64,000 bases of DNA from a virus. Of this stretch, positions 1 through 64,000 are shown piece by piece. The notes beneath the pieces were generated by a model, which did not search any database, was not told the DNA's origin, and saw nothing but the letters and a program-made list of their open reading frames with translations. A program made the translations under genes and the position numbers. Numbering within the stretch: the stretch's first letter is position 1; the number at the start of each line of letters is the position of its first letter. The stretch is from IMG/VR virus record IMGVR_UViG_3300046665_000306, positions 1-64,000 of that record; one strand, given 5' to 3'.

Positions 1-12
1 GTGATGAAATAA

Positions 13-426
13 TTAGTCGAGGACAATGGCGCGCTCATATGGGAAAATTCCGTCAGTAGGGAGAGGGCGGGGCTGATAAGGAGTAAAGCCGGGAGGTGTC
101 TGACCCGGAGGGTAGTACCATTCCTGCGTCGTTACTTCTGGTGGAGCAGGTTCGAAAATTTCGTTAAATTGCGCTTCACTCATAACATCATAATCGTTGT
201 CACCGAATACGACATAATCACCTTCCTTAATCGTGTCAATAGTGTATTCGTTTACTTCAAATGAAATGACTAAATGGGGGAAGTTGTCAGTTGGGACACT
301 GACCTCGAATGTATCCCGCCTCGCATAAGGCTCTAACTTAATCAAAAGTTCGCCTAAAGTCTCTTTAGTAAGTTTGAGCGCTTCGACTTCCGTTGATTTC
401 TTCGGTACAAATTTATTGCCTACCAT
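13..426 (-). CDS. Conserved hypothetical phage protein
   Basis: A 137-residue soluble protein not firmly recognised. The middle, with GDYVVFG followed by a short loop and MSEAQFNEIFEP, resembles the small phage-protein family in which a GDYI/VV strand precedes a K/S-P-x-x-F helix. The proline-rich tail (PPGQTPPGFTPYQPRP) looks like a flexible linker. I chose the ATG at 426 because GGAGAG lies ten bases upstream; an in-frame ATG at 444 would leave a leader of only about ten bases and no ribosome site. It is the last gene of the tail module and has its own promoter just upstream. Confidence 0.7.
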   Translation of the reverse strand: MVGNKFVPKKSTEVEALKLTKETLGELLIKLEPYARRDTFEVSVPTDNFPHLVISFEVNEYTIDTIKEGDYVVFGDNDYDVMSEAQFNEIFEPAPPEVTTQEWYYPPGQTPPGFTPYQPRPLPTDGIFPYERAIVLD

Positions 427-462
427 AAATGAAAAACTCTCCATAAATTTAATTATGAAGAG

Positions 463-491
463 CTTTTAACATAACGATTTTAGAAAGTCAA
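463..491 (-). promoter_or_regulatory. Sigma-70-like promoter
   Basis: On the minus strand TTGACT (486-491) and TAAAAG (463-468) are separated by exactly 17 bases, in front of the gene ending at 13. Confidence 0.55.
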
Positions 492-499
492 TAGGAAAT

Positions 500-826
500 T
501 TAAAGTTTTGATGCCCTTTTCCATAATTCGTCTAAATCGGCTCCCGTCATGCCTTGAATAGCGCCAAACACGCTGACGAACTTATTGCCTCGATTAAATG
601 TTGTCGCGCCGCAGAGTTGCATCTTAGCGTCGAATTGATCCGCCTCGGGCAGAGCACTAATGAAACTAAGGAATTGCGTCGGCAAGGTGCCAGTCATGAC
701 AGCGCCAAGTGCTTCTTCTTTAGAGATAAGTCCCATAATCGCCAACTCCTGAAAGAACTGGCGATCACTGATTTCTGATGGAACGTAATCTTCTGTTACG
801 GCATTGCCCCAAAGTCTAGGTGCCAT
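500..826 (-). CDS. Conserved small tail-module protein
   Basis: A 108-residue protein with the stretch LAIMGLISKEEALGAVMTG, characteristic of a small conserved phage protein usually found beside tail fibre genes (EEAL-A helix then a short loop and a second helix, ending DLDELWKRA). Its molecular role is unknown; a fibre assembly or attachment factor is an inference from position. It follows the LamG gene by six bases in the same direction, with GGAG twelve bases before the ATG, and is probably co-transcribed with it. Confidence 0.75.
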   Translation of the reverse strand: MAPRLWGNAVTEDYVPSEISDRQFFQELAIMGLISKEEALGAVMTGTLPTQFLSFISALPEADQFDAKMQLCGATTFNRGNKFVSVFGAIQGMTGADLDELWKRASKL

Positions 827-832
827 TATGGT

Positions 833-3007
833 TTAACTCCACTGCTGAACCGCACCTGAAATAAGGGCGTTCTTGTCGTTTAGGATTTGCACTCTGTATT
901 TCATAGAAGTGCCTGAAGGTTGAGACGTAATGCTAGCCGTGCCTTCGAACTGACGAATCCCATTATAGTTCTCGGTCAGAGCCAATGTGACGCTGGTCCA
1001 CGTCGTGCCGCCGTCGCGAGAAACTTGACCAATAATATCAGTGTTTGGCGTTAATGTGGCACTGCCTGTGACTTGAATCGAGAGACGCGAAGATGTAGGA
1101 ACGCTGAGCGCAGTGACTGGTACGGATTCTAAGGTGAGATCGGCGTAGTTGATATTGTTATTGCGGACTTCCAGTTCCGTTACAAAGTACCTTGTATTAG
1201 CCGTCGCTGCGGTATAACCGGTTACGACAGGCGTGCCAGCTTCCGTGACACTTGCTTTGAAGTAACTGGCGTAAGATGCTCCAATATCAGAAATAGATGG
1301 TAGATAATTAGAAACAGGCGTGTCAAAAGCTATGACGTGATCCGCGCCCATGCTAAATGTTATCCAATCACTCCACACCGAAGAGCTAGCTGGAATTGTA
1401 ACGTTATTCGCGCCGCCATTGAATGTCACACGTACCGGCGTAGAGCTAACTGTATCCATGTCCCAAACGTTGCCAGTAGCAGCTTTACGTCCGAAGAAAA
1501 CATTGTCTATGACGCCAGCACCGGCAGGGCCAGTGGTTAATTTTACTCTAAAAGCTGTTCCAATACTTAAAATACCGGTTCCATCTATAATAGTTCTAAG
1601 TGAGTATCTGGTAGATGCTGCGTTTGATATACCAGCAGCTACTGATAATACTTTAGTTCCAGCGCTTTTTGGAAAATAATAATCATTAGCGCTGTCGTAG
1701 ATTTGATTCGCAGTGGTAGTCCCGGTATATACTGCGTACGGAGCAGCGGGTGGGGTGAAATTGGAGGTCCAACGTGCAACCCTGCTGATTCTAAACTCAT
1801 CCAAGAACATCTGTGAACCAGTAGCATTATAATTTCTGCCAATCAGCGGTCTATTAGCTACTGCAATAACATTCATGTTATCCGTAAAGGTAGAACCCTC
1901 TTGCACACCATTGAGGTACATCTTAGTCACGTTGCCACTTCTAACAACGGCCATGTGATACCAAGTATTGGCTGTGATAAGGGTTGTGCCTGCAATGCTT
2001 GTCGAAGCATTGGTGCTGTAACTCAAGAAGTTAGCATTACTTACATACCAAGCAAAATTAGGATTCGGGGTGCCGGAACCGATTCGAGATTCATAAATAG
2101 TATCTTGAACACCAACAGCGGCGCGACGGAACCAACAATCGATAGTGAAATCACCAGTGCCAAACGCAAACCATGAATTTCCATCAGCTGCGTATGGTCC
2201 TCCATTGCCGCCAACACTTAGGCAAGAGCCTCCAAACTTGGATTGAGCAGTGGTAATCGTTGCAGTGCCCCAACATTCCCATGTAGGTATATTTATGCCA
2301 TGGTTGATGCCAAAACCGCTATCGATGATGGATTTTTTACCATTAACTCCATCGAAGTGAAGGCAAGTGATAGTATCAAAATCAATCCCGTTATTAACCG
2401 TTCCTAAATTAATACCATCTTCGGAATCATAAGGATCAGCAATGCCGCCAGCCATGCCGTTGCGGATACCTTTGATATCAGCCATGTCAAGAGCGAGAAT
2501 TGAAATATTACGATGCGCCATATCGACAGACGCTGCATTCACGGTGGCAAGATTTCCATTCGTGGTAATATTGCCTTCGATAGTCACTAGTGAAGATTCT
2601 AACGTGCCAGCGCCACGAGTGACAGTTGTTGTGGTATAATCACCAGAGACTGGAACAACGTTGCCCGATCTACCATTAAACGAAGCGACACCAGCAACAG
2701 CACCCGTTGCAACACCGGCCCAATATTTCGCACTGCGTTGTCCCGGAACAATTTCATTCGGGCTCTCGGCCCATAGCGAGGCTAAAGTGCTATAACCGCT
2801 GGCAGATGTTGCAGCGGCTTGTGCTTGCGTGACATAACCGCCAGCTGTGGTGCCAATCGTGGCATAGAATTTTGCAAGGCTAGGAACAACACCAGAATCA
2901 ATCGCAATGTCGAGAGTAGATGCGCCGTTAACAATATTGTTAAGGCGGTCCATATTGATTTCTAGTTTGTCAAGCTTGGCTTGAATCTCAGCGGAAGTTG
3001 CAGCCAT
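833..3007 (-). CDS. Tail protein with LamG (concanavalin A-like) domain
   Basis: A 724-residue virion protein. Residues 1-110 are Ala/Ser/Thr-rich and helical with short repeats, like the virion-attachment part of fibres. Residues about 215-430 form a LamG/ConA-like jelly roll: DGVNGKKSIIDSG, the FTIDCWFR strand, WYHMAVVRSGN-TKMYLNGV and FLDEFRISRVARWTSNFTPP are hallmark strands. The rest is a string of beta-sandwich segments. LamG folds bind carbohydrate, so a receptor-binding or decoration role is likely. It has its own promoter at 3046-3074, whose -10 lies in a perfect inverted repeat. Confidence 0.88.
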   Translation of the reverse strand: MAATSAEIQAKLDKLEINMDRLNNIVNGASTLDIAIDSGVVPSLAKFYATIGTTAGGYVTQAQAAATSASGYSTLASLWAESPNEIVPGQRSAKYWAGVATGAVAGVASFNGRSGNVVPVSGDYTTTTVTRGAGTLESSLVTIEGNITTNGNLATVNAASVDMAHRNISILALDMADIKGIRNGMAGGIADPYDSEDGINLGTVNNGIDFDTITCLHFDGVNGKKSIIDSGFGINHGINIPTWECWGTATITTAQSKFGGSCLSVGGNGGPYAADGNSWFAFGTGDFTIDCWFRRAAVGVQDTIYESRIGSGTPNPNFAWYVSNANFLSYSTNASTSIAGTTLITANTWYHMAVVRSGNVTKMYLNGVQEGSTFTDNMNVIAVANRPLIGRNYNATGSQMFLDEFRISRVARWTSNFTPPAAPYAVYTGTTTANQIYDSANDYYFPKSAGTKVLSVAAGISNAASTRYSLRTIIDGTGILSIGTAFRVKLTTGPAGAGVIDNVFFGRKAATGNVWDMDTVSSTPVRVTFNGGANNVTIPASSSVWSDWITFSMGADHVIAFDTPVSNYLPSISDIGASYASYFKASVTEAGTPVVTGYTAATANTRYFVTELEVRNNNINYADLTLESVPVTALSVPTSSRLSIQVTGSATLTPNTDIIGQVSRDGGTTWTSVTLALTENYNGIRQFEGTASITSQPSGTSMKYRVQILNDKNALISGAVQQWS

Positions 3008-3026
3008 TAAAAGTACCTTAAATAAA

Positions 3027-3074
3027 AATAGTGGTATAGCTTTGAACTATACCACTATTTTTTAAAAAAGTCAA
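3027..3074 (-). promoter_or_regulatory. Promoter overlapping perfect inverted repeat
   Basis: TTGACT (3069-3074), 17 bases, TATAGT (3046-3051). A perfect 13-base inverted repeat, AATAGTGGTATAG (3027-3039) with CTATACCACTATT (3047-3059), covers the -10 and start region and is followed by T-rich sequence. It could be an operator, a terminator for read-through from the gene behind, or both. Confidence 0.7.
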
Positions 3075-3097
3075 GTTTAAAGTTTATGATCCAAATT

Positions 3098-3364
3098 TTA
3101 GTAAGCACTCACTGCTGCTTTGCCACCGCCGCCAGTATTACCGGAACGGATATAGACATTGTTAGAGCCGAGTGATACTAATTTAATAGTGCAACGACTT
3201 GGAAGTTCGTGACCCACAACACTGGCTAGATCGGAAGGTGCAGCTGCCACGCCCCAAAACAGAGGGATGGTGGAAGGGTTATAGATAATGACTGTACCTT
3301 TTGCCGCCGAAACTGCGGTCCAAGCCGAGTCTGCCAAGGTGTAATCAGTTGTTAAAGCTGCCAT
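3098..3364 (-). CDS. Small virion-associated protein (hypothetical)
   Basis: An 88-residue beta-rich protein, with an N-terminus like SAWTAVSAAKGTVIIYNPS and a Gly-rich end (SGNTGGGGKAAVSAY). Its layout parallels the 86-residue product encoded at 8675-8935: an AxTAYTxxxxxW start, a hydrophobic strand with N/T, a central SD/PxD loop and a KIFIR/NVYIR strand near the end. Both precede an SGNH hydrolase gene, suggesting a duplicated pair. Probably a small structural or capping protein; no function is known. Confidence 0.75.
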   Translation of the reverse strand: MAALTTDYTLADSAWTAVSAAKGTVIIYNPSTIPLFWGVAAAPSDLASVVGHELPSRCTIKLVSLGSNNVYIRSGNTGGGGKAAVSAY

Positions 3365-3387
3365 GATATTTTCTCACTTTTTAAAGA

Positions 3388-4596
3388 TTAAACAAATTTG
3401 TAATAAGGATCGAGGTATGGGACCATGTTAGCCGCTATCACAGCTGCCATGTTTGCATGATCTGTTGGGCCGGGGTGAATCTGATCAGAAGGATACGTGG
3501 TGAAATCGCCAGCCGCAGTATTAGTGTCGTGATACTGATCAACAAGACCATCAGCGCCAGCCGCGAGCCAAGCATTATAATCACTTCTGACCGTGTTCTT
3601 AGACGCGTCATAAGTGCCGCGAGGAATAATTGCTGTGGCATGAATTCTGAGACGGAAACCGTATGGTCCAACTATTCCGCGAGCATAACTAGCCAGATCG
3701 GTAAATCTGGTTTTCATCGTTGCGAGCGAAGCACTGTTGGCAATGTCGTTAGTACCTAATTGAATAAGTAGATCGGTACAATAAGGCCATAACTGTCTCT
3801 GTAACGGAGCGACGGCTAATTGCTGATTTCCTAATGTATTGGCATCAATAGTTTGTTTATGCCAAGGAAAAACAACGCCATTGACGTTTTGCATAGCGCG
3901 GGCCAAGAAGCCCTGAGTCGTTGAGGTGTTTGTATCGTTCAAGTAAGTCGCAATGCTATCACCAACGATACAAACTGCTGGCATAGGAACATCAGGAATA
4001 CCAAGAATAAGGGCGGGCCAAATCGCAGGACCGCCACCCGTACCACTAGTGTTCATAGAGCCGTTGCTCATCAACTGATTGCCAGAGGAAGATCTAAAGC
4101 CTTGGCTAGATGGCCCGTTTAGAGTAATGACGCTAAAGCTATCTGTATCTCCCGGAACTGTTCTATAGAAACGAGTATAATATCTGGTATTTTTGGCCCA
4201 CGTTACGTTGATTTCATCACTAATAATCATTCCGCCAGCGGGTGTGTCCGCCGTTGTTGAAGCAAGCCATGTGGCACGCGAAGTGATGGTTCCGGTTTCA
4301 ACCGATCTTTGCCACGTACATGTCGCCGCCGGTGAAGAAAGTTCTTGGCCAGAGCCGGGATTGATTCTAAACTGTACATCAACAATTTTAATGCGTGAGC
4401 AATTAGCATTGCCTATGTCGTGCCCGTTGCGGCCTTGATTGGCAATATAAGAGCTTGTTTTCTGAACCACCGCTCCATTGGGAACGGCGGTAAAGCTTGC
4501 AATAAGTTGGTGGTTTACCGGGGCGGGGCGAACCGCTCCCGAAGTTGATACATTGGCGGGAGCAATGTTTCTTTTTTTAAATTTTGAAATAGGCAT
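3388..4596 (-). CDS. SGNH/GDSL-family hydrolase on tail fibre
   Basis: A 402-residue protein. The C-terminal half is an SGNH hydrolase: block I VGDSIA at residues 211-216 (nucleophile Ser214), block III GTND at 281-284, block V DQIHP at 371-375 with the catalytic Asp/His pair. Residues 1-200 are a beta-rich module that probably anchors it to the fibre. Phage SGNH proteins typically remove acetyl groups from capsular or O-antigen polysaccharide; the substrate here is unknown. Its start overlaps the stop of the tailspike gene by one base (TAATG), so the two are translationally coupled. Confidence 0.88.
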   Translation of the reverse strand: MPISKFKKRNIAPANVSTSGAVRPAPVNHQLIASFTAVPNGAVVQKTSSYIANQGRNGHDIGNANCSRIKIVDVQFRINPGSGQELSSPAATCTWQRSVETGTITSRATWLASTTADTPAGGMIISDEINVTWAKNTRYYTRFYRTVPGDTDSFSVITLNGPSSQGFRSSSGNQLMSNGSMNTSGTGGGPAIWPALILGIPDVPMPAVCIVGDSIATYLNDTNTSTTQGFLARAMQNVNGVVFPWHKQTIDANTLGNQQLAVAPLQRQLWPYCTDLLIQLGTNDIANSASLATMKTRFTDLASYARGIVGPYGFRLRIHATAIIPRGTYDASKNTVRSDYNAWLAAGADGLVDQYHDTNTAAGDFTTYPSDQIHPGPTDHANMAAVIAANMVPYLDPYYKFV

Positions 4597-7500
4597 TATG
4601 CTGTTACCGTAATTGCTAAGAAATAATCTTTAATGTCGATGCCGCGCGTTTGACGCAAGATGCATACAACGGTTGAACCATTAGTTAGTGTCGCAGTGCT
4701 ACGAGCAATATCTCCATCTGCGTTGATATAAATCGCTGCCCCGGTATAAGCCGTTGGAGCAGTTGCAGAATTCAACAGAGTGCGGGTTTCATTGTTTAAC
4801 AGAGGAGGTAGATTAACTACGACAGCGTCTAAAGCAGTACCAGCAATAGAAATAGTTCCTGTTGTTGTGAGAACTGGCATTGGAGTTGCTAGTTCGCCGG
4901 TACGCGCAATTGGAGTCGATGTGGCATACGTTGCGTCATAGGCCAAGTTAGTGACTGTACCATCCGTTACAACGATATGGATACGATCAACACGGCTGAC
5001 CAAGCAACCCATATCTTCGGTCTGAATCGTGTAACTCGGACCAGTTGCACCATCGATCCAGCGGCAGTCATAGCCCAAATGCTCGGTCCAATTAGCTAGC
5101 TGAACAACGGGACGGTGACGACGCCATTGATACGAGCGCGTAATCGTTGCACCCGGAAACTGAGCCAAGATTACTGAAGTGTCAAAGTCAGTATCGGTTC
5201 CGTCTAGGGTTTGACCCACGGCACGCGTTCCCGTAATTACGGCACGAGTAAGAATCGGAGGAGGAGCAACAACAACACCCTTATAGATGAAGTGATCGGA
5301 CCAAGTGAAACTCTTCATAGTTCCAACTTGCGGAACAGTAGTATCGGTACGACGCAGCGTAGTAGTTACGTTGTGGAACACGATGCCACGGAAAATACCA
5401 GAAGTAGGTCTGTCAATGCTGATGCCGTTGGCGCACTTCCAAATCAATTCATCATGAACCGCAATATCGGCACGATATGGCTTGATCGTATTACCAGAAA
5501 CAGAAATACCAGAATAAGAATGGGCTCTGTTAATGTTGTACCAAGTATTATCGTAAACTTCGTGCTGTAACGAACCGCCTTGGTTATCATAACCACCAAT
5601 GCCGTAGCCAAACGAATAGCTATTCATAAGGGCGTGGGTGCAAGCGTTGCGGCAGAATACTTGGAAGTCGCCTTCATCCGTACCCTTAACGAAGTTATTT
5701 CCATCCATTTTATTATCATGGCTATAGACGTAGCTCGCCATGTTCGTAACGAGGCAACCCTTGCCCGAACTGGTCTTAACGCTGGCCATGTCGAGGAAGC
5801 AACCACGTGCGATAAAGCCACGGTTCTTAGTCGTGAAACGGTCTTCGCGAAGCTGAACCGCGTCACCTTCAGCCGCAAATACTGGCTTAGTGTTTACGTT
5901 TTCAAGAATTACACGATCAGTGTTGTCGAGGTAGATACCATCGGACCAAACTCGGTCCAACGTGACACGACGCAGCGTAATGTCGTTACAGTTCTGGAAG
6001 AACAGGCCTTGCGAGTTTTCGTTTTTCGCGACATAACCGCAAGGATCAAATAGGCAATCTTCTACGAGCCAGTTGCTGCCTTGGCGTTGCTGAAGTCCGC
6101 GTTGGTTGCCAGCAATGTTTAGATTTTTAATCGTTACATTGCTTAGGCCCTGAGTACCGTCAGTGTATTGATCAATACCAAATGTCACGCCAGTTCCGAT
6201 GGTCGGATATCCGCCTGTGCCAAATGCATCATAGGTACGGCTCGCGCCAACGACTAGCTGCGTGGACCAAGAAGAACCACGCTTAAGCAGGGCTGATCCG
6301 CTTGAAGTGATTGAGCCTGTTCCGGTTAAGGTCTGCTTCGCCGTGTCAGGAGTTTGACCATCAAAACCATCGTTACCGCCAGCTAGATCGTAATACGTTG
6401 CTGGACCTAGAACAGTAAGTGGATCAGAATAAGCCGTGGTTGAACCAATGCCGTTTGTAGCCGTTACGGCGACACGAATTCTCTTACCCACGTCACCTGT
6501 GACAGGGATGTAAGTTGAAGTGGTTGCACCAGAAACGTTGGCCCAATCGCCCGCATTCAATGTAGCTTCAAGCTGAACCTGCATCGCAAAAGTGGTTGGC
6601 TGATGATTCCACGAACCAAGCGTGATGTTGTGTGCCACGTTGACGCGAGTTTCGGTCGCTGTAATCGCTGGAATGATTAGATTAGCGGGAGCAAGAGTTT
6701 GCGCCCCGCTTGCTTCTAACGTAATGCCAGCCGTTGTTACATTGTGAGTGAAACTTGAATTAGAATATGTAACCTTAGCAGCAATCGACTTACCGGCATG
6801 CTCGGAGCGTGACGTGAATTTATTCTTACCTAGTGCGAGTCCGGTATAAGCACCCCAAGGAACGTCGATATAACTTGCGCCACTGATGGGGTCAATGTTA
6901 TAGTTGTTTGAGCCAGAACCGGTATTTTTCTGCTGCAACTTAACTCTGAGAAAATCACCAGAGTTCCACGCACCGAAATCATTAGTGACTGTAACGGTGT
7001 ACGGGCTATTGCCGACAGATGGAATAAATCCAGTGCCCAATGTGCCATGGATCATCTGAACTTCAGAGCCAACTACTGTGCCGGTAGAATCGACACGAGC
7101 TAGAAAGACTTTCGCACTGGTTTGAGAATTAGTCGTACCTTGTTTGAACGTGACGGAATATAATTGAGCCCCGTCGTTCTGACCGCCCGCAGCCGTAGCA
7201 GCTAAGTAGTAATAATCGTTTTCTGTTGCAAAAGCGGCTAGTGATGCTGCGTTTGTATTGCTGCCGTTATAAGCACTTGTGCCATAAGCTCTGGTGTAGT
7301 TATCGCCCTGTGGGAAAGTCCCATTTGATGCAACGGTTTGAGCGTAATATCTCTTAGATGATCTCGTATCGTTAATTTTAACACCATCGGCTTGCCATTC
7401 GAAAGCCGTCTCTTTTGCAAAATTAGTATAGACACCCGGAACGATGGCAATTTCAGAGCCGATCAGACTAGTTCCAGATAGTGAAGGGGCTGTTGTTACA

Positions 7501-8171
7501 GCTGTATCGAGATAAGCAATAGGTCCAATGGCATTAGCACTTACCCAAGCCGATGTACCAGCAGTATTAACCGCTGCAACTTGTGCCGTGATATTGTCAA
7601 AGTCATCGTCTTCTTGAAGAACGTAAGTGCTTGCATTAGCGCCGGGGATGAGATACGAACCACGGAGCCAACGATATAGGAAAGTCGTTGGATTATTGGC
7701 CCACGTTCCGGGATTGACTGATAAAGTGCTGCCAACAAGTGCTGAGCCGGTTGTGACAGGGGCAACAGTATTAGCCGCGAGCAAGTCCCAATGCCAGCCA
7801 GTGATGTTTTTAATTAAGAAAGACGAAGCCGTTACTTTAAGGGTGTGATCTAATCCGCGAGTACCATAAGGCGTAAAGTCATAGGTGAAGTCGCCATTCG
7901 CATCAGTCACAGCAGTTTTAGCCGCAGCGCCGTCTAGGGAGAGCGTAACGTTCAATCCTTCAACAAGATTGCCGGGAGACAGGAGTCGGCCCGTTACAAC
8001 TGGAGTCGTATCTGTTCTAACAAGCAAACTAGCGCCGGTTCCGCCTCCACTATTAATGTCGGAGATTGCAACCTTATAAGGTACGCCGTTATCATCTACT
8101 AGAAGTAATGAACCAGTTGCGATAGCGTCAACCGGGGCTGATGGTAAAGTTTCTACTGAAACGCGTGCCAT
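4596..8171 (-). CDS. Tailspike-like protein: Ig-like repeats and beta-helix
   Basis: A 1191-residue fibre protein. An N-terminal virion-attachment segment (1-120) is followed by at least three bacterial Ig-like repeats (about 135-580), each with a G-S/T-L-x-x-x-PGxW/Y core and an aromatic YRW/FEWQ strand. A right-handed parallel beta-helix follows (about 600-920: N-x-x-I/V ladders such as SNVTIKNLNIAG, DITLRRVTLDR, DRVILENVNTK). A further Ig-like repeat (about 960-1090) and a terminal domain complete it. Beta-helix fibres bind or cut surface polysaccharide. Catalytic residues cannot be assigned, so lyase activity is inference. Confidence 0.88.
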   Translation of the reverse strand: MARVSVETLPSAPVDAIATGSLLLVDDNGVPYKVAISDINSGGGTGASLLVRTDTTPVVTGRLLSPGNLVEGLNVTLSLDGAAAKTAVTDANGDFTYDFTPYGTRGLDHTLKVTASSFLIKNITGWHWDLLAANTVAPVTTGSALVGSTLSVNPGTWANNPTTFLYRWLRGSYLIPGANASTYVLQEDDDFDNITAQVAAVNTAGTSAWVSANAIGPIAYLDTAVTTAPSLSGTSLIGSEIAIVPGVYTNFAKETAFEWQADGVKINDTRSSKRYYAQTVASNGTFPQGDNYTRAYGTSAYNGSNTNAASLAAFATENDYYYLAATAAGGQNDGAQLYSVTFKQGTTNSQTSAKVFLARVDSTGTVVGSEVQMIHGTLGTGFIPSVGNSPYTVTVTNDFGAWNSGDFLRVKLQQKNTGSGSNNYNIDPISGASYIDVPWGAYTGLALGKNKFTSRSEHAGKSIAAKVTYSNSSFTHNVTTAGITLEASGAQTLAPANLIIPAITATETRVNVAHNITLGSWNHQPTTFAMQVQLEATLNAGDWANVSGATTSTYIPVTGDVGKRIRVAVTATNGIGSTTAYSDPLTVLGPATYYDLAGGNDGFDGQTPDTAKQTLTGTGSITSSGSALLKRGSSWSTQLVVGASRTYDAFGTGGYPTIGTGVTFGIDQYTDGTQGLSNVTIKNLNIAGNQRGLQQRQGSNWLVEDCLFDPCGYVAKNENSQGLFFQNCNDITLRRVTLDRVWSDGIYLDNTDRVILENVNTKPVFAAEGDAVQLREDRFTTKNRGFIARGCFLDMASVKTSSGKGCLVTNMASYVYSHDNKMDGNNFVKGTDEGDFQVFCRNACTHALMNSYSFGYGIGGYDNQGGSLQHEVYDNTWYNINRAHSYSGISVSGNTIKPYRADIAVHDELIWKCANGISIDRPTSGIFRGIVFHNVTTTLRRTDTTVPQVGTMKSFTWSDHFIYKGVVVAPPPILTRAVITGTRAVGQTLDGTDTDFDTSVILAQFPGATITRSYQWRRHRPVVQLANWTEHLGYDCRWIDGATGPSYTIQTEDMGCLVSRVDRIHIVVTDGTVTNLAYDATYATSTPIARTGELATPMPVLTTTGTISIAGTALDAVVVNLPPLLNNETRTLLNSATAPTAYTGAAIYINADGDIARSTATLTNGSTVVCILRQTRGIDIKDYFLAITVTA

Positions 8172-8176
8172 AAATA

Positions 8177-8668
8177 TTATTGCTCCAAAAGGTCTACTAG
8201 TGTGGCAAGGGTAACTTTTCTAGAACCGCTAGCCGTTGCGATGAAAGTGTAGCCAACAAGCGTGGCTGTGGTATTTAATTCATTTAAAAATTTATCTTGT
8301 AGGGTATGAATCCCTACGTCATCGGCTGATCTATCGCCGGAATATGCTACGTTGCTCAGCGCTTCATCGAGCAGGAGGAGGGAAAATTCTTCAGTCGGTG
8401 AAGGTGTAGTTCCGCCGCCGCCGGGACCGCCATTATTGCCACCATCCCCATTATCGCCATCATCGGTATGACCGCCGCCACCGTTGCCATCGCCTGTGCC
8501 GCCACCGGGATTTTGGGCAGGATTTTGCTTCTTCGCTTCATCTTCGATATCGGGATTGCCGATGTAGAAGTGAACCTTCCCGATTGACCAACGAATTTTA
8601 CGCCCGCTCTTCTTAATGAAAAACGAACGTCGCAATCTGTTATTTAGGGAAGAGCCGCGAATCGACAT
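8177..8668 (-). CDS. Glycine-rich linker protein, hypothetical
   Basis: A 163-residue protein. A basic start (RRSFFIKKSGRKIRW) is followed by a Gly/Asp/Asn low-complexity segment of about 45 residues (repeats of GGGxGDGN and DNGDGGNNGG), then an Ala/Thr/Val C-terminal domain with a helix. It sits between the tailspike and a small virion protein in a tightly packed run. A fibre hinge or adaptor is the simplest reading; no family is recognised. Confidence 0.75.
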   Translation of the reverse strand: MSIRGSSLNNRLRRSFFIKKSGRKIRWSIGKVHFYIGNPDIEDEAKKQNPAQNPGGGTGDGNGGGGHTDDGDNGDGGNNGGPGGGGTTPSPTEEFSLLLLDEALSNVAYSGDRSADDVGIHTLQDKFLNELNTTATLVGYTFIATASGSRKVTLATLVDLLEQ

Positions 8669-8674
8669 AATTTT

Positions 8675-8935
8675 TTAAACCGTCAATACTTTGACAATAA
8701 CTTCTTGCGCGGGGCAGCGAATAAAAATCTTATCGGTATTGGCAGTGAGACTTGACGCACTGAAATTGTCATCCGCATCGATCTGCACAAAGTCCAGTGT
8801 GTTATCGGCTGGGGTGTCAGGTCCGATAAAAAGTTCAAGGTCGAATTGCTTATTGGCAAAAAGAAAAACTTCAGTGGTATTGAAAGCCACTAGAACCCAT
8901 GACGAAGAAACGGTGTAAGCCTTGGAAGCGGCCAT
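8675..8935 (-). CDS. Small virion-associated protein (hypothetical)
   Basis: An 86-residue beta-rich protein similar in layout to the 88-residue product of 3098-3364 (YTVSSSWVLVAFNTTEVFLF start, DxPADN loop, DKIFIRCPAQE near the end). It is the first gene after the promoter at 8972-9000, which would also read the glycine-rich and tailspike genes. Confidence 0.75.
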   Translation of the reverse strand: MAASKAYTVSSSWVLVAFNTTEVFLFANKQFDLELFIGPDTPADNTLDFVQIDADDNFSASSLTANTDKIFIRCPAQEVIVKVLTV

Positions 8936-8941
8936 AATAAT

Positions 8942-9000
8942 AATCCCTAAATAAATATTTATTTTGGGATTAATATAACATTAAATTTTTAAAAAGTCAA
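8942..9000 (-). promoter_or_regulatory. Promoter followed by palindrome
   Basis: TTGACT (8995-9000), 17 bases, TATATT (8972-8977), a near-consensus promoter for the tailspike operon. Directly behind the -10 is an imperfect palindrome (8942-8971) with AATCCC/GGGATT ends around the 16-base palindrome AAATAAATATTTATTT. Confidence 0.7.
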
Positions 9001-9027
9001 GAATTTATTACTTGGTCCAAAAGTTAA

Positions 9028-10206
9028 CTAAACGGCCCATTTCTTGATCGTAGAGCCGAGGAAATTTCCTAGATCGGTATAGAGTAATTCTGTGGGGTGA
9101 TTGGCGTTAAACATCCAGCCCTTACTGTTTAACGTGACCCAATCTGTGTATTTCCCGAACTGATCCACCATCGGTAGATTGTTGGAAGCCGCCAGTTTGC
9201 GTAACGCTTCTCTGAACTGTTGTTGCACCGTGTCGGTAATTGTATCGATGCGCGACGGATTACCAGTCATCAGCATTACATCGGCTCCACCAGCTTTCGC
9301 GGCGTTGATAATGGATTGCATTTGAGTGGGATATGTCGTGTTATAAGTCGTAGGAGCGAGGAGGCCGTTATTAATTGTTAAATCAATAATAACTAGATCG
9401 GCATCGGAACAATAAGTAGTAACCGCGTTTAGCGAGGTCCAAGGGTTTGCCGTGCCGATCCAATCCGAGGTTTGCGAGACGCAGTTTCCAAGGTTCCAAA
9501 TATCAATGGCTTTGGACGTATCGTCCCACGCCCTAACCCCTGCTACGAAAGCATTACCTGAATCTCGTTTGACATTAAGGGTATGAGTGCCGAGCGAGCC
9601 GCAATCAATAATGGTGCTTCTGAGAGTATTGGTTCCGTTTTGAGAAACGATTGTGTCACTTCCGCCATCAACGTTATAAGCAATGGCTCCACCAGTGCTA
9701 ATAATAATATCAATCAATTCAAATTTCGAAACAGCAATTGTGGGAGTGTAGCTCAAAACACTAGTCGTGTCGGCAGTGTTGGTGAACAAACAACCACCAG
9801 CCGTGGTAGAAGAAGATAATACCCAACCAGCTGACGCAGGGTTAAAGCCCGACTTAACAGAATTTCTGTTTTCTGTAATAGTGACAACTGTTGTGGTTAG
9901 GCCAGAACTTCCAATTTTATTTTCATTGACAGCCGGGACGCCGAGCGTGGTGAGGGATGCAGCGAGTTTGGCGGGCCAAGCTTTTGACATGCATCCACCT
10001 CTACCAGTGCCGCCTGTTCCAGACCCTTCACCAAAAGTGGTGCTGTCTCCGATGCAAATGATTTTACCACGACCTGTACCGCTCGTGACGCGAGCCAATG
10101 CATCGCGCGTTTTACGAAACTGCGTCGAAGAAAAATTATAAAGCCCCGGCACAATTGTCGCGCCAGAGCCTACAATTGCTCTTTTTTGATTTTTTCCCAA
10201 TGCCAT
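9028..10206 (-). CDS. SGNH/GDSL-family hydrolase (second copy)
   Basis: A 392-residue SGNH hydrolase. Block I CIGDSTTFGEG is at residues 51-61 (Ser55), a block-III equivalent DLTINNGLL at 275-283, and block V NANHP at 367-371 (His370). Unlike the first copy (3388-4596) the catalytic domain begins near the N-terminus and is interrupted by a beta-rich insert of about 150 residues (about 105-240), a layout seen in phage deacetylases. I take the ATG at 10206; the longer frame runs into the promoter hairpin. The two copies may act on different acetylated sugars. Confidence 0.85.
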   Translation of the reverse strand: MALGKNQKRAIVGSGATIVPGLYNFSSTQFRKTRDALARVTSGTGRGKIICIGDSTTFGEGSGTGGTGRGGCMSKAWPAKLAASLTTLGVPAVNENKIGSSGLTTTVVTITENRNSVKSGFNPASAGWVLSSSTTAGGCLFTNTADTTSVLSYTPTIAVSKFELIDIIISTGGAIAYNVDGGSDTIVSQNGTNTLRSTIIDCGSLGTHTLNVKRDSGNAFVAGVRAWDDTSKAIDIWNLGNCVSQTSDWIGTANPWTSLNAVTTYCSDADLVIIDLTINNGLLAPTTYNTTYPTQMQSIINAAKAGGADVMLMTGNPSRIDTITDTVQQQFREALRKLAASNNLPMVDQFGKYTDWVTLNSKGWMFNANHPTELLYTDLGNFLGSTIKKWAV

Positions 10207-10217
10207 AGTAACAAAAA

Positions 10218-10273
10218 TACCCCCAAAATCCCAATTTTGAGGGTATATTAGCACTTAATTTTTAAAAAGTCAA
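10218..10273 (-). promoter_or_regulatory. Promoter followed by 5' hairpin
   Basis: TTGACT (10268-10273), 17 bases, TAATAT (10245-10250). A hairpin with arms 10218-10229 and 10234-10245 (12 pairs, one a wobble, tight loop) starts at the -10 and would sit at the 5' end of the mRNA or act as an operator. Confidence 0.65.
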
Positions 10274-11001
10274 GAAATATCGAGTTTTGCCATTTCTTCA
10301 CAAATATCATCGCCGGGGATGAGCATTGAGATTCCGGTATATGAAGACATTTTTCTTGGCTCTACGCCTTTGCTAGGGTCATCTGGATCATTGGGGGCTA
10401 GCGCAATACCGGCTGGTCCGGTAAGGATCGCGTCATTGAGGCCAATCACTTCGCCTTTGACATTAAAGGTAGGTCCGCCGCTCATGCCGGGGGCTACGAC
10501 TAGATCAGTAGGGATAATGTTAAATTCGGTAACACTATTTGAAACTTTGTGTCCCGCAACCTTGCCAAACGTTGTGATAAACTCTAGGAAGGTTGGGTTG
10601 CCCATCGAGATAATGTCATCACCCAATTTAGGACTGGTGCAGCTGAGTTTTGATTTCTTTAACGCTTTACCAGCTTTGATTGGCTCAAGGAACGCTATGT
10701 CCTTTTCGGGGATTAATTTAACGATTTTTAGGTCAAAAATCGTTCCGTCAGGCATTTTTGCGATGAATTTAGCTATTTTTGAGCCTTTTTCGCCCGCAAA
10801 AACGTGATTTACCGACAAAATCAGGCCATTTTCGATATAAACGCCACTCCCATGGCCCATTTCTTCGTTTTTATCGTCAATTGCTTCAATTTTAACCACT
10901 GAAGCCATCATTTTGTCGTAATCCGGAGCTTTATTATCAAAATACGCAAAACTCGAAAGTCCTGCAACTGCGACCGCAGCAATAAATGCAATTTTAATCA
11001 T
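10270..11001 (-). CDS. Exported trypsin-like serine protease
   Basis: A 243-residue chymotrypsin-fold protease. The N-terminus MIKIAFIAAVAVAGLSSFAY is a signal peptide or membrane anchor. The catalytic triad is visible: His66 in LSVNHVFAG, Asp101 in EKDIAFLEP, Ser174 in APGMSGGPTFN with the oxyanion glycines. It lacks a PDZ domain, so it is shorter than DegP/HtrA. The start at 11001 follows GGGA; an ATG at 11031 would lie in the promoter. Phage proteases of this type may act in virion maturation or in the periplasm. The export signal favours an envelope role, which is inference. Confidence 0.82.
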   Translation of the reverse strand: MIKIAFIAAVAVAGLSSFAYFDNKAPDYDKMMASVVKIEAIDDKNEEMGHGSGVYIENGLILSVNHVFAGEKGSKIAKFIAKMPDGTIFDLKIVKLIPEKDIAFLEPIKAGKALKKSKLSCTSPKLGDDIISMGNPTFLEFITTFGKVAGHKVSNSVTEFNIIPTDLVVAPGMSGGPTFNVKGEVIGLNDAILTGPAGIALAPNDPDDPSKGVEPRKMSSYTGISMLIPGDDICEEMAKLDIS

Positions 11002-11017
11002 TAGTCTGTTCCCATTT

Positions 11018-11055
11018 ATTTCGTTTATCATCTCATATAATTAACGAAATGTCAA
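11018..11055 (-). promoter_or_regulatory. Promoter with inverted repeat in spacer
   Basis: TTGACA (11050-11055) with a weak -10 GATGAT (11027-11032) at 17 bases. ATTTCGTT (11018-11025) and AACGAAAT (11043-11050) form a perfect 8-base inverted repeat across the promoter. Confidence 0.45.
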
Positions 11056-11297
11056 GATTTAAATTAATGGTCCAAAAATTAAAATGGTAAGTTACTGAAA
11101 TTTTTGAGCACTAACTTGCGGTGAAAAATTTTTTTGAGGGTAAGGGTCTGGAACATGGGGGGGGGTGTGTTGGCGTACAAGTTGGGTTGTGTATTTTTTA
11201 CAGTAGTAAGGCCGGAAATCGAGGGGGAGGGGTATACCGGCCTTGGGTCCCTCTCGATTTTAAATCAATAATAGATTAGAGTCAACAACAATCGACA
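11056..11297. other. Non-coding G-rich region with alternative hairpins
   Basis: No gene seen. It holds three G tracts ending in a run of nine G (11157-11165). Two overlapping hairpins cannot both form: AAGGCCGG/CCGGCCTT (11208-11215 with 11237-11244), and ATCGAGGG pairing with CCCTCTCGAT about 20 bases further on. It probably ends transcription from the small genes on its right. Confidence 0.5.
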
Positions 11298-11492
11298 CTA
11301 GTCATCGCATCTCGTCTCGACTAGCTCAAGTTTAAATTGTTTTAATGATTTATTTAATTCTGAATCTATTTTATTTATTTCATCTTCTTTCATTCTGCAT
11401 TCTTCATACGTGTATTGACCATACACGTGCAACGAATCAATATCCGTTGCAGTGTTATGCACTAGCACAAAGAGAGTCAGCAACTTAATCAT
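11298..11492 (-). CDS. Small secreted or anchored protein, hypothetical
   Basis: A 64-residue product with a hydrophobic start (MIKLLTLFVLVHN) like a short signal or anchor, then a charged helical part with Cys near both ends (EECRMK, ETRCDD). GAAAC before ATG is only a weak ribosome site. It resembles the signal-plus-cysteine small proteins at 37713-38074. Function unknown. Confidence 0.6.
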   Translation of the reverse strand: MIKLLTLFVLVHNTATDIDSLHVYGQYTYEECRMKEDEINKIDSELNKSLKQFKLELVETRCDD

Positions 11493-11550
11493 ATCGTTTC
11501 CCCTTCTATCCCTAGCCTGCTAGGCGCATGGCCTATGCATGCACCATGTA

Positions 11551-11724
11551 TTAGAACATATTAATGATTGCAGTATATGCGGCATGCGCTGCGAGCTTGA
11601 ACAATTCGCGTATGATGTAAGGCGCGACATGATCGGTAGTCATCATGTATGCCAGCCCACAAGCCATAGCAGTGGCAAAGCAGTTGCTGATATCGGAGAA
11701 GAAATAACCAATCTGTTTACGCAT
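11551..11724 (-). CDS. Small protein, hypothetical (57 residues)
   Basis: A 57-residue frame with start MRKQIGYFFSDISNC and a moderately hydrophobic, alanine-rich remainder. AAGGAG lies nine bases before the ATG, and a good promoter (TTGCAT-N17-TATAGT, 11758-11786) precedes it. Too short for usual gene finders, but the signals argue that it is translated. Function unknown. Confidence 0.65.
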   Translation of the reverse strand: MRKQIGYFFSDISNCFATAMACGLAYMMTTDHVAPYIIRELFKLAAHAAYTAIINMF

Positions 11725-11757
11725 GCGCCTTACTCCTTATGTGTTGTGTATGAATAG

Positions 11758-11786
11758 ACTATATCGAACAATGTAAGACAATGCAA
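11758..11786 (-). promoter_or_regulatory. Sigma-70-like promoter
   Basis: TTGCAT (11781-11786), 17 bases, TATAGT (11758-11763). The -35 lies in the loop of an 8-base inverted repeat, ATGTAAGA/TCTTACAT (11771-11778, 11793-11800). Confidence 0.55.
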
Positions 11787-11803
11787 TCATTATCTTACAT
11801 CTA

Positions 11804-11960
11804 TTCAATCTATTATATATTCATATATGATACATAGTGCATACACTATATGCACATATGAATATATAATAGATTGTGCATGTATGCACTGCCATGCATG
11901 GCCATGCTACTAGGTAGGCTGCTACGCCATGGCCCATATAGAGGCATGGCGTAGCAGGAA
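11804..11960. repeat. Palindrome-dense intergenic region
   Basis: Nested perfect inverted repeats: a 20-base AT-rich pair (11807-11826 with 11856-11875) enclosing GTGCAT/ATGCAC (11837-11842, 11850-11855); the palindrome GCCATGCATGGC (11891-11902); and CTGCTACGCCATG (11919-11931) with CATGGCGTAGCAG (11945-11957). No gene is seen. Such density suggests a protein-binding or cruciform site or processed RNA. Confidence 0.7.
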
Positions 11961-11966
11961 GGCGTT

Positions 11967-12212
11967 CTAGTAAGTCGTTATTCCATCCTTTGGAGATGCG
12001 TCTATGTGGGCTTGTAGGGCGGCAATAGCGCCTTGATAATCCCTTGCCTTGAATTTCTTGCCAGTGATTTCACTAGCCTTTGCCATCATGGCCTTTGGCG
12101 TCCACATACGATTCGGCTTCATTCCGGTCTTAGCGTAAAGGCTCAAACCGTGTTTCAGCGAAACCGCAACAAAAAGATTCACGCCCGTTCCAGTAGCAAC
12201 GATTCCAGTCAT
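11967..12212 (-). CDS. Conserved small phage protein, hypothetical
   Basis: An 81-residue product. AAAGGAG lies nine bases before the chosen ATG (12212); the frame is open upstream but lacks a second ribosome site. The core GLSLYAKTGMKPNRMWTPKA followed by ITGKKFKARDYQGAIAALQ is a small conserved phage motif; the basic K-rich face could bind nucleic acid. Function unknown. Confidence 0.75.
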   Translation of the reverse strand: MTGIVATGTGVNLFVAVSLKHGLSLYAKTGMKPNRMWTPKAMMAKASEITGKKFKARDYQGAIAALQAHIDASPKDGITTY

Positions 12213-12287
12213 GTCATTTTCTCCTTTGGTTTGACATGTAAGCATTTCGAAATAAAGCGCCATTCGCGGCGCTCCTAATCGAAAGGC

Positions 12288-12569
12288 TTAATCTATATCG
12301 GCAAACAGATTTTCCAAAGGCGGCAAGCCATTCTGTTTGCGGAAAACGTTGCGCATTTGAAGGCCGGTATCCAAGCAATGGGCGCAACGGTCTTTTGCAT
12401 CAACCTTTGCGAATTCAAGACGCCCGACAATCTCAGAAGCCATGAAACGGTATGTGTCGCGACCATTGTTTTTGATCTTACCATTTGAACCGATTTGGCT
12501 TGCACAAACAGCGCGTGGGCGAGTCGTTTCGTCAACAAGCTTGTTTGCGCGGAGGTGAATTTTAGCCAT
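12288..12569 (-). CDS. Hypothetical protein with CxxC pair
   Basis: A 93-residue basic protein with one CAHC motif (DRCAHCLDTG) and an NLFADID end. The start at 12569 follows AAGAGGAATACGGAA, a variant of the leader used by promoter-proximal genes in this block. The nearby repeat TTGCCAAGATGTAAGG resembles the block's promoter palindrome. Function unknown. Confidence 0.72.
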   Translation of the reverse strand: MAKIHLRANKLVDETTRPRAVCASQIGSNGKIKNNGRDTYRFMASEIVGRLEFAKVDAKDRCAHCLDTGLQMRNVFRKQNGLPPLENLFADID

Positions 12570-12762
12570 TTCCGTATTCCTCTTGTTTCGATATCTACAC
12601 AATAACATTTCCTTACATCTTGGCAAGCGGAATTTTTAAAAATCTCAAAAATAATCGAGCGTCCTGCAAAGCCTTTTAGAGCTTCACAGAACGCGATTCA
12701 GTGATTTGGCTAGGGCAATACCATCTAAGCCCTAAAAGCCGTTCCTTGGGCTTGCCTATGGC

Positions 12763-12831
12763 CTAGTGATGCAGTCCGATTAGGACATAGAGCAGTAGGC
12801 AAGAGCCGCAAAATCCATAGAATTGAAACAA
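12763..12831 (-). CDS. Possible 22-residue hydrophobic peptide
   Basis: A TTG start nine bases after AAAGGAG opens a 22-codon frame rich in Leu, Phe, Tyr and Cys (one possible membrane span). Nothing else is coding between 12570 and 12853. The short length makes this tentative. Confidence 0.3.
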   Translation of the reverse strand: MFQFYGFCGSCLLLYVLIGLHH

Positions 12832-12853
12832 TCGATAGTGCTCCTTTCTGCGA

Positions 12854-13450
12854 TCAAATCGCCTGAATAACTTTATAGCCAATGGCCTTAAGGTAGTTCA
12901 AACCAGATTCGCGGAAACATGAGCTATAGCCCGTTTCGCAATCGTCCGACATTTCCCATTCCCGTTGCAGCTTGAAAGCCGTTTCTTTGACTTCATTCCA
13001 CCTTGCGTTTTTCGTGTCAGCGTCGGAGTCGGCAATGCCTAGCGCGGCATAGGCCTTTTCATACCAATCATTAGCGTAAACCATTCTACCGGTCGCCTTG
13101 CTGATACTGGTATAGTTGGCAAGACTGTAACCCTTTTTGGGCGTGTAGTCACGCGGGAAGGTCTTACGACCTTTTGGCGGTTTTGGCGCTCCTACACTCT
13201 CAGCGTGATTCGTCATTTCATGACCGTCAATCGTCATTCCAGAAAGAGCCGCAGTGAATTTGTCGTAGCCATAGCCACCCGCCGTGGCATGCTGAAACTC
13301 GCCATGGAAATCATGCACGTTAACAAGGCATGTTCCGCCGTCGCTGAAATGCGCCTTAACCGTGGCGACATGCTCGCCTTTCTTGTTCAAGACGACATAG
13401 GCGGAAATGCTCTTTCCAGCCTTGGTATCGTGTACATATTTGGTCGCCAT
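12854..13450 (-). CDS. Conserved hypothetical protein
   Basis: A 198-residue protein. The N-terminal half (AYVVLNKKGEHVATVKAHF, then LVNVHDF and GGYGYDKFTAALSGM) is a pattern seen in conserved phage proteins of unknown function; the middle is basic and rich in PKPPKGRK. The chosen ATG (13450) has AAAGGAG ten bases upstream. It lies downstream of a strong hairpin (13481-13502). Confidence 0.72.
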   Translation of the reverse strand: MATKYVHDTKAGKSISAYVVLNKKGEHVATVKAHFSDGGTCLVNVHDFHGEFQHATAGGYGYDKFTAALSGMTIDGHEMTNHAESVGAPKPPKGRKTFPRDYTPKKGYSLANYTSISKATGRMVYANDWYEKAYAALGIADSDADTKNARWNEVKETAFKLQREWEMSDDCETGYSSCFRESGLNYLKAIGYKVIQAI

Positions 13451-13480
13451 GCTCAAAACTCCTTTGTTAAGCATTTATTA

Positions 13481-13502
13481 AACGCCTTGCTGGCAAGGCG
13501 TT
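13481..13502 (-). terminator. Intergenic hairpin
   Basis: AACGCCTTGC and GCAAGGCGTT form a perfect 10-pair stem with a two-base loop between two minus-strand genes, followed on the minus strand by TAATAAATG. It could be a terminator, attenuator or mRNA-processing site. Confidence 0.5.
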
Positions 13503-13513
13503 GATATAAAGGC

Positions 13514-13735
13514 TTAGCAAGCCGTCATATAATCAAAGCTGCAATCCATGTTGAAAACATGCTGAATCAGCCTATCAGGATTGCGCTTTGTGGCGCTAAG
13601 GAACGTGACAATGATTTTCATCTCGTCTTTGTAGATTACTGACGAATATTCGCGAGTGTCTACTTCCAAGCGATTTTCTTGTACAAAACGCTTGAGGGCG
13701 TGGCGAGCGGCGGCGCGTGTTTCGGTGCGAGTCAT
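13514..13735 (-). CDS. Hypothetical protein
   Basis: A 73-residue protein with a basic helical start (RTETRAAARHALKRFVQ) and a beta-rich second half. It is the first gene behind the palindromic promoter at 13752-13794 and uses the shared AAGGGAATACGGAA leader. Function unknown. Confidence 0.7.
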   Translation of the reverse strand: MTRTETRAAARHALKRFVQENRLEVDTREYSSVIYKDEMKIIVTFLSATKRNPDRLIQHVFNMDCSFDYMTAC

Positions 13736-13751
13736 TTCCGTATTCCCTTTG

Positions 13752-13794
13752 TTGACCATGTAAGGAATTTAGAACCTTTTCCTTACATGGTCAA
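13752..13794 (-). promoter_or_regulatory. Palindromic early promoter, copy 1
   Basis: Arms TTGACCATGTAAGGAA (13752-13767) and TTCCTTACATGGTCAA (13779-13794) form a perfect 16-base inverted repeat. On the minus strand TTGACC (-35) and TAAATT (-10, 13766-13771) are 17 bases apart, so the repeat spans the whole promoter. Five further copies lie in the next 4 kb. Confidence 0.8.
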
Positions 13795-13809
13795 GCGGTT
13801 TTTTAAAGA

Positions 13810-14565
13810 TTACAACGCCTTTGGGCGATTAACGACCGTAGTCTTGACGCCTTTATAATCGTTATGCTGCTTAACCGTCGCCTTGAAAGCGATTGTTTCG
13901 CCAACTTTGCCCATTTCGTTATTGAAGAAAGAAACGATATCGTTTCCGATTCTAACCTTAGTGATAGTGTAACCAGCTTGATAGTCCGTTTCTTCCTTCT
14001 TGATGAAAGCGAAAATTTCGCCTTTGAATTCGCGGCGCTCGCCAATCGTGCCGATGAAAGAAGAAAGGGAGTCAACCGCGAAGCGTTCGGCGCGGATTGC
14101 CTCACGCTTGGCAATCAAACCCTTTTCCAGTGCAACGCCTTGACAAGCCGCAATCAAAGCATTCGAAACCATGTTTGATTCGCTAAGGGCTTGATCGGCA
14201 AAATACAGGACATAGGAGTCGGGCGCGTCAACAATCTTAACGCCTTTGTGCTTACCAAAAGGAAACACACCATTTTCAATTTCTTCAATGTTGCGAGTGT
14301 CATAGATGGAAAGCTTGCCGCGTCTCTTGTCAGCTTCAAACTCAGGCATATCATTGAAAAGGATTTCAAGCGTTGCATCGTGGGAAACGCGGCTTTTAAG
14401 GCGTTCAACATAATCCGTTGCCTTCTCTACTGCCTTTTCTTCCGTAGCAGCAAGATTGCAGATGTAGTTATCAATGAAAAACTTGCCTACTACATTAACG
14501 CGAAGAGTGTACATTGCGTTTTTAGCGCCGGTCGAAATGTAGTAAATGCGAGTCTGCTTTTCCAT
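13810..14565 (-). CDS. Two-domain protein: FGKHKG (DUF3820-like) and OB-like domain
   Basis: A 251-residue protein. Residues about 95-120 contain PFGKHKGVKIVDAPDSYVLY, the FGKxKG...P..Y signature of the DUF3820-like family. The C-terminal third (GEIFAFIKKEETDYQAG then VGETIAFKATVKQHNDYKGV and VVNRPK) matches the OB-like tail seen in phage DNA-metabolism proteins. A nucleic-acid-binding role is likely but inferred. The start at 14565 follows the AAGGGAATACGGAA leader after a palindromic promoter. Confidence 0.75.
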   Translation of the reverse strand: MEKQTRIYYISTGAKNAMYTLRVNVVGKFFIDNYICNLAATEEKAVEKATDYVERLKSRVSHDATLEILFNDMPEFEADKRRGKLSIYDTRNIEEIENGVFPFGKHKGVKIVDAPDSYVLYFADQALSESNMVSNALIAACQGVALEKGLIAKREAIRAERFAVDSLSSFIGTIGERREFKGEIFAFIKKEETDYQAGYTITKVRIGNDIVSFFNNEMGKVGETIAFKATVKQHNDYKGVKTTVVNRPKAL

Positions 14566-14587
14566 TTCCGTATTCCCTTTAATGCAG

Positions 14588-14630
14588 TTGACCATGTAAG
14601 GAAGATACGACTCTTTCCTTACATGGTCAA
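14588..14630 (-). promoter_or_regulatory. Palindromic early promoter, copy 2
   Basis: Arms 14588-14603 and 14615-14630 are identical to copy 1. TTGACC (14625-14630), 17 bases, TATCTT (14602-14607). Confidence 0.8.
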
Positions 14631-14649
14631 TAGGCAAATCCGAGAATTT

Positions 14650-14775
14650 TTAATAAAAACGCTTTTCGACTCCATCCCTCTTATCAGCCGCGACAAAGGC
14701 GAAAACGTTGCGTCTTGCCTGCTTATCACGGCGCGCGTTCTGGATTGCCTTCTTGTTCATTTTGTTCTGCGACAT
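14650..14775 (-). CDS. Small basic protein (41 residues)
   Basis: A 41-residue highly basic protein (SQNKMNKKAIQNARRDKQAR start) with AAAGGAG upstream of the ATG. The charge suggests RNA or DNA binding. Not matched to a family. Confidence 0.65.
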   Translation of the reverse strand: MSQNKMNKKAIQNARRDKQARRNVFAFVAADKRDGVEKRFY

Positions 14776-14837
14776 GCTCTTAATCTCCTTTGTTGTAGAG
14801 CTATACCGTTCCACCATTGGAGCGGTATTGTTGCGGT

Positions 14838-15158
14838 TTAATCGTTTTGTTGTTCCAGATATTCCCGCCGCGTTGCCACGGAAACATGAATTGCGGAATG
14901 TTTGTTATCCCTTGTGCCATAGGGCAAAACATCGGGATAATAAGAAGGTTTGGCCTTCTTTGCTTCGCGCCACATATGAGCGGCAAGCGCAGCAACGCCT
15001 TTCTTGTTTGCGCCAATGAAGCCTGCATCGCGAATGTCGCGCGCTTCCCATTCAATCGCGTTTTTCAATTCGCGCCTTGTGTCACATTTGATCACATAGG
15101 CGCTATCTGGCATGTAACAGCCACGCAAGCCTTGCATGATATTGAAGTATTTCGCCAT
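14838..15158 (-). CDS. Hypothetical protein
   Basis: A 106-residue protein, alpha/beta, with RRELKNAIEWEARDIRDAG and MWREAKKAKPSYY. The ribosome site AGGAGCTAGGGCA is the standard leader of non-first genes in this block. Function unknown. Confidence 0.72.
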   Translation of the reverse strand: MAKYFNIMQGLRGCYMPDSAYVIKCDTRRELKNAIEWEARDIRDAGFIGANKKGVAALAAHMWREAKKAKPSYYPDVLPYGTRDNKHSAIHVSVATRREYLEQQND

Positions 15159-15170
15159 TGCCCTAGCTCC

Positions 15171-15392
15171 TTAAGCCTTTTGGAACAATTTAATTTCCGC
15201 TGCATAGTAGAAAATGTCGTCGTTTTCGTAGTTCTCAGAAACGACTGCATATTGAGTGATTCCATCCTTAACGAATTCGTTGTCAAGAATGCCCACAAAA
15301 CCTTCATTCATAGGCCAACCGTTTTCAACGCCTTTTACGATCATGACGAAATCGCCAATTTCGATTTTGTCGTTTTTAATCTTGCGGGCCAT
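15171..15392 (-). CDS. Hypothetical protein, SH3-like
   Basis: A 73-residue beta-rich protein (IEIGDFVMIVKGVENGW, then GFVGILDNEF) with the spacing of a small SH3-like barrel. It is the first gene behind promoter copy 3 and uses an ACACGGAA leader. Function unknown. Confidence 0.7.
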   Translation of the reverse strand: MARKIKNDKIEIGDFVMIVKGVENGWPMNEGFVGILDNEFVKDGITQYAVVSENYENDDIFYYAAEIKLFQKA

Positions 15393-15407
15393 TTCCGTGT
15401 TTCCTTG

Positions 15408-15450
15408 TTGACTATGTAAGGATATTAAAATCATTTCCTTACATAGTCAA
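15408..15450 (-). promoter_or_regulatory. Palindromic early promoter, copy 3 (covarying)
   Basis: Arms TTGACTATGTAAGGA (15408-15422) and TCCTTACATAGTCAA (15436-15450). Both arms carry the same C-to-T/G-to-A change relative to copy 1, so symmetry is kept. TTGACT, 17 bases, TAATAT (15422-15427). Confidence 0.82.
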
Positions 15451-15454
15451 TAGC

Positions 15455-15688
15455 TTATTTCCAATTTTTTGCAGTTTCGCCATATGCCTTTTCGCCATAG
15501 GCAACGGCTTCATAACGACGCTTGAAAAGCTTTGCGCTGCATTCACCTTCTGCATAGCAGTAGGAATCAGAGTTTGGAGTCATCCAAGCCAAACGCCAAA
15601 GGTCTGTCATAGTGTCGCGCTTTACGTAAAGCTCCGCCGACATATCAGGCTGCAAACCGCGATTCTCAGTCATTTTGTAAGGACGCAT
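15455..15688 (-). CDS. Hypothetical protein
   Basis: A 77-residue protein with two tryptophans in LWRLAWMTPNSDSY and a charged, Tyr-rich end. First gene of promoter copy 4, with the AAGGGAATACGGAA leader. Function unknown. Confidence 0.7.
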   Translation of the reverse strand: MRPYKMTENRGLQPDMSAELYVKRDTMTDLWRLAWMTPNSDSYCYAEGECSAKLFKRRYEAVAYGEKAYGETAKNWK

Positions 15689-15704
15689 TTCCGTATTCCC
15701 TTTG

Positions 15705-15747
15705 TTGACCATGTAATAAACCTAAATGATTTTCCTTACATGGTCAA
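15705..15747 (-). promoter_or_regulatory. Palindromic early promoter, copy 4
   Basis: TTGACCATGTAA (15705-15716) and TTACATGGTCAA (15736-15747) keep the outer 12 bases of the repeat. TTGACC, 17 bases, TAGGTT (15719-15724). Confidence 0.72.
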
Positions 15748-15750
15748 GTG

Positions 15751-15990
15751 CTATTCCAAATAAAAGTTGAAGCTTTGCCAGCAAACCCCGCTCGCCTGTT
15801 TTGTGTGCCGCGTTTCGGCATAGAAATCAGCGCAACCATTAGGAATGTAACCATCACTTTTGGCAATGGTCAAATCGTTCCATTTTGCCCATTTGTGGCA
15901 ATGATATGCAGGATCAATCGACTCGTTTGGCGCAAGGCGGCGCAATAGCAATTCCTCGCCTGTACTGTTTTCAACGATAGAGATAAACAT
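15751..15990 (-). CDS. Hypothetical protein
   Basis: A 79-residue protein, rich in Trp and Cys (HCHKWAKWNDLTIAKSDGY). AGGAGCTAGGGCA leader. The gene ends only four bases from the next promoter palindrome. Function unknown. Confidence 0.7.
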   Translation of the reverse strand: MFISIVENSTGEELLLRRLAPNESIDPAYHCHKWAKWNDLTIAKSDGYIPNGCADFYAETRHTKQASGVCWQSFNFYLE

Positions 15991-16001
15991 TGCCCTAGCT
16001 C

Positions 16002-16391
16002 CTAACCAATGAAATAAGGCTTAGGTTCTTTTGTCGTTAGCCAATAATGGCCACGATTTGAGACCTTACCATTGTCTGCATATTCTGACGGTTCAATCCC
16101 GTTGTTACCATAATAATCAGCGCGATTACTATGAGTCGAGTAGAATTTGCCTTCATAGAAACCGCCAAACATGAGCGAGTCGCGATAAAGAGCGTCAATC
16201 AACGCCTTTTCGTAACCATCAAAATAAGCAATAACCCAATGCGGGCATTTCGCCAATGTTGACCGGCGAATCTTCGCCTTGTCTTCATTCATCTGAGATG
16301 AAAGAGGGCCATAAAACTTTGCGGTTTCATACAATGAACGCAAGGATTGAATAGCAGTATTGCGACGATTCAACGCGGTTTCGATTCTCAT
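16002..16391 (-). CDS. Hypothetical protein
   Basis: A 129-residue protein, with a helical first half (ALNRRNTAIQSLRSLYETAK) and an aromatic, Gly/Asn-rich second half. AGGAGCTAAGGCA leader; read with the genes on either side. Function unknown. Confidence 0.72.
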   Translation of the reverse strand: MRIETALNRRNTAIQSLRSLYETAKFYGPLSSQMNEDKAKIRRSTLAKCPHWVIAYFDGYEKALIDALYRDSLMFGGFYEGKFYSTHSNRADYYGNNGIEPSEYADNGKVSNRGHYWLTTKEPKPYFIG

Positions 16392-16395
16392 TGCC

Positions 16396-16617
16396 TTAGC
16401 TCCTTTGCGCCACGGCGCGGGATTGATTCATCATAGTGAAGAGGATGGAACGCGACAAGGTGAAACGTTCCTGATTCTTAGCCTTGTTAAGAAGGCCTAG
16501 CGCCTTGCGTAGCGCGGTTTCGCGAGTCATGTGGCATGCACTACCGTCGCGCGCCGCAAGCCATTTGAGACGGCTTATAATGTCGCGAATCTCGGCATGA
16601 ATTTGATTGTCTGTCAT
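16396..16617 (-). CDS. Hypothetical protein
   Basis: A 73-residue mostly helical basic protein (AEIRDIISRLKWLAARDG). The ATG follows AGGAGATAGTGCC; the stop is five bases before the next start. Function unknown. Confidence 0.7.
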   Translation of the reverse strand: MTDNQIHAEIRDIISRLKWLAARDGSACHMTRETALRKALGLLNKAKNQERFTLSRSILFTMMNQSRAVAQRS

Positions 16618-16643
16618 GGCACTATCTCCTAAGCGTTTAAGAA

Positions 16644-16664
16644 TGGCGCTCCATTAGAGCGCCA
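16644..16664 (-). terminator. Intergenic hairpin
   Basis: TGGCGCTC and GAGCGCCA form a perfect 8-pair stem, followed on the minus strand by ATTCTTAAACGC. Similar hairpins lie at 13481-13502 and 17699-17720, each just before an AACGCTTAGGAG leader. Confidence 0.5.
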
Positions 16665-16675
16665 AATTTAAAGGC

Positions 16676-16885
16676 TTACCAACTATCGGCATATAGCGGC
16701 ATAGGACCGCGCGCCGTTTGCCTGTAACCAATTACGCCCGCAAACTTTTCAGCCGCTTCATAGCTTTGCGATTCAAAGCATGGTTCAACTTCTTTGCCGC
16801 GATATAGAAGGGTCGTATTCCCTTCAAAGTAAACCGCATATTCGCAAACCCTGCCAATGCGCCCTGCAAACTTTCCTCTTTCCAT
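16676..16885 (-). CDS. Hypothetical protein
   Basis: A 69-residue alpha/beta protein (EYAVYFEGNTTLLYRGKEVE). First gene behind promoter copy 5, with the AAGGGAATACGGAA leader. Function unknown. Confidence 0.7.
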   Translation of the reverse strand: MERGKFAGRIGRVCEYAVYFEGNTTLLYRGKEVEPCFESQSYEAAEKFAGVIGYRQTARGPMPLYADSW

Positions 16886-16900
16886 TTCCGTATTCCCTTG

Positions 16901-16943
16901 TTGACCATGTAAGGAACTTAAACGCTTTTCCTTACAACGTCAA
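16901..16943 (-). promoter_or_regulatory. Palindromic early promoter, copy 5
   Basis: TTGACCATGTAAGGAA (16901-16916) and TTCCTTACAACGTCAA (16928-16943), with two bases off symmetry. TTGACG, 17 bases, TAAGTT (16915-16920). Confidence 0.78.
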
Positions 16944-16951
16944 TAGGCTTT

Positions 16952-17236
16952 TTAAAATTTATGTATCGCCAAGCGATGATCATATGTCGCCTTGATATCG
17001 GCTTGTATCGCTGCGATTGTTTCAGCGCTCAAACCGTCTTGCACCATGAACGGGCCAACTATCGTTTCGCCGCTAAGGTTCTGAATCGTAACAATGACTC
17101 CGCTTGCCATGTATTTATCTTTGTTAACTTTTTTCATGGCATGATAAGCCATGAAAAGAGTCATAACGTCCATTGCTTTATATTGCAGCAAGTCTTTGGC
17201 GAGTTGCGCAACGCGGGAAAGTTTCTTAGTCGTCAT
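16952..17236 (-). CDS. Hypothetical protein
   Basis: A 94-residue protein. The first half is helical and basic with Met-rich hydrophobic stretches (KAMDVMTLFMAYHAMKKVNK), possibly amphipathic; the second half is alpha/beta. GGAG upstream. Function unknown. Confidence 0.7.
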   Translation of the reverse strand: MTTKKLSRVAQLAKDLLQYKAMDVMTLFMAYHAMKKVNKDKYMASGVIVTIQNLSGETIVGPFMVQDGLSAETIAAIQADIKATYDHRLAIHKF

Positions 17237-17240
17237 AGCT

Positions 17241-17429
17241 TTAAGCTCCTTTGCGCCGCTTGGCGACTTTCACCAAATCTTGAGTAGTTCGATAGACTTC
17301 TAGCTCGCTACCAGAAACGCGTTGCAATACCTTCATTGCAGCGATTGCATCACTCCTATCACGATAGCGATACGAAACGCGTTCCTTTGTCTCAGCGGCG
17401 CGCACTGCATAGACTGTTGTTTTGGCCAT
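17241..17429 (-). CDS. Hypothetical protein
   Basis: A 62-residue basic alpha/beta protein (TVYAVRAAETKERVSYRYRD, with a KRRKGA end). Its ATG overlaps the stop of the gene at 17429-17671 by one base, implying translational coupling. Function unknown. Confidence 0.7.
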   Translation of the reverse strand: MAKTTVYAVRAAETKERVSYRYRDRSDAIAAMKVLQRVSGSELEVYRTTQDLVKVAKRRKGA

Positions 17430-17671
17430 TAGCTCAAATCCTCTTTTGCGTAACGGACTCTGCCATCATAATCGACAAATAAGCCGGTTTCATGCTGATA
17501 ACCGTCTCTAACCCATTTGTGCGCCGTGGTACGATGAATGGCCTTGTAGAGCCAATAACCGTTACCATATTCATCCTCGCTAGCGGGAATTTCCCTGTTA
17601 GCCGCGTTGAAAGCCTTTTCAGACTTGAATTCAACTAGCATTTCGCGACGGCGATCAAAGGCGTAAATCAT
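17429..17671 (-). CDS. Hypothetical protein
   Basis: An 80-residue protein rich in Tyr, Arg and Glu (YAFDRRREMLVEFKSEKAF). Leader AGGAGCTAAGCCA. Coupled by overlap to the next gene. Function unknown. Confidence 0.7.
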   Translation of the reverse strand: MIYAFDRRREMLVEFKSEKAFNAANREIPASEDEYGNGYWLYKAIHRTTAHKWVRDGYQHETGLFVDYDGRVRYAKEDLS

Positions 17672-17698
17672 TGGCTTAGCTCCTAAAGCGTTAAAGAA

Positions 17699-17720
17699 TC
17701 CTGCCCTTGATCGGGCAGGA
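17699..17720 (-). terminator. Intergenic hairpin
   Basis: TCCTGCCC and GGGCAGGA form a perfect 8-pair stem followed on the minus strand by TTCTTTAACGC. It belongs to the recurring hairpin-plus-leader arrangement of this block. Confidence 0.5.
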
Positions 17721-17731
17721 AATTTTAAGGC

Positions 17732-17893
17732 TTATTGATTGGCGGCGCAAAGCTTGCGAGCGATATTGATTTCAAACCTTTCGCTAACGCTTGTCATGCA
17801 TTCCGCCATAGGATGTTTATGAAGATATGCAACAAGCTTGCGCGCATTGGCAAGGCTGGAATCTGTCATAAACTTATCAAGTAGCTTTTGCAT
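17732..17893 (-). CDS. Small helical protein (53 residues)
   Basis: A 53-residue helical protein (QKLLDKFMTDSSLANARKLV). The start at 17893 follows AAAGGGATTAAGCAA, a variant of the promoter-proximal leader, directly behind promoter copy 6; an earlier in-frame ATG lies in the palindrome. Function unknown. Confidence 0.68.
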   Translation of the reverse strand: MQKLLDKFMTDSSLANARKLVAYLHKHPMAECMTSVSERFEINIARKLCAANQ

Positions 17894-17909
17894 TTGCTTA
17901 ATCCCTTTG

Positions 17910-17952
17910 TTGACCATGTAAGGAAGTTAAACGATTTTCCTTACATGGTCAA
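17910..17952 (-). promoter_or_regulatory. Palindromic early promoter, copy 6
   Basis: TTGACCATGTAAGGAA (17910-17925) and TTCCTTACATGGTCAA (17937-17952), a perfect repeat. TTGACC, 17 bases, TAACTT (17924-17929). Confidence 0.8.
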
Positions 17953-17959
17953 GAGGTTT

Positions 17960-18502
17960 TTAAAACTTTATTTCGACATGCACGAAAGGCGCGTCACCAT
18001 ATGTTACATGGTCGCCAAACCAAACTTGCGCTTCTTTGTAGCGGCAAAGATTTGCGAGCTTGTCGCCAAGCGAAACAAGTTTGTTGCGTTCTGCTAGAGC
18101 TTCATCCCATGCCGGAGTCGCATGTCCCGCCGCAACCATGATATTTGTAAGGCGTTCATATTCTTCCTTCTCAGCGCCTTGCAAATCTAGTTCCGTTCTA
18201 TCCCAAAAGCCCACGCCGTGACCTTGTGAAGTGTACCACAAGTCATTTCCGAGTCGTTCGGAGTCGTATCCTTCACGGTCGCAAGCCTCATCAATAAGCG
18301 TTCCCGCCGCTTTTTCGAACGCTTCGCAGAATTCAATGATTTGCAGGAGTGAATCAGGATGCAGGTCAGCAAAGCCGCAATCGCTAGGGATTTCCTCGCT
18401 ATCGCCATCCGTGAAAAACATAGCTTCGATAAAGCCTTGCACAATGTAAGGCAAATCTTTGAAAGCCTTTTCATGCTTGCCGGTCATTTCGAATTTTGGC
18501 AT
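17960..18502 (-). CDS. Conserved phage protein of unknown function
   Basis: A 180-residue acidic protein. DLPYIVQGFIEAMFFTDGD, the Asp/Glu-rich helix and GNDLWYTSQGHGVGFWDR are strongly conserved features of a family found in many large phages. The GHG-x-GFWDR segment and clustered acidic residues suggest a metal or ligand site. No reaction is known. AGGAGCTAAGACA leader. Confidence 0.8.
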   Translation of the reverse strand: MPKFEMTGKHEKAFKDLPYIVQGFIEAMFFTDGDSEEIPSDCGFADLHPDSLLQIIEFCEAFEKAAGTLIDEACDREGYDSERLGNDLWYTSQGHGVGFWDRTELDLQGAEKEEYERLTNIMVAAGHATPAWDEALAERNKLVSLGDKLANLCRYKEAQVWFGDHVTYGDAPFVHVEIKF

Positions 18503-18514
18503 TGTCTTAGCTCC

Positions 18515-18688
18515 TCAAATCCCTAATGTTGCTTTGATTGCCTCTAACCTATAGCAAACGCAAAACAGGCTGGCAAGCGAAAAAATCAAAGTTATAAAAA
18601 TTAAACAATAAGCCGTCATTATCTCAGAGTTGCGCTTCGCAATGAATTCATAGGCGTCAAGATTGATTTCTTTGATTTCTCTTTTCAT
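18515..18688 (-). CDS. Small membrane protein (57 residues)
   Basis: A charged cytoplasmic start (KREIKEINLDAYEF) is followed by one long transmembrane segment (TAYCLIFITLIFSLASLF). Start at 18688 by the AGGAGCTAAGACC leader. Function unknown; envelope targeting is inferred from the segment. Confidence 0.68.
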   Translation of the reverse strand: MKREIKEINLDAYEFIAKRNSEIMTAYCLIFITLIFSLASLFCVCYRLEAIKATLGI

Positions 18689-18753
18689 GGTCTTAGCTCC
18701 TAGCGGCTTGATTGCCGATAGGAGCAAGATAGCAGGAAGGTATGAAGGAAAGG

Positions 18754-19095
18754 TTAAGCCAACGTGAAAATGACATAGCCTTTATTTTTGAGCAATTCTA
18801 GCTCATCCTCAAACATATAGTTATCAAAAAACCAAAAATCACCTTGAACTGTCTGCGTTCCATCATCTTCGGTATCTATGCACTCAGCGATGCAAGGCGC
18901 GCTTGTAAGCCCTACAAACGGATTCCCGTCGCTGGCATCAAACGCTGTATAACTGCCATTTGAAGAGAAGGATTCAAGCAAATCAGCCCAAATAATCCAA
19001 CGAGAACGTTGCGACCATTCTTTAATGGCTTGTCTGTCTTCATTATTGGCAGTCACTTTAAGATTGCCATTTGCGAGTTTGACGACATTAACCAT
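18754..19095 (-). CDS. Hypothetical protein
   Basis: A 113-residue acidic alpha/beta protein (VVKLANGNLKVTANNEDRQ, then WSQRSRWIIWADLLE; acidic DNYMFEDELELL end). Start at 19095 with AAAGGAG upstream. The pattern of a KLxNGNLxVTA strand followed by a helix is seen in other small phage proteins. Function unknown. Confidence 0.72.
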   Translation of the reverse strand: MVNVVKLANGNLKVTANNEDRQAIKEWSQRSRWIIWADLLESFSSNGSYTAFDASDGNPFVGLTSAPCIAECIDTEDDGTQTVQGDFWFFDNYMFEDELELLKNKGYVIFTLA

Positions 19096-19100
19096 GGTCT

Positions 19101-19340
19101 CTACTCCTTTGTGCCGCAAGCTTTAAGGAATCGGGCGCGATCGAAACGCGGATTTGTTTTCGCCAATTCATCCGCGAAATGATACGCAATTTCTTTGCGC
19201 CATTCGTCACCATCGCCTAAGTTGTCAAAGACTGTCATATCTTTGATGATAGCCGCTATCGTGGCGAAATGCCTATGCTGCATCTCAGAACCTGCGTTGC
19301 GCGCGTCTTTCGCCGTTGCGGCTTTGGTGGAAAGTGTCAT
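19101..19340 (-). CDS. Conserved small phage protein
   Basis: A 79-residue helical protein: MQHRHFATIAAIIKDM, an acidic loop and FADELAKTNPRFDRARFLKA. The HRHFA..A..I / F...L..TNP.FDR.RF pattern is a conserved small phage family of unknown role. The leader contains AACGCTTTAAGGAGC. Confidence 0.78.
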   Translation of the reverse strand: MTLSTKAATAKDARNAGSEMQHRHFATIAAIIKDMTVFDNLGDGDEWRKEIAYHFADELAKTNPRFDRARFLKACGTKE

Positions 19341-19399
19341 GTCAGTTGCTCCTTAAAGCGTTTCATCTTTCCTTACATTGAACCTAAAAAAGATTCAAG

Positions 19400-19639
19400 T
19401 CAAGAGTTTTTATAAATTTTTTCTATCTCTTTGCAAGGGTCGTAAGTGTAACCATCGATAGGATTCCATGCATATGTCACAAACCGGCATGAATGTTCGC
19501 CCTCATATGCGCCCATTTCGCACAGGCCGAAACACTGCGAGTCGCGGCGGACTGCTCTTAGAGTCCATTCAATTGTTTCATTGGCAAACGTATATGCCAA
19601 GCCGTTTGTATCAATGCCGAAGAGTCGGAAATAGATCAT
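19400..19639 (-). CDS. Hypothetical cysteine-rich protein
   Basis: A 79-residue protein with four Cys (CFGLCEMGAYEGEHSC, and PCKE near the end). The start at 19639 overlaps the upstream stop (ATGA); the frame continues open further upstream without a ribosome site. Function unknown. Confidence 0.68.
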   Translation of the reverse strand: MIYFRLFGIDTNGLAYTFANETIEWTLRAVRRDSQCFGLCEMGAYEGEHSCRFVTYAWNPIDGYTYDPCKEIEKIYKNS

Positions 19640-19842
19640 TTGACAAAACCCCGATTGCGGATTTTCTTTGCGGTCATATCTTTGAGATAGTACCACAATG
19701 GATTCTTGCTCTGCGTCAATTCGACGCCTTCAAAGAGCGAATCCGCCGTTTCTTTGTCACAATACCAGCCATAACCATCTTGCCCGTAAACCTCGTGTAG
19801 AGTTGGGATATGGATATAGGTCTTTTCATTGTAACCGGGCAT
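19636..19842 (-). CDS. Hypothetical protein
   Basis: A 68-residue Tyr-rich protein (PTLHEVYGQDGYGWYCDKE), with GGAG before the ATG and a four-base overlap with the next gene. Function unknown. Confidence 0.7.
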   Translation of the reverse strand: MPGYNEKTYIHIPTLHEVYGQDGYGWYCDKETADSLFEGVELTQSKNPLWYYLKDMTAKKIRNRGFVK

Positions 19843-19846
19843 AGCC

Positions 19847-20065
19847 TTAACTCCTTAAAGCGTTGTCAATGAAGGCTTTGGCTTGATCGATTGCATCAAG
19901 CAAATCGGTTTGCTCACAAATGAAAAGAGGCGAATTGCTTGCGCCAAGATAAACCGCAAGCCATGGCAAACCGTTGCCAGTTGAAAGGCTGATTTCATAG
20001 CCTTTATATTCAAACTTAACGCAAGCTTCAATCGGCTTGGCAGTTGGGATTTGAAACACTCGCAT
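19847..20065 (-). CDS. Hypothetical protein
   Basis: A 72-residue alpha/beta protein (VKFEYKGYEISLSTGNGLPW, helical DLLDAIDQAKAFIDNAL end). AAGGAGCAACGTTA leader. Function unknown. Confidence 0.7.
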   Translation of the reverse strand: MRVFQIPTAKPIEACVKFEYKGYEISLSTGNGLPWLAVYLGASNSPLFICEQTDLLDAIDQAKAFIDNALRS

Positions 20066-20089
20066 TAACGTTGCTCCTTAAAGCGTTGA

Positions 20090-20128
20090 ACGTGAGACAA
20101 ACTTAATCTTACATTTGTCTCACGTCAA
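20090..20128 (-). promoter_or_regulatory. Palindromic promoter, different repeat
   Basis: ACGTGAGACAAA (20090-20101) and TTTGTCTCACGT (20114-20125) form a perfect 12-base inverted repeat. TTGACG (20123-20128), 17 bases, TAAGTT (20100-20105). The geometry matches the main promoter family but the sequence is unrelated. Confidence 0.72.
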
Positions 20129-20145
20129 GCGGCTTTTTGAATTTT

Positions 20146-20298
20146 TTATTTGTTTTCTTCCTGCTCTTTCTTTTCCGCCTTGAAAGCCGCAACCGCTTCT
20201 TTCTTGGTATAGTCGAGATAGGAGCGGCGCATTAGATAGCCGTCAACTATCTCTGAAATGTTCCATGCTCCTGAAACTGGATTGCGTTCAACAATCAT
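20146..20298 (-). CDS. Small hypothetical protein (50 residues)
   Basis: A 50-residue product (IVERNPVSGAWNISEIVDGY start, Lys/Glu-rich helix at the end). The ATG overlaps the previous stop (ATGA). Function unknown, but the reading frame has good codon structure and tight packing. Confidence 0.65.
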   Translation of the reverse strand: MIVERNPVSGAWNISEIVDGYLMRRSYLDYTKKEAVAAFKAEKKEQEENK

Positions 20299-20414
20299 CG
20301 CGTTGCGCCTTTGTAATAGAACCATCTGCCATTGCGTTGCTGGATTCGGAACAAGTCGGAATTCTTCAAACCGCCTAGCCTAACCCATTCTTCCTTGTCG
20401 ATTTTGATTCTCAT
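20295..20414 (-). CDS. Small hypothetical protein (39 residues)
   Basis: A 39-residue basic protein (RIKIDKEEWVRLGGLKNS, then RWFYYKGATR). Its start shares one base with the stop of the 197-residue gene upstream (TAATG) and its stop overlaps the next start (ATGA), so three genes are coupled. Function unknown. Confidence 0.65.
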   Translation of the reverse strand: MRIKIDKEEWVRLGGLKNSDLFRIQQRNGRWFYYKGATR

Positions 20415-21007
20415 TATCCAAACCTTTCACCGTTTGCGGTAAACGTATATTCGTTGATACGAATATTTTCATCAACGTTTTCGTTGCTCATGTAATCGTT
20501 GTAAGCCTTTTCAAGCTCGCGATATATCCAACGCATGAAATCGCGCATGTATTCCTTGATACTCGTTTCAAGCGTCTCATTGATAAAATGCCCGTTCTTG
20601 TGTTCAACGTCAATATCGGCGGAATGTTCGTGATAGTATCGCCCGCTATGCCGAACCGTAGCAGTTAGGCAATATAGCGCCTTCTTTTGGATATCCTGCA
20701 ATTCCTTTGCCAGCGTCACAAGCGTATCGCAACCGCCAGTATGTGCCGCAATAGCAGCGCCAGCGCCTTTGCGATACTGGTATGAACCTTCAAAGCAAGC
20801 CCCGTCGCCTTGGGACCAAAAACCGCTGAAATAGATTTTATCAACGGTTATTCCTAGCAGCGCGCCGCATTCCGTAACGTCTTCAAAAGTGTATTCAAAC
20901 CAATCATCATTGCGCGCCAACTCTTTCCACCAATTGCGCGCCGTGTCTTTCGCGGATTCGTTCAATTCGTCAAACTTGAAAACCGTGGTTTCGATGATTG
21001 AAGGCAT
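20414..21007 (-). CDS. Conserved phage protein (annotated elsewhere as antitoxin-like)
   Basis: A 197-residue protein. KFDELNESAKDTARNWW, then the YTFEDVTECGALLGI helix and KIYFSGFWSQGDGACFEGSY, are the hallmarks of a family common in large phages, often labelled antitoxin of a toxin-antitoxin system without experimental support. The SGFWSQGDGACFEG motif looks like a conserved surface or active site. AGGAGCTAAGGCA leader; own promoter 40 bases upstream. Confidence 0.82.
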   Translation of the reverse strand: MPSIIETTVFKFDELNESAKDTARNWWKELARNDDWFEYTFEDVTECGALLGITVDKIYFSGFWSQGDGACFEGSYQYRKGAGAAIAAHTGGCDTLVTLAKELQDIQKKALYCLTATVRHSGRYYHEHSADIDVEHKNGHFINETLETSIKEYMRDFMRWIYRELEKAYNDYMSNENVDENIRINEYTFTANGERFG

Positions 21008-21045
21008 TGCCTTAGCTCCTATGTGAAAGGCGTTTCGATATGCAC

Positions 21046-21074
21046 AACTTAGATGTAAGGAAAAATCGTGTCAA
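21046..21074 (-). promoter_or_regulatory. Sigma-70-like promoter
   Basis: TTGACA (21069-21074), 17 bases, TAAGTT (21046-21051), reading the 197-residue gene and its two coupled partners. The spacer contains CCTTACAT, the core of the palindrome family. Confidence 0.65.
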
Positions 21075-21099
21075 CACAAAAATTAAATTATTTTTCCTA

Positions 21100-21128
21100 T
21101 TGACTTCGATAGCGGAATCGCTTAAATT
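21100..21128 (+). promoter_or_regulatory. Plus-strand promoter in control region
   Basis: TTGACT (21100-21105), 17 bases, TAAATT (21123-21128). It points against the surrounding genes and into a G-rich stretch ending in eight T (21192-21199), with no reading frame behind it. A short RNA or replication primer is the simplest reading. Confidence 0.55.
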
Positions 21129-21139
21129 AAAAGTACATC

Positions 21140-21199
21140 AAGGATGCAGCGCTGCGAAGCGGGGCGGAGGTGGGGAGAATGAGGGATGGGATTTTTTTT
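21140..21199 (+). other. G-rich tract followed by T8
   Basis: After the palindrome GCAGCGCTGC come six G runs (two of four G, two of three G) within about 40 bases, ending in GGGATTTTTTTT. No complementary C-rich arm is present, so this is not a normal terminator; G-quadruplex or R-loop formation is possible. Confidence 0.45.
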
Positions 21200-21221
21200 A
21201 AAACGGAACAAAACAAGAACA

Positions 21222-21246
21222 AGCCGCGCCTAATATAGACGCGGCT
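21222..21246 (-). terminator. Rho-independent terminator
   Basis: AGCCGCG (21222-21228) and CGCGGCT (21240-21246) form a 7-pair GC-rich stem, followed on the minus strand by TGTTCTTGTTTTG. It ends the operon of 21253-21584. Confidence 0.65.
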
Positions 21247-21252
21247 AATTGA

Positions 21253-21372
21253 TTATCGTGGCATATGCAAGCAATCGCCAGCCTTGCCGATTTGATTCAG
21301 CCGGTAGAACCTGCCATTTAGATAAAGGCAAATCCACCAATAGCCGTCAATTAGATGATACTTAAACATCAT
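21253..21372 (-). CDS. Small hypothetical protein (39 residues)
   Basis: A 39-residue basic, aromatic protein (FKYHLIDGYWWICLYLNG start). Its ATG overlaps the stop of the 71-residue gene (ATGA; a second ATG follows directly). It is followed by a terminator. The DGYWWI strand recalls a similar peptide in the gene at 20146-20298. Function unknown. Confidence 0.65.
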   Translation of the reverse strand: MMFKYHLIDGYWWICLYLNGRFYRLNQIGKAGDCLHMPR

Positions 21373-21584
21373 TCCACCTTCTTAATCAGCCCGTTTTCCA
21401 TCGTGATCTTTGCGAAGAATTCGCGACCGGCAAGGCCTGTAACGGCGGGGCGATGAGCCGCAACAAACGTTCCATTGGCTTTGAACTCAGCGCCGAATAT
21501 GGACGTTTCGCGATACTTCAAAGGCTTGCCAATCGCGGTTTCCTTCATTTCCTTCTTGCTCTTATAACCGGTAAGTAGCATCAT
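21369..21584 (-). CDS. Conserved small phage protein
   Basis: A 71-residue protein beginning MLLTGYKSKKEMKETAIGK and continuing LKYRETSIFGAEFKANG, a recurrent small protein of large phages. Basic N-terminus, beta-rich end. The ATG follows AAGGAGTAACGGAA. Function unknown. Confidence 0.8.
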   Translation of the reverse strand: MMLLTGYKSKKEMKETAIGKPLKYRETSIFGAEFKANGTFVAAHRPAVTGLAGREFFAKITMENGLIKKVE

Positions 21585-21621
21585 TTCCGTTACTCCTTAG
21601 TTGCGTTGTTTCGTTATGTCC

Positions 21622-21649
21622 AATGTAAGGAAAAGGTGGAACGTGTCAA
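21622..21649 (-). promoter_or_regulatory. Sigma-70-like promoter
   Basis: TTGACA (21644-21649), 16 bases, TACATT (21622-21627), for the 71-residue gene. Confidence 0.55.
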
Positions 21650-21694
21650 CAAAAATCTTTTATAAAAATAATTTTATTTCGTGCCGATTTTCTA

Positions 21695-21723
21695 TTGACT
21701 TCAAATCGGGAATCGAATAATCT
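21695..21723 (+). promoter_or_regulatory. Plus-strand promoter in control region, second copy
   Basis: TTGACT (21695-21700), 17 bases, TAATCT (21718-21723). The flanks (CTATTGACTTC before, CGGxAATCG in the spacer) are shared with the promoter at 21100, so the two are diverged duplicates, each reading toward GAACAAA-type repeats. Confidence 0.55.
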
Positions 21724-21804
21724 AAATTCAATTCAAAGACAGGCGAGAGGCGCGGAGCGCTGGCCCGAGGATGGGAACGGCGAACCTGCCCGCTTTTTAA
21801 ATCG

Positions 21805-21947
21805 GAACAAACAGGGAACAAACCATGAACAGGAACAAAACGTGAACAAAGATATAACATAAGGAGAACAAAACTGTAACATACAGAGAACGGCGGAACA
21901 AACCGTGAACAAACCAAGAACACCGCAATGTTCACGGTTTGTTCCGC
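21805..21947. repeat. GAACAAA iteron array with long inverted repeat
   Basis: Seven copies of GAACAAA (21805, 21816, 21833, 21844, 21866, 21896, 21907) and partial GAAC copies (21827, 21888, 21918) are spaced mostly about 11 or 22 bases apart, one helical face. The array ends in a perfect 18-base inverted repeat, GCGGAACAAACCGTGAAC (21893-21910) with its complement (21930-21947). An origin or multi-site operator is likely; no protein frame with signals exists here. Confidence 0.72.
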
Positions 21948-22032
21948 TTGATTTTTAAAAAATTTTGAAATATTTTTAAATAAAATTGAAACGCTCGCGC
22001 GCCAGATTTCGCCACAGCGCGCCAGAAAAAAC

Positions 22033-22103
22033 GGACTCTTGTGATGAATGAAAAATGAGAGTTCGTGATAAATAAAAATTGGACTCTTGTGATGAAAGAA
22101 AAA
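22033..22103. repeat. Three 24-base direct repeats
   Basis: Units start at 22033, 22057 and 22081. The first and third share GGACTCTTGTGATGAA then GAAAAA; the second is a diverged GAGTTCGTGATAAATAAAAA. TTGTGATGA recalls a DnaA-type or other initiator site, but that is inference. Confidence 0.6.
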
Positions 22104-22461
22104 CCGGCTGTCTCGATCCTTCAAAATTGTGATAAGGAGGGTCACAATCCTGCGGGAGAGACGAGCCGGTTCGAGCAACGTTTGGAAAGAGGTTGAACCA
22201 AACGTTGTTTCTGCGATGTGTTAGAACTGGTGCCACGTTCTAGGTGTATGAGAGGATATTTGTCAACAACTCCATCATAGCAGGGCTTTAACCCACGCAC
22301 CAGTCATGATCGATTACTCACTTAGGTTCTCCACCAACGAGCCGCTTGTTGCAGTTCGCGACTTTTCGGAAATTGAACCATATCATCCTAATACGCGGAT
22401 GCCTCTCGGCTGGCGGGCCACTAATGCTGCAAACATTAGCTAGAGGTTTTCATCAACCATG
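22096..22461 (-). ncRNA. Structured non-coding RNA with own promoters and terminator
   Basis: No frame with a start signal exists between 22096 and 22492. On the minus strand this stretch has two promoters and many helices: CTAATG/CATTAG, a GCC-GAGA-GGC tetraloop hairpin, CAACGTTTGG/CCAAACGTTG (10 pairs), ATTGTGA/TCACAAT, and a final stem AACCGGCT-c-GTCTC with GAGAC-AGCCGGTT (22102-22171) followed by TTTTTC, a rho-independent terminator. The transcript would be about 365 bases from the first promoter, or about 140 from the second. Role unknown; replication control of the adjacent iterons is one idea. Confidence 0.6.
22237..22266 (-). promoter_or_regulatory. Internal promoter of the ncRNA
   Basis: TTGACA (22261-22266), 18 bases, TAGAAC (22237-22242), giving a short RNA of about 140 bases ending at the terminator near 22096. 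Confidence 0.5.
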
Positions 22462-22467
22462 TGCTAC

Positions 22468-22496
22468 TGTCTAAACGACTAAAACGATTCTGTCAA
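22468..22496 (-). promoter_or_regulatory. Promoter of the ncRNA
   Basis: TTGACA (22491-22496), 17 bases, TAGACA (22468-22473). Nothing translatable follows; the stop of the preceding gene (22493) lies within the -35. Confidence 0.62.
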
Positions 22497-22708
22497 GCCG
22501 TTTGTTTCGAAACACGTCTCACACCGAAATCAGGATCGTTTACCGTTTCGCCATTGAATTTAACAGCGACTCGCCTGATGGTGCAAACATCAGCGCTGGG
22601 ATACTCCCTGAAGAATTCGTTGCTGGCGCGGCGCATATCGGCAAAGGGTCGTGTTACTCTGATTGCGCCGCTTGCAATACCAAATGCGACATATTTGTTG
22701 TAGTTCAT
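22493..22708 (-). CDS. Hypothetical basic protein
   Basis: A 71-residue basic protein (GIASGAIRVTRPFADMRRAS). Begins MNYNKYVAF after AAGGAGAACATGTC. A possible small DNA- or RNA-binding protein by charge only. Confidence 0.68.
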   Translation of the reverse strand: MNYNKYVAFGIASGAIRVTRPFADMRRASNEFFREYPSADVCTIRRVAVKFNGETVNDPDFGVRRVSKQTA

Positions 22709-22736
22709 GACATGTTCTCCTTTATATTAGTGATTT

Positions 22737-22949
22737 CTAAATCGTGATTTTGCTGGCATGGAAGTGAGGCACCTCCAAATTTCTTGAGGGTCCCTGACCT
22801 ATGTCAAATTCTAAAAGGGTCCCGGCCTCATCTAAAACCTTGTGGAACCTTCCGCGTGCCAGCGAGCAGGCCAATACGACAAGCTCGGCTAGGTCAAGAT
22901 CGTTGGTCTTGATTATGGTTTGGTTATCACTGTCACGTACCGTATACAT
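22737..22949 (-). CDS. Hypothetical protein
   Basis: A 70-residue alpha/beta protein (TIIKTNDLDLAELVVLACSL). GGGGAG lies upstream of two nearby ATG codons; I use the second (MYTVRDSD). Own promoter with a palindromic -10. Function unknown. Confidence 0.68.
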   Translation of the reverse strand: MYTVRDSDNQTIIKTNDLDLAELVVLACSLARGRFHKVLDEAGTLLEFDIGQGPSRNLEVPHFHASKITI

Positions 22950-22983
22950 CTCATGTCAACTCCCCGAATCTAACTATATACAG

Positions 22984-23012
22984 AACTTAACATATGTTAA
23001 ATGTAAGGTAAA
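22984..23012 (-). promoter_or_regulatory. Promoter over palindrome TTAACATATGTTAA
   Basis: TTTACC (23007-23012), 17 bases, TAAGTT (22984-22989). The 14-base perfect palindrome (22987-23000) overlaps the -10, an operator-like arrangement. Confidence 0.55.
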
Positions 23013-23025
23013 GTGGAATCATAAA

Positions 23026-23057
23026 AATAGTCCGGTGGATTACTCTACCGGACTATT
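23026..23057 (-). terminator. Rho-independent terminator
   Basis: AATAGTCCGGT and ACCGGACTATT form a perfect 11-pair stem followed on the minus strand by TTTTATG, ending the gene at 23092-23367. Confidence 0.8.
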
Positions 23058-23091
23058 GACTTTAAGTAATGGTTAATAAAGCGAGACGTAA

Positions 23092-23367
23092 TCAAGCCGC
23101 CGTCTTAGCCTTCCAAGACTTGCTCAGGTTCAGCAGAGCCTTGCCGCGAGCCGTGGGACCGTAGACGATCTTCTTGCGGCCCCGGCCCTGATCCTTGACA
23201 GCCTGAGTCGTGACGCGGCCCGCTTCAGCGACATAACCCATGTCGATAAGCTCGCGAACCACAGCATATTTCAGCGTGCCGCCTTCCTTTTCCCACGTGT
23301 CGCCATTAACGATAGCCTTCAGCTGAGCCACGACGCCGACCTTGCTCTTAAGTTCCTTACGTGCCAT
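23092..23367 (-). CDS. Small basic protein, winged-helix-like
   Basis: A 91-residue very basic protein. The order helix (VVAQLKAIVNG), KYAVVRELIDMGYV, then RGRKKIVYGPTARGKALL resembles a small winged helix in which the last segment would be the wing and final helix. DNA binding is likely but inferred. Single-gene unit with its own promoter and terminator. GC-rich compared with its neighbours. Confidence 0.72.
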   Translation of the reverse strand: MARKELKSKVGVVAQLKAIVNGDTWEKEGGTLKYAVVRELIDMGYVAEAGRVTTQAVKDQGRGRKKIVYGPTARGKALLNLSKSWKAKTAA

Positions 23368-23424
23368 TTTGAAATCTCCTTCTGTTGGATTTGGTTGGTT
23401 TACATTTCGTCTTTCAATGACCTT

Positions 23425-23453
23425 AATCTAGTATTCTTTTCTTACTTCGTCAA
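23425..23453 (-). promoter_or_regulatory. Sigma-70-like promoter
   Basis: TTGACG (23448-23453), 17 bases, TAGATT (23425-23430), for the basic protein gene at 23092. Confidence 0.6.
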
Positions 23454-23476
23454 GGCCTTATTTTAAGTTTTGTAGA

Positions 23477-23665
23477 TTATTTTTCATCCCTATCCAAAAC
23501 ATTATCTTCGTGGTGCCACCATTGGCTCTTGGCTTCATTGTACTGAAGCACTTGATAGAGCGTGGAACCATGGCCACCAGTGGCAGTGATGTGGCCGTTG
23601 TTGAAACGCTCTTCAAAGCCGTTCCAGACTCGAACCTTGTCACCGATTTCTCTAAACTGTTTCAT
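23477..23665 (-). CDS. Hypothetical protein, tandem paralogue A
   Basis: A 62-residue protein paralogous to the next gene: MKQFREIGDKVRVWNGFEER against MRQFRKIGDGVRVLNLSEER, with shared V/VLDRxxE ends. Beta-rich, SH3-like spacing (GDKVRV). A tandem duplication joined by an ATGA overlap. Confidence 0.75.
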   Translation of the reverse strand: MKQFREIGDKVRVWNGFEERFNNGHITATGGHGSTLYQVLQYNEAKSQWWHHEDNVLDRDEK

Positions 23666-23856
23666 TCCTCATCCTCCCGATCCAAAACTTCGCCAGCGCT
23701 GTACCAAGCCTTGCTGTGAGGATAGGCGTCTTGCTGCACATAGTAAGACGTTTCGCCAAAGCTCTTCTTGATATGCAAGACAGTGCCATTCTTGTACCGC
23801 TCTTCGCTGAGGTTCAAGACTCTAACTCCATCACCTATCTTTCTGAACTGTCTCAT
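23662..23856 (-). CDS. Hypothetical protein, tandem paralogue B
   Basis: A 64-residue paralogue of the preceding product. Start at 23856 after AAGGAGACAGCG; the frame stays open upstream into the promoter. SH3-like barrel suggested by GDGVRVLNLSEERYKNG. Function unknown. Confidence 0.75.
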   Translation of the reverse strand: MRQFRKIGDGVRVLNLSEERYKNGTVLHIKKSFGETSYYVQQDAYPHSKAWYSAGEVLDREDEE

Positions 23857-23893
23857 CGCTGTCTCCTTCGTGGTTTGAAACTTTAATAAATTC

Positions 23894-23922
23894 ACAATAG
23901 GCCGAACGTTCTCCCCTGTCAA
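23894..23922 (-). promoter_or_regulatory. Sigma-70-like promoter
   Basis: TTGACA (23917-23922), 17 bases, TATTGT (23894-23899), reading both paralogues. GCCTATTG overlaps the -10. Confidence 0.6.
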
Positions 23923-24152
23923 GGGGAAATGTCATAGAAGAAGCATTATCTTACATGTTTTTTCCTTACTAGTAAGAAAAGATAAGTGACTGATTTTTAT
24001 ATCGAATCATTGGTCAGTGAGAGATTTCTAAAATACGTATTCTTACGATAGGAATATTTTCAGGGCTCACTTGTCAGAAAAAGTCATGGTTTGTGATGAT
24101 GGATTTTTCCTTACATCGGTGTCCTAGGTCCTAGGACAGCGGACATGAAAAA
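23923..24152. other. Non-coding stretch with operator-like repeat
   Basis: No gene seen. TGTCCTAGG (24120-24128) and CCTAGGACA (24130-24138) form a perfect 9-base inverted repeat around one base. CCTTACAT and CTTACTAGTAAG elements also occur (a 12-base palindrome). Confidence 0.5.
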
Positions 24153-24172
24153 GGGCCGGTACGATCCGGCCC
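24153..24172 (-). terminator. Rho-independent terminator
   Basis: GGGCCGG and CCGGCCC form a 7-pair GC stem with a 6-base loop, followed on the minus strand by TTTTTC. It ends the gene at 24184-24399. Confidence 0.82.
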
Positions 24173-24183
24173 TGTTCAAATTT

Positions 24184-24399
24184 TTAGAGGGTCCCTTTGG
24201 AGGTGGGTGAAAGCTTGATTACGATTTCCTTCCATCCATCGAAGCGCGAGTGAATAAAATGCATATCTATGACTCGGCCTACCTTACCGGGGATGGCTAC
24301 TGATGATCCAACGGGTGGGATCACAGATGATTGCATGGTGAATTCTTGTTCAGCGTTAACTTCCAAGTCCCACCATTTGAATTTGATGTGCTGATCCAT
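24184..24399 (-). CDS. Hypothetical protein
   Basis: A 71-residue beta-rich protein (HIKFKWWDLEVNAEQEFTMQ, then GSSVAIPGKVGRVIDMHF). AAGGAGACAAA precedes the ATG. Function unknown. Confidence 0.72.
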   Translation of the reverse strand: MDQHIKFKWWDLEVNAEQEFTMQSSVIPPVGSSVAIPGKVGRVIDMHFIHSRFDGWKEIVIKLSPTSKGTL

Positions 24400-24453
24400 T
24401 TTGTCTCCTTCGTGATGCATATTAGAGAGATGTGAAGTGCGAAGCTTACAGTT

Positions 24454-24666
24454 TTAAAGACTGTTGTACTGCTGGATCGCTTCATCGAGCGTAGCGAATC
24501 CACCAGTGTAGGAGCCGTGCGCATCGGTCTTCTCGACACGATACATAAAGTCATTATCGTATGGAGAAAAGATGAGTGTGAGAGTCTTATTATCCGCTGT
24601 AGAGGCGGCAAGTTGATGCTTCACCAAGTGCATGACGTAATTGTTGATGTGAACCGTGTGAGACAT
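24454..24666 (-). CDS. Hypothetical protein
   Basis: A 70-residue protein (HTVHINNYVMHLVKHQLA, acidic FATLDEAIQQYNSL end). AAAAGGAGAATTTAA leader. First gene behind the promoter at 24718-24746. Function unknown. Confidence 0.7.
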   Translation of the reverse strand: MSHTVHINNYVMHLVKHQLAASTADNKTLTLIFSPYDNDFMYRVEKTDAHGSYTGGFATLDEAIQQYNSL

Positions 24667-24717
24667 TTAAATTCTCCTTTTCGAGTAAGAAATCAGTTGT
24701 TTAAACTTTATAACCTG

Positions 24718-24746
24718 AATGTAAGAAAATGTAAAAGCCTTGTCAA
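24718..24746 (-). promoter_or_regulatory. Sigma-70-like promoter
   Basis: TTGACA (24741-24746), 17 bases, TACATT (24718-24723), starting the minus-strand small-gene block. Confidence 0.62.
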
Positions 24747-25003
24747 GCCCTTGTTGCGCCATTTTTTCAATTTAATTTTTTAAAAATTCACATTTCTACG
24801 ACATATAGCTGGTCAGCTATGAATTGTGATCCGCTAAGTTGTTAAAAAATAAGGATTTTAAATTTTGAGCCTAAGAATCAGAGATAAAATTTCAATTTAT
24901 TTTATAAAAATTAATATTTAACTTTTAAAAAATTTAAAATCCGGCAGTTAAATGAACCATATTGATATTTATACCAGTTTCAATTTGCAATCAGTTTTAG
25001 TGT
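24747..25003. other. AT-rich divergent intergenic region
   Basis: The boundary between minus- and plus-strand blocks; no gene seen. ATAGCTG-GT-CAGCTAT (24805-24820) is a perfect operator-like inverted repeat. The remainder is very AT-rich. Confidence 0.5.
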
Positions 25004-25032
25004 TTGACACGTATATTATAATGAGTTAGATT
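25004..25032 (+). promoter_or_regulatory. Sigma-70-like promoter of the plus-strand block
   Basis: TTGACA (25004-25009), 17 bases, TAGATT (25027-25032). The spacer also contains TATAAT. Confidence 0.65.
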
Positions 25033-25060
25033 GCAGGAAATGAGCAATAAGGAGGTTTTG

Positions 25061-25228
25061 ATGCGTGTTCCCAAGGTCAGAAAGCGCCGGTATTATGATT
25101 TGACTACCTATGGTAAAAATTATATGGAAAGCGATAATGACTTCATTGAAAATAATCTGGACGCTTGTGTCTGGTTTCTGGAACATCGAGACGAAATCAA
25201 TAAGCTGTTGAAGGAGAAGCAATCGTGA
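25061..25228 (+). CDS. Small hypothetical protein
   Basis: A 55-residue basic-start protein (RVPKVRKRRYYDLTTYGKNY) with an acidic middle and a helical end. AAGGAGG lies six bases before the ATG. Overlaps the next gene by four bases. Function unknown. Confidence 0.68.
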   Translation: MRVPKVRKRRYYDLTTYGKNYMESDNDFIENNLDACVWFLEHRDEINKLLKEKQS

Positions 25229-25527
25229 AACTGTTTCATTGGAACATGAGCGAAGCATTGAGCCGAGTCGGTTGGGGTCATATCATTGTCATGGCGCATG
25301 ATTTAGAATTCGCGCGGCTTATTGCGGAAAGAAATTTCGTTCTTTATCTGATGGAGGATGAAAGTGCTCCGCGACATTGGGTAGTTGATCTATACGGCCC
25401 TGATGTTGACAAATGGGACGAAGATGATCGGCAGGAATATTTTGATTTGATCAAAAGATTTAAAGCCGATATCGCTAAGGAACCTATTGACAACAAAATC
25501 GCTTTGTTTATACAGGGAAGTGAATGA
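25225..25527 (+). CDS. Conserved hypothetical protein
   Basis: A 100-residue acidic protein (NMSEALSRVGWGHIIVMAHD, then RLIAERNFVLYLMEDE). AAGGAG upstream; overlaps both neighbours. The W/GHIIVMA strand followed by an Arg-x-I-A helix suggests an alpha/beta fold. Function unknown. Confidence 0.72.
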   Translation: MKLFHWNMSEALSRVGWGHIIVMAHDLEFARLIAERNFVLYLMEDESAPRHWVVDLYGPDVDKWDEDDRQEYFDLIKRFKADIAKEPIDNKIALFIQGSE

Positions 25528-25733
25528 TGCGAATCTTAAAAGAAGTTGGAGGCTCAGCCGGGACGCGTTTCGCGGCTGACGTTGGCTATTTCAGGATTGA
25601 ATTTGCATCTAATTCGATTTGGTATTTTTTCGAAGGTGCGATAATTCAAAACGGCGCATTGACTTTGGATGAGGTTTGCAAGATGAATGGTGTGACGCTG
25701 GTCTATCAAGAGGAGACACAAAATGCTTATTGA
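25524..25733 (+). CDS. Small hypothetical protein
   Basis: A 69-residue protein (GGSAGTRFAADVGYFRIEFA), beta-rich, with a VCKMNGVTLVY strand near the end. ATGATG start overlapping the previous stop. Function unknown. Confidence 0.68.
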   Translation: MMRILKEVGGSAGTRFAADVGYFRIEFASNSIWYFFEGAIIQNGALTLDEVCKMNGVTLVYQEETQNAY

Positions 25734-25911
25734 GTATCCGGAAGAAAGAGAATTGCCAGATGATTACCCGATTTACGGTGGGTATTTTTATGTCGCGGAT
25801 GGTAAGGTTATCGTCAGTGATTGGCACGGTATCACGGCGAGGGAGTTTAAGAACCGAGAGGGTGTCGAGGTTCTGAAGAACTGTGACATGGGTGGAAGGA
25901 ATTTGTTTTAA
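25723..25911 (+). CDS. Small hypothetical protein
   Basis: A 62-residue protein (LIEYPEERELPDDYPIYGGY, then ADGKVIVSDWHG). GAGGAGACACAAA precedes the ATG; overlaps the previous gene by 11 bases. Function unknown. Confidence 0.68.
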   Translation: MLIEYPEERELPDDYPIYGGYFYVADGKVIVSDWHGITAREFKNREGVEVLKNCDMGGRNLF

Positions 25912-25922
25912 AGGAGAAATTA

Positions 25923-26219
25923 ATGTCTGGTGAATATATGGATGAATCCTATCAAGAAGCTGATAATGTTATTGAGATGATGAAAACGCACCTTGATAAA
26001 GATTATACAGCGGGGCGCGAGGAAATCGCTCGTGTCTTCGATGAAGACATTTGGAACGGTAATTGGGAGTCCGTCACGGATTTTGGCATTGAAGGTCTTG
26101 AAGACCTACGTTTCATTCAGGAAGATGAATACGATCAGCATATGGATGATGATCCTGACAAGCCGACGTGGGAAGATATGATTCTTTCTGGCAGTGGTTA
26201 TTACGTTTGGTACGCGTGA
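25923..26219 (+). CDS. Strongly acidic hypothetical protein
   Basis: A 98-residue protein with about one third Asp/Glu and very few basic residues. AAAGGAGAAATTA before the ATG. Such acidic small phage proteins can be DNA mimics that block DNA-binding enzymes; here that is only a suggestion from composition. Confidence 0.7.
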   Translation: MSGEYMDESYQEADNVIEMMKTHLDKDYTAGREEIARVFDEDIWNGNWESVTDFGIEGLEDLRFIQEDEYDQHMDDDPDKPTWEDMILSGSGYYVWYA

Positions 26220-26235
26220 TTTAATAAAATAGCTG

Positions 26236-26264
26236 TTGACACAACGATCTAAATCTTCTAAAAC
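26236..26264 (+). promoter_or_regulatory. Sigma-70-like promoter
   Basis: TTGACA (26236-26241), 17 bases, TAAAAC (26259-26264), in front of the 42-residue gene. Confidence 0.6.
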
Positions 26265-26299
26265 TTAATCATCGAAGAGGTAAAGAGGAGAAGAGAATT

Positions 26300-26428
26300 A
26301 TGACATTCGCTGCATGGGAAAAGAAGATTAGATTGCTTGATGAATTTATTCTCATCTTCACTACTATGGCAAGCGATGGCACAGTGACAAGTGCGTTTAC
26401 TGTAAACGGTAATACTTGGAAACTTTAA
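26300..26428 (+). CDS. Small hypothetical protein (42 residues)
   Basis: A 42-residue protein (TFAAWEKKIRLLDEFILIF start) that may form an amphipathic or membrane-touching helix. AGAGGAGAAGAGAATT before the ATG. Function unknown. Confidence 0.6.
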   Translation: MTFAAWEKKIRLLDEFILIFTTMASDGTVTSAFTVNGNTWKL

Positions 26429-26440
26429 GGAGGATATGAC

Positions 26441-26641
26441 ATGGCTACGGATCGCACCACCTACACCAACGGCAACGGTCGTCACGCTTACGAAGTCTAT
26501 GCCTACGAAGATAAGCAGTGCCGCGTGACTAAAAATTTCAAAGAGAAAATCTTTGAGGTTCATGCTTCAAATCGTAACCAAGCAGCGCGGCGTGTCGAGC
26601 GGGATGGTTACGAGGTTAGCTCAGTAAATATGATTGGTTGA
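26441..26641 (+). CDS. Small basic hypothetical protein
   Basis: A 66-residue protein: HAYEVYAYEDKQCRVTKNF and FEVHASNRNQAARRVERDG. The strand followed by an A-x-R-R-V-E-R helix is a recurring small phage fold with possible nucleic-acid binding. AAGGAGGATATGAC leader. Confidence 0.72.
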   Translation: MATDRTTYTNGNGRHAYEVYAYEDKQCRVTKNFKEKIFEVHASNRNQAARRVERDGYEVSSVNMIG

Positions 26642-26653
26642 GAGGAGGGTAAA

Positions 26654-26836
26654 ATGTCTTTCAAAATCGTTGCAGGTGCCCATCAAACAGTCATGGAATT
26701 TGGTGGTGATAATTCAACACTGGAAGAAATGATCGAAAAGGCGAAGAGTATCGCGAAGAAATACGAAATCGATGAAGTGCTTGTTCTGGAAACGAAAGAG
26801 GTTTTTTCTACAAAAAGAAATAAAAAATCTTCTTGA
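26654..26836 (+). CDS. Small hypothetical protein
   Basis: A 60-residue alpha/beta protein (TLEEMIEKAKSIAKKYEIDE, Lys-rich end). AGAGGAGGGTAAA leader. Last gene before the tRNA cluster. Function unknown. Confidence 0.7.
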   Translation: MSFKIVAGAHQTVMEFGGDNSTLEEMIEKAKSIAKKYEIDEVLVLETKEVFSTKRNKKSS

Positions 26837-26861
26837 CATTTCAGATAGTTGGTGTTAAGTT
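26833..26861 (+). promoter_or_regulatory. Promoter of the tRNA/ncRNA cluster
   Basis: TTGACA (26833-26838), 17 bases, TAAGTT (26856-26861), 33 bases before tRNA-Leu. Confidence 0.7.
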
Positions 26862-26893
26862 AGAATCATCAAAGAGTTGTTAAGGAGAATTAA

Positions 26894-26976
26894 GCGCCCT
26901 TGGTGGAACTGGTAGACACAAGGGACTTAAAATCCCTCGCGAAAGCATACCGGTTCGAGTCCGGTAGGGCGTACCA
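26894..26976 (+). tRNA. tRNA-Leu (TAA)
   Basis: Full 83-base cloverleaf with encoded CCA. Acceptor GCGCCCT pairs with AGGGCGT (G1-U72 wobble), anticodon loop ACTTAAAAT with TAA, T-arm CCGGTTCGAGTCCGG. The short class-II variable arm (CTCGCGAAAGCATA region) fits leucine. Confidence 0.93.
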
Positions 26977-26985
26977 CTTTATTAT

Positions 26986-27415
26986 GAAACTGTTTAGGTG
27001 GGGAATGCTGGTTATGCTGATGACCTTGTTCCTTCAAGGTCTAATGAGGAAAGAAGTAGTTTCGAAGGCGGTTGCGACTGGCAGAGAAACATAAGGATAC
27101 TTGGTTCGATTCCCCTCAGTTCCCTTCCTAAACAGTTTGCAGGGACCGGTTTATGGAGAATGGCGTATCCAGCCTTATGATAAAGGTTCCGGCTTCTTTG
27201 AGGTTGTTATCTCAGGGAACGAAGATGGTTTGATTCCATCCTGCAAGTCCAGTTTTGAATGTTAAAGTTTGGCTCAACCTGAATTAACAGGTACTGAACC
27301 GCTGGAACAGAGGCACGAAGCCTTGATCGAGCGGAATGGATAAAGTAAATGAAACTCACGTAGAACGCCTATATGGCAAAGTGACGCAGAGATAACATTG
27401 CTTCGGTCCAGCCTT
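26986..27415 (+). ncRNA. Candidate large structured RNA between tRNA-Leu and tRNA-Lys
   Basis: About 430 bases without a credible gene but with dense complementarity. AAACTGTTTAGG (26987-26998) pairs perfectly with CCTAAACAGTTT (27127-27138), and the stem continues with GGGAA/TTCCC. A second domain is closed by TTGCAGG/CCTGCAA (27137-27143, 27240-27246) and contains a T-arm-like hairpin GATGG-TTTGATT-CCATC (27224-27240), a CTTTGAG/CTCAGGG stem and a terminal TCCA. A third (27270-27415) has ACCTG/CAGGT and CCGCT/AGCGG stems. tRNA-like parts are present but no canonical D-arm or anticodon. Possibly an ornate phage RNA of the GOLLD/ROOL kind, or split tRNAs. Confidence 0.55.
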
Positions 27416-27422
27416 TTTTCTT

Positions 27423-27496
27423 GGGCCTATAGCTTAATGGTAAAGCAATCGGCTTTTAACCGATTGACCTGAGTTCAATTCTCAGTGGGCCTACCA
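27423..27496 (+). tRNA. tRNA-Lys (TTT)
   Basis: A 74-base cloverleaf with encoded CCA. Acceptor GGGCCTA with TGGGCCT (G1-U72 wobble), anticodon stem ATCGG/CCGAT with loop CTTTTAA, T-arm GAGTTCAATTCTC. Confidence 0.93.
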
Positions 27497-27524
27497 CATT
27501 TAATTTAGAAACTTTGATTATATA

Positions 27525-28082
27525 ATGACTAAAGAAAAATTAAGAAAATTAAATGGTTATGTTCTGAGATACGAACCAGATTATCCTAAATCTTTTACTA
27601 GTGGAGAAGCCGGTAGAAACGGGCATGAAGGATATGTTTATGAACATATTTATGTTATGGAAAAAGAGTTGGGGCGCGTTTTAGTAAGTGATGAAGAGGT
27701 ACATCATCTCGATTTTAACAGGTCCAATAACACTCCTTCAAATTTAATTGTATTAAGTTCTTCACATCATAGTAGATTACATAGATATTTAGAATCTATT
27801 GGTTTACAGGAAGAAAGTGCAGAACATAAGGATAGAATTTATACTTATATACCACGATGTGTTGTTTGTCTATACCCATTGCAAGATAAACAAAAACAAA
27901 CGTGCAGTTTGATTTGCCGGTCAGAAAGCTCCAACTTAAACAAGCCAGATAAGATAACTTTGGAAGAGGAATTAAAATACAATTCCATGGTTGCTTTATC
28001 CAAGAAATATGGTATGAGTGATAATGGGTTGAAGAAATACGCGAAGAGGATGGGCATTCAATTTCCTCTCAAGCGGAACTAA
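27525..28082 (+). CDS. HNH homing-type endonuclease
   Basis: A 185-residue protein. HNH motif at residues 59-82: EVHHLDFNRSNNTPSNLIVL then HH, i.e. the His-His/Asn/His metal site of freestanding phage HNH nucleases. A CxxC...C zinc-like pair (CVVCLYP, TCSLIC) follows, and a C-terminal helix-turn-helix (LSKKYGMSDNGLKKYAKRMG) would give DNA specificity. It is clearly more AT-rich than its neighbours and lacks a ribosome site, signs of recent insertion into the tRNA/ncRNA cluster. Confidence 0.85.
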   Translation: MTKEKLRKLNGYVLRYEPDYPKSFTSGEAGRNGHEGYVYEHIYVMEKELGRVLVSDEEVHHLDFNRSNNTPSNLIVLSSSHHSRLHRYLESIGLQEESAEHKDRIYTYIPRCVVCLYPLQDKQKQTCSLICRSESSNLNKPDKITLEEELKYNSMVALSKKYGMSDNGLKKYAKRMGIQFPLKRN

Positions 28083-28090
28083 TTAAAAGT

Positions 28091-28386
28091 TTGCGTAGAT
28101 CGAAAGCGTTACCGATTCTTGGTTGTTGTTTTATAGAACCGGTAATTAATTCAGGAAGACTGCCTTAGCGGGTAGGAGGACTCAAGAGTAACAACCTGAG
28201 AGTCGCGCAATTCATACGTGCTGTCTAATCAACAGCTAGTCGGAGGGTGGCACTTCGATGAATAGAAGTCGCTGTGATGGTGACAACCAAATCGCTCCTG
28301 TATCCGGGTAGGATCGTGGTGTGCCCGCGTAGGCTAAACATCGTGGAGGAGCTTGTAAAGTTCTGTTGAAGCGGGATTAGCCAGCA
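28091..28386 (+). ncRNA. Candidate structured RNA downstream of the HNH gene
   Basis: About 300 bases without a gene but with many pairable segments: TTACCG/CGGTAA (28109-28114, 28140-28145), GACTC/GAGTC, GCTGT/ACAGC (28220-28224, 28232-28236), ACTTC/GAAGT, GCTCCT/AGGAGC (28294-28299, 28347-28352), CCCGC/GCGGG (28324-28328, 28371-28375) and GGCTAA/TTAGCC (28332-28337, 28377-28382). Several cross one another, so pseudoknots are likely. With 26986-27415 it may be one RNA interrupted by tRNA-Lys and the HNH gene, or a separate RNA. Confidence 0.5.
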
Positions 28387-28409
28387 CTTAAATTTAAGAG
28401 GGTCTTGGT

Positions 28410-28670
28410 ATGATTATTAAACTGCTTGAAGAAAATTGGGATAAAATACTGCAAATCGGTGTAGAAGCAGAGCAGAGGATGAAGGCTTATATGGCTGGTA
28501 ATGTCATCTTTGAAGGGGTAACTCTTAAAGGCAAGAACCGAATCAACGAACACGGCGCGTGCTGGAAAGTTGTTGACACGCGAGACGGAAAAGTGCTATT
28601 CGAGGCTCTTAATACTGGATACCTGAAGTGGGGTCCAGAGCCAGATTTTAGGATCGTAGAGAGGGATTAG
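28410..28670 (+). CDS. Small hypothetical protein
   Basis: An 86-residue protein (IIKLLEENWDKILQIGVEAE helix, then VTLKGKNRINEHGACWKVVD). AGAGGG nine bases before the ATG. First gene after the RNA cluster. Function unknown. Confidence 0.7.
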   Translation: MIIKLLEENWDKILQIGVEAEQRMKAYMAGNVIFEGVTLKGKNRINEHGACWKVVDTRDGKVLFEALNTGYLKWGPEPDFRIVERD

Positions 28671-28674
28671 CATC

Positions 28675-28875
28675 ATGGGTGAGACCATTCTTATATATGA
28701 TGAGCGTTACGAAAGCGGGCCAAGATTTATTGGTTCGTTCAGGAACGTGCCAGAGGATTGGACCGCGAAAGAAACGCTGGTCCGTTACGGGATAGGTGAG
28801 CATCTGTGCGTGTATCGCGACAACTTCGTACCTAAGAATTGTATTCATCACGGAAAAAGATTTAGATCGGATTAA
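28675..28875 (+). CDS. Small hypothetical protein
   Basis: A 66-residue protein (ETILIYDERYESGPRFIGSF) with two Cys. GAGAGGG upstream. Function unknown. Confidence 0.68.
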   Translation: MGETILIYDERYESGPRFIGSFRNVPEDWTAKETLVRYGIGEHLCVYRDNFVPKNCIHHGKRFRSD

Positions 28876-28876
28876 T

Positions 28877-29086
28877 ATGAAAGATCAGTTTGGTTATACT
28901 CCCAATACGGGAGAAAGTTATCCACCATATTTTAATATTACTAAAGTTGATGGTGGGTATCGTGTGATAGTCAGGCGTAAAGCCGTTTGGGATGGTGATC
29001 TTTGTCTTCCCATGGGTGGTAATATTGTGGAAGAAACCTTCCCTGAAGATTTCATTGAGAAACTGAAAGAGTTTGTCAATGGCTAA
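28877..29086 (+). CDS. Small hypothetical protein
   Basis: A 69-residue protein (KDQFGYTPNTGESYPPYFNI, then GGYRVIVRRKAVWDGD), starting one base after the previous stop. No strong ribosome site, so translation is probably by re-initiation. Function unknown. Confidence 0.66.
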   Translation: MKDQFGYTPNTGESYPPYFNITKVDGGYRVIVRRKAVWDGDLCLPMGGNIVEETFPEDFIEKLKEFVNG

Positions 29087-29405
29087 AAAGGTTGGAAATT
29101 ATAAAATTCCGTTTGATGAAATTGGGAATCAGTTACACTATCCCGGTTGGCATTGGTTTGACGGCAAGCGTTTCGAATGTGAGATGCGTGATAATCACGC
29201 CTTTGAAGATACAATAATCTTTGATTCTATGGAGCGTGGTCGGAGCGCTGCATATTTCTATTTTAAGCGATCCACAGGTGAAAGACTTGTTGTCTTCATG
29301 AAAGATTTATGCGATATGATGCCTCACGTTGTCAATGGCACAGTGACTGGCACGTTCACTTTCGTTAAGCGTGGTGCTAATTTTGGCACGGCATTAATCA
29401 GTTAA
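29079..29405 (+). CDS. Hypothetical protein
   Basis: A 108-residue alpha/beta protein (KKVGNYKIPFDEIGNQLHYP, then GRSAAYFYFKRSTGERL). ATG at 29079 within the previous gene's end (8-base overlap). The strand order suggests an SH3- or OB-like barrel. Function unknown. Confidence 0.7.
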   Translation: MAKKVGNYKIPFDEIGNQLHYPGWHWFDGKRFECEMRDNHAFEDTIIFDSMERGRSAAYFYFKRSTGERLVVFMKDLCDMMPHVVNGTVTGTFTFVKRGANFGTALIS

Positions 29406-29412
29406 AAGTTAA

Positions 29413-29487
29413 GGCTCCTTAGCTCAGTGGAAGAGCAGCGGTCTTCTAAACCGCAGGTCGCTGGTTTGAATCCAGCAGGAGTCGCCA
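29413..29487 (+). tRNA. tRNA-Arg (TCT)
   Basis: A 75-base cloverleaf with CCA. Acceptor GGCTCCT, anticodon stem GCGGT/ACCGC with loop CTTCTAA, T-arm CTGGTTTGAATCCAG. Confidence 0.93.
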
Positions 29488-29492
29488 AATTC

Positions 29493-29569
29493 AGCCGTGT
29501 AGCTTAGCGGTCCAAAGCCGTCGGCTCATAACCGATTGATCCTGTGTTCGAATCACAGCATGGCTACCA
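29493..29569 (+). tRNA. tRNA-Met (CAT)
   Basis: A 77-base cloverleaf with CCA. Acceptor AGCCGTG with CATGGCT, loop CTCATAA with anticodon CAT, T-arm CTGTGTTCGAATCACAG. The A1-U72 pair and elongator-type body fit Met, but Ile-CAT (lysidine-modified) cannot be excluded. Confidence 0.88.
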
Positions 29570-29586
29570 AATTCAAAGGAGATGTA

Positions 29587-29787
29587 ATGATTAAGATGTT
29601 GAAAGATATTTACCATTGCGCTATCATTGGTAAGTGGAATGGAAATCTTATTGATTGTGAGAGTGGGAAAATCCATGAAACGGTTAGGAATTCCATTAGC
29701 ACTCTAGCAACTATTGTCTGTGCTCCTAACGCTTCTAAAGAACATAAGCAGTGGGCCAAAGATAAGATCGAGGAGCTTCTGTCATGA
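29587..29787 (+). CDS. Small hypothetical protein
   Basis: A 66-residue protein (IKMLKDIYHCAIIGKWNGNL, helical end KEHKQWAKDKIEELL). AAAGGAGATGTA precedes the ATG; 17 bases after tRNA-Met. Function unknown. Confidence 0.7.
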   Translation: MIKMLKDIYHCAIIGKWNGNLIDCESGKIHETVRNSISTLATIVCAPNASKEHKQWAKDKIEELLS

Positions 29788-29999
29788 ATTTATTCACGAA
29801 TACACAGGTTGCTGAAATTATCGGTTGGGACGATGCAGATATGGAACTGGATGATTCTTTTACACGTATTGCTGTGGGAGATTCAGCTGGGAATTTCCTC
29901 TTGTCTAATGCTGATGAGATTCAAGTCTGCGCCGGTACGTGGGTCAGATTGAATGCTGATTTGTGGTACTTTCAAAATGATCCTGAGTGGGATGCATGA
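29784..29999 (+). CDS. Acidic hypothetical protein
   Basis: A 71-residue acidic protein (TQVAEIIGWDDADMELDDSF). Overlaps both neighbours (ATGA type). Function unknown. Confidence 0.7.
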   Translation: MNLFTNTQVAEIIGWDDADMELDDSFTRIAVGDSAGNFLLSNADEIQVCAGTWVRLNADLWYFQNDPEWDA

Positions 30000-30193
30000 G
30001 TAAATCTTGCTATAGTTGTCGGCATTGGTATCCGGTTGTCGGGTACGCCCTTGGTCATTGTGAGAAGTCAGGCCTGAAGCTCTGGATCGATAATGATTAT
30101 AAAATGCTTCGCCGCGAGGCTTGTTCAAGATCGAATGAGACATGCGAAGAATTTGTTAAATCGACGCGAAAAAGGTTTGACACGGATTATTAA
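29996..30193 (+). CDS. Small zinc-binding-type protein
   Basis: A 65-residue protein. CYSCRHW with GHC and two later Cys (REACSRS, ETCEEF) gives five Cys in a zinc-ribbon-like arrangement; CxxCRxWxP...GxC is a known small phage/bacterial motif. Start at 29996 overlaps the previous stop (ATGA). Role unknown. Confidence 0.72.
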   Translation: MSKSCYSCRHWYPVVGYALGHCEKSGLKLWIDNDYKMLRREACSRSNETCEEFVKSTRKRFDTDY

Positions 30194-30237
30194 TTCGTTT
30201 ATCTAGGTCAGCATTGTAATAAAAGGAGATAGATTAC

Positions 30238-32238
30238 ATGACAACAGATTTCAGACCATTCGCAAAGGCTATTCGTGCCAATTTCGATGAGCTTTCGAAG
30301 CGTGAGCTTTACACCGTCAATATTTCAGGTGACGAACTGTGGGATTTTTATCTCGATTCATTTCCGGCTGGTACGAACGAAATGTTTCGCCAGCGCCGCG
30401 AGTATGACTGCTCGTGCTGCAAAAATTTCATGCGCAACGTGGCTAACGTTGTTGCTATCGTTGACAATCAGCTTGTCTCGGTTTGGGACATTGCTGATGC
30501 GGGTCATCCGTTCAACGTGGTATGCGAAGCTCTTTCTGAGAAGGTTAAGAGCCTCGGTGTTTCTAACGTTTTCCGCACCAAGGAGAATTCTTTTGGTGCC
30601 GAAATGACGCGGGAATTTGGTGACGGAACAAACATCAACTGGAACCATTTCAACACTAAGATTGCTTCCAAGCATATCTGCGCCGAAGTGGCAACGATCA
30701 AGGGCAAGAAGGCTACGGCGGCTCAGGTCTTCCGTCGCGCTCTGGAAGAGCTTGATAATCGTGCCGTGACAACGGTGCAGGAATTGATCAAGGATGATCT
30801 GCTGTATCGAGGAATGGAGCACAAGGCGGCTGTGGATGCATTCGCTAAGGTTCAGCGTGAGTACAACAAGCTCAATTCTGATGAGGCGCGCAGCATCTTC
30901 ATTTGGGCTAATATCGATAGCTTTGTTGCTGGTTTCCGCAACACGGTAATCGGAACATTGGTGCAGGACTTGACCGAAGGCAAGGATTTGGAAAAGGCTG
31001 TTAGCTCTTTCGAGACAAAGATGGCGGGTGACAATTACAAGCGATCCAAGACTCTCATCACGCCAAGCATGATTAAGGACGCGATGAAGACAATCGAGGC
31101 TCTTAACCTTGAAACGGCCTTGGAACGTCGATTTGCTCGAATTGGTGACGTTACTGTAAATAATGTTCTTTGGGTCGATAACTCTGTCAAGGGAAAGATG
31201 AAGGGTGGTATCGAATCGCTTCTCATGGAAGCTGCTGTGACAAAGGCTCCGAACGTTGATAGGGCTGAGAACATCGGTATCGAAGCATTTATGGCTGACG
31301 TGGTGCCGAAGGCAAAGTCGATTGAAGCTCTGGTCAAGAATGCTTTTGCCGGTAATTTCATGAGCCTTACCGCTCCGGTTCACGATGATGTGGAGCAGCT
31401 TTTCAAGTGGAATAACAACTTCGGTTGGAGCTATGACGGCGATATTGCTGACTCTGATATCAAGATGCGGGTATCTAAGGCTGGTGGTAACGTCACTAAC
31501 GCTGTGCTTCGTATCAGCTTGGCTTGGTTCAACTTTGACGATCTGGATATCCATGTCTTTGAGCCTAGTGGAAGACAGATTTCTTTCCGTAACAAGGATG
31601 GAAAACTTGACGTTGATATGAATGCTGGAGGCTCTAATACGCGCCAGCCGGTTGAGAACGTTAGCTACACAAAAGCTAATATTCAAAATGGTGTTTACAC
31701 TGTCAAGATCAATCAGTTTCGTGTTCGCGAAGACAAAGATTTTGGTTTTGATCTTGAAGTTGAAAACAATGGTTCGATCCATAATTTCAACTATACCAAG
31801 CGTGTCACTGGTACGGTTAATGCGTTGAGGATCACGGTCAAGGATGGCGTTGTCGTAAATATTGAGGCTGGTGCTGGTATTACTGGTGGTATGACGCCGC
31901 AGGAAAAGTGGGGTGTTAAGACTGAAACTTTGGTGCCTGTCGATACTATCATTCTCAGCCCTAACTATTGGGATGATAATGCAACAGGTAACAAGCATTG
32001 GTTCTTTATTCTGAAGAACTGCTTGAATCCTGAACCGACTCGTGGTATTTATAATGAATTCCTACGGTCAGGTCTGGAACAACATCGGAAGGTGTTCGAA
32101 GTGCTCGGATCAAAGACCAAGTGCGAATCATCTGATGATCAGCTGAGTGGTATTGGTTTCAGTTCCACGAAGCGCGCCGAACTGCCTGTACTGGTCAAGG
32201 CTTCTACGGGTCAGAAACTTTACAACATTAACTTTTAA
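30238..32238 (+). CDS. Large conserved phage protein with YfaP-like C-terminal domain
   Basis: A 666-residue protein. The N-terminal 350 residues are mixed alpha/beta with a conserved YDCSCCKNFMRNVANVVAI segment. About residues 405-505 (WFNFDDLDIHVFEPSGRQI, DVDMNAGG, GVYTVKINQF) form a beta-sandwich like the YfaP/DUF2135 domain, where an Asp-x-D-x-H strand binds a metal. The family occurs in large phages next to a small helical partner, as here (32282-32689). Role unknown; a high-expression accessory or virion protein is possible. AAAGGAGATAGATTAC leader. Confidence 0.8.
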   Translation: MTTDFRPFAKAIRANFDELSKRELYTVNISGDELWDFYLDSFPAGTNEMFRQRREYDCSCCKNFMRNVANVVAIVDNQLVSVWDIADAGHPFNVVCEALSEKVKSLGVSNVFRTKENSFGAEMTREFGDGTNINWNHFNTKIASKHICAEVATIKGKKATAAQVFRRALEELDNRAVTTVQELIKDDLLYRGMEHKAAVDAFAKVQREYNKLNSDEARSIFIWANIDSFVAGFRNTVIGTLVQDLTEGKDLEKAVSSFETKMAGDNYKRSKTLITPSMIKDAMKTIEALNLETALERRFARIGDVTVNNVLWVDNSVKGKMKGGIESLLMEAAVTKAPNVDRAENIGIEAFMADVVPKAKSIEALVKNAFAGNFMSLTAPVHDDVEQLFKWNNNFGWSYDGDIADSDIKMRVSKAGGNVTNAVLRISLAWFNFDDLDIHVFEPSGRQISFRNKDGKLDVDMNAGGSNTRQPVENVSYTKANIQNGVYTVKINQFRVREDKDFGFDLEVENNGSIHNFNYTKRVTGTVNALRITVKDGVVVNIEAGAGITGGMTPQEKWGVKTETLVPVDTIILSPNYWDDNATGNKHWFFILKNCLNPEPTRGIYNEFLRSGLEQHRKVFEVLGSKTKCESSDDQLSGIGFSSTKRAELPVLVKASTGQKLYNINF

Positions 32239-32281
32239 CACTCGTTCTCAACTAAGATTGAAATCACAAAGGAGAAAATAT

Positions 32282-32689
32282 ATGACTGACATTAACATTT
32301 TTGAATTCGCTACACGTGAAAAGCTTCGTTTCGACTCTTCCGTTGGTTCGCTCACGGTGGAGCAGCTTTGGGACTTGCCGCTGACTTCGATCGGTTCTAA
32401 GGCTAATCTGAATGCCGTTGGTATTCAGTTCGTCAAGGCTCTGAAGTCTGTCAATGAAGACTCTCTGGTCAATCCGGCTCCGACTGGTGCACAGAAGGTG
32501 TTCCAGATTCAGCTTGATATCGTGAAGCACATCATTGCTGTGAAGCAGGAAGAAGAGGCGGCAAAGAAGGAAGCTGCTGAGAAGAAGGTCCGGAAGGCTA
32601 AGTTGCAGGAAGCCTTGGCTCGTAAGGAAGATTCTGCGCTGGAAGAAATGACTCCGGCTGAACTTAAGAAGATGATCGCAGAGCTTTGA
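32282..32689 (+). CDS. Partner of the 666-residue protein, helical
   Basis: A 135-residue protein. An alpha/beta first part (FEFATREKLRFDSSVGSLTV, WDLPLTS) is followed by a long charged helix (KQEEEAAKKEAAEKKVRKAK) and a MTPAELKKMI end. Its position right behind the YfaP-like gene is a conserved pairing. AAAGGAGAAAATAT before the ATG. Probably interacts with that protein (inference). Confidence 0.8.
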   Translation: MTDINIFEFATREKLRFDSSVGSLTVEQLWDLPLTSIGSKANLNAVGIQFVKALKSVNEDSLVNPAPTGAQKVFQIQLDIVKHIIAVKQEEEAAKKEAAEKKVRKAKLQEALARKEDSALEEMTPAELKKMIAEL

Positions 32690-33021
32690 TTACCAGTTCA
32701 GAGATAGCGGTTTACATGGTTTCCGGGGGCGCTGTAGCCCTCGGATTTCTTGCATGTGTGTGGCAAAGGTTTTGGCCAGAAAGGATTAACATGGCAGAAG
32801 AAAGTCGATACTACTGCTACGAAGTTCGGATAAGCGTGCAGTCACCGGATGATAAATTAGAACGCTTAATTCTGACGTTCTTGGTAGACGATTTCCAAGA
32901 GATTGAGGCTTTGGAAGAGCAGTCACAGAAATCCCAAGCGAAATTCTTAGTGGAGGGATATACGCTGAAGGCTATTCGCACCTCAGATGATATTCTTGCT
33001 TTGGTAGGCGAACTACATTGA
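32686..33021 (+). CDS. Membrane-anchored hypothetical protein
   Basis: An 111-residue frame starting with TTG that overlaps the previous stop (TTGA), with a transmembrane segment (VSGGAVALGFLACVW) then a soluble domain (RYYCYEVRISVQSPDDKLE). An alternative is the ATG at 32791 (AAAGGATTAAC upstream), giving 76 residues without the anchor. The clean hydrophobic span and the same TTGA junctions elsewhere in the window favour the long form, but both may be made. Confidence 0.62.
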   Translation: MITSSEIAVYMVSGGAVALGFLACVWQRFWPERINMAEESRYYCYEVRISVQSPDDKLERLILTFLVDDFQEIEALEEQSQKSQAKFLVEGYTLKAIRTSDDILALVGELH

Positions 33022-33026
33022 ATAAC

Positions 33027-33063
33027 AAAAAGGCCTTCAGGATTTGGTTTCTGAAGGCCTTTT
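33027..33063. terminator. Bidirectional rho-independent terminator
   Basis: AAAAAGGCCTTCAG (33027-33040) and CTGAAGGCCTTTTC (33051-33063) form a 12-pair stem with A/T tails on both sides, between the convergent plus-strand block and the terminase operon. Confidence 0.9.
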
Positions 33064-33141
33064 CTATTATAGTTCTTTTTAGATTTTAGGATTTTAATCC
33101 TAAATTGTGGTTGCTCTAACTCGCGCGCCATAGGGCTTCGC

Positions 33142-34818
33142 TTAGCTGGTAGCTCTTTCTGCTTGGGCTTGCTCATCTTTCATCCTCTTCTCTCTTATCT
33201 TTCTCTTCTCTTCCATTTCCTTTTCGATGGCACGTTCTACCATACCTTGTTTGACTTCGCTAGAGGGTGAAGAGCCAGAACCATGAAGTTTTTTAGTTCC
33301 AACTTTTCTGGTTCGGCCTCTGGCCCACTCTAAATATTGACTGGTACTATCGACCATGTCGTCATTCTTGCCATATGGAAACGCCATTAGTTCGCGTTCA
33401 TACTCGGCCAGCCACGTAGCTGATTCGGGGAGATAAACCAAGCCAGCTTCGAAGGATGGAGCGACGGCATCGAACCTGAATTCTTTAGAGTTATTGTTTG
33501 TGCTAATTGGGATGATCGGGATGTTAGTTTTACCGGCTCTGGTTTGCACGTACTGAGTGCCCGAACCTTTATCTTCGATCAGAATGCACGAAACGTTCCA
33601 ACGTTCCGCAGTCTCATCAATGAGTTTGCACATCTCGGGGAATTCAACTTTTGCTCTAACACAATCTAAGAGATAATGCAAGCCAAATTCTGTTTCCATC
33701 CAAACAGTGAGTGCGGTAAAGTCGTGACGTTCTTGAGCCTTCTGCGCCGTATCGACTGAGAGAGTGATGCGTCGAATTTTGATTTCAGGGTTTTTCCTTA
33801 CATCGCCTTTATAACGTTGGAACCAATCTGATTTAAGTAGAACGCCTTCAGCGTCAACCGGGACGCCTTGCATCATAGAGCCCCACATTGCTCCTGTGAG
33901 TGTGGCGCGCTTATTTAGGTAATCCTGATGGTAAAAGTCCCACAACGGCATGTCAGGCTCTGTGCGGCCCATAGGATCGTCTTCATCACCAAGCTCGGAT
34001 AAAGCTTTTAGATTGATAATCTCGTAAGGGATAATGCTTCCCTTTTTACCTTCAACTTCTAGCCTGCCAATCATGTCGTCAGAGTTATAACGAGTGTTGA
34101 CGAGAACAATAGGAGCGCGGGGCAAGAGTCGGGTCTGGAAGTCAGATAGGAACCACGAATAAGCGTCGTCTCTGACTTTAGGATTTTGAGCTTCTAAGTA
34201 ACTTGCATAAAGGTCATCGATGCAACCCATGTTGGCGCGGATACCCATGATACCAGCGCCGACGCCTTTAGCGACATATTCGGATTTATTGGTCAGAGCC
34301 CAACGATCACCGGCTCTCATGTCGGCTTGGAGCGCTACGTCGCCAAACACGTCTTTGAAAGCATCACTGTTGACATAGGCTTTAGTTTTCTTGCCTAGTT
34401 CATTCGTGGCGAACGCAGCGGCATAGCTAGCCTGAAGCCATTTAGTCTTTCTACGACCCATGCACCAAACGGCAAAGCGGCGGGAAGAGTATTCACTCTT
34501 TCCACCACCGGCAGGAACGCTAAGTGCTAATCGAGGGATGTTCCCGTTCTCAACATTTTCCAGCTTTTCGCAGATGAAATGATGGTGAGGAGCGGGTGGC
34601 TCATCCATGTTCAAGTATTCAGCAAAACATGAATAACTACTAAACGCTGCGCCGCGAAGCTTTTCTTTGTATTCGTCTTCGTAATGCTCAAGAACTTGTT
34701 GTACACCTTGAAGCTGATTTTCAGGAACTGCTGTCTTCGTCAGGTTCACTATTGCTGATGACAAGTGTGTCGGAATCGGGGATTTCAATCGCAAATGGTC
34801 TTGGAGAGCTTCTTCCAT
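33142..34818 (-). CDS. Terminase large subunit (DNA packaging motor)
   Basis: A 558-residue ATPase-nuclease that drives genome packaging at the portal. Walker A PAGGGKSEY at residues 102-110, Walker B CIDD at 199-202 followed by the coupling segment, LVNTR motif near 239-243. The RNase H-like nuclease follows: LSVDTAQK (Asp355), an ILIEDKGSG strand (Glu415/Asp416) and DDMVDSTSQYLEWA near the end. I place the start at 34818 (MEEALQDHL), overlapping the small-subunit gene by 98 bases; a later start is possible. Residue order fits the headful or cos family equally. Confidence 0.93.
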   Translation of the reverse strand: MEEALQDHLRLKSPIPTHLSSAIVNLTKTAVPENQLQGVQQVLEHYEDEYKEKLRGAAFSSYSCFAEYLNMDEPPAPHHHFICEKLENVENGNIPRLALSVPAGGGKSEYSSRRFAVWCMGRRKTKWLQASYAAAFATNELGKKTKAYVNSDAFKDVFGDVALQADMRAGDRWALTNKSEYVAKGVGAGIMGIRANMGCIDDLYASYLEAQNPKVRDDAYSWFLSDFQTRLLPRAPIVLVNTRYNSDDMIGRLEVEGKKGSIIPYEIINLKALSELGDEDDPMGRTEPDMPLWDFYHQDYLNKRATLTGAMWGSMMQGVPVDAEGVLLKSDWFQRYKGDVRKNPEIKIRRITLSVDTAQKAQERHDFTALTVWMETEFGLHYLLDCVRAKVEFPEMCKLIDETAERWNVSCILIEDKGSGTQYVQTRAGKTNIPIIPISTNNNSKEFRFDAVAPSFEAGLVYLPESATWLAEYERELMAFPYGKNDDMVDSTSQYLEWARGRTRKVGTKKLHGSGSSPSSEVKQGMVERAIEKEMEEKRKIREKRMKDEQAQAERATS

Positions 34819-35299
34819 CGTGCGAAGATTCTTTATTGATGACCTGTATATTAATCTGTCGTTCCAACTGAGGTAGTTTGTCATTTGATGGTAGCATCTT
34901 ATTGTTGTTATTATTATGTGCTGGTTCACGACCTACGCGGTTAAGCTCTGCCATGTCTCTGAGAATGATTGCTCCATTCTTCAGATCGTCAATCTCGATA
35001 GCCTTGTTCAAAAGTCTGACGTATTCTTTATTGATCCAGTCCAGATCAATTTCTTCGTGGTCTGTTTTACGCAGCGGGAGAGGAGGTGCGACGGATAGCA
35101 TTTCTTTTTCCGCAGTTTTCATTTTTAATTCTTGAATTCTTGCCGCGACTTCGGGAGTGCTGGCAAGCTTCGAAGCATTAGCAGCAGCTGTGGTGTTCTT
35201 GCAAGTAAAACCTGCTTCTTTGTAAGCCGCGATTTGAGTATAACCATTCACCAAGTAGTTAGCGAACTTTTCTCTTTTGTCGGATGAAAGTCTAGCCAT
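34721..35299 (-). CDS. Terminase small subunit
   Basis: A 192-residue protein. The N-terminal helix-turn-helix (KREKFANYLVNGYTQIAAY, then TAAANASKLASTPEVAARI) is the DNA-recognition domain of Terminase_2-type small subunits. A helical oligomerisation segment follows; the last 60 residues are polar (an Asn run, a Ser/Pro-rich and DEDSSS tail). Its 3' end overlaps the large-subunit gene, a typical arrangement. Confidence 0.88.
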   Translation of the reverse strand: MARLSSDKREKFANYLVNGYTQIAAYKEAGFTCKNTTAAANASKLASTPEVAARIQELKMKTAEKEMLSVAPPLPLRKTDHEEIDLDWINKEYVRLLNKAIEIDDLKNGAIILRDMAELNRVGREPAHNNNNNKMLPSNDKLPQLERQINIQVINKESSHDGRSSPRPFAIEIPDSDTLVISNSEPDEDSSS

Positions 35300-35561
35300 G
35301 TTTGAGATACTTAATCAAATCGTTTGCTACTAGGTAATTGCTGTAAGCGTTCACGCAATCAAGTATAGCGCGATATAGTTCAACTACTTTGAAGGTTTGG
35401 TCATCCATATTTTTACTTAGTTCTGGATGCATTACGTGAAAACTGAGTAGTTCTTGATATGCCTCGTCATGCATACGACAAGCTTCTGCCGCGTCATGTA
35501 CCATATCTTTTAGTTTGGTATGGTGTTCCCTAGGAAATACGGTTAGATCATAGATGTACAT
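35292..35561 (-). CDS. Hypothetical helical protein
   Basis: An 89-residue helical His-rich protein (HHTKLKDMVHDAAEACRMHD). Overlaps the terminase small subunit by 8 bases and the RuvC-like gene by one, so it is coupled in the packaging operon. Function unknown. Confidence 0.72.
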   Translation of the reverse strand: MYIYDLTVFPREHHTKLKDMVHDAAEACRMHDEAYQELLSFHVMHPELSKNMDDQTFKVVELYRAILDCVNAYSNYLVANDLIKYLKHG

Positions 35562-36085
35562 TATTCAGATAGCTCGCCAATCAGAGTAAAGGGCTTTTCG
35601 ATCTTGTATCCCATGGCGCACATGCCGTAAAATGCGATGAGCGCAGATTCGGCTCTGCCATCGTCCATTTTCCTTTTCCAAGCCGTCGAGCATTTAGGAA
35701 AATACTGATTAGCTCGATAGCGAGCAGCATCTTTTTCAGCAGGTACTTTGAGTTGTGCTTTCCAGACCGCAGGCCTTACCTGAGAAACAGGAACCTTAAG
35801 TCCGCCGCAGACACCTAGGATCGTGCCAAAGTTTCTACCAAAGGTGAAGCTACTTACGACGCCTTCACCGGGGCGAGCATTTACTTCCTCAATATAAAGA
35901 TGAATGATTCTATCATCATCTAGGATATCACCAATACCGACATGGTCGATAACGGTTTTGGCCTTAGCTCCCGGCTTGATCGTGAACGTAGGCATATCAA
36001 ATAGCTCGATAGTGTGTGCCACTGGATCAAGCTTGGTGAATGCGCCTTTGCTACCGGGGTCAGCGCCAATGATTATTCCTGCCAT
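35561..36085 (-). CDS. RuvC-like Holliday junction resolvase
   Basis: A 174-residue RNase H-fold nuclease. Catalytic acids are visible: Asp9 in IIGADPGSKGAF, Glu66/67 in LYIEEVNA, Asp141/142 and Glu146 in MDDGRAESALIAF. It would cut branched or concatemeric DNA before packaging. Position directly upstream of the terminase genes supports that role. TAAxATG-type coupling with neighbours; the FGRNFGTILGVCGGL segment matches phage RuvC relatives. Confidence 0.87.
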   Translation of the reverse strand: MAGIIIGADPGSKGAFTKLDPVAHTIELFDMPTFTIKPGAKAKTVIDHVGIGDILDDDRIIHLYIEEVNARPGEGVVSSFTFGRNFGTILGVCGGLKVPVSQVRPAVWKAQLKVPAEKDAARYRANQYFPKCSTAWKRKMDDGRAESALIAFYGMCAMGYKIEKPFTLIGELSE

Positions 36086-36774
36086 ATTTCATCTACTTCT
36101 TTTTGGCCTCTGAGTTGAGCCTCAATGGCGTCTTCAATATTTTTTTCATATGAATAATGGTTGAAAGTACCATTTAGTCTAACTTTGACCATGTACAGAT
36201 TACGTGGCTTGTGATAATATACGCCAAGTACAGGTGTCTCTTTAATTTCATCCAAACCTGTGTCGGCAGAAGCTTCTGTCACGTTGGCATATAGATTATA
36301 AAGCCTTAACTGTTCCTTGGCCCACTTCTCAGCCGTGAGATGATGCTTGAACGTAGAGCCGCGATAGAAATATGGGTGATGCCAAACCTTGACTTGGAAC
36401 GTGCCAGCGGTATAAGGCTTGATCAGGTAGTTACCCAATTCCTTTTTGACAGAGGAAAGTAGGACTAGGTTGTCGCGATGCGTGTTGTACAAATCGCCGT
36501 CTACCGCAACAATAGGTTCCTTGGGCCAATCTCCGTGGAGCAAGAGCCAAGCAATGTGAGGTATCTCTACCAGAACTTTCTTGACGTGACAGACATATCG
36601 CCCTGCATAATGCATGTTGACACGTTTCGTTACTTTCCACGTGTCTCGGTAGAGGCGATAAATTCTGCCAGTATCTTCATCGTACTTGAATATTTGCTTC
36701 ACGTACTTTTTGTCTAATCCGGGATACAGATCGAAATACTTATCCATGTCTCGGATGATTTTCTTAGCCGCCAT
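36073..36774 (-). CDS. HNH-like protein with degenerate active site
   Basis: A 233-residue protein. HIAWLLLHGDWPKEPIVAVD followed by GDLYNTHRDNLVLLS aligns with the homing HNH pattern H-x-x-V/W-x-x-x-x-H-G-x-x-P...D/H-x-N/D-G-x-x-x-x-N-x-x-x-N-L. The catalytic His before the DG turn is replaced (AVDGD instead of DHxDG), so it may be inactive. The C-terminal half has two AP2-like strands (VLGVYYHKPRNLYMVKVRL), a DNA-binding module usual in these proteins. Overlaps the RuvC-like gene by 13 bases. Confidence 0.72.
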   Translation of the reverse strand: MAAKKIIRDMDKYFDLYPGLDKKYVKQIFKYDEDTGRIYRLYRDTWKVTKRVNMHYAGRYVCHVKKVLVEIPHIAWLLLHGDWPKEPIVAVDGDLYNTHRDNLVLLSSVKKELGNYLIKPYTAGTFQVKVWHHPYFYRGSTFKHHLTAEKWAKEQLRLYNLYANVTEASADTGLDEIKETPVLGVYYHKPRNLYMVKVRLNGTFNHYSYEKNIEDAIEAQLRGQKEVDEIWQE

Positions 36775-36940
36775 TATTCTTAACTCTTTTATTCTTCTTA
36801 GCCGCTAGATCAGAAATTGATTTTTCTAAAAATTCAACTTTTAGGTAAAGCTCTTCGACGCACTGTTTCAGCGTGAGGAGATTTTTTTGATCCACCCGAA
36901 TTTTATTTTCTAAATTTTCAATTTCTTCTTGGTAGTTCAA
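36764..36940 (-). CDS. Small coiled-coil protein, TTG start (58 residues)
   Basis: A 58-residue frame with heptad Leu/Ile spacing (NYQEEIENLENKIRVDQKN), Lys-rich at the end. The TTG start overlaps the previous stop (TTGA) with AGGA upstream; the stop overlaps the next start. Companion of the two coiled-coil genes before it. Function unknown. Confidence 0.6.
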   Translation of the reverse strand: MNYQEEIENLENKIRVDQKNLLTLKQCVEELYLKVEFLEKSISDLAAKKNKRVKNNGG

Positions 36941-37332
36941 TTGTAGTTCCTGTATCCATTGGTGTAAGGCTCGAAAAGGTCATCGATCTTGTTAAGCAAT
37001 TCGTCGGACCAAAGATCGCTGGATGGCTGTTGTAATGACATGCCTGTCTCAGTTACGATCCATTCAAACTTACTAGATGCGATGGCTTGGTAAACCAAAT
37101 CCATCATACCGTTAATAATTTTATCTCTATCTTCATAATGTAAAAGTTTAGAATATAATTTTTCTTTATCTCTATAATGCTCGTTTAGTAATTTTGCACG
37201 TTCAGTCTTTTGCTGGTCTTCTAGTTCACTAATTCGATTTAATAGTTTCAAGTGTGCATCTTCATATTCTTTAAGATCACTTACTAATTCAATGATTTGC
37301 TTGTTTAAATAGTTTGCTAGTTCCTTGCTCAT
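36937..37332 (-). CDS. Coiled-coil protein
   Basis: A 131-residue protein. Residues 1-75 are a coiled coil (IELVSDLKEYEDAHLKLLNR), then a short globular end. Sits between two other coiled-coil genes, perhaps forming a hetero-oligomer. Function unknown. Confidence 0.75.
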   Translation of the reverse strand: MSKELANYLNKQIIELVSDLKEYEDAHLKLLNRISELEDQQKTERAKLLNEHYRDKEKLYSKLLHYEDRDKIINGMMDLVYQAIASSKFEWIVTETGMSLQQPSSDLWSDELLNKIDDLFEPYTNGYRNYN

Positions 37333-37335
37333 TAC

Positions 37336-37578
37336 TTATACTTTCATTATTTCGAACATATCGCGATGATATCGATCTAAAATATTGTCTTGTTTACTAA
37401 TTTCTTCTTTTAGTTCTCTAATTCTAAGTTGATCTATTTCAATACTTGCATGCATACTATTTACTTGGTGACGTAGTTCAACGTTCTCAATTACTAAGTC
37501 TCTAACTTTCTCGCGTAAAGTTTCTAATTCTAATTCTAAATTACTATTTCCAACTTTATCGTTCATACTTTGTTCCAT
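37336..37578 (-). CDS. Coiled-coil protein
   Basis: A coiled-coil protein of about 80 residues (LELETLREKVRDLVIENVEL). Start uncertain: Met codons at 37578 and 37566 are both possible, neither with a strong ribosome site. Three bases before the 131-residue gene. Function unknown. Confidence 0.68.
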   Translation of the reverse strand: MEQSMNDKVGNSNLELELETLREKVRDLVIENVELRHQVNSMHASIEIDQLRIRELKEEISKQDNILDRYHRDMFEIMKV

Positions 37579-37642
37579 CACACCGACTGTTCGGGACCGC
37601 CGCATCACTTAGATGGACGAGATTTTTAAGTGCATACTTCAT
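37556..37642 (-). CDS. Possible leader peptide (28 residues)
   Basis: The first ATG after the strong promoter at 37655 opens a 28-codon frame (KYALKNLVHLSDAAVPNSR) that ends inside the start region of the coiled-coil gene. No ribosome site, so this is tentative; coupling or attenuation is conceivable. Confidence 0.3.
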   Translation of the reverse strand: MKYALKNLVHLSDAAVPNSRCDGTKYER

Positions 37643-37654
37643 AATTTAAAGACC

Positions 37655-37683
37655 ATAATAACACAGCTTTTTTCATTTGTCAA
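37655..37683 (-). promoter_or_regulatory. Near-consensus promoter of the packaging operon
   Basis: TTGACA (37678-37683), 17 bases, TATTAT (37655-37660). It would read the coiled-coil, HNH-like, RuvC-like and terminase genes. Confidence 0.75.
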
Positions 37684-37712
37684 GCTTTTTGTTTTGCTGA
37701 TCCAAAAGATAA

Positions 37713-37898
37713 TTATTTCGGTTTGTATTCTTCGCAAATATAATCTAGATCGACGCCGATGGTTTTGTTATTATCTCGGGCATAGCCTTCAGCGAAATCC
37801 AAGCACTCTGACATGGTTGCGAACTGAGACAGAGAGGCGTCGTGATGTGGATCGATCTGACCATTGACGAGCCAAATGAGGGTGAGGTAAACTATCAA
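37713..37898 (-). CDS. Small exported protein with Cys pair
   Basis: A 61-residue product: signal peptide (IVYLTLIWLVNG) then FATMSECLDFAEGYARDNNK and one more Cys (YICEEYK). It matches the neighbouring 59-residue gene in layout, a short exported domain with two Cys. TTG start overlapping the previous stop (TTGA) after AAGGGAG. Function unknown. Confidence 0.66.
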   Translation of the reverse strand: MIVYLTLIWLVNGQIDPHHDASLSQFATMSECLDFAEGYARDNNKTIGVDLDYICEEYKPK

Positions 37899-38074
37899 TA
37901 TGTTTCTCCCTTGACATAGCAGTCCATTTGAATAATGACTGCGGCTGGATTGTCGTAATTTCTTTTTATATTATTTTCTTGGCGTTGGCACTGATCCAAC
38001 GTGTCAGTGGTGTAGGTGTGGAGCTTGGGAGGTTCGCCAGTCATGCTAGCGATAATAACTAATAGAACGTACAT
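37895..38074 (-). CDS. Small exported protein with Cys pair (59 residues)
   Basis: A 59-residue product with a hydrophobic start (YVLLVIIASMTGEPPKLH), then LDQCQRQENN and MDCY. AAAGGAG lies eight bases before the ATG. A paralogue-like partner of the next gene. Function unknown. Confidence 0.68.
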   Translation of the reverse strand: MYVLLVIIASMTGEPPKLHTYTTDTLDQCQRQENNIKRNYDNPAAVIIQMDCYVKGETY

Positions 38075-38102
38075 TTCATGTCTCCTTTAAATTGTTGAGG
38101 TG

Positions 38103-38210
38103 TTAACGATCATTCCAAACGTAGTTACCAATTTCTTCCGCATAATAAGTGCTGCCGATGTAAACCGTAGCACCTACTAGAACCACAATGATAATAAAAA
38201 TTTTAAACAT
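38103..38210 (-). CDS. Tiny membrane protein (35 residues)
   Basis: A 35-residue product with one transmembrane span (FKIFIIIVVLVGATVYIG) and a short polar tail. Its start shares a base with the stop of the triple-HTH gene (TGATG). Function unknown. Confidence 0.64.
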   Translation of the reverse strand: MFKIFIIIVVLVGATVYIGSTYYAEEIGNYVWNDR

Positions 38211-38770
38211 CACTTCTTTTTCCTTTTCTTTTTAGCAGCTGCCACCAGCGTTTCATATTCATCGATCCACACATACCTTGATTCGTCCCATCTCGGCAAC
38301 TTGTTCTTTCTATATACGACACGAAGATACTCTAATTTAATCCCTGCTTCAAACATAATCTGAGCCGGGGATTTACCTTCAGCCACTAATTTGAGAATGA
38401 GTTTCAATTTTGTATCAGCATAAGGTTTTAGATTTCCTTGCTGTGTCAAGATGAGGCGAACATAAGATTCTCTATAACCTGTCTCAGCAATAATCTCTGC
38501 CGGGGATTTACCTTCAGCGGCAAGTTTGAGAATGACAGCCTTTTTAATTGGCTCCGTCGTACCAGTCACTTTTCTGGTACGTTCCTTACGTTCCGCCTTG
38601 TAGGAATCAGGATCATCCATATTCTTATATTTTGAGATAAGCTGAGAAATGTTCTGCTTTGAAACGTTGAAAGACCTAGCAATGTCAGTCACCTTTTCGC
38701 CAGCCTTGAAGCGGCGGATAACTTCATTGCGGGATATCTTTCGTGGCGCGTTCATACCATTTTGCTCCAT
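38210..38770 (-). CDS. DNA-binding protein with three helix-turn-helix repeats
   Basis: A 186-residue protein. Three HTH units: EVIRRFKAGEKVTDIARSFN, AVILKLAAEGKSPAEIIAET and LILKLVAEGKSPAQIMFEAG, roughly residues 16-50, 77-110 and 121-155, the last two nearly duplicated. A lysine-rich tail. It probably regulates transcription or marks DNA; the repeated HTH is also seen in some small terminase-like proteins. Start may be the internal Met at residue 6. Confidence 0.78.
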   Translation of the reverse strand: MEQNGMNAPRKISRNEVIRRFKAGEKVTDIARSFNVSKQNISQLISKYKNMDDPDSYKAERKERTRKVTGTTEPIKKAVILKLAAEGKSPAEIIAETGYRESYVRLILTQQGNLKPYADTKLKLILKLVAEGKSPAQIMFEAGIKLEYLRVVYRKNKLPRWDESRYVWIDEYETLVAAAKKKRKKK

Positions 38771-39102
38771 TCAGTTTCCATGACCCTAATCTGATTCAGC
38801 AATTCGTCTACCTTCAGCTGAGCATCGAGATAAGCTTCGCGCTTGACCAGAATTTTCTTCTGAAAATAATGGCGGGCCTCGACCTCGGTAGCTATGGTGC
38901 ACTCATTCATGATAGTAGGCATAGCTACGGTGTTTTCCTTCATATCATCGAAACCTAGCACAGTCACCTTATGATGGCCGTTGTACTCGTCATCCACAAA
39001 CACCTTCACAATCCTACCATGGATATCCCATCCACCCATGTAGCGATCCGCGACCCAACGAACATAAGCCCCTGCCACAACTTCTTCCTGCTTCATAGTC
39101 AT
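38752..39102 (-). CDS. Hypothetical protein
   Basis: A 116-residue protein. The first 70 residues are a beta barrel-like unit (GAYVRWVADRYMGGWDIHGR, then VTVLGFDDMKENTVAMP), then a helix (YLDAQLKVDELLNQIRVME). AAGGGGAG upstream of the chosen ATG. Overlaps the HTH gene by 19 bases. Function unknown. Confidence 0.72.
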   Translation of the reverse strand: MTMKQEEVVAGAYVRWVADRYMGGWDIHGRIVKVFVDDEYNGHHKVTVLGFDDMKENTVAMPTIMNECTIATEVEARHYFQKKILVKREAYLDAQLKVDELLNQIRVMETEWSKMV

Positions 39103-39148
39103 TAAACCGGCTCCCCTTAAATCTAAGTGACTCACTTTATCTCCCGCT

Positions 39149-39177
39149 GTTATAACCTAAATCATTTCCCGATGCAA
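39149..39177 (-). promoter_or_regulatory. Sigma-70-like promoter
   Basis: TTGCAT (39172-39177), 17 bases, TATAAC (39149-39154), immediately followed upstream by a run of eleven C (39178-39188). Confidence 0.55.
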
Positions 39178-39738
39178 CCCCCCCCCCCTTGACAGGGGAG
39201 AACCGCGACATTGGACATTTGACTTTCTTCAGGGAAGTACCGCGATCCATGACTGTTGAACGTTACGTGGATCGAACCGGTAAGCATTACAGGTCGTACC
39301 GAACACACTCCGTACAACAGACTCGCGACATTTTCTCGCTGTGTTGGACGTGATGAAGACCCCTTGGTCCAGTACCTTAAACCTTGAGGAAAGGCCTGCT
39401 TCGTTTTTCTAAAATTAACTACCAAAAGTTATAGAAAAATCGTTTGTGTTTACTCGATCTTAAAAGTATATTATATAATAAAATCAATAGAATAATAAAA
39501 ATAAGAGAGTCTCAAGTTAGCTAGATTGGTGAAAAGACAAGGAAAATAAGGTAAAAACAATGTAAGGAATTTTCACAGCCCTGTTTCGCTGCTTCACGAT
39601 ATACTCCACATTGACACGACCATTAAAAAACTAACACATTGAAATCACTACACAATAGTATCTTAACATCGAGTAAATTCAAACAAAACATATAGAATTC
39701 TATTTGCCCATTTTTGGCTATTATCTCGTAAATAAGAC
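39178..39738. other. Long non-coding region between divergent operons
   Basis: About 560 bases with no credible gene. It begins with a C11 tract, then a GC-balanced part, then strongly AT-rich DNA (39420-39700). A weak open frame on the minus strand (39162-39425) has no start signal. Possibly a regulatory or replication region. Confidence 0.5.
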
Positions 39739-39767
39739 TTGACACGGCGGAATTTTTGTGCTACAAC
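39739..39767 (+). promoter_or_regulatory. Promoter of the pentapeptide operon
   Basis: TTGACA (39739-39744), 17 bases, TACAAC (39762-39767), 34 bases before the ATG. Confidence 0.68.
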
Positions 39768-39801
39768 AGCCTCTTAGATTCACGTAGAGTAAACCATAAC
39801 G

Positions 39802-40722
39802 ATGACCAGATTAAAGTACGAATTGACATGTCAAGCCCCGGATTGCGGTAAGAAATTTCTCGCCACGAAAGCTAGTAAAGAGACGTGTAGCACGACGTGC
39901 CACATGCGCCTGATGAGGAAGAGATTTAAACCACGCCTCATAGCTCAACCTACATGCCTACTCCCAAGCTGTCAAGAGATTGTCACTTCGGCCAAGGTTA
40001 AACTTGGCCGCCCCAAATTATATTGCTGCGACGAACATATGAAGCGACACCACTATCTCAATAATTTCGGCCTGACCGAGAAAGAGCGTGACGCGACCTG
40101 TCCCAACCCATTGTGCCACAACCCTTCCTTCGTCAAACATCACGGTAGGCAAATTTATTGTAGCAAGGCATGTGGTACAGAGCATAGAAGGGTCAAAAAC
40201 TATCCCGTTGTGGAAGATGTTAAACCAGTCAATTTTCACCACCTCTGCAATTATTGCGGCACAGAGTACGGCGCGGCTCGCTCCTCGGCCCAATTTTGTT
40301 CCACGTCTTGCCGCGTCATGTTCAATAAACAAGACAGGATGGCGGAATGGGTCAATAAGCGTATGACATTCAATGCCGATGATCATCTCTATGACGAGTT
40401 GGATGGAGAAATTTTTATCGAGTGCGAATTCAATAATTTCGATTTCAGCGGCAAGTCCCTGACCAAGGCAAAATTCATTAACTGCGTCATTAATAATTGC
40501 TGCTTCGACAAAACTTTCTTCGACGGGGTAGAATTAATTGATACAGATTTTGAAGGCTATAACACCTTTAGAGGAGCACTTGTAAGATTTACCAAATTTC
40601 CACTCGTGTCTGAAACGGTGCTTGACCTGAGCGGTATTATTGAGTCAAAGGTGAAGCGAAGCGTGTTGCTCAAAGTTCAACGCGAAAAGTTAGAAAATAA
40701 GAGAATCAGTTTCTATGAATAA
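39802..40722 (+). CDS. Cys-cluster (zinc-ribbon-like) and pentapeptide-repeat fusion protein
   Basis: A 306-residue protein. Residues 1-175 hold four Cys/His clusters: CQAPDCGKKF...CSTTCH, CLLPSC...CCDEH, CPNPLCH...YCSKACG and CNYCGTEYG...FCSTSCR, each like a treble-clef or zinc ribbon. Residues about 195-265 are a pentapeptide-repeat beta-helix (IECEFNNFDFSGKSLTKAKF and INNCCFDKTFFDGVEL). Pentapeptide proteins such as Qnr and MfpA mimic DNA and bind gyrase; here the zinc part may bind DNA or RNA. Isolated plus-strand operon with its own promoter. Confidence 0.8.
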   Translation: MTRLKYELTCQAPDCGKKFLATKASKETCSTTCHMRLMRKRFKPRLIAQPTCLLPSCQEIVTSAKVKLGRPKLYCCDEHMKRHHYLNNFGLTEKERDATCPNPLCHNPSFVKHHGRQIYCSKACGTEHRRVKNYPVVEDVKPVNFHHLCNYCGTEYGAARSSAQFCSTSCRVMFNKQDRMAEWVNKRMTFNADDHLYDELDGEIFIECEFNNFDFSGKSLTKAKFINCVINNCCFDKTFFDGVELIDTDFEGYNTFRGALVRFTKFPLVSETVLDLSGIIESKVKRSVLLKVQREKLENKRISFYE

Positions 40723-41299
40723 TCAAAAATATCAAGTCCTCTGCGGTAATGAGTATCTTAAAACATCTCAAGTCGTTATCCCGTTCAACGTGACACAGCG
40801 TGGCGCGTATATCGAAGATTGCGATGAGGTTGTTACGATGCGTCATCTCAGGCCGTTAGCTCCGGGACAGGGCTTATATTCTGTCTACGAGTGTTTGTCA
40901 AAATTCTATGCCAAGTGGAACATTGACAAACTTCTCAGCCCTACGATTAAATATGTCACGACAGATGGAGAAGACTTAACGTCGAAGAAGTATCACGACG
41001 TTCGATTCAACCACATCATTTTCAATAATTGTAAATTGAATAACGTCGCGTTTCACAGCTGCGTCTTGACCAATGTTGTCTTCCTCAACTGTGACATTGA
41101 CATTCTCGATCTCAGGCATGCCGAATTAAACAACGTCATGTTCCTGCACTGCGACAAGACCTATGCCATCAAGCTAGATAACGCCAAGCTACGAGAAGTG
41201 CGATTCAAAAAGACTTCGATCCCTAAAGATTTAAAAGAATTGGGGATCGAAGCTGTGAGGACGGAGCAAGACATTATCATGTTGAGGAATCGGCCTTAA
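40715..41299 (+). CDS. Pentapeptide-repeat protein
   Basis: A 194-residue protein. After an 85-residue N-terminal part, residues about 90-165 are pentapeptide repeats (HIIFNNCKLNNVAFHSCVLT, then VVFLNCDIDILDLRHAELNN). Overlaps the previous gene by 8 bases and shares its repeat style, so the two probably work together. Its end overlaps a convergent gene by 23 bases. Confidence 0.82.
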   Translation: MNNQKYQVLCGNEYLKTSQVVIPFNVTQRGAYIEDCDEVVTMRHLRPLAPGQGLYSVYECLSKFYAKWNIDKLLSPTIKYVTTDGEDLTSKKYHDVRFNHIIFNNCKLNNVAFHSCVLTNVVFLNCDIDILDLRHAELNNVMFLHCDKTYAIKLDNAKLREVRFKKTSIPKDLKELGIEAVRTEQDIIMLRNRP

Positions 41300-41501
41300 A
41301 GACTATCCCGTTATCCTCCATCTCAGATCGTGGAACGTGGGCCAGCATCTTATCCGTTTCGATCCACGCCTCGGCGTATTCGCGAGTCGCGAAATAAATC
41401 GGCGTGTCGTTATAATTCTTTACCATACGCCAGATCAAGACCTTCCGCCGCATCACGACAAAATCACCTGTTAGGGTGGTGCAAATTTTGTAACTCGCCA
41501 T
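41277..41501 (-). CDS. Hypothetical protein
   Basis: A 74-residue protein (YKICTTLTGDFVVMRRKVLI, then TREYAEAWIETDKMLA). AGGGAGGATTAAATC leader; three bases after the next upstream gene. The strand-then-helix fold with A-E-A-W is common in small phage proteins. Function unknown. Confidence 0.72.
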   Translation of the reverse strand: MASYKICTTLTGDFVVMRRKVLIWRMVKNYNDTPIYFATREYAEAWIETDKMLAHVPRSEMEDNGIVFKADSST

Positions 41502-41504
41502 GAT

Positions 41505-41885
41505 TTAATCCCTCCTCATCTTGTTATCTGGATCGATCACTGCGCCGTCCCATGCATCATAAGCCGCGTCTCGATCCTCCATGGCCCAATCTTCCCAAGT
41601 ATTCCATTCCGCCGAGACGCGGTACACGTTGAGGATTTCTTGAACAGACATGCCTTCCCATAGATCAGAGGCTTGGCAGTCGCACCAAGCGCTCAAGTTA
41701 CCCATTTCTTCCATCGTCATATCCATGACGTGAACCGCTTTGACGGCGCAGTGTTCCAGAACTTTGTCACTCACTTCGATTGTCTTCGACTGACGCAAAA
41801 TCTCGCCCGTTGCGCCAGCGACAAGCACGTCATTCTTACTACCGAGATGGGCCAAAGCGTCAGCATATGAAATTTTCTTGCGCAT
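41505..41885 (-). CDS. Hypothetical protein
   Basis: A 126-residue acidic protein (EMGNLSAWCDCQASDLWEGM, with a Trp/Asp-rich end). Start RKKISYADALAHLG recalls phage regulators but nothing firm. GGAGGTTTTAG before the ATG, preceded by a 14-codon open frame ending at that ATG. Function unknown. Confidence 0.72.
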   Translation of the reverse strand: MRKKISYADALAHLGSKNDVLVAGATGEILRQSKTIEVSDKVLEHCAVKAVHVMDMTMEEMGNLSAWCDCQASDLWEGMSVQEILNVYRVSAEWNTWEDWAMEDRDAAYDAWDGAVIDPDNKMRRD

Positions 41886-41946
41886 CTAAAACCTCCAAGT
41901 AATTTCTGATAAACCAAATCTCCTCCAATTCATTGGAAGAGACTTA

Positions 41947-41975
41947 TTCTTACATCCGACTCGAAACGAAGTCAA
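41947..41975 (-). promoter_or_regulatory. Sigma-70-like promoter
   Basis: TTGACT (41970-41975), 17 bases, TAAGAA (41947-41952). CCAAT-GA-ATTGG, a short palindrome, follows in the leader. Confidence 0.62.
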
Positions 41976-41984
41976 GCTTTAACC

Positions 41985-42221
41985 TCACAAAAACTTTTCA
42001 TGTTCCGAAAGTTTCTTTAACCACGCAGAAAAAATCCGTTCCATATCCTTATGAGGAGCGTAAGTTGTGGCTATATCCACGATTTCTAAACCATGAGCCA
42101 CGATGTATAACGACCAAGTCACACCGTCACTATTTACCCGCATCATGGCATGAAAATTTCGATACCCACCAAGATTTTCAAAATATTCCGTCACATTGAA
42201 AGTTCTAACTGATTGATCCAA
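41985..42221 (-). CDS. Hypothetical protein
   Basis: A 78-residue protein (NVTEYFENLGGYRNFHAMMR). TTG start after GGAGGGTG. Function unknown. Confidence 0.66.
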   Translation of the reverse strand: MDQSVRTFNVTEYFENLGGYRNFHAMMRVNSDGVTWSLYIVAHGLEIVDIATTYAPHKDMERIFSAWLKKLSEHEKFL

Positions 42222-42233
42222 TACAACACCCTC

Positions 42234-42455
42234 CTACCATTCAAAATAAACATCAGTTTTAAGCACTAAGCTAGGCGCATCGATGTTTTTAAAACCTCGC
42301 TTCATAAGCTCTGACACGATATTGAATCTGAAACTGTCATCGTGATAGATTCTCATATAAGCACCATTGCCTTGGCGAAAGTTCTTGACCGCGTAAGCGA
42401 TTCGCTCATCAAGATCGTCGTCATTACCCTTGCGGGCCATATCAGCTGTGAACAT
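42234..42455 (-). CDS. Hypothetical protein
   Basis: A 73-residue protein (FTADMARKGNDDDLDERIAY). The start at 42455 overlaps the previous stop (ATGA) and has GAAGGAG upstream; the longer frame lacks a ribosome site. Function unknown. Confidence 0.7.
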   Translation of the reverse strand: MFTADMARKGNDDDLDERIAYAVKNFRQGNGAYMRIYHDDSFRFNIVSELMKRGFKNIDAPSLVLKTDVYFEW

Positions 42456-42874
42456 CAAACCTTCTCCTTCGTCTGTGTCACATACACGGTCCACCACAGC
42501 GGCTTGTCAAACGATCCTGTGCCTGTCAAGCGAAGATCAATGTTCCTACCAACGTCATCCGCCGTGCTGCCTGTGACGCGACCAAAATCACGTGTCGTGT
42601 AGCGGTTCACGCCTGCCTCGTCTTCCATTGTCTCATAGCTCGTACCCTCGCCATGAATCTTGACGAAACGAGCCGTTTCACCATTCAGAAGGAGATAGGT
42701 TTGATTTAAGTGAAACGGTGACGCCCTGAGATAGACGTTGAGAAAGCTGGTCAGCTTATCCCGAGCCTCAATCACGGCCCAATGATTAAGATCAAATGTG
42801 GAAAGCAACTGGCCATAATCATGGCAAAGAATTGAGTAACGCACCTTCTGTTCCGTCACGGTAAGATCAGTCAT
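42455..42874 (-). CDS. Hypothetical protein
   Basis: A 139-residue protein. A helical first half (AVIEARDKLTSFLNVYLRAS) and a beta-rich second (ARFVKIHGEGTSYETM). AGGGGGAGTTTGAGAT before the ATG. Function unknown. Confidence 0.72.
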   Translation of the reverse strand: MTDLTVTEQKVRYSILCHDYGQLLSTFDLNHWAVIEARDKLTSFLNVYLRASPFHLNQTYLLLNGETARFVKIHGEGTSYETMEDEAGVNRYTTRDFGRVTGSTADDVGRNIDLRLTGTGSFDKPLWWTVYVTQTKEKV

Positions 42875-42891
42875 ATCTCAAACTCCCCCTT

Positions 42892-43125
42892 TTAAATAAC
42901 TTTAACCACTGGTTCAGCCGTCTCGACCCGATAAGATTCGACCCTGACATGAACCTCTTGAGAAACGTTGAACAGATCGAACATAAAATAACCCGCCCCA
43001 CTGAGTTGCTTAACGACGCGAACCGATTCTTCCTTCGCCATGTCTTCAGTTTTTTCGAAGATGGCGTGACGAATGCTAGGCGTGACGGCTGAGCCATGAG
43101 CGCTAAGAATGTATTCAATGTTCAT
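42892..43125 (-). CDS. Hypothetical protein
   Basis: A 77-residue protein (EYILSAHGSAVTPSIRHAIF). The ATG at 43125 follows AAGGAGATCGTA after a leader with two hairpins; the frame open further upstream would translate those hairpins and is rejected. Function unknown. Confidence 0.7.
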   Translation of the reverse strand: MNIEYILSAHGSAVTPSIRHAIFEKTEDMAKEESVRVVKQLSGAGYFMFDLFNVSQEVHVRVESYRVETAEPVVKVI

Positions 43126-43143
43126 TACGATCTCCTTATTTTT

Positions 43144-43185
43144 CTCCCGCTGGCGGGAGGGAAATGTGTCACTCGCTTCAGCGAA
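43144..43185 (-). promoter_or_regulatory. 5' leader with two conserved hairpins
   Basis: CTCCCGC/GCGGGAG (43144-43159) and TCGCT/AGCGA-type (43172-43185) stems lie between promoter and ribosome site. Flanks (minus strand ATCGCCC before, GAGTGACA after) match the leaders at 47891 and 52119. Confidence 0.68.
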
Positions 43186-43213
43186 GGGCGATTGAATTTC
43201 TCTGATAAACATA

Positions 43214-43266
43214 TCCTTACATCACACCTGAAACGGTGTCAAGAACTTAAATGTTCCTGACACCGT
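43214..43266 (-). promoter_or_regulatory. Promoter within hairpin
   Basis: TTGACA (43237-43242), 17 bases, TAAGGA (43214-43219). The -35 is part of a 14-base inverted repeat, ACGGTGTCAAGAAC (43233-43246) with GTTCCTGACACCGT (43253-43266), which also follows the stop of the gene behind and may terminate it. Confidence 0.66.
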
Positions 43267-43274
43267 TTTTAATT

Positions 43275-43943
43275 TTAATTTACCTCCTTCACCAGATAAT
43301 CCCCATAGAAACACTTAATCGTTTCGATATCGTTCTCTTGATACGTATTTTCCAGCAGGTTTTCCCAACTCCTGCCTCGCATCCCGCCGCGTTCAAACAC
43401 CAGTCCGGTTTTATTGAGAATCACTTCCGGCCCATCAATGACGAGCTTAAGGATTCTTGCAGCTGCGCCTTCCGGGGTGTTGTCAATTTCGTACCAATTT
43501 CCACTAAAAACGAAGTCCCAAAGCTCGCCTTCAAAATTGAGGCCATAATTCTTCTCAGAATATTGTTCCCAAGTCATGGATCGAGTCATCTTCCCTATGC
43601 CGTGCCACGCCGCTGTACCTAGGGCACAGCAAGACGTGCCACAGATATTCTCTTCCCCTTTCAGTCGTGTCACAACTGCTGGTTTTTGTACATTCCCGAC
43701 CCATTCCACATTTTCATGCACATAGGCAGGAATTCCTGTAATATGCCTGTAATCCGGGATGAAGGCGTAGGACGACATATCAAATGCCGGGGGCGGAGCG
43801 CTCCTTAACGCGTCAACCATGTCAAGCAGGTTACGAATCCTCAACAATGTTGGATGATAAATCTTTTCACCATACTCAACATCCTTCTGAATCTTAGGAA
43901 CGGTAAAACTAATGCCTCGGTAGGTGTGAACTTCCTTCGTCAT
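43275..43943 (-). CDS. Hypothetical protein, tandem paralogue A (CGTSCCALG)
   Basis: A 222-residue protein. Conserved core ENICGTSCCALGTAAWHGIG, then TPEGAAARILKLVIDG; the sequence is about half identical to the next gene's product. The CGTxxC-x-x-G-x-A motif recurs in phage proteins of unknown function and could be a metal or iron-sulfur-type site, which is only inference. It starts one base after its paralogue ends. Confidence 0.8.
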   Translation of the reverse strand: MTKEVHTYRGISFTVPKIQKDVEYGEKIYHPTLLRIRNLLDMVDALRSAPPPAFDMSSYAFIPDYRHITGIPAYVHENVEWVGNVQKPAVVTRLKGEENICGTSCCALGTAAWHGIGKMTRSMTWEQYSEKNYGLNFEGELWDFVFSGNWYEIDNTPEGAAARILKLVIDGPEVILNKTGLVFERGGMRGRSWENLLENTYQENDIETIKCFYGDYLVKEVN

Positions 43944-44597
43944 TTACTTAACCTCCACGTCTAGATAATCTTTATAGAAATCACTTAGCCTAGCCAAGTC
44001 ATCAGCTTCGTAGCGGTACGTCCTGCCGAGTAGGTCTGACCAATCCCAATCACTTTTACGACCAATGACAATGCCATTCTTTACGATACGTGTCGTGCCC
44101 TCTGTAACGAACTTGAGAATTCTGGCCGCAGCACCTTCAGGCGTGTCATCCGCGTAACGCCAATCCCCGCCGAAGAGGAAGGTCCACAACTCGGAGCCAA
44201 ATTTCATACCATAATTCTTTGCCGAGTATTCTTCCCAATTCATGTCACGTGTCATACTACCAATGCCGTGCCACGCCGCAGTGCCTAGGGCACAACATGA
44301 AGTGCCGCAGATATTCTTTTCTTCGCGAATCTTGGACAAGTGGATAGGATTTGAAACCGATCCGTGATAACCCAAAAATTCTTTAACCGTGTCGGGAAGT
44401 TGGTTATCATACCCATAATTTTCAAGAGGAACGATGGCATAGTTTGCCATACCAAATGCTGGTGGTGGTGAATTCCTGAGCGCAACAACCATGTCGAGCA
44501 AGTTTTCGATCCGCTTCAGCGAAGGACTAAAGCCGTCGTACTTGGAAGGTACGGTAAAAGTTATGCCACGATAGGTGTGAAGCTTTTTCTTCGTCAT
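43944..44597 (-). CDS. Hypothetical protein, tandem paralogue B (CGTSCCALG)
   Basis: A 217-residue paralogue of the preceding product: shared THTYRGI-type start (HTYRGITFTVP), LLDMVVALRNSPPPAFGM, KNICGTSCCALGTAAWHGIG and TPEGAAARILKFV. An unequal duplication, as both are complete. Promoter TTGACG-N17-TATAAC at 44629-44657. Function unknown. Confidence 0.8.
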   Translation of the reverse strand: MTKKKLHTYRGITFTVPSKYDGFSPSLKRIENLLDMVVALRNSPPPAFGMANYAIVPLENYGYDNQLPDTVKEFLGYHGSVSNPIHLSKIREEKNICGTSCCALGTAAWHGIGSMTRDMNWEEYSAKNYGMKFGSELWTFLFGGDWRYADDTPEGAAARILKFVTEGTTRIVKNGIVIGRKSDWDWSDLLGRTYRYEADDLARLSDFYKDYLDVEVK

Positions 44598-44628
44598 TCA
44601 AATCTCCTCTTAACAAATCATTACAGAC

Positions 44629-44657
44629 GTTATAGCTTTATCTCTGGCCAGCGTCAA
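44629..44657 (-). promoter_or_regulatory. Sigma-70-like promoter
   Basis: TTGACG (44652-44657), 17 bases, TATAAC (44629-44634), for the paralogue pair. Confidence 0.62.
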
Positions 44658-44662
44658 TCACT

Positions 44663-44869
44663 TTAACAGAGCGCGTCATGAATTTCTTTGTGACCCGCCA
44701 GATAACCACCAATGTAACACGCCCTGTATTTATTAAAAATAACTTTAGCGTCTTCCGGCCCGCAACTCATGACAAGCTGTGAAAACAAATCTCCCCTGCT
44801 TAGCAGAGCGTTCATCTTTGGAACAAACACTTCGTCAAATTCTTTACCGATCTCGTCAACTGTTTTCAT
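44663..44869 (-). CDS. Hypothetical helical protein
   Basis: A 68-residue helical protein (EIGKEFDEVFVPKMNALLSR). Overlaps the HNH gene by 14 bases. Function unknown. Confidence 0.7.
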   Translation of the reverse strand: MKTVDEIGKEFDEVFVPKMNALLSRGDLFSQLVMSCGPEDAKVIFNKYRACYIGGYLAGHKEIHDALC

Positions 44870-45251
44870 GACGGTTCCCCTTCTCCACGTTACAGATGAA
44901 GCACATGGTTTGATAATTGTCGAGCCGGTTCGGCCCTCCCTTTGATTTCGGAACGATATGATCCTTGGTGATCATAACTTCTTCACCATCAGCGTTTTTG
45001 CCGTAAAGATTAAAGTGAAACCCTTGCGACATGGGCGTGACAGTGCCATCGGGACGGCGCTTAACGGTGCGCTCCATGGCGTAATACAAACCCTCTGTCC
45101 CACATGTGACGCAATACCGATTCTTGGCAAAGAGCTTGTACCGATCACTTCCGGTCTTAACCATCTCTCCGTCGAGCAGAACCTTTTCGTCATCACTTCT
45201 GATTAACGAAGTGATATGCTCGACGCTATACGTCCCGCGCCGTTCATACAT
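44856..45251 (-). CDS. HNH endonuclease
   Basis: A 131-residue HNH nuclease. CVTCGTEG supplies one zinc Cys pair and CFICN the second; the catalytic segment TKDHIVPKSKGGPNRLDNYQ contains the Asp-His pair, the central Asn and the N-x-x-x-C-x-x-C-N motif. The second His is replaced by Lys/Asn (VEKGNR), as in many phage members. Probably a freestanding homing endonuclease; packaging nicking is an alternative. Confidence 0.85.
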   Translation of the reverse strand: MYERRGTYSVEHITSLIRSDDEKVLLDGEMVKTGSDRYKLFAKNRYCVTCGTEGLYYAMERTVKRRPDGTVTPMSQGFHFNLYGKNADGEEVMITKDHIVPKSKGGPNRLDNYQTMCFICNVEKGNRHENS

Positions 45252-45540
45252 TCTCAGTAACTTCCTTATTATTCAAGAGCTTAGAAAACATCTCGGTACG
45301 AATTTCATCAAGCGGTTTGAAACATTTATGACTATAACCTGTTTTCACACCCTCATAATAAGTCCCAATTTCTTCAAACGTCAGAAATATTGCCTTTAAA
45401 TTTTGAGGCATTACACCGTATCTTATTGAATTTATGGTGTAAATTTTATTTAAAATAGGCACACTAACATCAAAAGATTCTTCAGGCGGAATCCCTTTGA
45501 CACATACAACTTTCTGCCCAATTGTGAATCGACATTCCAT
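45244..45540 (-). CDS. SH3-like small phage protein
   Basis: A 98-residue protein. IGQKVVCVKGIPPEE, then LNKIYTINSI and FLTFEEIG...SHKCFKPLDEI match the common small phage domain G-x-x-V-V-C-x-x...P...Y-T-V-x-x-I...L...E...F-R/K-P-L, likely an SH3 barrel. Start at 45540; the longer frame overlaps the neighbour. Function unknown. Confidence 0.78.
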   Translation of the reverse strand: MECRFTIGQKVVCVKGIPPEESFDVSVPILNKIYTINSIRYGVMPQNLKAIFLTFEEIGTYYEGVKTGYSHKCFKPLDEIRTEMFSKLLNNKEVTENV

Positions 45541-45541
45541 G

Positions 45542-45754
45542 TTACCAATTAACTCCTTCCACCTCATCCCTGACCCACGCCTTGACATAAGCATTACTGT
45601 TCTGCAACGAGCATTCATCGAAAGCTGTGGCAGGATCATCGGTACGTAACGCGGGATACGGTCCAGATACGCCAGTTGCGCTCATTCGATCCACAATTTC
45701 AATGTACACGGTGTAGCGCTTGATGTGTTTCTCACCCGGTTTAAGCATCTGCAC
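45542..45754 (-). CDS. Hypothetical protein
   Basis: A 70-residue protein (RYTVYIEIVDRMSATGVSGP, then DEVEGVNW). Overlaps the gene before it by 14 bases. Function unknown. Confidence 0.7.
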   Translation of the reverse strand: MQMLKPGEKHIKRYTVYIEIVDRMSATGVSGPYPALRTDDPATAFDECSLQNSNAYVKAWVRDEVEGVNW

Positions 45755-45986
45755 CTCCTACAATATTTATAATTTTATCCGCCGCCATTTTTAATTCCGC
45801 CGTGGCCCGTCGCAGTCTTTCAAACCTCCAAGCCTCGCCTCTTGCGCTCCATATCATTGTCTTGATAATGTTAGGATCATTTTGCTTGATGCGCTTCGCA
45901 TAAGAAGTGGCTATGCTCTTATCGGCCCATGACCCGACATACACGATACCATTATCTAGTGTTACTTTCTCAACGATATAGGACAT
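45741..45986 (-). CDS. Hypothetical protein
   Basis: An 81-residue protein: SYIVEKVTLDNGIVYVGSWA then helices (KSIATSYAKRIKQN, LRRATAELKMAAD). GAGGAGATTTGGC leader. Function unknown. Confidence 0.7.
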   Translation of the reverse strand: MSYIVEKVTLDNGIVYVGSWADKSIATSYAKRIKQNDPNIIKTMIWSARGEAWRFERLRRATAELKMAADKIINIVGGADA

Positions 45987-46000
45987 GCCAAATCTCCTCT

Positions 46001-46049
46001 AAGTGATTTATTATGATCACTTTATATCAAGAAATGACTTAGGTGTCAA
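46001..46049 (-). promoter_or_regulatory. Promoter with inverted repeat at start site
   Basis: TTGACA (46044-46049), 17 bases, TATAAA (46021-46026). AAGTGAT (46001-46007) and ATCACTT (46016-46022) form an inverted repeat just behind the -10. Confidence 0.65.
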
Positions 46050-46497
46050 TCACGACATGCATAGTTTCTCGTTTTGAGGCTAACACGACACGCGTCTCAA
46101 TCTTCCCTCTATACCCATTTTCCCACGGCATCCCATGCTCATATCCGGCCATCAATTCGCACTGTTCCGCAATAAAGCGGGCGACTCGGAACGCATCATC
46201 AGGATTTTTAAACATCATTGTTTCAGTGGTATATCCGGTATACTGACCAGTCTGAGTCACGGTGTAATCCCTGAAAATCTCACGATGAGTCCAAATCACC
46301 ATGTCACGCTGATACGCTCTACGCTTTTCGCGGATACAACTAGCGGCAGTGTCTTTATGAATGAAAGCATAAGCTGCGATGGAACTAAACTTAATTCCAT
46401 CTTCAGGCTTGTTAAGCTCACTCGGATAGGTGGTTTGAACCAGAAAGGTGGTGAAAGAATCATCTTTAAGTTTCTCTGTGACACGCGGCTTAGCCAT
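46039..46497 (-). CDS. Hypothetical protein
   Basis: A 152-residue protein. A basic start (AKPRVTEKLKDDSFTTFLV), then RREKRRAYQRDMVIWTHRE and NPDDAFRVARFIAEQCELMA. The ATG at 46497 follows AGGAGGTGGATT. Its end overlaps the next promoter. Function unknown. Confidence 0.72.
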   Translation of the reverse strand: MAKPRVTEKLKDDSFTTFLVQTTYPSELNKPEDGIKFSSIAAYAFIHKDTAASCIREKRRAYQRDMVIWTHREIFRDYTVTQTGQYTGYTTETMMFKNPDDAFRVARFIAEQCELMAGYEHGMPWENGYRGKIETRVVLASKRETMHVVIDT

Positions 46498-46513
46498 AAT
46501 CCACCTCCTCTTC

Positions 46514-46615
46514 CTAGTAATACATGGCAACGGATATCACGCCAAGCCAAAACACAATATTAGCCACAATCACAATTGCTGCCGCAACTGGCGGCGGATT
46601 ATCTGTCATATTCAT
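46514..46615 (-). CDS. Tiny membrane protein (33 residues)
   Basis: A 33-residue product: a polar start with three Pro, then one transmembrane span (AAAIVIVANIVFWLGVIS). Begins two bases after the previous stop with GGGAG ten bases upstream. Resembles other phage one-span proteins of unknown role. Confidence 0.64.
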   Translation of the reverse strand: MNMTDNPPPVAAAIVIVANIVFWLGVISVAMYY

Positions 46616-46617
46616 TA

Positions 46618-46896
46618 TTACTTTTCTCCCGTATCGGGTTTGAGTAGGATGGACAATATGTTGCCCATATTGGCTTGATGGTTGGCCAATTCCTCGTCTT
46701 GCGCCTCGCCAAATGTAGCTCTGACCCGCTCAGCCGCTGCAACGATTTCGTCGCAAATGCTATCCAACTCATGTGCAACTTTGACATTGCCTGTCATGTG
46801 AAAAGCGCTGGACAAACGATCTAGCCTTTCCGCGATGTGTTGCATATGATTGACATTGTCAAACACAGCGTCGAGATGTTGCTTAGATGCGGTCAT
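46618..46896 (-). CDS. Helical hypothetical protein
   Basis: A 92-residue all-helical protein (VFDNVNHMQHIAERLDRLSS, EELANHQANMGNILSIL). TAGGAGACATTTAA leader after a conserved leader hairpin. Function unknown. Confidence 0.72.
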   Translation of the reverse strand: MTASKQHLDAVFDNVNHMQHIAERLDRLSSAFHMTGNVKVAHELDSICDEIVAAAERVRATFGEAQDEELANHQANMGNILSILLKPDTGEK

Positions 46897-46918
46897 TTAA
46901 ATGTCTCCTATATTTTTT

Positions 46919-46987
46919 CTCGCACGTGCGAGAGGAAATGTTCCATTCCGTTAAATAACTTTTATTACATCTAAATCACTGTGTCAA
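46919..46987 (-). promoter_or_regulatory. Promoter and conserved leader hairpin
   Basis: TTGACA (46982-46987) with TAAAAG (46959-46964) at 17 bases. The leader carries the perfect palindrome CTCGCACGTGCGAG (46919-46932), preceded on the minus strand by CATTTCCT and followed by an A-rich stretch and the ribosome site. Confidence 0.66.
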
Positions 46988-46991
46988 ATCT

Positions 46992-47333
46992 TTATTCACC
47001 CATCACGGTATTTTTTCTCACCTCGGAACAGCTGATAGTCACTTCGACATAGCGTTCCGTGTCTTTATCAAAATCACTACCATCCGGCAGATCGTCGGCG
47101 TAAAGTATTCTACCAATAAAGAGATTTGGTGTTTCAAAATCACCTTCTAACGGTCCTAGGATATTGACAGGAATGTGCTCATGAGTTTCAACCGCATGGG
47201 TCAAGGCCCTTTTCGCTCCTTCAATATTTTCAGGCATAGGCACTCTATCACCGAAATGGTATTCATATCCATTGACAGAGATAAAATATTGGTATTGCCA
47301 CTTCATAGGTGGAGTGTAATATATTGGTTCCAT
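46992..47333 (-). CDS. Hypothetical protein
   Basis: A 113-residue protein (QYQYFISVNGYEYHFGDRVP, then NIEGAKRALTHAVETHEH and EVTISCSEV). Alpha/beta fold. Weak ribosome site (AAG). Five bases after the previous gene. Function unknown. Confidence 0.72.
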   Translation of the reverse strand: MEPIYYTPPMKWQYQYFISVNGYEYHFGDRVPMPENIEGAKRALTHAVETHEHIPVNILGPLEGDFETPNLFIGRILYADDLPDGSDFDKDTERYVEVTISCSEVRKNTVMGE

Positions 47334-47338
47334 TTGTT

Positions 47339-47869
47339 TTACTTCCCTCCCTTGACCTGAAAGAATCCGCCATTGTCATCTTCCTGCACCACGATAATGC
47401 TCATATCGTTATTCACAACCGTTTCAGGGGCGTAGATCGCGTCTTCATTTGTTTCAGTGATTGTTACTGACACGGTTTGATCGTGAAGTCGGTAAAGCTT
47501 GGCGGGCTCGAACCAATCACTACTGCGGCCATCATCAGGCATAACACCTACTTGAAATTGTGACTTGCTCCAACCGATAGGATCACAGAAGAAACGCCCA
47601 ACGCCAAGAACAATAACTTCCCCAACTTCTGGACGCGAGGGATAAATACCTCGGGACAAGTCACCGACATGAGCACTACAGCGTGCCTCAATGATTTCGA
47701 CCACGATCTTGACACGGCGGAACGCCATCGCGTTCATACTACCTTCCCATGCCGCTTCGGGATAGGTGCCGTTACCGCTGTAGCCTGTCTTATCGAGCGT
47801 GAAACTACCATAGCGGTCGCTTCTCCGTTCCATTCCGTCCCAAGCGAAAATCCCTTTACCTGTAATCAT
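47339..47869 (-). CDS. Hypothetical beta-rich protein
   Basis: A 176-residue protein. First part DGMERRSDRYGSFTLDKTGY, middle REVIVLGVGRFF-like strands, end SIIVVQEDDNGGFFQ. Behind a strong promoter and conserved leader hairpin. Function unknown. Confidence 0.72.
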   Translation of the reverse strand: MITGKGIFAWDGMERRSDRYGSFTLDKTGYSGNGTYPEAAWEGSMNAMAFRRVKIVVEIIEARCSAHVGDLSRGIYPSRPEVGEVIVLGVGRFFCDPIGWSKSQFQVGVMPDDGRSSDWFEPAKLYRLHDQTVSVTITETNEDAIYAPETVVNNDMSIIVVQEDDNGGFFQVKGGK

Positions 47870-47890
47870 TTTAAATCTCCTTTATTGTCA

Positions 47891-47961
47891 CTCTCTTCAG
47901 AGAGGGGCGATGTTAAATGCTTCTATGACCTTTTATTACAAATGTTTCAGACCGAAGTCAA
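47891..47961 (-). promoter_or_regulatory. Promoter and conserved leader hairpin (covarying)
   Basis: TTGACT (47956-47961), 17 bases, TAATAA (47933-47938). Leader hairpin CTCTCTTCAGAGAG (47891-47904) sits in the same context as CTCGCACGTGCGAG at 52119: minus-strand ATCGCCC before it, GAGTGACAATAAAGGAG after it. The stem pairs change together. Confidence 0.75.
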
Positions 47962-47980
47962 CCACATTTAAGCACATGTC

Positions 47981-48034
47981 AAAATCAATTAATTGATTTT
48001 AACATACCGTAGGATGATCATTTAAATGATCATC
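47981..48034. repeat. Two long perfect palindromes
   Basis: AAAATCAATTAATTGATTTT (47981-48000, 20 bases) and a 22-base perfect palindrome with GATGATCATTT as its half (48013-48034). The second contains the stop codon of the gene at 48022. Operator or terminator-like. Confidence 0.75.
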
Positions 48035-48342
48035 ATACACCAAGGGAAATAATTATTCACAATGACATAACCGCGCCGCTCATAATATTCTTTAAGTCTT
48101 GTTTCAAATACATTTTCGAGATAGAAAATGTGTTCCGGTTCGTATCGGTCCAGAAATTTTGTCAATGCCCCGCTACCGGGAACGTCAGCCGTTACGTTGG
48201 CCAGATCAACGGTATGGGTAACGCCGTCCCTTAGCCTAAACGTCTTCCTGACATAGATATTCAGTCCCGGCTCCCTGATCCACGCATTGGTGGGCCAAGT
48301 CATGGCGAGGAAATCTTCGAAACTTGGATATGCCTTAGTCAT
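48022..48342 (-). CDS. Hypothetical protein
   Basis: A 106-residue protein (FLAMTWPTNAWIREPGLNIY, then RLRDGVTHTVDLANV and RLKEYYERRGYVIVN). Ends inside a palindrome. The order of strands and helix suggests an enzyme-inhibitor-sized fold. Function unknown. Confidence 0.72.
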   Translation of the reverse strand: MTKAYPSFEDFLAMTWPTNAWIREPGLNIYVRKTFRLRDGVTHTVDLANVTADVPGSGALTKFLDRYEPEHIFYLENVFETRLKEYYERRGYVIVNNYFPWCMMII

Positions 48343-48345
48343 GTC

Positions 48346-48588
48346 CTACCTACGAACCGTTTCAACAGTTTCGGAACTGTCGCACCACGACCCTCCACTA
48401 GTCCTCAATATGTCGATCAGATTCTCTTTCGTCACCTCGACCGTGACGCACTTATCAATGCTGACCATATCGAGCCAGTCCACTTCTTTCAAAGTATTCC
48501 GAGCCATGACACGTGCTTCACTTAGCGTGGTGGCGTAATCAGTTCCGTCCGCCGTTTCGATGGTGTAAATCGTAAAACCTTTAGCCAT
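48346..48588 (-). CDS. Hypothetical protein
   Basis: An 80-residue alpha/beta protein (GFTIYTIETADGTDYATTLS, then VTVEVTKENLIDIL). TAGGAGGGCTCACGTA leader behind the hairpin at 48611. Function unknown. Confidence 0.72.
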   Translation of the reverse strand: MAKGFTIYTIETADGTDYATTLSEARVMARNTLKEVDWLDMVSIDKCVTVEVTKENLIDILRTSGGSWCDSSETVETVRR

Positions 48589-48610
48589 TACGTGAGCCCT
48601 CCTATTTTCA

Positions 48611-48678
48611 TCCCGCTCGCGGGAGGGAAATTATTGTTTCGATGACTTTTTATTACATCACGCCTGAAGCAGTGTCAA
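48611..48678 (-). promoter_or_regulatory. Promoter and conserved leader hairpin
   Basis: TTGACA (48673-48678), 17 bases, TAATAA (48650-48655). Leader hairpin TCCCGC-tc-GCGGGA (48611-48624), preceded on the minus strand by AATTTCCC, a third stem sequence in the same position. Confidence 0.74.
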
Positions 48679-48971
48679 TACCTTCGAATATGGCGATACA
48701 GACCCTTGATAAAAGGATCGACCTGAAGATTATCATCACGCCAATCGGTATATTTTCGACCATATTGCCTCGTCAGCACGCCATCGGCAAATATGTAGGA
48801 ACAGTCGCTCACGATTACTGCTCGCTCCCTACGGGGCCGCTTGTTGTGATACGGCTCGTTGTGAGGATTGGCGCGCTGATCCACACCCATTTCGTAACTG
48901 ATAGTGCCATCATCGATATTTGCTTTCGTGGCCCATTCATTTCTGAGCCGTTCAAAATCGTTTTCAATCAT
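48675..48971 (-). CDS. Hypothetical protein
   Basis: A 98-residue basic protein (ENDFERLRNEWATKANIDDG; NEPYHNKRPRRERAVIV). GGAGG upstream. Its end overlaps the promoter of the next gene. Function unknown. Confidence 0.7.
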   Translation of the reverse strand: MIENDFERLRNEWATKANIDDGTISYEMGVDQRANPHNEPYHNKRPRRERAVIVSDCSYIFADGVLTRQYGRKYTDWRDDNLQVDPFIKGLYRHIRRY

Positions 48972-48972
48972 G

Positions 48973-49230
48973 TCAAACCTCCTTCACGAATGCTGGAACT
49001 ATCGTAATCTCGACAAAGTCTGCCAGTTCTGAATTGTATAACGAGACTACCGTGCCATTTTTTAGCACCGCGACAGGCTCAGAGCCGACCGTTCCCGGCT
49101 CAACGTAATTCGTTTTGACACCCGCAACCCTTAATGTCATGCTATAATCGAACGGGCTGCGCCAATAAAAGGAAGGAAGGTCTTTCCGCTTCACCCTTGC
49201 CCTGAAAAGTTCAATTTCTGGATCAGTCAT
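48973..49230 (-). CDS. Hypothetical protein
   Basis: An 85-residue protein (IELFRARVKRKDLPSFYWRS, then EPVAVLKNGTVVSLYNSE). Beta-rich second half. AGGGAGATTAACA leader; overlaps the next gene by 8 bases. Function unknown. Confidence 0.7.
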   Translation of the reverse strand: MTDPEIELFRARVKRKDLPSFYWRSPFDYSMTLRVAGVKTNYVEPGTVGSEPVAVLKNGTVVSLYNSELADFVEITIVPAFVKEV

Positions 49231-49468
49231 TGTTAATCTCCCTCTTCCTCTTCGCGGATTGCAACTTTATAATAGCTCCTATCATTCTGATATTCTCGTT
49301 CAAAGTTTCAGGAACAGCGCCATATGTGAAATTGGCATACTCATTCAAATGGAACGCTGTTCCATCTTCATAGACCACACCATCACATATCCCATTTTCG
49401 AGACAATGAAGTCTGAAGGCTTGGATCTTTAATTCTTCGCCAAACTTGACGTGAAGTTCGTTACTCAT
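49223..49468 (-). CDS. Hypothetical protein
   Basis: An 81-residue protein (FGEELKIQAFRLHCLENGIC, basic SAKRKREI end). GGAGATTCA leader; four-base overlap with the next gene. Function unknown. Confidence 0.7.
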   Translation of the reverse strand: MSNELHVKFGEELKIQAFRLHCLENGICDGVVYEDGTAFHLNEYANFTYGAVPETLNENIRMIGAIIKLQSAKRKREINND

Positions 49469-49779
49469 TGAATCTCCTCCAACTCTCTCACTCTGGCGAA
49501 CATTATTGTCCCTCGAAAAGTATCGAAAGCCTCACCGGTACGAATCAATATCCCGGTATCGGTGTCAAGATATGCCACCAATTCACCGTTTCTCTCACCA
49601 AACGAATCGATGATGAAGGATGAAGCCTTAGCGCCCCACGTCACCCGATCCCCTATCTTGAACACCTGAGACGCGGCATAGGCGGCATAGAGAGTGAGCG
49701 CTTCTTCCGGCGTGAGACGAATGTCTTCCTTATCCATCACGCCGAGATAGAGCTTATCGAGAATTTTATCAAGAGTCAT
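49465..49779 (-). CDS. Hypothetical protein with SH3-like segment
   Basis: A 104-residue protein: helical start (DKILDKLYLGVMDKEDIRLT) then FKIGDRVTWGAKASSFIIDS and GTIMFARVRELEE. GGAGGTACGAC before the ATG. Function unknown. Confidence 0.72.
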   Translation of the reverse strand: MTLDKILDKLYLGVMDKEDIRLTPEEALTLYAAYAASQVFKIGDRVTWGAKASSFIIDSFGERNGELVAYLDTDTGILIRTGEAFDTFRGTIMFARVRELEEIQ

Positions 49780-49942
49780 GTCGTACCTCCACCCTGAACC
49801 AAGACCAACGCGAAACAGCTAGAACATGTTTCCCTGTACCACTGGTGATATAATAGGATACTTGCCTGCCATCTACAATATCCCTGAAACCATCTCTGAC
49901 ATAGGTCATGGGAAAGTATAAGTCTCTGACGTGGTCGATCAT
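49769..49942 (-). CDS. Hypothetical protein (57 residues)
   Basis: A 57-residue protein (IDHVRDLYFPMTYVRDGFRD, then YYITSGTGKHVLAVSRW). AAAAGGAAAAGAA upstream of the ATG; overlaps the next gene by 11 bases. An alternative frame on the same strand is open but has no start signal. Function unknown. Confidence 0.66.
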   Translation of the reverse strand: MIDHVRDLYFPMTYVRDGFRDIVDGRQVSYYITSGTGKHVLAVSRWSWFRVEVRHDS

Positions 49943-49954
49943 TTCTTTTCCTTT

Positions 49955-50260
49955 TTAAAAAATCTTGATCCAGCAAACCTTCTTGCCGTTGAACCGATTG
50001 TCGAGACTTGTATCACCCCATTCATAAAGCTCGTTCCAGACCAAATCGAAATCGTCAAAATCGGAGGTAGAGTCTTCCGACATGGACTCGAATTGATCCA
50101 CCAGTTCAAGCTTTTCGTTCTCAACGATGTGATCAGCGAAAGGCTTAAGGCGCTTAAGCCTTGTCGCAACCATACCGGCAAATGCAGGAACGGAAATTTC
50201 CCCATCGCTGACTTGGTCCCACACATCCGATACATCCAAAGTTCTCTGCCAATCAGTCAT
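49955..50260 (-). CDS. Conserved small phage protein
   Basis: A 101-residue protein. RTLDVSDVWDQVSDGEISV and a two-strand end DLVWNELYEWGD match a small family in large phages (L-D-V-S-D-V-W-D-x-V). Mostly helical and acidic. AAGGAGATTATG leader. Function unknown. Confidence 0.78.
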   Translation of the reverse strand: MTDWQRTLDVSDVWDQVSDGEISVPAFAGMVATRLKRLKPFADHIVENEKLELVDQFESMSEDSTSDFDDFDLVWNELYEWGDTSLDNRFNGKKVCWIKIF

Positions 50261-50302
50261 GACATAATCTCCTTGTGTTATTGTTTAATCTCTTATGACT
50301 TA

Positions 50303-50331
50303 TTCTTACAACTAAGCCATGACGGTGTCAA
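50303..50331 (-). promoter_or_regulatory. Sigma-70-like promoter
   Basis: TTGACA (50326-50331), 17 bases, TAAGAA (50303-50308), reading the genes from 50260 down. Confidence 0.66.
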
Positions 50332-50344
50332 CAACTAAATTTAT

Positions 50345-50533
50345 TTAATCTTCAACAGGATCAGTTGCGCCCATTCTAGGAGGTATGATCCAGCAGCAAA
50401 ATGAAGGGCTATGGCCCATCGGATCATAACCTTCTTCATTATCAATGCTGATTCGATCCACTTTGGGATGGTATCTGACATAGAGAGTTTGATCAAGCTT
50501 GACCCAATACATGATGGAAACTTCAGTTGTCAT
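50345..50533 (-). CDS. Hypothetical protein
   Basis: A 62-residue protein (MYWVKLDQTLYVRYHPKVDR). Overlaps the previous stop by four bases. Function unknown. Confidence 0.68.
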   Translation of the reverse strand: MTTEVSIMYWVKLDQTLYVRYHPKVDRISIDNEEGYDPMGHSPSFCCWIIPPRMGATDPVED

Positions 50534-50736
50534 TTAACCTGTCTCCTAATCATGTTAAAATACTGTTCCGCCAGTTCTGGATCGAGAAACACTTTGGTTT
50601 CTGTTCCGGGTTTGACAACGACCCAAACCCGATCACCATTCAGTGTCGCATTATATAGATTGGTCATAACCCCAGCTGTATCTATCCCACAACTCCCGCC
50701 ATAATAATGCTGTTCCAATCTATGTTTCATCTGCAC
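50530..50736 (-). CDS. Hypothetical protein
   Basis: A 68-residue protein (EQHYYGGSCGIDTAGVMTNL, then VWVVVKPGTETKVFLDPE). GTG or the next ATG is the start; overlaps the preceding gene. Function unknown. Confidence 0.68.
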   Translation of the reverse strand: MQMKHRLEQHYYGGSCGIDTAGVMTNLYNATLNGDRVWVVVKPGTETKVFLDPELAEQYFNMIRRQVK

Positions 50737-50939
50737 GTCGCCGCTAGTGCCATTCTCAGGACTCGGTCGGTCCAGTCCTTACCTTCTTTGAATTCGAAGG
50801 CGTTAAGACTTTTATCAGCATCGTTGTAGAACGCTATCAGACTCCTGCGTCGGAGATGTATCACCGCGCGACGGCCATGACCTTTGGTAACGCCTGTGAC
50901 TGAGACTATGGCGTGATGTTCAACTGGTTCCGAATTCAT
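50727..50939 (-). CDS. Hypothetical protein
   Basis: A 70-residue basic protein (VSVTGVTKGHGRRAVIHLRR; WTDRVLRMALAATCR). AGGAGGCCAGTC before the ATG. Possible nucleic-acid binder by charge. Function unknown. Confidence 0.7.
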   Translation of the reverse strand: MNSEPVEHHAIVSVTGVTKGHGRRAVIHLRRRSLIAFYNDADKSLNAFEFKEGKDWTDRVLRMALAATCR

Positions 50940-50975
50940 GACTGGCCTCCTTTATAAAATCATTTGATGTATATT

Positions 50976-51004
50976 TTATTACATCTTATCTAAGGTAGAG
51001 TCAA
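50976..51004 (-). promoter_or_regulatory. Sigma-70-like promoter
   Basis: TTGACT (50999-51004), 17 bases, TAATAA (50976-50981). Confidence 0.7.
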
Positions 51005-51010
51005 GAGATT

Positions 51011-51190
51011 TCACCAATCCCCGTCATTAAAATTCACCGTCACTTCGTCGCTAGTAATAGTCTCATCGTCCAGTAAAATCTCTACCCCGATGAGGCAATA
51101 ATCTTTACCGCTACCTTCCCTATTTATCTTAATCTTTAGGTTTTTGCGAAGATAATCTTCTATGATTCGCTGAACTAGTTTATTGTCCAT
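51011..51190 (-). CDS. Hypothetical protein (59 residues)
   Basis: A 59-residue protein (DNKLVQRIIEDYLRKNLKIK, then ILLDDETITSDEVTVN), helix then three strands. The ATG lies in the end of the previous gene with AAGG upstream. Its D-D-E-x-I-x-S-D strand recurs in small phage proteins. Function unknown. Confidence 0.66.
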   Translation of the reverse strand: MDNKLVQRIIEDYLRKNLKIKINREGSGKDYCLIGVEILLDDETITSDEVTVNFNDGDW

Positions 51191-51398
51191 GTCTAGCCCT
51201 TCCCTCCCTCGGTCTATCCAAACGCCTCGCCTTAACTACCACACCCTCAGCATTGCTTTTCTCCCAGCCCCACCAAAGGTTCTTGCTCAAGTCGATCCTC
51301 GAATCGCCTACAGTATTTTTAACTTGAACTATGGCGTGGTCAGGAAATGGTTGCCACTTCTGATACGGCATAACACTGTCAAATCTATTTAAAAACAT
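51180..51398 (-). CDS. Hypothetical protein
   Basis: A 72-residue protein with Trp-rich PYQKWQPFPDHAIVQVKNTV and WWGWEKSNAEGVVV and an Arg-rich end. ATG at 51398 after AAGGAATAAC; the frame open upstream would overlap the 232-residue gene. Function unknown. Confidence 0.7.
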   Translation of the reverse strand: MFLNRFDSVMPYQKWQPFPDHAIVQVKNTVGDSRIDLSKNLWWGWEKSNAEGVVVKARRLDRPREGRARHGQ

Positions 51399-51399
51399 G

Positions 51400-52098
51400 T
51401 TATTCCTTGTCCTCCTTAATTTGCAACGGTGTTGCACTATTTTCAGGCCCTTGCAGCGTATTGATTCCGGCCCTCGTAATGACATTCATCATATAGCCGT
51501 GAATCTCTTGCTTCCCCTTTTCGATGGTGTCTTCGACGTATTCACCGAACTGCTTCGCCGCGAATGGAATGTGATCATCGAGTCTCTTCCGAGCCGACCT
51601 GATCTTTGATGAAACTTCATCTGCCTTTTTCTTGGACAGACCAAGCCCATCCACAGCAGCCAGAGCTTCATCAAGGAAGCGAACCGTTTCGGCCAAGTCT
51701 TCGTCAACTTCCATCTTGACAAGCTTGGAGCGCTCCAACGAAGGAATGCCGGGAATTCTTTTCCCGCCATGTTGAGTCAAGGTGCAAGGCGTACCGTCGC
51801 CAATGTTAGGAGCGGAGACGAATGTGGCCCATTGAGACTCAGTCATTGCGACTTCGATATAGCTCTCACGGCCCATGTGCCAGTCTCGGTTCAAGCTGCG
51901 ATGAAATTCCGCTCCCTTGATCCGCACCACCATATAGTTATTGTGATGAAAGTCACTGCCGAATAGATTTGTATGACCAGAGACGCGACTAGCGCCGATC
52001 ATGGCGAATGCGGGATGAGACGTGATAGTTTCATCCGGGTTCCACGAGCTTTCACGAGTCTCAGGCATTGCTTCGTTCGCTCTAGGCTTGGCGTACAT
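51400..52098 (-). CDS. Conserved phage protein of unknown function
   Basis: A 232-residue protein. MIGASRVSGHTNLFGSDFHH then HRSLNRDWHMGRESYIEVAM and PCTLTQHGGKRIPGIP are features of a family (I/A-S-R-V-S-G-x-T-x-L-F-G-S-x-x-x-H-x-x) conserved in large phages next to DNA-metabolism genes. A helical second half (EDLAETVRFLDEALAAVDGL). Behind a conserved leader hairpin. Start at 52098 after AAAGGAGG. No activity known. Confidence 0.82.
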   Translation of the reverse strand: MYAKPRANEAMPETRESSWNPDETITSHPAFAMIGASRVSGHTNLFGSDFHHNNYMVVRIKGAEFHRSLNRDWHMGRESYIEVAMTESQWATFVSAPNIGDGTPCTLTQHGGKRIPGIPSLERSKLVKMEVDEDLAETVRFLDEALAAVDGLGLSKKKADEVSSKIRSARKRLDDHIPFAAKQFGEYVEDTIEKGKQEIHGYMMNVITRAGINTLQGPENSATPLQIKEDKE

Positions 52099-52118
52099 CG
52101 TAACCTCCTTTATTGTCA

Positions 52119-52187
52119 CTCGCACGTGCGAGGGGCGATTGTTTGTTTCTATGACTTTTTATTACAATCATTTTATATCCAAGTCAA
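52119..52187 (-). promoter_or_regulatory. Promoter and conserved leader hairpin
   Basis: TTGACT (52182-52187), 17 bases, TAATAA (52159-52164). Leader palindrome CTCGCACGTGCGAG (52119-52132) between minus-strand ATCGCCC and GAGTGACAATAAAGGAG. Confidence 0.76.
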
Positions 52188-52543
52188 TCGCTTTCTTTAA
52201 CAGGCTTCAGAATAATTCTGTACTGCTGCAAATAACCTCTACCGTCGCGCATTTCTTCATACGACTCGATCCTATCACCGTACATCTCTGTGATTTTATC
52301 AGCGTCGATATAGCTCGTTTCGGTATAATTGTGATACACCACAGTTCCGCCTTCAGGCGTTTCGAGAAGATCGCTCAGACTGCGAGCCACGTCCCGGCTA
52401 ATCGCTGCGATATGAGCGTCATCGAAGCTGCCCCTATCTTTCCACTGCTTCAGGATTCGATAAACATCAGCTGGACTAATCTTCGCAACTTCGAATTCTT
52501 TCCATCGGGAAAGATCGCGATTCGGTTCTACCACTTCCATCAT
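52184..52543 (-). CDS. Hypothetical protein
   Basis: A 119-residue protein (KISPADVYRILKQWKDRGSF; IAAISRDVARSLSDLLE; QYRIILKPV). Mixed helix and strand. AAAGGAGATTTGAC leader. Function unknown. Confidence 0.72.
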   Translation of the reverse strand: MMEVVEPNRDLSRWKEFEVAKISPADVYRILKQWKDRGSFDDAHIAAISRDVARSLSDLLETPEGGTVVYHNYTETSYIDADKITEMYGDRIESYEEMRDGRGYLQQYRIILKPVKESD

Positions 52544-52589
52544 GTCAAATCTCCTTTATGTAGGGCAATTACTACGTTTCGTTGACTTA

Positions 52590-52618
52590 TCCTTACATCG
52601 CCAAAGTTTTAGAGTCAA
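52590..52618 (-). promoter_or_regulatory. Sigma-70-like promoter
   Basis: TTGACT (52613-52618), 17 bases, TAAGGA (52590-52595), for the 119-residue gene. Confidence 0.68.
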
Positions 52619-52632
52619 CAAATTAAATTAAC

Positions 52633-52821
52633 TTAGACCAATCTATTGTCATACGCCCCGCGCCATCCGTTCCACATCGATTCAAGGTATGGATTAAGAT
52701 ATACCATCCTCTTCCCGGTATAATCCGTGGTTGTTTCTAGATCGTATCCGATACGCCTGACCCATGCCTCAAACCTTTCCCTAACCAAAGCTTCTTGTTC
52801 GTGGTCAACCTTTTTTCGCAT
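52633..52821 (-). CDS. Small conserved-type phage protein
   Basis: A 62-residue protein (EALVRERFEAWVRRIGYDLE; MVYLNPYLESMWNGWRGAYD). The F-E-A-W...Y-x-x-P-x-x-x-x-x-W-x-G-W pattern is common among small phage genes. AAGGAG upstream. Function unknown. Confidence 0.76.
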   Translation of the reverse strand: MRKKVDHEQEALVRERFEAWVRRIGYDLETTTDYTGKRMVYLNPYLESMWNGWRGAYDNRLV

Positions 52822-52963
52822 CTCGAACCCTCTCCTTCTTCACCCTGACATACCTGTTGAATTCCACGTTATGGCAAAAGAACCATAACGTGTTAGAGCC
52901 GTAGATTTCAAAAGGCTTGACGACCCAATTCGAACCGTCCCAAAGTTCTAACTGGACAATCAA
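52805..52963 (-). CDS. Hypothetical protein, TTG start (52 residues)
   Basis: A 52-residue protein (IVQLELWDGSNWVVKPFEIY, then TLWFFCHNVEFNRYV). The TTG start overlaps the preceding stop (TTGA). Real coding is suggested by amino-acid composition and packing. Function unknown. Confidence 0.58.
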   Translation of the reverse strand: MIVQLELWDGSNWVVKPFEIYGSNTLWFFCHNVEFNRYVRVKKERVRDAKKG

Positions 52964-53433
52964 TACGCAAACACCGTAACGCCGAACGTGATATCGTAAT
53001 CAACGTTATGACTGTCAAGCAGTGGCAGAAGATTTACTGCTTTCTCCCGCAACTCAGTGATAGCATTCTCTTTCACTTGATCAACATCAACGAATAGAAG
53101 TGTTTTACCCACATCTTCCCTATCGATATGCCTATTGTATGACGAATCATAATTAGGAATAACTAATTCATCTCCATAAGGAAATGTTGTAAACTTCTCG
53201 TCATCTTCGTAGCAGTCGTAACCGACATGATCCAAGATTGTGTCAACATCAGTCACTTTAAACGCCTTCGTCTTGAAATTTGACACAATCTCTGCTCCAC
53301 ACGTGGCGCAGAACTTAGTGTTACGCTCCGCGTTACAACCGGGGCAAATCTTCCGTTCCGTCGTCTTCATCATCTCTACCGGCTTATTGAATTTAATAAA
53401 AGCTCCGACATAGAATACAACATCAATGCTCAT
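52960..53433 (-). CDS. Zinc-ribbon hypothetical protein
   Basis: A 157-residue protein. ICPGCNAERNTKFCATCGAE at about residues 28-47 is a zinc ribbon (CxxC...CxxC); before and after it are alpha/beta segments. Overlaps the previous gene by 11 bases. Function unknown. Confidence 0.76.
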   Translation of the reverse strand: MSIDVVFYVGAFIKFNKPVEMMKTTERKICPGCNAERNTKFCATCGAEIVSNFKTKAFKVTDVDTILDHVGYDCYEDDEKFTTFPYGDELVIPNYDSSYNRHIDREDVGKTLLFVDVDQVKENAITELREKAVNLLPLLDSHNVDYDITFGVTVFAY

Positions 53434-53599
53434 TACTCGTCTCCTGTTCCAATCTTACCATCTCCCGCTGCCATCTCAAGATATAATAGCACAACGCGTC
53501 CCGGTTTTGACGAAACGTGAAGTCATCACCGCTAAACATGGCGGCATCAATTTGTTCCGCCGCGTCATTGAGATACGACATGTCAAACAGTTCACTCAT
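53423..53599 (-). CDS. Hypothetical protein (58 residues)
   Basis: A 58-residue helical protein (SELFDMSYLNDAAEQIDAAM). Start at 53599 overlaps the end region of the HD gene; the frame is open further upstream. Function unknown. Confidence 0.68.
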   Translation of the reverse strand: MSELFDMSYLNDAAEQIDAAMFSGDDFTFRQNRDALCYYILRWQREMVRLEQETSNEH

Positions 53600-53601
53600 C
53601 T

Positions 53602-54234
53602 TCAGTCCCACCTTTCCCACATAGCAAAATTTAAGACACCCTGTTCCAACTCTTCCAACTCAGTGCTCATATTAACTCTAGCCGGTCCTTCCCATTCCGG
53701 GTGATTCCAATATATCCGTGGACTATCAAGCATCTTTTTCAAAAACTTGATCCTCCCTGTCGTGAATTCAGTAACGGAATAAAAAGACCAATATTCGTGC
53801 CAAATCTTAACCCCGTTACAACGATACGTCTCCGTGTCGCGGGCCAGCCCTCTTAGATCATAATCGAGAAAGTCTTTGGCCCAAGACGGCAAGTCCTCAT
53901 TAGCAGGACTGGTATGATCTTTTGACGCTCTGATAGACTCTTCAATTTGAACCTGCTCCGCATTCTCGAAACCTGTCTTATGGCTCCAATAAATATCAGC
54001 GCTCAATGCTTCGTTATAGGCACAGCAAGGGTAATAGACAATGTCGTGATACAATATCGTCGCCATTATAGGATCGCCATAGTCATAGCCAGCGTCATAT
54101 GCCATCCCAATCAAATCAATGATATGATCAAGGTTATGATACTTGCGATGCGGCTCGGAATAGAGCGCGACAAGCATGTCAACGGCGTGTGACGTGCCAT
54201 GCTCAACAGCTATTTTCTTAATCAGTTTTGACAT
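53602..54234 (-). CDS. HD-domain phosphohydrolase-like protein
   Basis: A 210-residue protein. YSEPHRKYHNLDHI (His33, His37), LYHDIVYYP (His63-Asp64) and NEALSADIYW fit the predicted metal-dependent HD phosphohydrolases of the YHNxxH type. Substrate unknown; nucleotides or signalling nucleotides are usual for HD proteins. GAGGGGTTTTG before ATG at 54234. Confidence 0.82.
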   Translation of the reverse strand: MSKLIKKIAVEHGTSHAVDMLVALYSEPHRKYHNLDHIIDLIGMAYDAGYDYGDPIMATILYHDIVYYPCCAYNEALSADIYWSHKTGFENAEQVQIEESIRASKDHTSPANEDLPSWAKDFLDYDLRGLARDTETYRCNGVKIWHEYWSFYSVTEFTTGRIKFLKKMLDSPRIYWNHPEWEGPARVNMSTELEELEQGVLNFAMWERWD

Positions 54235-54367
54235 CAAAACCCCTCTCTTTCCAAAACTCGTTAACCGTTTCTACCCACGTCTTGCGCGATGTTTCAGGCT
54301 CTTTTTCCCATTCCCTGAACCGCTTCACCGTAGCTTCTCGAAATGCTTGTCGCTCTTCCTCAGACAT
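54218..54367 (-). CDS. Small charged protein (49 residues)
   Basis: A 49-residue helical, highly charged protein (SEEERQAFREATVKRFREWE). AAGGAGGGATAA before the ATG. Overlaps the HD gene by 17 bases. Function unknown. Confidence 0.7.
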   Translation of the reverse strand: MSEEERQAFREATVKRFREWEKEPETSRKTWVETVNEFWKERGFDVKTD

Positions 54368-54377
54368 TTATCCCTCC

Positions 54378-54557
54378 TTAAGCGGCGCACCTCGTTTCGC
54401 TCTTATAATTAATCATCAAGAATCGCATCTCGGTCCTGACCTTCATCACCGTGCCATAAAATCTCATACCACCAGCGGGCCAAGTGATGTACCAATACCC
54501 TTTACCCAAAGGTTCTGCTTGAAAAATATTACCATCTTCATCAATCATTTCAATCAC
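54378..54557 (-). CDS. Hypothetical protein, GTG start (59 residues)
   Basis: A 59-residue protein (IEMIDEDGNIFQAEPLGKGY; WYITWPAGGMRFYGTVMKVR). GTG start with AAAGAG upstream; an ATG three codons later is an alternative. First gene behind the promoter at 54595-54623. Function unknown. Confidence 0.62.
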   Translation of the reverse strand: MIEMIDEDGNIFQAEPLGKGYWYITWPAGGMRFYGTVMKVRTEMRFLMINYKSETRCAA

Positions 54558-54594
54558 GTAAAGGTCTCTTTCTATTCACAATTTAACTTAAGAC

Positions 54595-54635
54595 CTTTTA
54601 TGACAAAAGAGCCAGCTAGTCAATGACTAACTGGC
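54595..54635 (-). promoter_or_regulatory. Terminator hairpin overlapping a promoter
   Basis: GCCAGCTAGTC (54611-54621) and GACTAACTGGC (54625-54635) form an 11-pair stem (one wobble), followed on the minus strand by TCTTTTGTC, ending the HTH operon. TTGACT (54618-54623), 17 bases, TAAAAG (54595-54600) starts the next operon from within the hairpin. Confidence 0.7.
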
Positions 54636-54650
54636 CCAATTTAAGTGATT

Positions 54651-54905
54651 TTATCTACGTCGAACCGGTTTCAACTCATATCCCAACATTCGATACGCCA
54701 TCTGGATCGTGACGCCCATCGGCCTTCGAGTCGTGCCGTCTTGGATGTTCTTGATCGTGGCGGGTGCGAGACCTGACGTATTGGCCTTGGCGTAGAAAGA
54801 CCGACGATCTAACACGAGTTCGGCACGTAGCTTGGTCAGGAGTGGATCGATATCTGGTTTAACCGGCCTATTGGCGGACCACTTCACCTTGCGTGGTTTC
54901 GCCAT
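54651..54905 (-). CDS. XRE-type helix-turn-helix protein
   Basis: An 84-residue protein. LTKLRAELVLDRRSFYAKAN, then TSGLAPATIKNIQDGTTRRP, is a Cro/C1-like HTH (scaffold helix, turn, recognition helix). A small repressor or activator, next to the other HTH gene. Basic ends. The ATG directly follows the preceding stop. Confidence 0.82.
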   Translation of the reverse strand: MAKPRKVKWSANRPVKPDIDPLLTKLRAELVLDRRSFYAKANTSGLAPATIKNIQDGTTRRPMGVTIQMAYRMLGYELKPVRRR

Positions 54906-55274
54906 CTATTCGTCTCCCACTTGGTGGCCAAGGATCACGACCACGTTCTGCAACGACTTGATCTTGGTATAAGCGTCTTCCAGCTTGCCCATCAAGTCTT
55001 CCCTGACCGTAACAAGTGACATGATCTCTTGCCTAGCCATGCCTAACTCGTCATGAGTGACGGCGGTTGAACCAGCCCTATCACCCTGAGCCGCTGTGAC
55101 CCTTTTTCTCTTCGTTCCACCGCCATGCTTGTCGTGGTACTGCTTCACCCAATACGCTATAGTGCTAGGCGGTAGGTTAACACTGGCGGCATATTTCTCT
55201 TGACTAACTCCTGATTCGAGTTGCGCCTTGGCATGGCGCATCCTTTCCTCTGTAGGTAGGACTGATCTTCCCAT
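54906..55274 (-). CDS. Transposase-type HTH and coiled-coil regulator
   Basis: A 122-residue protein. RMRHAKAQLESGVSQEKYAA then LPPSTIAYWVKQYHDKHGGG is an HTH like IS-element OrfA or HTH_28 domains; the C-terminal half is a coiled coil (EIMSLVTVREDLMGKLEDAY). Probable regulator of this operon. Its ribosome site is occluded by a leader hairpin (55283-55313). Confidence 0.8.
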   Translation of the reverse strand: MGRSVLPTEERMRHAKAQLESGVSQEKYAASVNLPPSTIAYWVKQYHDKHGGGTKRKRVTAAQGDRAGSTAVTHDELGMARQEIMSLVTVREDLMGKLEDAYTKIKSLQNVVVILGHQVGDE

Positions 55275-55282
55275 TGCGTCTA

Positions 55283-55313
55283 ACTCCTAAGACTGTTACG
55301 CGACTCTAGGAGT
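55283..55313 (-). promoter_or_regulatory. Leader hairpin sequestering a ribosome site
   Basis: ACTCCTA (55283-55289 on the plus strand) and TAGGAGT (55307-55313) form a perfect 7-base inverted repeat that pairs the AGGAG of the HTH gene. Translational control is likely. Confidence 0.6.
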
Positions 55314-55348
55314 ACAGCAAGAGTTAAGGCAATGCAACTGGCGCGAGC

Positions 55349-56347
55349 CTATTTTCTATCCGTGACTTCATAGCTTTTAGAGACGTAGCCTAGGCCTGCA
55401 TCACCTCTGTAATGCGACTCCTTAAACACTCTTCTCCCGCCACAGTGTTTGCATCCCCAACGCGCTATGTCGTGTCCCGCCCTATCCATGTCTCTCTTAG
55501 ACTGCGTCTCGTTTTTGTACGTCAGCCATTCATGGTCGCAAGACGTGGACACGTCGTAATGGACAAAGTGCCCCCTCACTTCATGGCGGCGCATATGAAT
55601 CTCTGTGCCGCGAGCCAAACGGCGCAACGTGATGGGATCGTTGCTGATATCTATCGATACGACAGAGTGAGCGCCATAAGTCCTCATGCGACCACCTACG
55701 ATTTTTCGCCTCGGCCCAACATCTGTAAGCCTAACTTCTTTTCGTTGGTTCAAGAGAAGGACAGAAGCAAGGGCGCGCTTCAGCGTCCCGGCACACTCAT
55801 AGACCATTTTTTCAAACATTTCGCGTGGTATATCTTTGATCAGTGAGAAATCCCAAATGTCAGTGATCCGGGTCGAAAATCGATCCACGTCCACTTTCAA
55901 ATCGTCAGAGACTTGACCCACGAGCAAATGCTTTTTGAGTACGTCGTAATCGGCGGGAAGACCTTCGATATTATCTTTTACATGATGATATACGAAAGGC
56001 GTGAACATTGCGTTCTTTTCGTCGCCCGAGATACAATAAATATCCCCTGTCTCAACGAACCAAAATCCCAAACGCTTAGCCGCATCGGTATAAGGTGTTT
56101 GGAATTGATTGATGGAAGAGATATTGTCAATCTCGATATAGGTATTAGGGTATGGAGTGATGGCGAATTGAGACTGCTGACACACAATGTCGGCACATGT
56201 GACAGAGAAATTGCCATGACATGCAGAAGCTGCCGCGTCGAATACGAATCGTTTCGTAACATGGCGAAGCTGAGACAGGATTTGATTAGTTGTTTTGGTC
56301 AACATCAAATCACTGGATTTGCCGAACATGGCTGTCTCAAGAATCAT
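55349..56347 (-). CDS. Conserved phage protein with HxxRGHxxH and CxHxGGR segments
   Basis: A 332-residue protein. The C-terminal half contains RRHEVRGHFVHYDV, CDHEW and GCKHCGGRRVF (zinc-type), then HYRGDAGLGYVSKSYEV. This arrangement recurs in large phages without assigned function; zinc binding by Cys/His is likely. The N-terminal half is alpha/beta. AAGGAGGCCGCT before the ATG. Confidence 0.78.
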   Translation of the reverse strand: MILETAMFGKSSDLMLTKTTNQILSQLRHVTKRFVFDAAASACHGNFSVTCADIVCQQSQFAITPYPNTYIEIDNISSINQFQTPYTDAAKRLGFWFVETGDIYCISGDEKNAMFTPFVYHHVKDNIEGLPADYDVLKKHLLVGQVSDDLKVDVDRFSTRITDIWDFSLIKDIPREMFEKMVYECAGTLKRALASVLLLNQRKEVRLTDVGPRRKIVGGRMRTYGAHSVVSIDISNDPITLRRLARGTEIHMRRHEVRGHFVHYDVSTSCDHEWLTYKNETQSKRDMDRAGHDIARWGCKHCGGRRVFKESHYRGDAGLGYVSKSYEVTDRK

Positions 56348-56357
56348 AGCGGCCTCC

Positions 56358-56744
56358 TTATTTCCTAACCCTACCTAACATTCTCAACCCACGCTCACCA
56401 AAATTTTGCCTCACGATTTTTTTCACCAACTTCTTGTCGCCCTTAACATTCTTGACGATCTTCGCTATGGCATGAACCACGTATCTATTGGTTGTCTTCA
56501 ACCAAGCCGTCTCTACCGGACCGAATCGTCTGCTATATCTTTTAAAAGTTTCAGCTTCGATAATGCTACCTTTTTCTTGGTTACATGTGACACAACATGG
56601 GACAAGGTTGGCTATACCATCCCCTCCACCTTGCCTCCTAGGCTTCTTGTGATCCGAAGATTCATTAGGACGTGTGTCACAGTAAAAGCAAAGCTTATAC
56701 CGTTTCCTTATAAGGCTTTTATTCCTATCAAATTGTCCGCTCAA
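56358..56744 (-). CDS. HNH endonuclease
   Basis: A 128-residue HNH nuclease. CFYCDTRPNESSDHKKPRRQ supplies a CxxC pair and the Asp-His; GIANLVPCCVTCNQEKGS supplies the Asn and second CxxC. A basic C-terminal region (KIVKNVKGDKKLVKKIV) would bind DNA. TTG start. A freestanding homing endonuclease or general nicking nuclease. Confidence 0.84.
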   Translation of the reverse strand: MSGQFDRNKSLIRKRYKLCFYCDTRPNESSDHKKPRRQGGGDGIANLVPCCVTCNQEKGSIIEAETFKRYSRRFGPVETAWLKTTNRYVVHAIAKIVKNVKGDKKLVKKIVRQNFGERGLRMLGRVRK

Positions 56745-56752
56745 GATTTATC

Positions 56753-56944
56753 TCACCACTCATAGTCAGAAAGGTAGGGTGCGGTACGGCCCGCCACGCC
56801 TTGGACCGGCTCATCACCCTCTAGATAAACATCACAGCCCGCCGCTTTCTTCTGATCCATGAAACGTGATGCGAGACTCTTGTAATGAAAATCTGCCGTC
56901 CTAACCGGATCGCCCTTGTGTTTGTAATGAACTTTGTACCCCAT
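56753..56944 (-). CDS. Hypothetical protein
   Basis: A 63-residue protein (YKVHYKHKGDPVRTADFHYK; FMDQKKAAGCDVYLE). A strand-loop-strand-helix order like other small phage proteins. AGGAGGGTGTGTC leader. Function unknown. Confidence 0.72.
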   Translation of the reverse strand: MGYKVHYKHKGDPVRTADFHYKSLASRFMDQKKAAGCDVYLEGDEPVQGVAGRTAPYLSDYEW

Positions 56945-56955
56945 GACACACCCTC

Positions 56956-57159
56956 CTATCTCTTCGCCATCAGACCTTCATCAAGAAAATCGTCATCGAT
57001 TTCTGCCCCGATATCGGTTAGCACATCAACCATTTCGAGAATCAGCAAGCGGCGCGCGTTATGCTCCTCAGCGCCGAGACTGTCGTCATGAATTGATTCG
57101 CAAGCCTCGCGAAAATCCTTCAACGTGTTACGAAACTTGCAATAAGACATGTTGGACAT
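56956..57159 (-). CDS. Conserved small phage protein
   Basis: A 67-residue protein. SYCKFRNTLKDFREACESIH and EEHNARRLLILEMVDVLTDI match the MSYCRFxNT-L-x-D family common in phages. Mostly helical. Two Met candidates at the start. Function unknown. Confidence 0.82.
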   Translation of the reverse strand: MSNMSYCKFRNTLKDFREACESIHDDSLGAEEHNARRLLILEMVDVLTDIGAEIDDDFLDEGLMAKR

Positions 57160-57192
57160 TCAATTTCTCCTCTTAAAATGTTTGACAACTTT

Positions 57193-57221
57193 TTATTACA
57201 TCATCATCGAAGCCATGTCAA
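57193..57221 (-). promoter_or_regulatory. Sigma-70-like promoter
   Basis: TTGACA (57216-57221), 17 bases, TAATAA (57193-57198), upstream of the MSYCKF gene. Confidence 0.72.
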
Positions 57222-57241
57222 TACGTTCCTCTGAAGTAATT

Positions 57242-57376
57242 TCAGAGACCTAATGTGCGTTGCCCTTTGGCAAGTTTGACATAATAATGATCCATCCAAT
57301 ATGCTGTGAACATCAAGCCATCATCGCAAATATACATTTGCATGTTACGCCATGTGAATTGATTCAACACGTTCAT
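57242..57376 (-). CDS. Hypothetical protein (44 residues)
   Basis: A 44-residue protein (NVLNQFTWRNMQMYICDDGL), aromatic, starting with TAATG overlap to the previous gene. Function unknown. Confidence 0.58.
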   Translation of the reverse strand: MNVLNQFTWRNMQMYICDDGLMFTAYWMDHYYVKLAKGQRTLGL

Positions 57377-57549
57377 TATTCAGAAATCTCAGCCGTGACG
57401 TTGTAAATACCCGTCAGGTTATCCCTGTAGTCATACATCGGACTAGACTTCAGCGAAACAGTTTTCATCTCAGGATATTTCACCTTCATCGCGGCGAGCA
57501 GTGCTTCCTTGATCTCTGTTTCGTTCAATTCAATTTTTAGTTTAGCCAT
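57376..57549 (-). CDS. Hypothetical protein (57 residues)
   Basis: A 57-residue protein (AKLKIELNETEIKEALLAAM, then YDYRDNLTGIYNVTAEI). A conserved-looking helix-strand pattern seen in small phage genes. AAGGAATAAA upstream of the ATG. Function unknown. Confidence 0.68.
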   Translation of the reverse strand: MAKLKIELNETEIKEALLAAMKVKYPEMKTVSLKSSPMYDYRDNLTGIYNVTAEISE

Positions 57550-57550
57550 T

Positions 57551-57742
57551 TTATTCCTTCACCTTATTCATCTCATCCATCACATCAGCGAGACGATACA
57601 ACTCCTCCCTCGCCATGGCTTTACCTTCATTCGTACCGTTTTCCAATGCGGCGATGATGTAGTACATAGATTTGCGCCACGAAGGAGTGAAATCGATAGT
57701 ACCTACCTGAACCACCTTTTTATTTTCCACTTCTTTTTTCAT
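57551..57742 (-). CDS. Hypothetical protein
   Basis: A 63-residue protein (VGTIDFTPSWRKSMYYIIAA; EELYRLADVMDEMNKV). Helical second half. Overlaps none; one base before the next gene. Function unknown. Confidence 0.7.
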   Translation of the reverse strand: MKKEVENKKVVQVGTIDFTPSWRKSMYYIIAALENGTNEGKAMAREELYRLADVMDEMNKVKE

Positions 57743-57758
57743 AACTCACACCCTCCTT

Positions 57759-57956
57759 TTAATAATCTGTCTTCATTTTCTTAAATGTATCACATAAGAC
57801 TTCAGCGATCAAGACAAAACAATGGTCATGAAGACCATCTTCCTTATCATCACCCTCGATGATTTCCTGCCTCACCCGTTCCGCTTCTTCCAGCGTGTCG
57901 CAGAGATGGATCGAAGGATAATAAGGGCGCTGGAACGCTACGACAAATTTCTTCAT
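57759..57956 (-). CDS. Hypothetical protein
   Basis: A 65-residue protein (KKFVVAFQRPYYPSIHLCDT; EEAERVRQEIIEGD). The start at 57956 follows GGGGAAGTAAGATA; the longer frame would run through the previous gene. Function unknown. Confidence 0.72.
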   Translation of the reverse strand: MKKFVVAFQRPYYPSIHLCDTLEEAERVRQEIIEGDDKEDGLHDHCFVLIAEVLCDTFKKMKTDY

Positions 57957-57960
57957 TATC

Positions 57961-58194
57961 TTACTTCCCCGCCGAGGCCAAACGTTCGTCCCACGACTCG
58001 AACTTAGCCTGAACAAAATCTTGGGACACGTTGTGGCCATTCTCTTCGAAAACGAAATCGCCGGTATCGAAATCAACGGTGCAGGAAATGACATTCTTCT
58101 TGTCAAACGGAGAATGAACTTCCGAATAACCATCTTCTTCAGCATTTGCGCTGCAAATCAGATCGACGGCTTTAAAGCTTTTGACGTACCGCAT
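57961..58194 (-). CDS. Hypothetical acidic protein
   Basis: A 77-residue acidic protein (NVISCTVDFDTGDFVFEENG; FVQAKFESWDERL). GAGGAGAATCGAAG upstream; overlaps the previous gene by 23 bases. Function unknown. Confidence 0.7.
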   Translation of the reverse strand: MRYVKSFKAVDLICSANAEEDGYSEVHSPFDKKNVISCTVDFDTGDFVFEENGHNVSQDFVQAKFESWDERLASAGK

Positions 58195-58450
58195 CTTCGA
58201 TTCTCCTCTTCATACTCGGATGAGCATATATTGCACCGCCAGCTTGTAAAATGCAAGCCTCCATAACGAATTCAGAGCCATATCTCTTTATTAATTTTTT
58301 AAAAATCCGTTTACTGCGATGTTTCGAATATGGAAAATTCCTTGCCTCAGTCGGCTGCACCGCTGCTGCGGTATAATAAATTTTTAAACCGTTAAATTTG
58401 TCCGCCACGCTACCGGGATAATAGCCATAATCGTTATAAGGTAGATACAC
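58172..58450 (-). CDS. Hypothetical basic protein
   Basis: A 92-residue basic protein (ARNFPYSKHRSKRIFKKLIK; MEACILQAGGAIYAHPSMK), with Tyr-rich start. The R-S-K-R-x-x-K-K-L-x-K-R-x-G segment recurs in phage proteins. Function unknown. Confidence 0.72.
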   Translation of the reverse strand: MYLPYNDYGYYPGSVADKFNGLKIYYTAAAVQPTEARNFPYSKHRSKRIFKKLIKRYGSEFVMEACILQAGGAIYAHPSMKRRIEDAVRQKL

Positions 58451-58616
58451 GACGTGCTTCCTTTATCAACCAGACCAGATAAGCCATGGCGGGCCAGTTG
58501 CAACTAAGGAATACTAAGACCCACTCCTTGTTAACCGAGAACACCAATAAAGGCATAAAGATGGTGAAATAAAACAACAGAAGAGTAATTAGAATTCCCA
58601 ATACTATCTTATTCAT
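58434..58616 (-). CDS. Membrane protein, two spans (60 residues)
   Basis: A 60-residue product with two transmembrane segments (KIVLGILITLLLFYFTIFMP and VLVFLSCNWPAMAYLVWLI). Start at 58616 inside the end of the preceding gene. Function unknown; hairpin membrane protein. Confidence 0.7.
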   Translation of the reverse strand: MNKIVLGILITLLLFYFTIFMPLLVFSVNKEWVLVFLSCNWPAMAYLVWLIKEARRVSTL

Positions 58617-58902
58617 TCGCGGCGCACTCCGCAACAACTTCATCAAACAGTGGCCCGCCGATGAGATGGACTATATCACCACCATGAGCGAAACTAGGGC
58701 TCGTGGCTTCTGATTCGACATAGGAATAGCCTATACCGGGAACAACGTCGAAAGTTTCTGCTTCTTTTTTAACTTTCAGAGCGATTTCGAGTTGGAGACA
58801 GTAGCTCCATGTCGCGCTGCGTCCATCTATGTCAGAGGTATAAAGTCCCGGAAAGATAAAACGATTACCCTTCTGATCCACGAATACTGGAAATTTATAC
58901 AC
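58609..58902 (-). CDS. Hypothetical protein
   Basis: A 97-residue protein (VFVDQKGNRFIFPGLYTSDI; VSEATSPSFAHGGDIVHLIG-like end). Overlaps both neighbours by 8 bases. Function unknown. Confidence 0.7.
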   Translation of the reverse strand: MYKFPVFVDQKGNRFIFPGLYTSDIDGRSATWSYCLQLEIALKVKKEAETFDVVPGIGYSYVESEATSPSFAHGGDIVHLIGGPLFDEVVAECAANE

Positions 58903-59314
58903 CGCGATCCTCCAATTCTTTATAATCTACCATAGCTCTGTAGGCATAGCCCCACGATCCACCGCCTGCTTCATATTCTTCTGTAGGCGAGACAGACATT
59001 ATATCGCTTTGCTTCTGCCAATACGCAAGACTCATAGCGTTAAGCATTCTCTGAGAAGGTTCGAGCGGAACAATGGCATAGCCCATCTCGTTAAGAATAT
59101 GGCGCAAATTATTAATATCTTTGATTTGATTCTCGTCAAACAGCCTGATGGGTTTGCGATGTTCCGGCAATGTGCTCCAATGTGTGGCAAAACTATCAGC
59201 CGTGATATCTCCGACTATATATTCGGCGTAATAAGCTTTGACCACCATCCCCATGTAACGCTCCCCGTTCATGGCGCGACCGTCTTCTGTTAAGTTTGTG
59301 GCAAACATTTCCAT
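58895..59314 (-). CDS. Hypothetical protein
   Basis: A 139-residue protein (GERYMGMVVKAYYAEYIVGD; INNLRHILNEMGYAIVPLEP). A mix of helices and strands; Tyr-rich end. ATG overlap with the previous gene. Function unknown. Confidence 0.72.
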   Translation of the reverse strand: MEMFATNLTEDGRAMNGERYMGMVVKAYYAEYIVGDITADSFATHWSTLPEHRKPIRLFDENQIKDINNLRHILNEMGYAIVPLEPSQRMLNAMSLAYWQKQSDIMSVSPTEEYEAGGGSWGYAYRAMVDYKELEDRGV

Positions 59315-59316
59315 AG

Positions 59317-59634
59317 TTACGGATACTCCCTAGGCACAGCGTTGATGCGAATCTGCTCCTTAAGCCACCACTGATATGACCTAACCAAATTATAACGAAT
59401 ATATTCTTCACACACTTCTTCTGTCATATCCGCTTCAAGTCTGCTATAGCAGATGGAATAATCATCGGGCCTGTCCCACGCCCTGCACCAAACCCTGAAG
59501 CCACCGGGACGCCCTGTAACTCTGATTTGATACCTGTCGCGAACCTGTTCAAATTCTACTGGAAATTCAGGTAGAACGGTGAGCATAGGCTCAGTCTGTT
59601 GTTGAACTATTTTCTTTTTAAAAGGCCAAAACAT
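59317..59634 (-). CDS. Hypothetical protein
   Basis: A 105-residue protein (EFEQVRDRYQIRVTGRPGGF; WCRAWDRPDDYSICYS; SYQWWLKEQIRI). Trp-rich. The start at 59634 shares a base with the preceding stop. Function unknown. Confidence 0.72.
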   Translation of the reverse strand: MFWPFKKKIVQQQTEPMLTVLPEFPVEFEQVRDRYQIRVTGRPGGFRVWCRAWDRPDDYSICYSRLEADMTEEVCEEYIRYNLVRSYQWWLKEQIRINAVPREYP

Positions 59635-59843
59635 TACGCCGCAATCCCCGTCATGAAAAGCATAGCACTGATCCACGTAGCGGTAAGACCGAGAAAAATA
59701 GCAATGAAGACAAACTTAGCTCCGAGGGTCATATCGGTGCCGCGAGCTAATAGATCATCGCGGAGCACCGTGACGCGATGAAACATGTAGAACTTAGTTA
59801 TGACACAGGTTAGGCCGATGAGTTGGAGAAATAAAATCTTCAT
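59634..59843 (-). CDS. Membrane protein, two spans (69 residues)
   Basis: A 69-residue product: segments KILFLQLIGLTCVITKFYMF and VFIAIFLGLTATWISAMLF, separated by a charged loop. Overlaps both neighbours. Function unknown. Confidence 0.72.
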   Translation of the reverse strand: MKILFLQLIGLTCVITKFYMFHRVTVLRDDLLARGTDMTLGAKFVFIAIFLGLTATWISAMLFMTGIAA

Positions 59844-60058
59844 GCATTTTCCTCCACATATGATTCAAGCTCTGCCTCGGCCCAAAGACATGCCGCGCCA
59901 TCGTCACAGGAGAATGTCTTATATGGAAATAGATATTGATCCGCCACATATTCTTCGACCGTCATCACGCCATAACCCTTTAGGTCTGGATCATAGCTGT
60001 GTGTATCGATGTAGCGTTGACTGACAATGACCTTGTCGCCTGTTTTGAACTTGCTCAT
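59840..60058 (-). CDS. SH3-like hypothetical protein
   Basis: A 72-residue protein (FKTGDKVIVSQRYIDTHSYD; MTVEEYVADQYLFPY; ACLWAEAELESY). The G-D-K-V-x-V...L...G pattern fits a small phage SH3 barrel. ATG at 60058 in a coupled context. Function unknown. Confidence 0.74.
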   Translation of the reverse strand: MSKFKTGDKVIVSQRYIDTHSYDPDLKGYGVMTVEEYVADQYLFPYKTFSCDDGAACLWAEAELESYVEENA

Positions 60059-60062
60059 TTTA

Positions 60063-60227
60063 TTAAAACCTTTCAAACGAATTTCTGATACTGAAAATTA
60101 GAGCAGTCACTGCCACAAAATCAAACACGTCCCGGCTTGGATTTATCTCATTGATAAAGCTGAACCATACCATAAGAACAACAGTGGCGATGACAGCTAT
60201 AACAGACAGCCCAATTTCCTTAAGCAT
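60063..60227 (-). CDS. Membrane protein (54 residues)
   Basis: A 54-residue product with one or two spans (GLSVIAVIATVVLMVWFSFI). GGGG upstream of the ATG is only a weak ribosome site. Third small membrane protein within 2 kb. Function unknown. Confidence 0.62.
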   Translation of the reverse strand: MLKEIGLSVIAVIATVVLMVWFSFINEINPSRDVFDFVAVTALIFSIRNSFERF

Positions 60228-60255
60228 TTATTAAAACCCCTCTAAAACTAAATGA

Positions 60256-60294
60256 ACTCTAAATCACCTTATTATGATTTAGAGTCCAAGTCAA
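60256..60294 (-). promoter_or_regulatory. Promoter over palindrome
   Basis: TTGACT (60289-60294), 17 bases, TAAGGT (60266-60271). ACTCTAAATCA (60256-60266) and TGATTTAGAGT (60275-60285) form a perfect 11-base inverted repeat centred on the -10. Confidence 0.7.
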
Positions 60295-60304
60295 TCACTT
60301 TCTG

Positions 60305-60553
60305 TTATGATTTGCTGATCGCGTCTCGCACAGCTTCGACCAATGTGTCACCTATGCCAAGCGTGTTCAAGTGCTTCGCCGTAACAACGTATTGATCCAT
60401 TTCTTCCCATATCACGAATGAACCGTGATCCTCGGCCAACTCAATGATGCAACCATTGACTACATCTATCTTGACATAAGAGCCGAATTCTGTATCCCGG
60501 CCCTCTTCGTAGACCGATTCGACCATCTCTGGTACGGTAACATATTCATCCAT
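60305..60553 (-). CDS. Hypothetical acidic protein
   Basis: An 82-residue acidic protein (TVPEMVESVYEEGRDTEFGS; FVIWEEMDQYVVTAKHL). AAGGAGTCATGCC leader. Function unknown. Confidence 0.72.
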   Translation of the reverse strand: MDEYVTVPEMVESVYEEGRDTEFGSYVKIDVVNGCIIELAEDHGSFVIWEEMDQYVVTAKHLNTLGIGDTLVEAVRDAISKS

Positions 60554-60569
60554 GGCATGACTCCTTCTG

Positions 60570-60782
60570 CTACTCCAAGCTCATGTGACCGTTACACCCA
60601 ACCAACGTTCCTATCCGACCAAGGTTCCATTCATAGTTGCCTATCCCTGTCACGACTGGTTTGCCTAGGTCGGCCATCTCTAGCCCTGCCGCTCTCAGAT
60701 CAATGCTGAATTGGAGATTTGAATGTAGCCTCGCCTTGTTGCGAATCGCGATGAATTTCCTGATATTCTTGGTGTTAAGCAT
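60570..60782 (-). CDS. Hypothetical protein
   Basis: A 70-residue protein (NIRKFIAIRNKARLHSNLQF; GKPVVTGIGNYEWNLGRIG). Start at 60782 overlaps the cupin gene's end. Basic helix then strands. Function unknown. Confidence 0.68.
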   Translation of the reverse strand: MLNTKNIRKFIAIRNKARLHSNLQFSIDLRAAGLEMADLGKPVVTGIGNYEWNLGRIGTLVGCNGHMSLE

Positions 60783-61248
60783 CACTAATCCTTGTCCCAT
60801 CCGGCTTCAGCCTAACACCCTCGCCCGTTCCATCGCATGGATGATGACCGTGCACCGCGAAATATTTATCTCGCTTAATGATTTTCCCCTTGACAAGGAA
60901 TCCCCAACGAAACATTGGTGCGCCAGTGATGAGAAAGGTCCACGTATTACGTTTGACGTTTTGAACTGAATGCATATGATCCGCAGCACGATAGCGAATC
61001 ATTCCGGCCCTCATCCGCTCCACGTCTTTGACGAGAACTGCGCCCTCAATGGTTTCATAGGTCACATCGTCATAGCCGCCACGCAGCACGACAGTAACGA
61101 ACCAATAAGGATGATTGTGAGGGTGACGGTGATCGTCATCCCCGAGCCATTGGTGAAGCCTCACGCTCCACTTCTTGAACAGAACAGCCCATAGCCGGAA
61201 ATATGGACATTCGGGAAGACCACCGGCACGGTTCCAGATGATTTTCAT
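60775..61248 (-). CDS. Cupin-type phage protein
   Basis: A 157-residue protein. WLGDDDHRHPHNHPYWFVTV (His40, 42, 44, 46) with the downstream HMHSVQNV is a cupin-like double-stranded beta-helix metal site; FRWGFLVKGKIIKRDKYF ends the domain. This family of about 160-190 residues is common in phages and has no proven substrate; small-molecule binding or sugar/nucleotide modification are inferences. Start at 61248. Confidence 0.82.
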   Translation of the reverse strand: MKIIWNRAGGLPECPYFRLWAVLFKKWSVRLHQWLGDDDHRHPHNHPYWFVTVVLRGGYDDVTYETIEGAVLVKDVERMRAGMIRYRAADHMHSVQNVKRNTWTFLITGAPMFRWGFLVKGKIIKRDKYFAVHGHHPCDGTGEGVRLKPDGTRISDA

Positions 61249-61249
61249 C

Positions 61250-61375
61250 TCAGCGTTCCAGATAGTCGCGAGCCTCGCCAAAGCTCATCTCGAAATCGAA
61301 GACAAGGGCTTGCATCGCCTCTGTCATGAAAATATCGCCATTCTTGTAGCTGGCTTTGACTTGACGCTTTGTCAC
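61250..61375 (-). CDS. Hypothetical protein, GTG start (41 residues)
   Basis: A 41-residue protein (TKRQVKASYKNGDIFMTEAM, then LVFDFEMSFGEARDYLER). GTG start eight bases after AAAGGAG. Packs one base before the cupin start. Function unknown. Confidence 0.64.
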   Translation of the reverse strand: MTKRQVKASYKNGDIFMTEAMQALVFDFEMSFGEARDYLER

Positions 61376-61386
61376 ATTGATCTCCT

Positions 61387-61851
61387 TTAAATTTTGTCCC
61401 AAACAGCGATAACCGCTTCGATGTAGCTATTATCTATCACAAACGTTTCACGAGGTAAATGATAAAACCTTACATCATGGAGAATCTTACAAATTTCGTC
61501 ACGGTATGCGGCATGGAGCAGAGCGACAAGTCTTCCACCCTCTGCAAGCTGAGACGCGGCATGACTGACATGCGTGACGCAATTACGATGGGGTGGATTC
61601 ATAACGACTCGGTCGAACAGATTGTCAAACTTTTGACATAGGAAATTGGTGTTCAAACATTCCACCGATGGATGTGAATCTATCAAATCAGCAAACATCT
61701 TCTTATTAAGTTCTATCGCCGTGATGTAGCGAGCGTGAACCTCAAGAGCTTCCACGATAGCACCAATTCCGGCACTAGGTTCAAGCACTCTGTCATGAAT
61801 TGTGATATCCGCAAGCGCGGCCATATCGGCGGCGAGCCACGACGGCGTCAT
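61387..61851 (-). CDS. Class I methyltransferase-like protein
   Basis: A 154-residue SAM-dependent methyltransferase core. TPSWLAADMAAL start, motif I VLEPSAGIGAIVEAL, motif II acidic strand (ITAIELN), motif IV NPPH (amino- methyltransferase type), then VALLHAAYRDE. It is shorter than complete DNA methyltransferases and lacks a visible target-recognition domain. The start at 61851 gives a usual N-terminus; an ATG at 61974 with AAAGGA upstream would add 41 residues encoded across the end of the tRNA-like gene, so it is less likely. Confidence 0.8.
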   Translation of the reverse strand: MTPSWLAADMAALADITIHDRVLEPSAGIGAIVEALEVHARYITAIELNKKMFADLIDSHPSVECLNTNFLCQKFDNLFDRVVMNPPHRNCVTHVSHAASQLAEGGRLVALLHAAYRDEICKILHDVRFYHLPRETFVIDNSYIEAVIAVWDKI

Positions 61852-61865
61852 GGTCGCAAGCAATT

Positions 61866-62089
61866 TGGTCCGGGGTGATGGGCTCGAACCACCGACACCT
61901 GTAGTTTCGTCCCTTATCCCCTTCAAATCATCTCCAACACTACTAGGGCCGGTTCTTGAGTTAATTACGCTCATTACTACATTCCTTTCATATCATTGAT
62001 TCATTTAAGGTTCAATTCATTCCTGTCGGTGATCAAGCCGGTCGAAATGAATCAGGCTAACAGTGCTCTACCAACTGAGCTAACCCCAG
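61866..62089 (-). ncRNA. tRNA-like gene with insertion in the anticodon arm (2)
   Basis: A complete cloverleaf frame, interrupted: acceptor CTGGGGT with ACCCCGG (7 pairs), D-arm GCTC-AGTTGGTA-GAGC, T-arm GGTGG-TTCGAGC-CCATC, then ACCA. The anticodon stem CTGTT...TACAG (four pairs) is split by about 150 bases. CTGTT can also pair with GACAG inside the insert, ending in a U-G pair as in a group I P1 helix. The insert shares motifs with the neighbouring copy. No T33 can be rebuilt by simple splicing, so function as a normal tRNA is doubtful. Confidence 0.6.
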
Positions 62090-62129
62090 AAATCTTCTTC
62101 AACCGTGGTTGAGGAAGCTTTATGTAATT

Positions 62130-62377
62130 TGGTCCAAGAGAATGGATTCGAACCACCAACCCCACGTTTTCTACCAATCCTTTTCAATTCCATTGTCGCG
62201 GTACTAAGTCTCTTTCATGAGTTGATCTGACTCACTACTTAATCCTTTTCAACGGCAATGTCCTATCCAATTCCATCTAATGCTGTAACACGATTTGTCA
62301 CATCGTTGCACTAAATAAGGCCGTGGTGCTCTACCTGCTACCTTTTGACACAAGGCATACTTTGGAGCTACCCTTGG
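62130..62377 (-). ncRNA. tRNA-like gene with insertions in D-loop and anticodon arm (1)
   Basis: Acceptor CCAAGGG with CTCTTGG (one wobble), D-stem GCTC/GAGC around an enlarged loop of 33 bases, perfect anticodon stem CCACG/CGTGG, T-arm GGTGG-TTCGAAT-CCATT, then ACCA. About 155 bases (62321-62167) are inserted in the anticodon loop, containing AAAAGGATTAAGTAGTGAG, close to a motif in copy 2. It follows its own promoter directly. An expanded tRNA, unusual intron carrier or tRNA-mimic are all open. Confidence 0.6.
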
Positions 62378-62412
62378 TTGAAACAAAAAGACTTTCGTCC
62401 TCTTGTTATTCC

Positions 62413-62441
62413 TATGTAAGACATTCGTTTCGTTTTGTCAA
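62413..62441 (-). promoter_or_regulatory. Promoter of the tRNA-like pair
   Basis: TTGACA (62436-62441), 17 bases, TACATA (62413-62418); the start site would lie about 30 bases before the first tRNA-like gene. Confidence 0.68.
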
Positions 62442-62525
62442 ACAGTTTTTTCAGTCTCTTCGAAATTAATTTTTATAACTTCTTCAAACCTGTGAAGACT
62501 TGGTCAAAAATTTCTTGTTCGGTCA

Positions 62526-62912
62526 TTAGATATATTTCTCCACCTTAACGTAGTGTTCTTTCGCCGTCTCAATGAGACGTTGCTTCATATCTGCTGGACT
62601 TTTGGCAAAATCGTGAGCCCGCTGTAACTCGCGTAGGAACCAAATCAGGTTCTCAGAAAAATTATCCATAAAGTATCTCACGCCAGTAACAGCCATACTT
62701 TCAAATTCTTCCTTGTAATCCGCATCTGGCAAGATATGCCCTGCGGCGCAGCGGCAATCATTAGCACCGCGATACTTGCACTGAATATAACTTGGATCAA
62801 TATCCCACATCACACCTACCTGCTCAGGCACGACAGACTTGATAAAACCCTGCTTTTCAAGGGCGCTAAACACGACGTGAAAAAGTTCTTGCTCATTCGA
62901 AAATTGTGTCAT
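62526..62912 (-). CDS. Conserved small protein, tandem paralogue A
   Basis: A 128-residue protein. IQCKYRGANDCRCAAGHILP, then DADYKEEFESMAVTG, matches the C-x-Y-R...R-C-A/T-A-G-x-x-I-P-D-x-D-Y family found in phages and bacteria. The next gene carries the same motif, so these are paralogues. Cys and Asp residues could form a metal site. Function unknown. Confidence 0.78.
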   Translation of the reverse strand: MTQFSNEQELFHVVFSALEKQGFIKSVVPEQVGVMWDIDPSYIQCKYRGANDCRCAAGHILPDADYKEEFESMAVTGVRYFMDNFSENLIWFLRELQRAHDFAKSPADMKQRLIETAKEHYVKVEKYI

Positions 62913-63234
62913 CTGGTATCTCCAATTCGTGGCGCAGTCCTAGCTGTTGAAGCCTGTACCGCATCTCTTCAATCATCATTGATTCATCGTGAATTTCTTG
63001 AATTTCCTCGATAAAGTCAATATGTTCCATGTCTTTAAAGAAGTCAAGCTCTTTAATGAGGAAGCCTTCCATTTTACGAGCATTATAATCACTATCAGGA
63101 ATGAGCCAGCCAGCGGTACATCGGAGCTTTTTCCGTTTATTTCTATACCTGCACTCATATCCATCGGTGCATTGGCGGAAACCTTGAGACTTCATCCCGA
63201 GATAAATTTTATCGAAGATTTCTTGACGTGTCAT
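62893..63234 (-). CDS. Conserved small protein, tandem paralogue B
   Basis: A 113-residue paralogue of the preceding product: YECRYRNKRKKLRCTAGWLI, then PDSDYNARKMEGFLIKELDF. Overlaps it by 20 bases. Function unknown. Confidence 0.78.
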   Translation of the reverse strand: MTRQEIFDKIYLGMKSQGFRQCTDGYECRYRNKRKKLRCTAGWLIPDSDYNARKMEGFLIKELDFFKDMEHIDFIEEIQEIHDESMMIEEMRYRLQQLGLRHELEIPDDTIFE

Positions 63235-63235
63235 T

Positions 63236-63415
63236 TTATTTTCTTAAGAAATAGTTAAGATCATAAGTGTCGTGGTGACACAGACTAACTCGGTTCCAAT
63301 GATTGAAATCAATCTTCTCATAATTTTTATCGTCTAGAACATCTTCTAAATGATTTAAAAATTCAAGGACAGTTTCAAAATATTCTGTGAATTGTTCGTT
63401 AGTAATCTCAGCCAT
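63236..63415 (-). CDS. Hypothetical protein (59 residues)
   Basis: A 59-residue protein (AEITNEQFTEYFETVLEFLN; IDFNHWNRVSLCHHDTYD). Start shares a base with the previous stop (TAATG). Helical acidic half and a His-rich end. Function unknown. Confidence 0.66.
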   Translation of the reverse strand: MAEITNEQFTEYFETVLEFLNHLEDVLDDKNYEKIDFNHWNRVSLCHHDTYDLNYFLRK

Positions 63416-63576
63416 TAATCACAATATCCCATGTAATAGGCCCAAACAACGTTCTTGCCAAAGAGAATAGAATTGGATAAACCGCAATGGTAACTCGCCA
63501 CGGCCTTGGCATAGAGCCCGAGACCGGAGAGGATGATTAATATAGTGATTACAATAACGGGTAGGATGTTACGCAT
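63415..63576 (-). CDS. Membrane protein (53 residues)
   Basis: A 53-residue product with a signal-type or membrane span (RNILPVIVITILIILSGLGL), then a short domain with two Cys (SYHCGLSN, MGYCD). Overlaps the next gene by 8 bases. Resembles the exported Cys-pair proteins near 38 kb in layout. Confidence 0.66.
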   Translation of the reverse strand: MRNILPVIVITILIILSGLGLYAKAVASYHCGLSNSILFGKNVVWAYYMGYCD

Positions 63577-64000
63577 ATGGTTTAATAATACCTTCAGCTA
63601 GAGCTTTTTTGAAACGCTCAACATAATTTTCGTTATACATTTCTAACACGGTGAAGTAATTCTCATAAGCGAAGGTCCGCCACCAGCCTGAGCTAATCGA
63701 GGTGCAAACTTTCTCTAACGCCATTTTAAATGACCTAAATGGGTCAGGCTCGAAATTATGCGGAATTTGTGATCGTTCCAAGGCTAACGTGTATGTCTCT
63801 TCTAATACAGTCGCTAGTTGTAATTCTTCCGTAAGACTAAAGAATCGTTCTTTGGAACAGAACACGTCAGCTTTATCCGCTTTGATTTTTTCAAACGCGG
63901 GCACATCAAAAAGCTTTACTGCTTCGTGAATTGTGTCATGATCATAAATGTAAGGGAAATTATCAGTAAAGAAATCTTGTTTTGATCTGTTCAACGCTGG
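63569..64000 (-). CDS. Conserved phage protein, 5' end outside window
   Basis: At least 144 residues; the frame is still open at the right edge, so the true start probably lies beyond the window. YIYDHDTIHEAVKLF, then ALERSQIPHNF and VCTSISSGWWRTFAYENY, match a family of conserved large-phage proteins (YDHD...HE...LEE.Y..ALER). Function unknown. Confidence 0.78.
   Translation of the reverse strand, partial: PALNRSKQDFFTDNFPYIYDHDTIHEAVKLFDVPAFEKIKADKADVFCSKERFFSLTEELQLATVLEETYTLALERSQIPHNFEPDPFRSFKMALEKVCTSISSGWWRTFAYENYFTVLEMYNENYVERFKKALAEGIIKPYA

Follow-up and report, generated by a model that had tools for sequence, protein, structure and literature searches.

We estimate at about one half the probability that two RNA elements of a phage genome, W1 and W2, represent a new phage RNA family whose members act as unspliced, non-decoding analogues of tRNA-Phe and serve a neighboring methyltransferase-cupin cassette. 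The two copies lie on the minus strand of the window, the 64,000-nucleotide stretch of IMG/VR virus record IMGVR_UViG_3300046665_000306 that was analyzed here. At the level of sequence, comparison with relatives in seven other phages shows a complete tRNA body, an insert helix stacked on the anticodon stem and a retained seven-nucleotide strand, NNGAARN.

Elements of the window

Both elements were found exactly where a preliminary description of this DNA had placed them, as tRNA-like genes with complete acceptor, D- and T-arms, an encoded CCA and inserts of about 150 bases in the anticodon arm. The features are as follows (nt, nucleotides or, before a number, tRNA position).

62130-62377, minus strand: tRNA-like element copy 1 (W1), 248 nt; supported by the sequence, the detector, the homologs K1 and M1, and covariation
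61866-62089, minus strand: tRNA-like element copy 2 (W2), 224 nt, with encoded CCA; supported by the sequence and the detector; tRNA-Phe(gaa) according to ARAGORN with introns allowed
62174-62321, minus strand: insert of W1, 148 nt between tRNA nt 31 and 32, starting GCC and ending ..GGATTGG
61911-62058, minus strand: insert of W2, 148 nt when bounded by tRNA nt 31 and 32, homologous to the W1 insert
62167-62173, minus strand: W1 loop piece TAGAAAA, equivalent to anticodon loop 32-38, with GAA at 34-36 and A33
61904-61910, minus strand: W2 loop piece ACGAAAC, loop-equivalent, with GAA at 34-36 and C33
62339-62357, minus strand: W1 D-loop hairpin TGCCTT..AAGGTA, supported by covariation and compensated in M1 as CACCAT..ATGGTG

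Each copy has a 7-bp acceptor stem with C1-G72 and A73, a 4-bp D-stem (GCTC/GAGC) and a 5-bp T-stem with a TTCGA loop. The anticodon stem opened by the insert is CCACG/CGTGG in W1 and CTGT/ACAG plus a T.T mismatch in W2. The W1 insert contains the helices P2, P3, P4, P5 and P7 together with AGUA/GAA (loop-E-like) motifs. As had been described, the two inserts resemble each other, and the similarity extends over their whole length with the TGAG...CTCA hairpin included; the D-loop of the first copy is indeed enlarged, by an extra hairpin (GCCTT/AAGGT) that is also present in two relatives. Neither copy was called by ARAGORN at default settings or by Rfam at its curated cut-offs, and an Rfam search of the window elements at E <= 10 returned noise, with no RF00005 match at 61866-62377. 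The folding energies of W1 and W2 as single sequences are ordinary (z of -0.6 and -0.7), and the case for a constrained RNA therefore rests on comparison.

Distribution among phages

The family consists of 14 elements in the genomes of 8 large phages, a sample of fourteen sequences in about six lineages. The 12 members outside the window, all of them unannotated or overlapped by a mis-extended gene, belong to Caulobacter phages CcrColossus (C1 and C2; L033) and CcrPW (P1 and P2; L034), Brevundimonas phage vB_BgoS-Bajun (B1 and B2; L001), Rhizobium phage RHph_Y1_11 (R1; L035) and three IMG/VR phages, of which one carries K1 and K2 (L003), one of 184.9 kb carries M1 (L187) and M2 (L004) and one of 278.9 kb carries G1 (L186). 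Bajun was located by a distant blastn match of the region, in two short pieces about 200 nt apart; its two elements occupy a gap in the annotation, upstream of a gene labelled "DNA modification methylase". Relatives of this methylase led to L003, where the methylase is 82% identical and both copies are present, D-loop hairpin included, and to L004, whose contig carries copy 1 (M1) of the same phage at its other end. They also led to CcrColossus and CcrPW, with two elements apiece in unannotated gaps of about 675 bp, and to RHph_Y1_11, with a single element inside an extended methyltransferase gene call. The single element of the 278.9-kb phage was found by a DNA pattern. There is one locus per phage, and in 6 of the 8 phages it holds a tandem pair. 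At full length the RNAs would measure 224-276 nt, those of CcrColossus 249-276 nt.

A looser detector run over 434 loci, many of them rich in tRNA genes, gave no members beyond the 14, and pattern scans with AGTA-TGAG and GCAGGTAGAGC gave no new members among the matches listed. When 84,980 genomes of bacteria and archaea were scanned once for the signature in its strict form, the single match lay inside unrelated sequence and no element was found; a plasmid search yielded ordinary tRNA fragments only. Full-text searches of the literature outside subscription papers found no description of such RNAs. Across the eight genomes the 5' signature R32-C33-C34 occurs only at the element loci, apart from one unrelated match in CcrPW; the Bajun copies B1 and B2 depart from the strict form of this pattern. 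A mobile intron spreading among tRNAs was rejected, since no other insertion site was seen and the signature is confined to the element loci. The preliminary description, which contained neither the relatives nor the GAA loop, the constant C1-G72 and A73 or the methyltransferase-cupin linkage, had named scrambled tRNA halves and unconserved inserts in other phages as evidence against its proposal; in the seven other phages the halves are intact and the inserts conserved.

Two further kinds of tRNA-like locus were observed during this work. In CcrColossus (L188, 108300-110000, minus strand) and CcrPW (L189, 115900-117500) circularly permuted tRNA-like modules, each with the T-arm ahead of the D-arm and set between GGTGGCGTAG..CTTCG and GTTCCCCC pieces, form an array that directly adjoins a TROVE (Ro60) gene; it scores below the Rfam YrlA cut-off and looks like a phage Y RNA array. 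Unrelated phage tRNA arrays hold another tRNA-like gene (L126, minus strand, about 11326-11458 of the reverse complement; L150; L156 at 7463; L159 at 2091) in which GCC is followed by about 55 inserted nt (AAAAGATCGTTTCTAC..GTAGA..CGATCTTAGGCC); two copies are called tRNA-Val(gac) by ARAGORN with introns allowed, and the gene has no obvious sequence homology to the W1/W2 family. Isolated T-arm-like hairpins lie between the copies at L003:3593-3747 (CCGGTTCAATTCCGG, GTAGGGTTCAAGTCCCTAC) and L187:2250-2400 (GTAAGGTTCGAGTCCTTGA), and these are perhaps the remains of further tRNA-like units.

Evidence for a constrained fold

Covariation was assessed by testing a structure of nine helices on the aligned sequences of W1, W2, K1, K2, M1 and M2, which are the closest members. 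Standard pairs fill 94.8% of the cells, and 21 pairs are changed on both sides; none of 500 shuffled controls reached these values, and slid versions of the structure were only 35-54% paired. All cells of the acceptor stem and the T-stem are paired, and in the acceptor stem (42 of 42 cells) five of the seven pairs show double changes. Compensatory changes also occur in the P3 hairpin and P4 of the insert and in the D-loop hairpin, P5 is built from 5-bp sequences that differ among members, and P2, in the more distant members, covaries as CCGC/GCGG, CCGGG/CCTGG, CCGTGC/GCATGG and CCAGC/GCTGG. The AGUA/GAA motifs, which probably form loop-E internal loops, flank P7. By this comparative evidence the W1/W2 family is a constrained RNA, beyond what chance would produce, and an origin as chance or degenerate tRNAs was rejected on the covariation. 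A loop-loop pairing between P3 (UUGAUCA) and P7 fits W2, K2 and R1; because it does not fit M1 and M2 we do not claim it. The P3 and P7 loops of these five members have the self-complementary cores UGAUCA, UAAUUA and UAGCUA, by which kissing dimers would be possible.

An anticodon strand of the tRNA-Phe type

The seven bases 5' of the 3' anticodon strand read NNGAARN in 14 of 14 members, with GAA and R37 invariant. The anticodon loop of tRNA-Phe has this arrangement, and ATGAAGA is also the loop of an ordinary phage tRNA-Phe (L163). As folded, the more distant members begin their insert one purine past nt 31 with the helix P2, which closes directly before AUGAAGA. Excision of the insert, from nt 31 to the loop piece, leaves bodies of 75 nt (one member), 76 nt (eight members) or 77 nt (two members), and 100-101 nt in the three members that retain the D-loop hairpin. 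Given no hint and with introns allowed, ARAGORN placed an intron at 31-33 and called tRNA-Phe(gaa) for 9 of the 14; these calls cover 9 of the 11 elements lacking the D-loop hairpin, compared with 37 of 533 calls when the inserts were shuffled. The program accepted 13 of the 14 excised forms as tRNA-Phe(gaa).

Beyond this strand the family has the acceptor, D- and T-stems, U8, G18G19, TTCRA loop and CCA of a tRNA. The identity nucleotides of phenylalanyl-tRNA synthetase (PheRS) include G34 A35 A36, A73 and U20; the family carries these, with A73 in 14 of 14 and U20 in 13 of 14, and may be aminoacylated. Three features weigh against a tRNA-Phe analogue: A73 and U20 are shared by tRNAs of many kinds, the PheRS elements G44-U45 occur in only 5 of 14 members, and C1-G72, more typical of tRNA-Pro, is constant throughout (as are A73 and the encoded CCA). 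Isotype assignment by similarity to the phages' own tRNAs gave a mixed result (Ile, Pro, Arg, Ala) and was uninformative. Relative to tRNA-Phe(GAA), RF00005, the family is alike in its acceptor, D- and T-arms, A73, CCA, GAA strand and 75-77-nt body without the insert, while differing in the structured insert of 148-200 nt at nt 31/32, in the constant C1-G72, in the frequent loss of U33 and in the score of the intact genes, which is below the Rfam cut-off.

U33 is present in 8 of 14 members, with A33 in four and C33 in two, and it occurs in neither window copy. The preliminary claim that no ordinary splice restores T33 is therefore borne out for W1 (A33) and W2 (C33), while it fails for the family, in which T33 stands before GAA in the eight. 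The anticodon stem is perfect in 10-11 of 14 and has only 3-4 bp in M2, B1 and W2. The loss of U33 in six members and the weak stems of W2, M2 and B1 argue against decoding, though not absolutely, because there appear to be phage tRNAs with C33. A number of phage tRNAs seemingly have C33 in place of the near-universal U33 (L119, L131, L134, L137, L139, L141, L143, L148, L155, L161 and others), mostly with anticodon GTT and some with GAT or CAT.

Phage tRNAs counter defenses that cut tRNA, and the display of a GAA loop in a non-decoding body would suit a bait or an escape RNA directed at a host nuclease or defense toxin that reads the anticodon region of tRNA-Phe. We consider this very improbable as the primary role: it leaves the methyltransferase-cupin linkage unexplained and has no need of 150-200 nt of conserved structure, and we know of no tRNA-Phe-specific defense in these hosts. 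The earlier suggestion of a tRNA mimic that escapes or baits anticodon nucleases survives to the extent that the invariant GAA fits a mimic of tRNA-Phe; no finding points to anticodon nucleases in particular.

Splicing and known RNA classes

To our knowledge, the tRNA genes with long anticodon-loop inserts described so far all contain introns of known classes. An undescribed class of intron that is excised at nt 31/32, by itself or with the help of an enzyme, and that leaves a tRNA-Phe(GAA) decoding UUU/UUC is the main, though rather improbable, alternative. The geometry suits it perfectly: exact excision at one homologous place gives tRNA bodies of 75-77 nt in all 11 members lacking the D-loop hairpin and almost always an acceptable tRNA-Phe(gaa). 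The anticodon loop is the site of tRNA introns elsewhere, P2 brings the ends of the insert together, and the eight members with U33 would give a textbook loop if spliced, some of them identical to that of the ordinary phage tRNA-Phe, which counts against our preferred reading of an unspliced RNA.

No known intron class or enzyme fits, however. In the loci of the window, CcrColossus and Bajun no covariance model of the group I core (P3-P9) matched up to E = 10, and none of group II (domain V in Rfam) matched at E <= 10. The tRNA-intron endonuclease PF01974 is found in 0 of the 8 phage genomes, neither RtcB nor the PF09414 ligase is found in RHph_Y1_11, and the archaeal splicing signature was not found in the family. 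Splicing is also at odds with the A33 and C33 members, with the fixed linkage to the methyltransferase and cupin and with the fixed C1-G72 body; moreover, neither an intronless version nor another tRNA bearing the insertion was seen. The compact intron of the preliminary description accordingly keeps its excisable tRNA-Phe(GAA) body and loses any recognized mechanism. The family shares a structured anticodon-loop insert with the group I introns of bacterial tRNAs (the Anabaena tRNA-Leu and Azoarcus tRNA-Ile type), whereas no group I core was found in the loci searched and its insert lies on the 5' side of the loop. Known group I introns are longer than the 148 nt of the W-type inserts. As of 2014 every known phage intron lay in a protein-coding gene and none in a tRNA gene (PMC3984707).

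With tmRNA the family has in common tRNA ends and a long structured insertion in the anticodon arm. ARAGORN and Rfam were both negative for tmRNA, the sole match (10 bits) spanning two neighboring elements, and tmRNA was rejected because the 4-bp D-stem is complete, there is no G3.U70 and no tag reading frame is conserved. A short tag frame in W1 (MSQINS*, SD-GTG) was dropped as a candidate, as it is not conserved outside the window's group. The tmRNA-like expansion proposed earlier thus finds no support, and the check by Infernal group I and tmRNA models that had been suggested with it returned nothing else. YrlA and the bacterial Y RNAs are tRNA-like RNAs with a non-decoding role and in this resemble our reading of the family; YrlA, however, is a circularly permuted tRNA module. 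Matches to it (RF02553) reached 18.8 and 25.3 bits against a cut-off of 69, and the identity was rejected, since these matches reach from the T-arm of copy 1 into the D-arm of copy 2 and result from the tandem order of the elements. A TROVE gene is absent from the window's phage. In its proposed mode of action the family resembles the non-decoding amino-acid donors such as the staphylococcal tRNA-Gly of cell wall synthesis, which are chargeable and do not decode; those donors have normal anticodon arms, and a transferase was not identified for the family.

Genomic context

All 14 elements in the 8 genomes stand, singly or as a pair, directly upstream of a methyltransferase gene and in the same orientation, and the order RNA-methyltransferase-cupin is the same in all. 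The corresponding features of the window are as follows.

61387-61974, minus strand: small N6-adenine-type methyltransferase gene; conserved part 61387-61866, with the frame extending upstream into copy 2
60775-61281, minus strand: cupin gene, third cassette member; phrog_4786, labelled cysteine dioxygenase; likely start ATG 61248
62413-62441, minus strand: promoter-like TTGACA-N17-TACATA, by itself not above shuffles

In CcrColossus the methyltransferase is gp358 and the cupin gp359. The methyltransferase is a small class I enzyme whose sequence profile is nearest, among solved structures, to the KsgA/Dim1/Erm RNA adenine methylases, with TaqI lower in the list, and its structure model (pLDDT 88) matches the same folds, CbiT-type methyltransferases also ranking high. 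Its phage relatives are annotated as DNA methylases, and because of these relatives the target may be DNA. Of 50,697 phage records, those with a cupin of at least 45% identity were limited to CcrColossus, CcrPW, Bajun and RHph_Y1_11, all of which carry the RNA; at the loci of distant cupins (about 30%) in three other phages no such RNA was found nearby. The structure model of the cupin was of low confidence and too poor for a structure search. The promoter that the two copies had been said to share is not significant as a single match, and the same is true of most of its counterparts, although in 7 of the 8 phages the first element is preceded by the pattern TTGAC[AG]-N17-TA.

This arrangement raises the alternative that the elements act in cis, as a leader or an in-frame tRNA-like fold that controls translation of the methyltransferase-cupin operon or is cut. 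Cutting would be by RNase P and the 3' processing enzymes, and the methyltransferase itself would perhaps bind the fold. In RHph_Y1_11 the methyltransferase frame begins immediately 5' of the tRNA, at an ATG accompanied by AGGAGG, is open through the RNA and offers no later start codon ahead of the conserved part. Copy 2 is where the frame opens in the window, L003 and L004, with a possible ATG at 61974 of the window, inside the W2 insert. Maturation as a tRNA would cut such frame-overlapping messages apart. The chance of an open frame is 0.04 for RHph_Y1_11 and 0.14 and 0.14-0.15 for the window, L003 and L004 cases, so that the overlap is suggestive only. A switch in cis would not need an encoded CCA, a fully compensated acceptor stem or an invariant GAA, nor two tandem copies, and in CcrColossus, CcrPW and Bajun the methyltransferase has its own start past the RNA. 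We therefore think it improbable as the main function. A cis-regulatory role, like that of nuclease bait, is possible as an addition to the other readings. The overlap of frame and RNA lies at L035:5770-6007 in RHph_Y1_11 and at 61866-61974 in the window, and the RTNL start of the methyltransferase is encoded by the tRNA 3' end CGGACCAAT.

Working model and significance

The reading that we prefer remains that of a non-decoding tRNA-Phe analogue. Transcription would start at the promoter just upstream, and the ends of the RNA would mature as in a tRNA. With the insert retained, the GAA loop strand would face a helix and could not read codons on the ribosome, while phenylalanyl-tRNA synthetase, or another reader of the tRNA-Phe anticodon, would still recognize the RNA. 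Recognition of the synthetase type would account for the constancy of GAA, R37 and A73 and the near-constancy of U20, and for the failure to keep U33 and a firm anticodon stem. An ordinary tRNA-Phe(GAA) coexists with the element in two of the phages, and this, together with the retention of synthetase features and the loss of decoding features, favors the analogue. The N6-adenine-type methyltransferase and the cupin may then act on the RNA or on an amino acid attached to it, the RNA being their substrate or carrier. On this basis we tentatively suggest a dedicated three-part system in which a PheRS-readable tRNA that does not decode and bears a folded domain in the anticodon loop serves as amino-acid carrier or guide for an adenine methyltransferase and a cupin oxygenase or, should the RNA be spliced, a new and very small class of self-splicing tRNA intron.

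The W1/W2 family has no Rfam counterpart, is missed by ARAGORN at default settings and is tied to two enzymes. It raises the question of whether phages put a tRNA bearing the phenylalanine anticodon to a non-decoding use or splice tRNA in a new way, a question that is easy to test because the cassette is present in culturable phages (Caulobacter phage CcrColossus and Brevundimonas phage Bajun). The family points either to a role of tRNA beyond its usual part in translation that has gone unrecognized, or to a tRNA intron of a new type.
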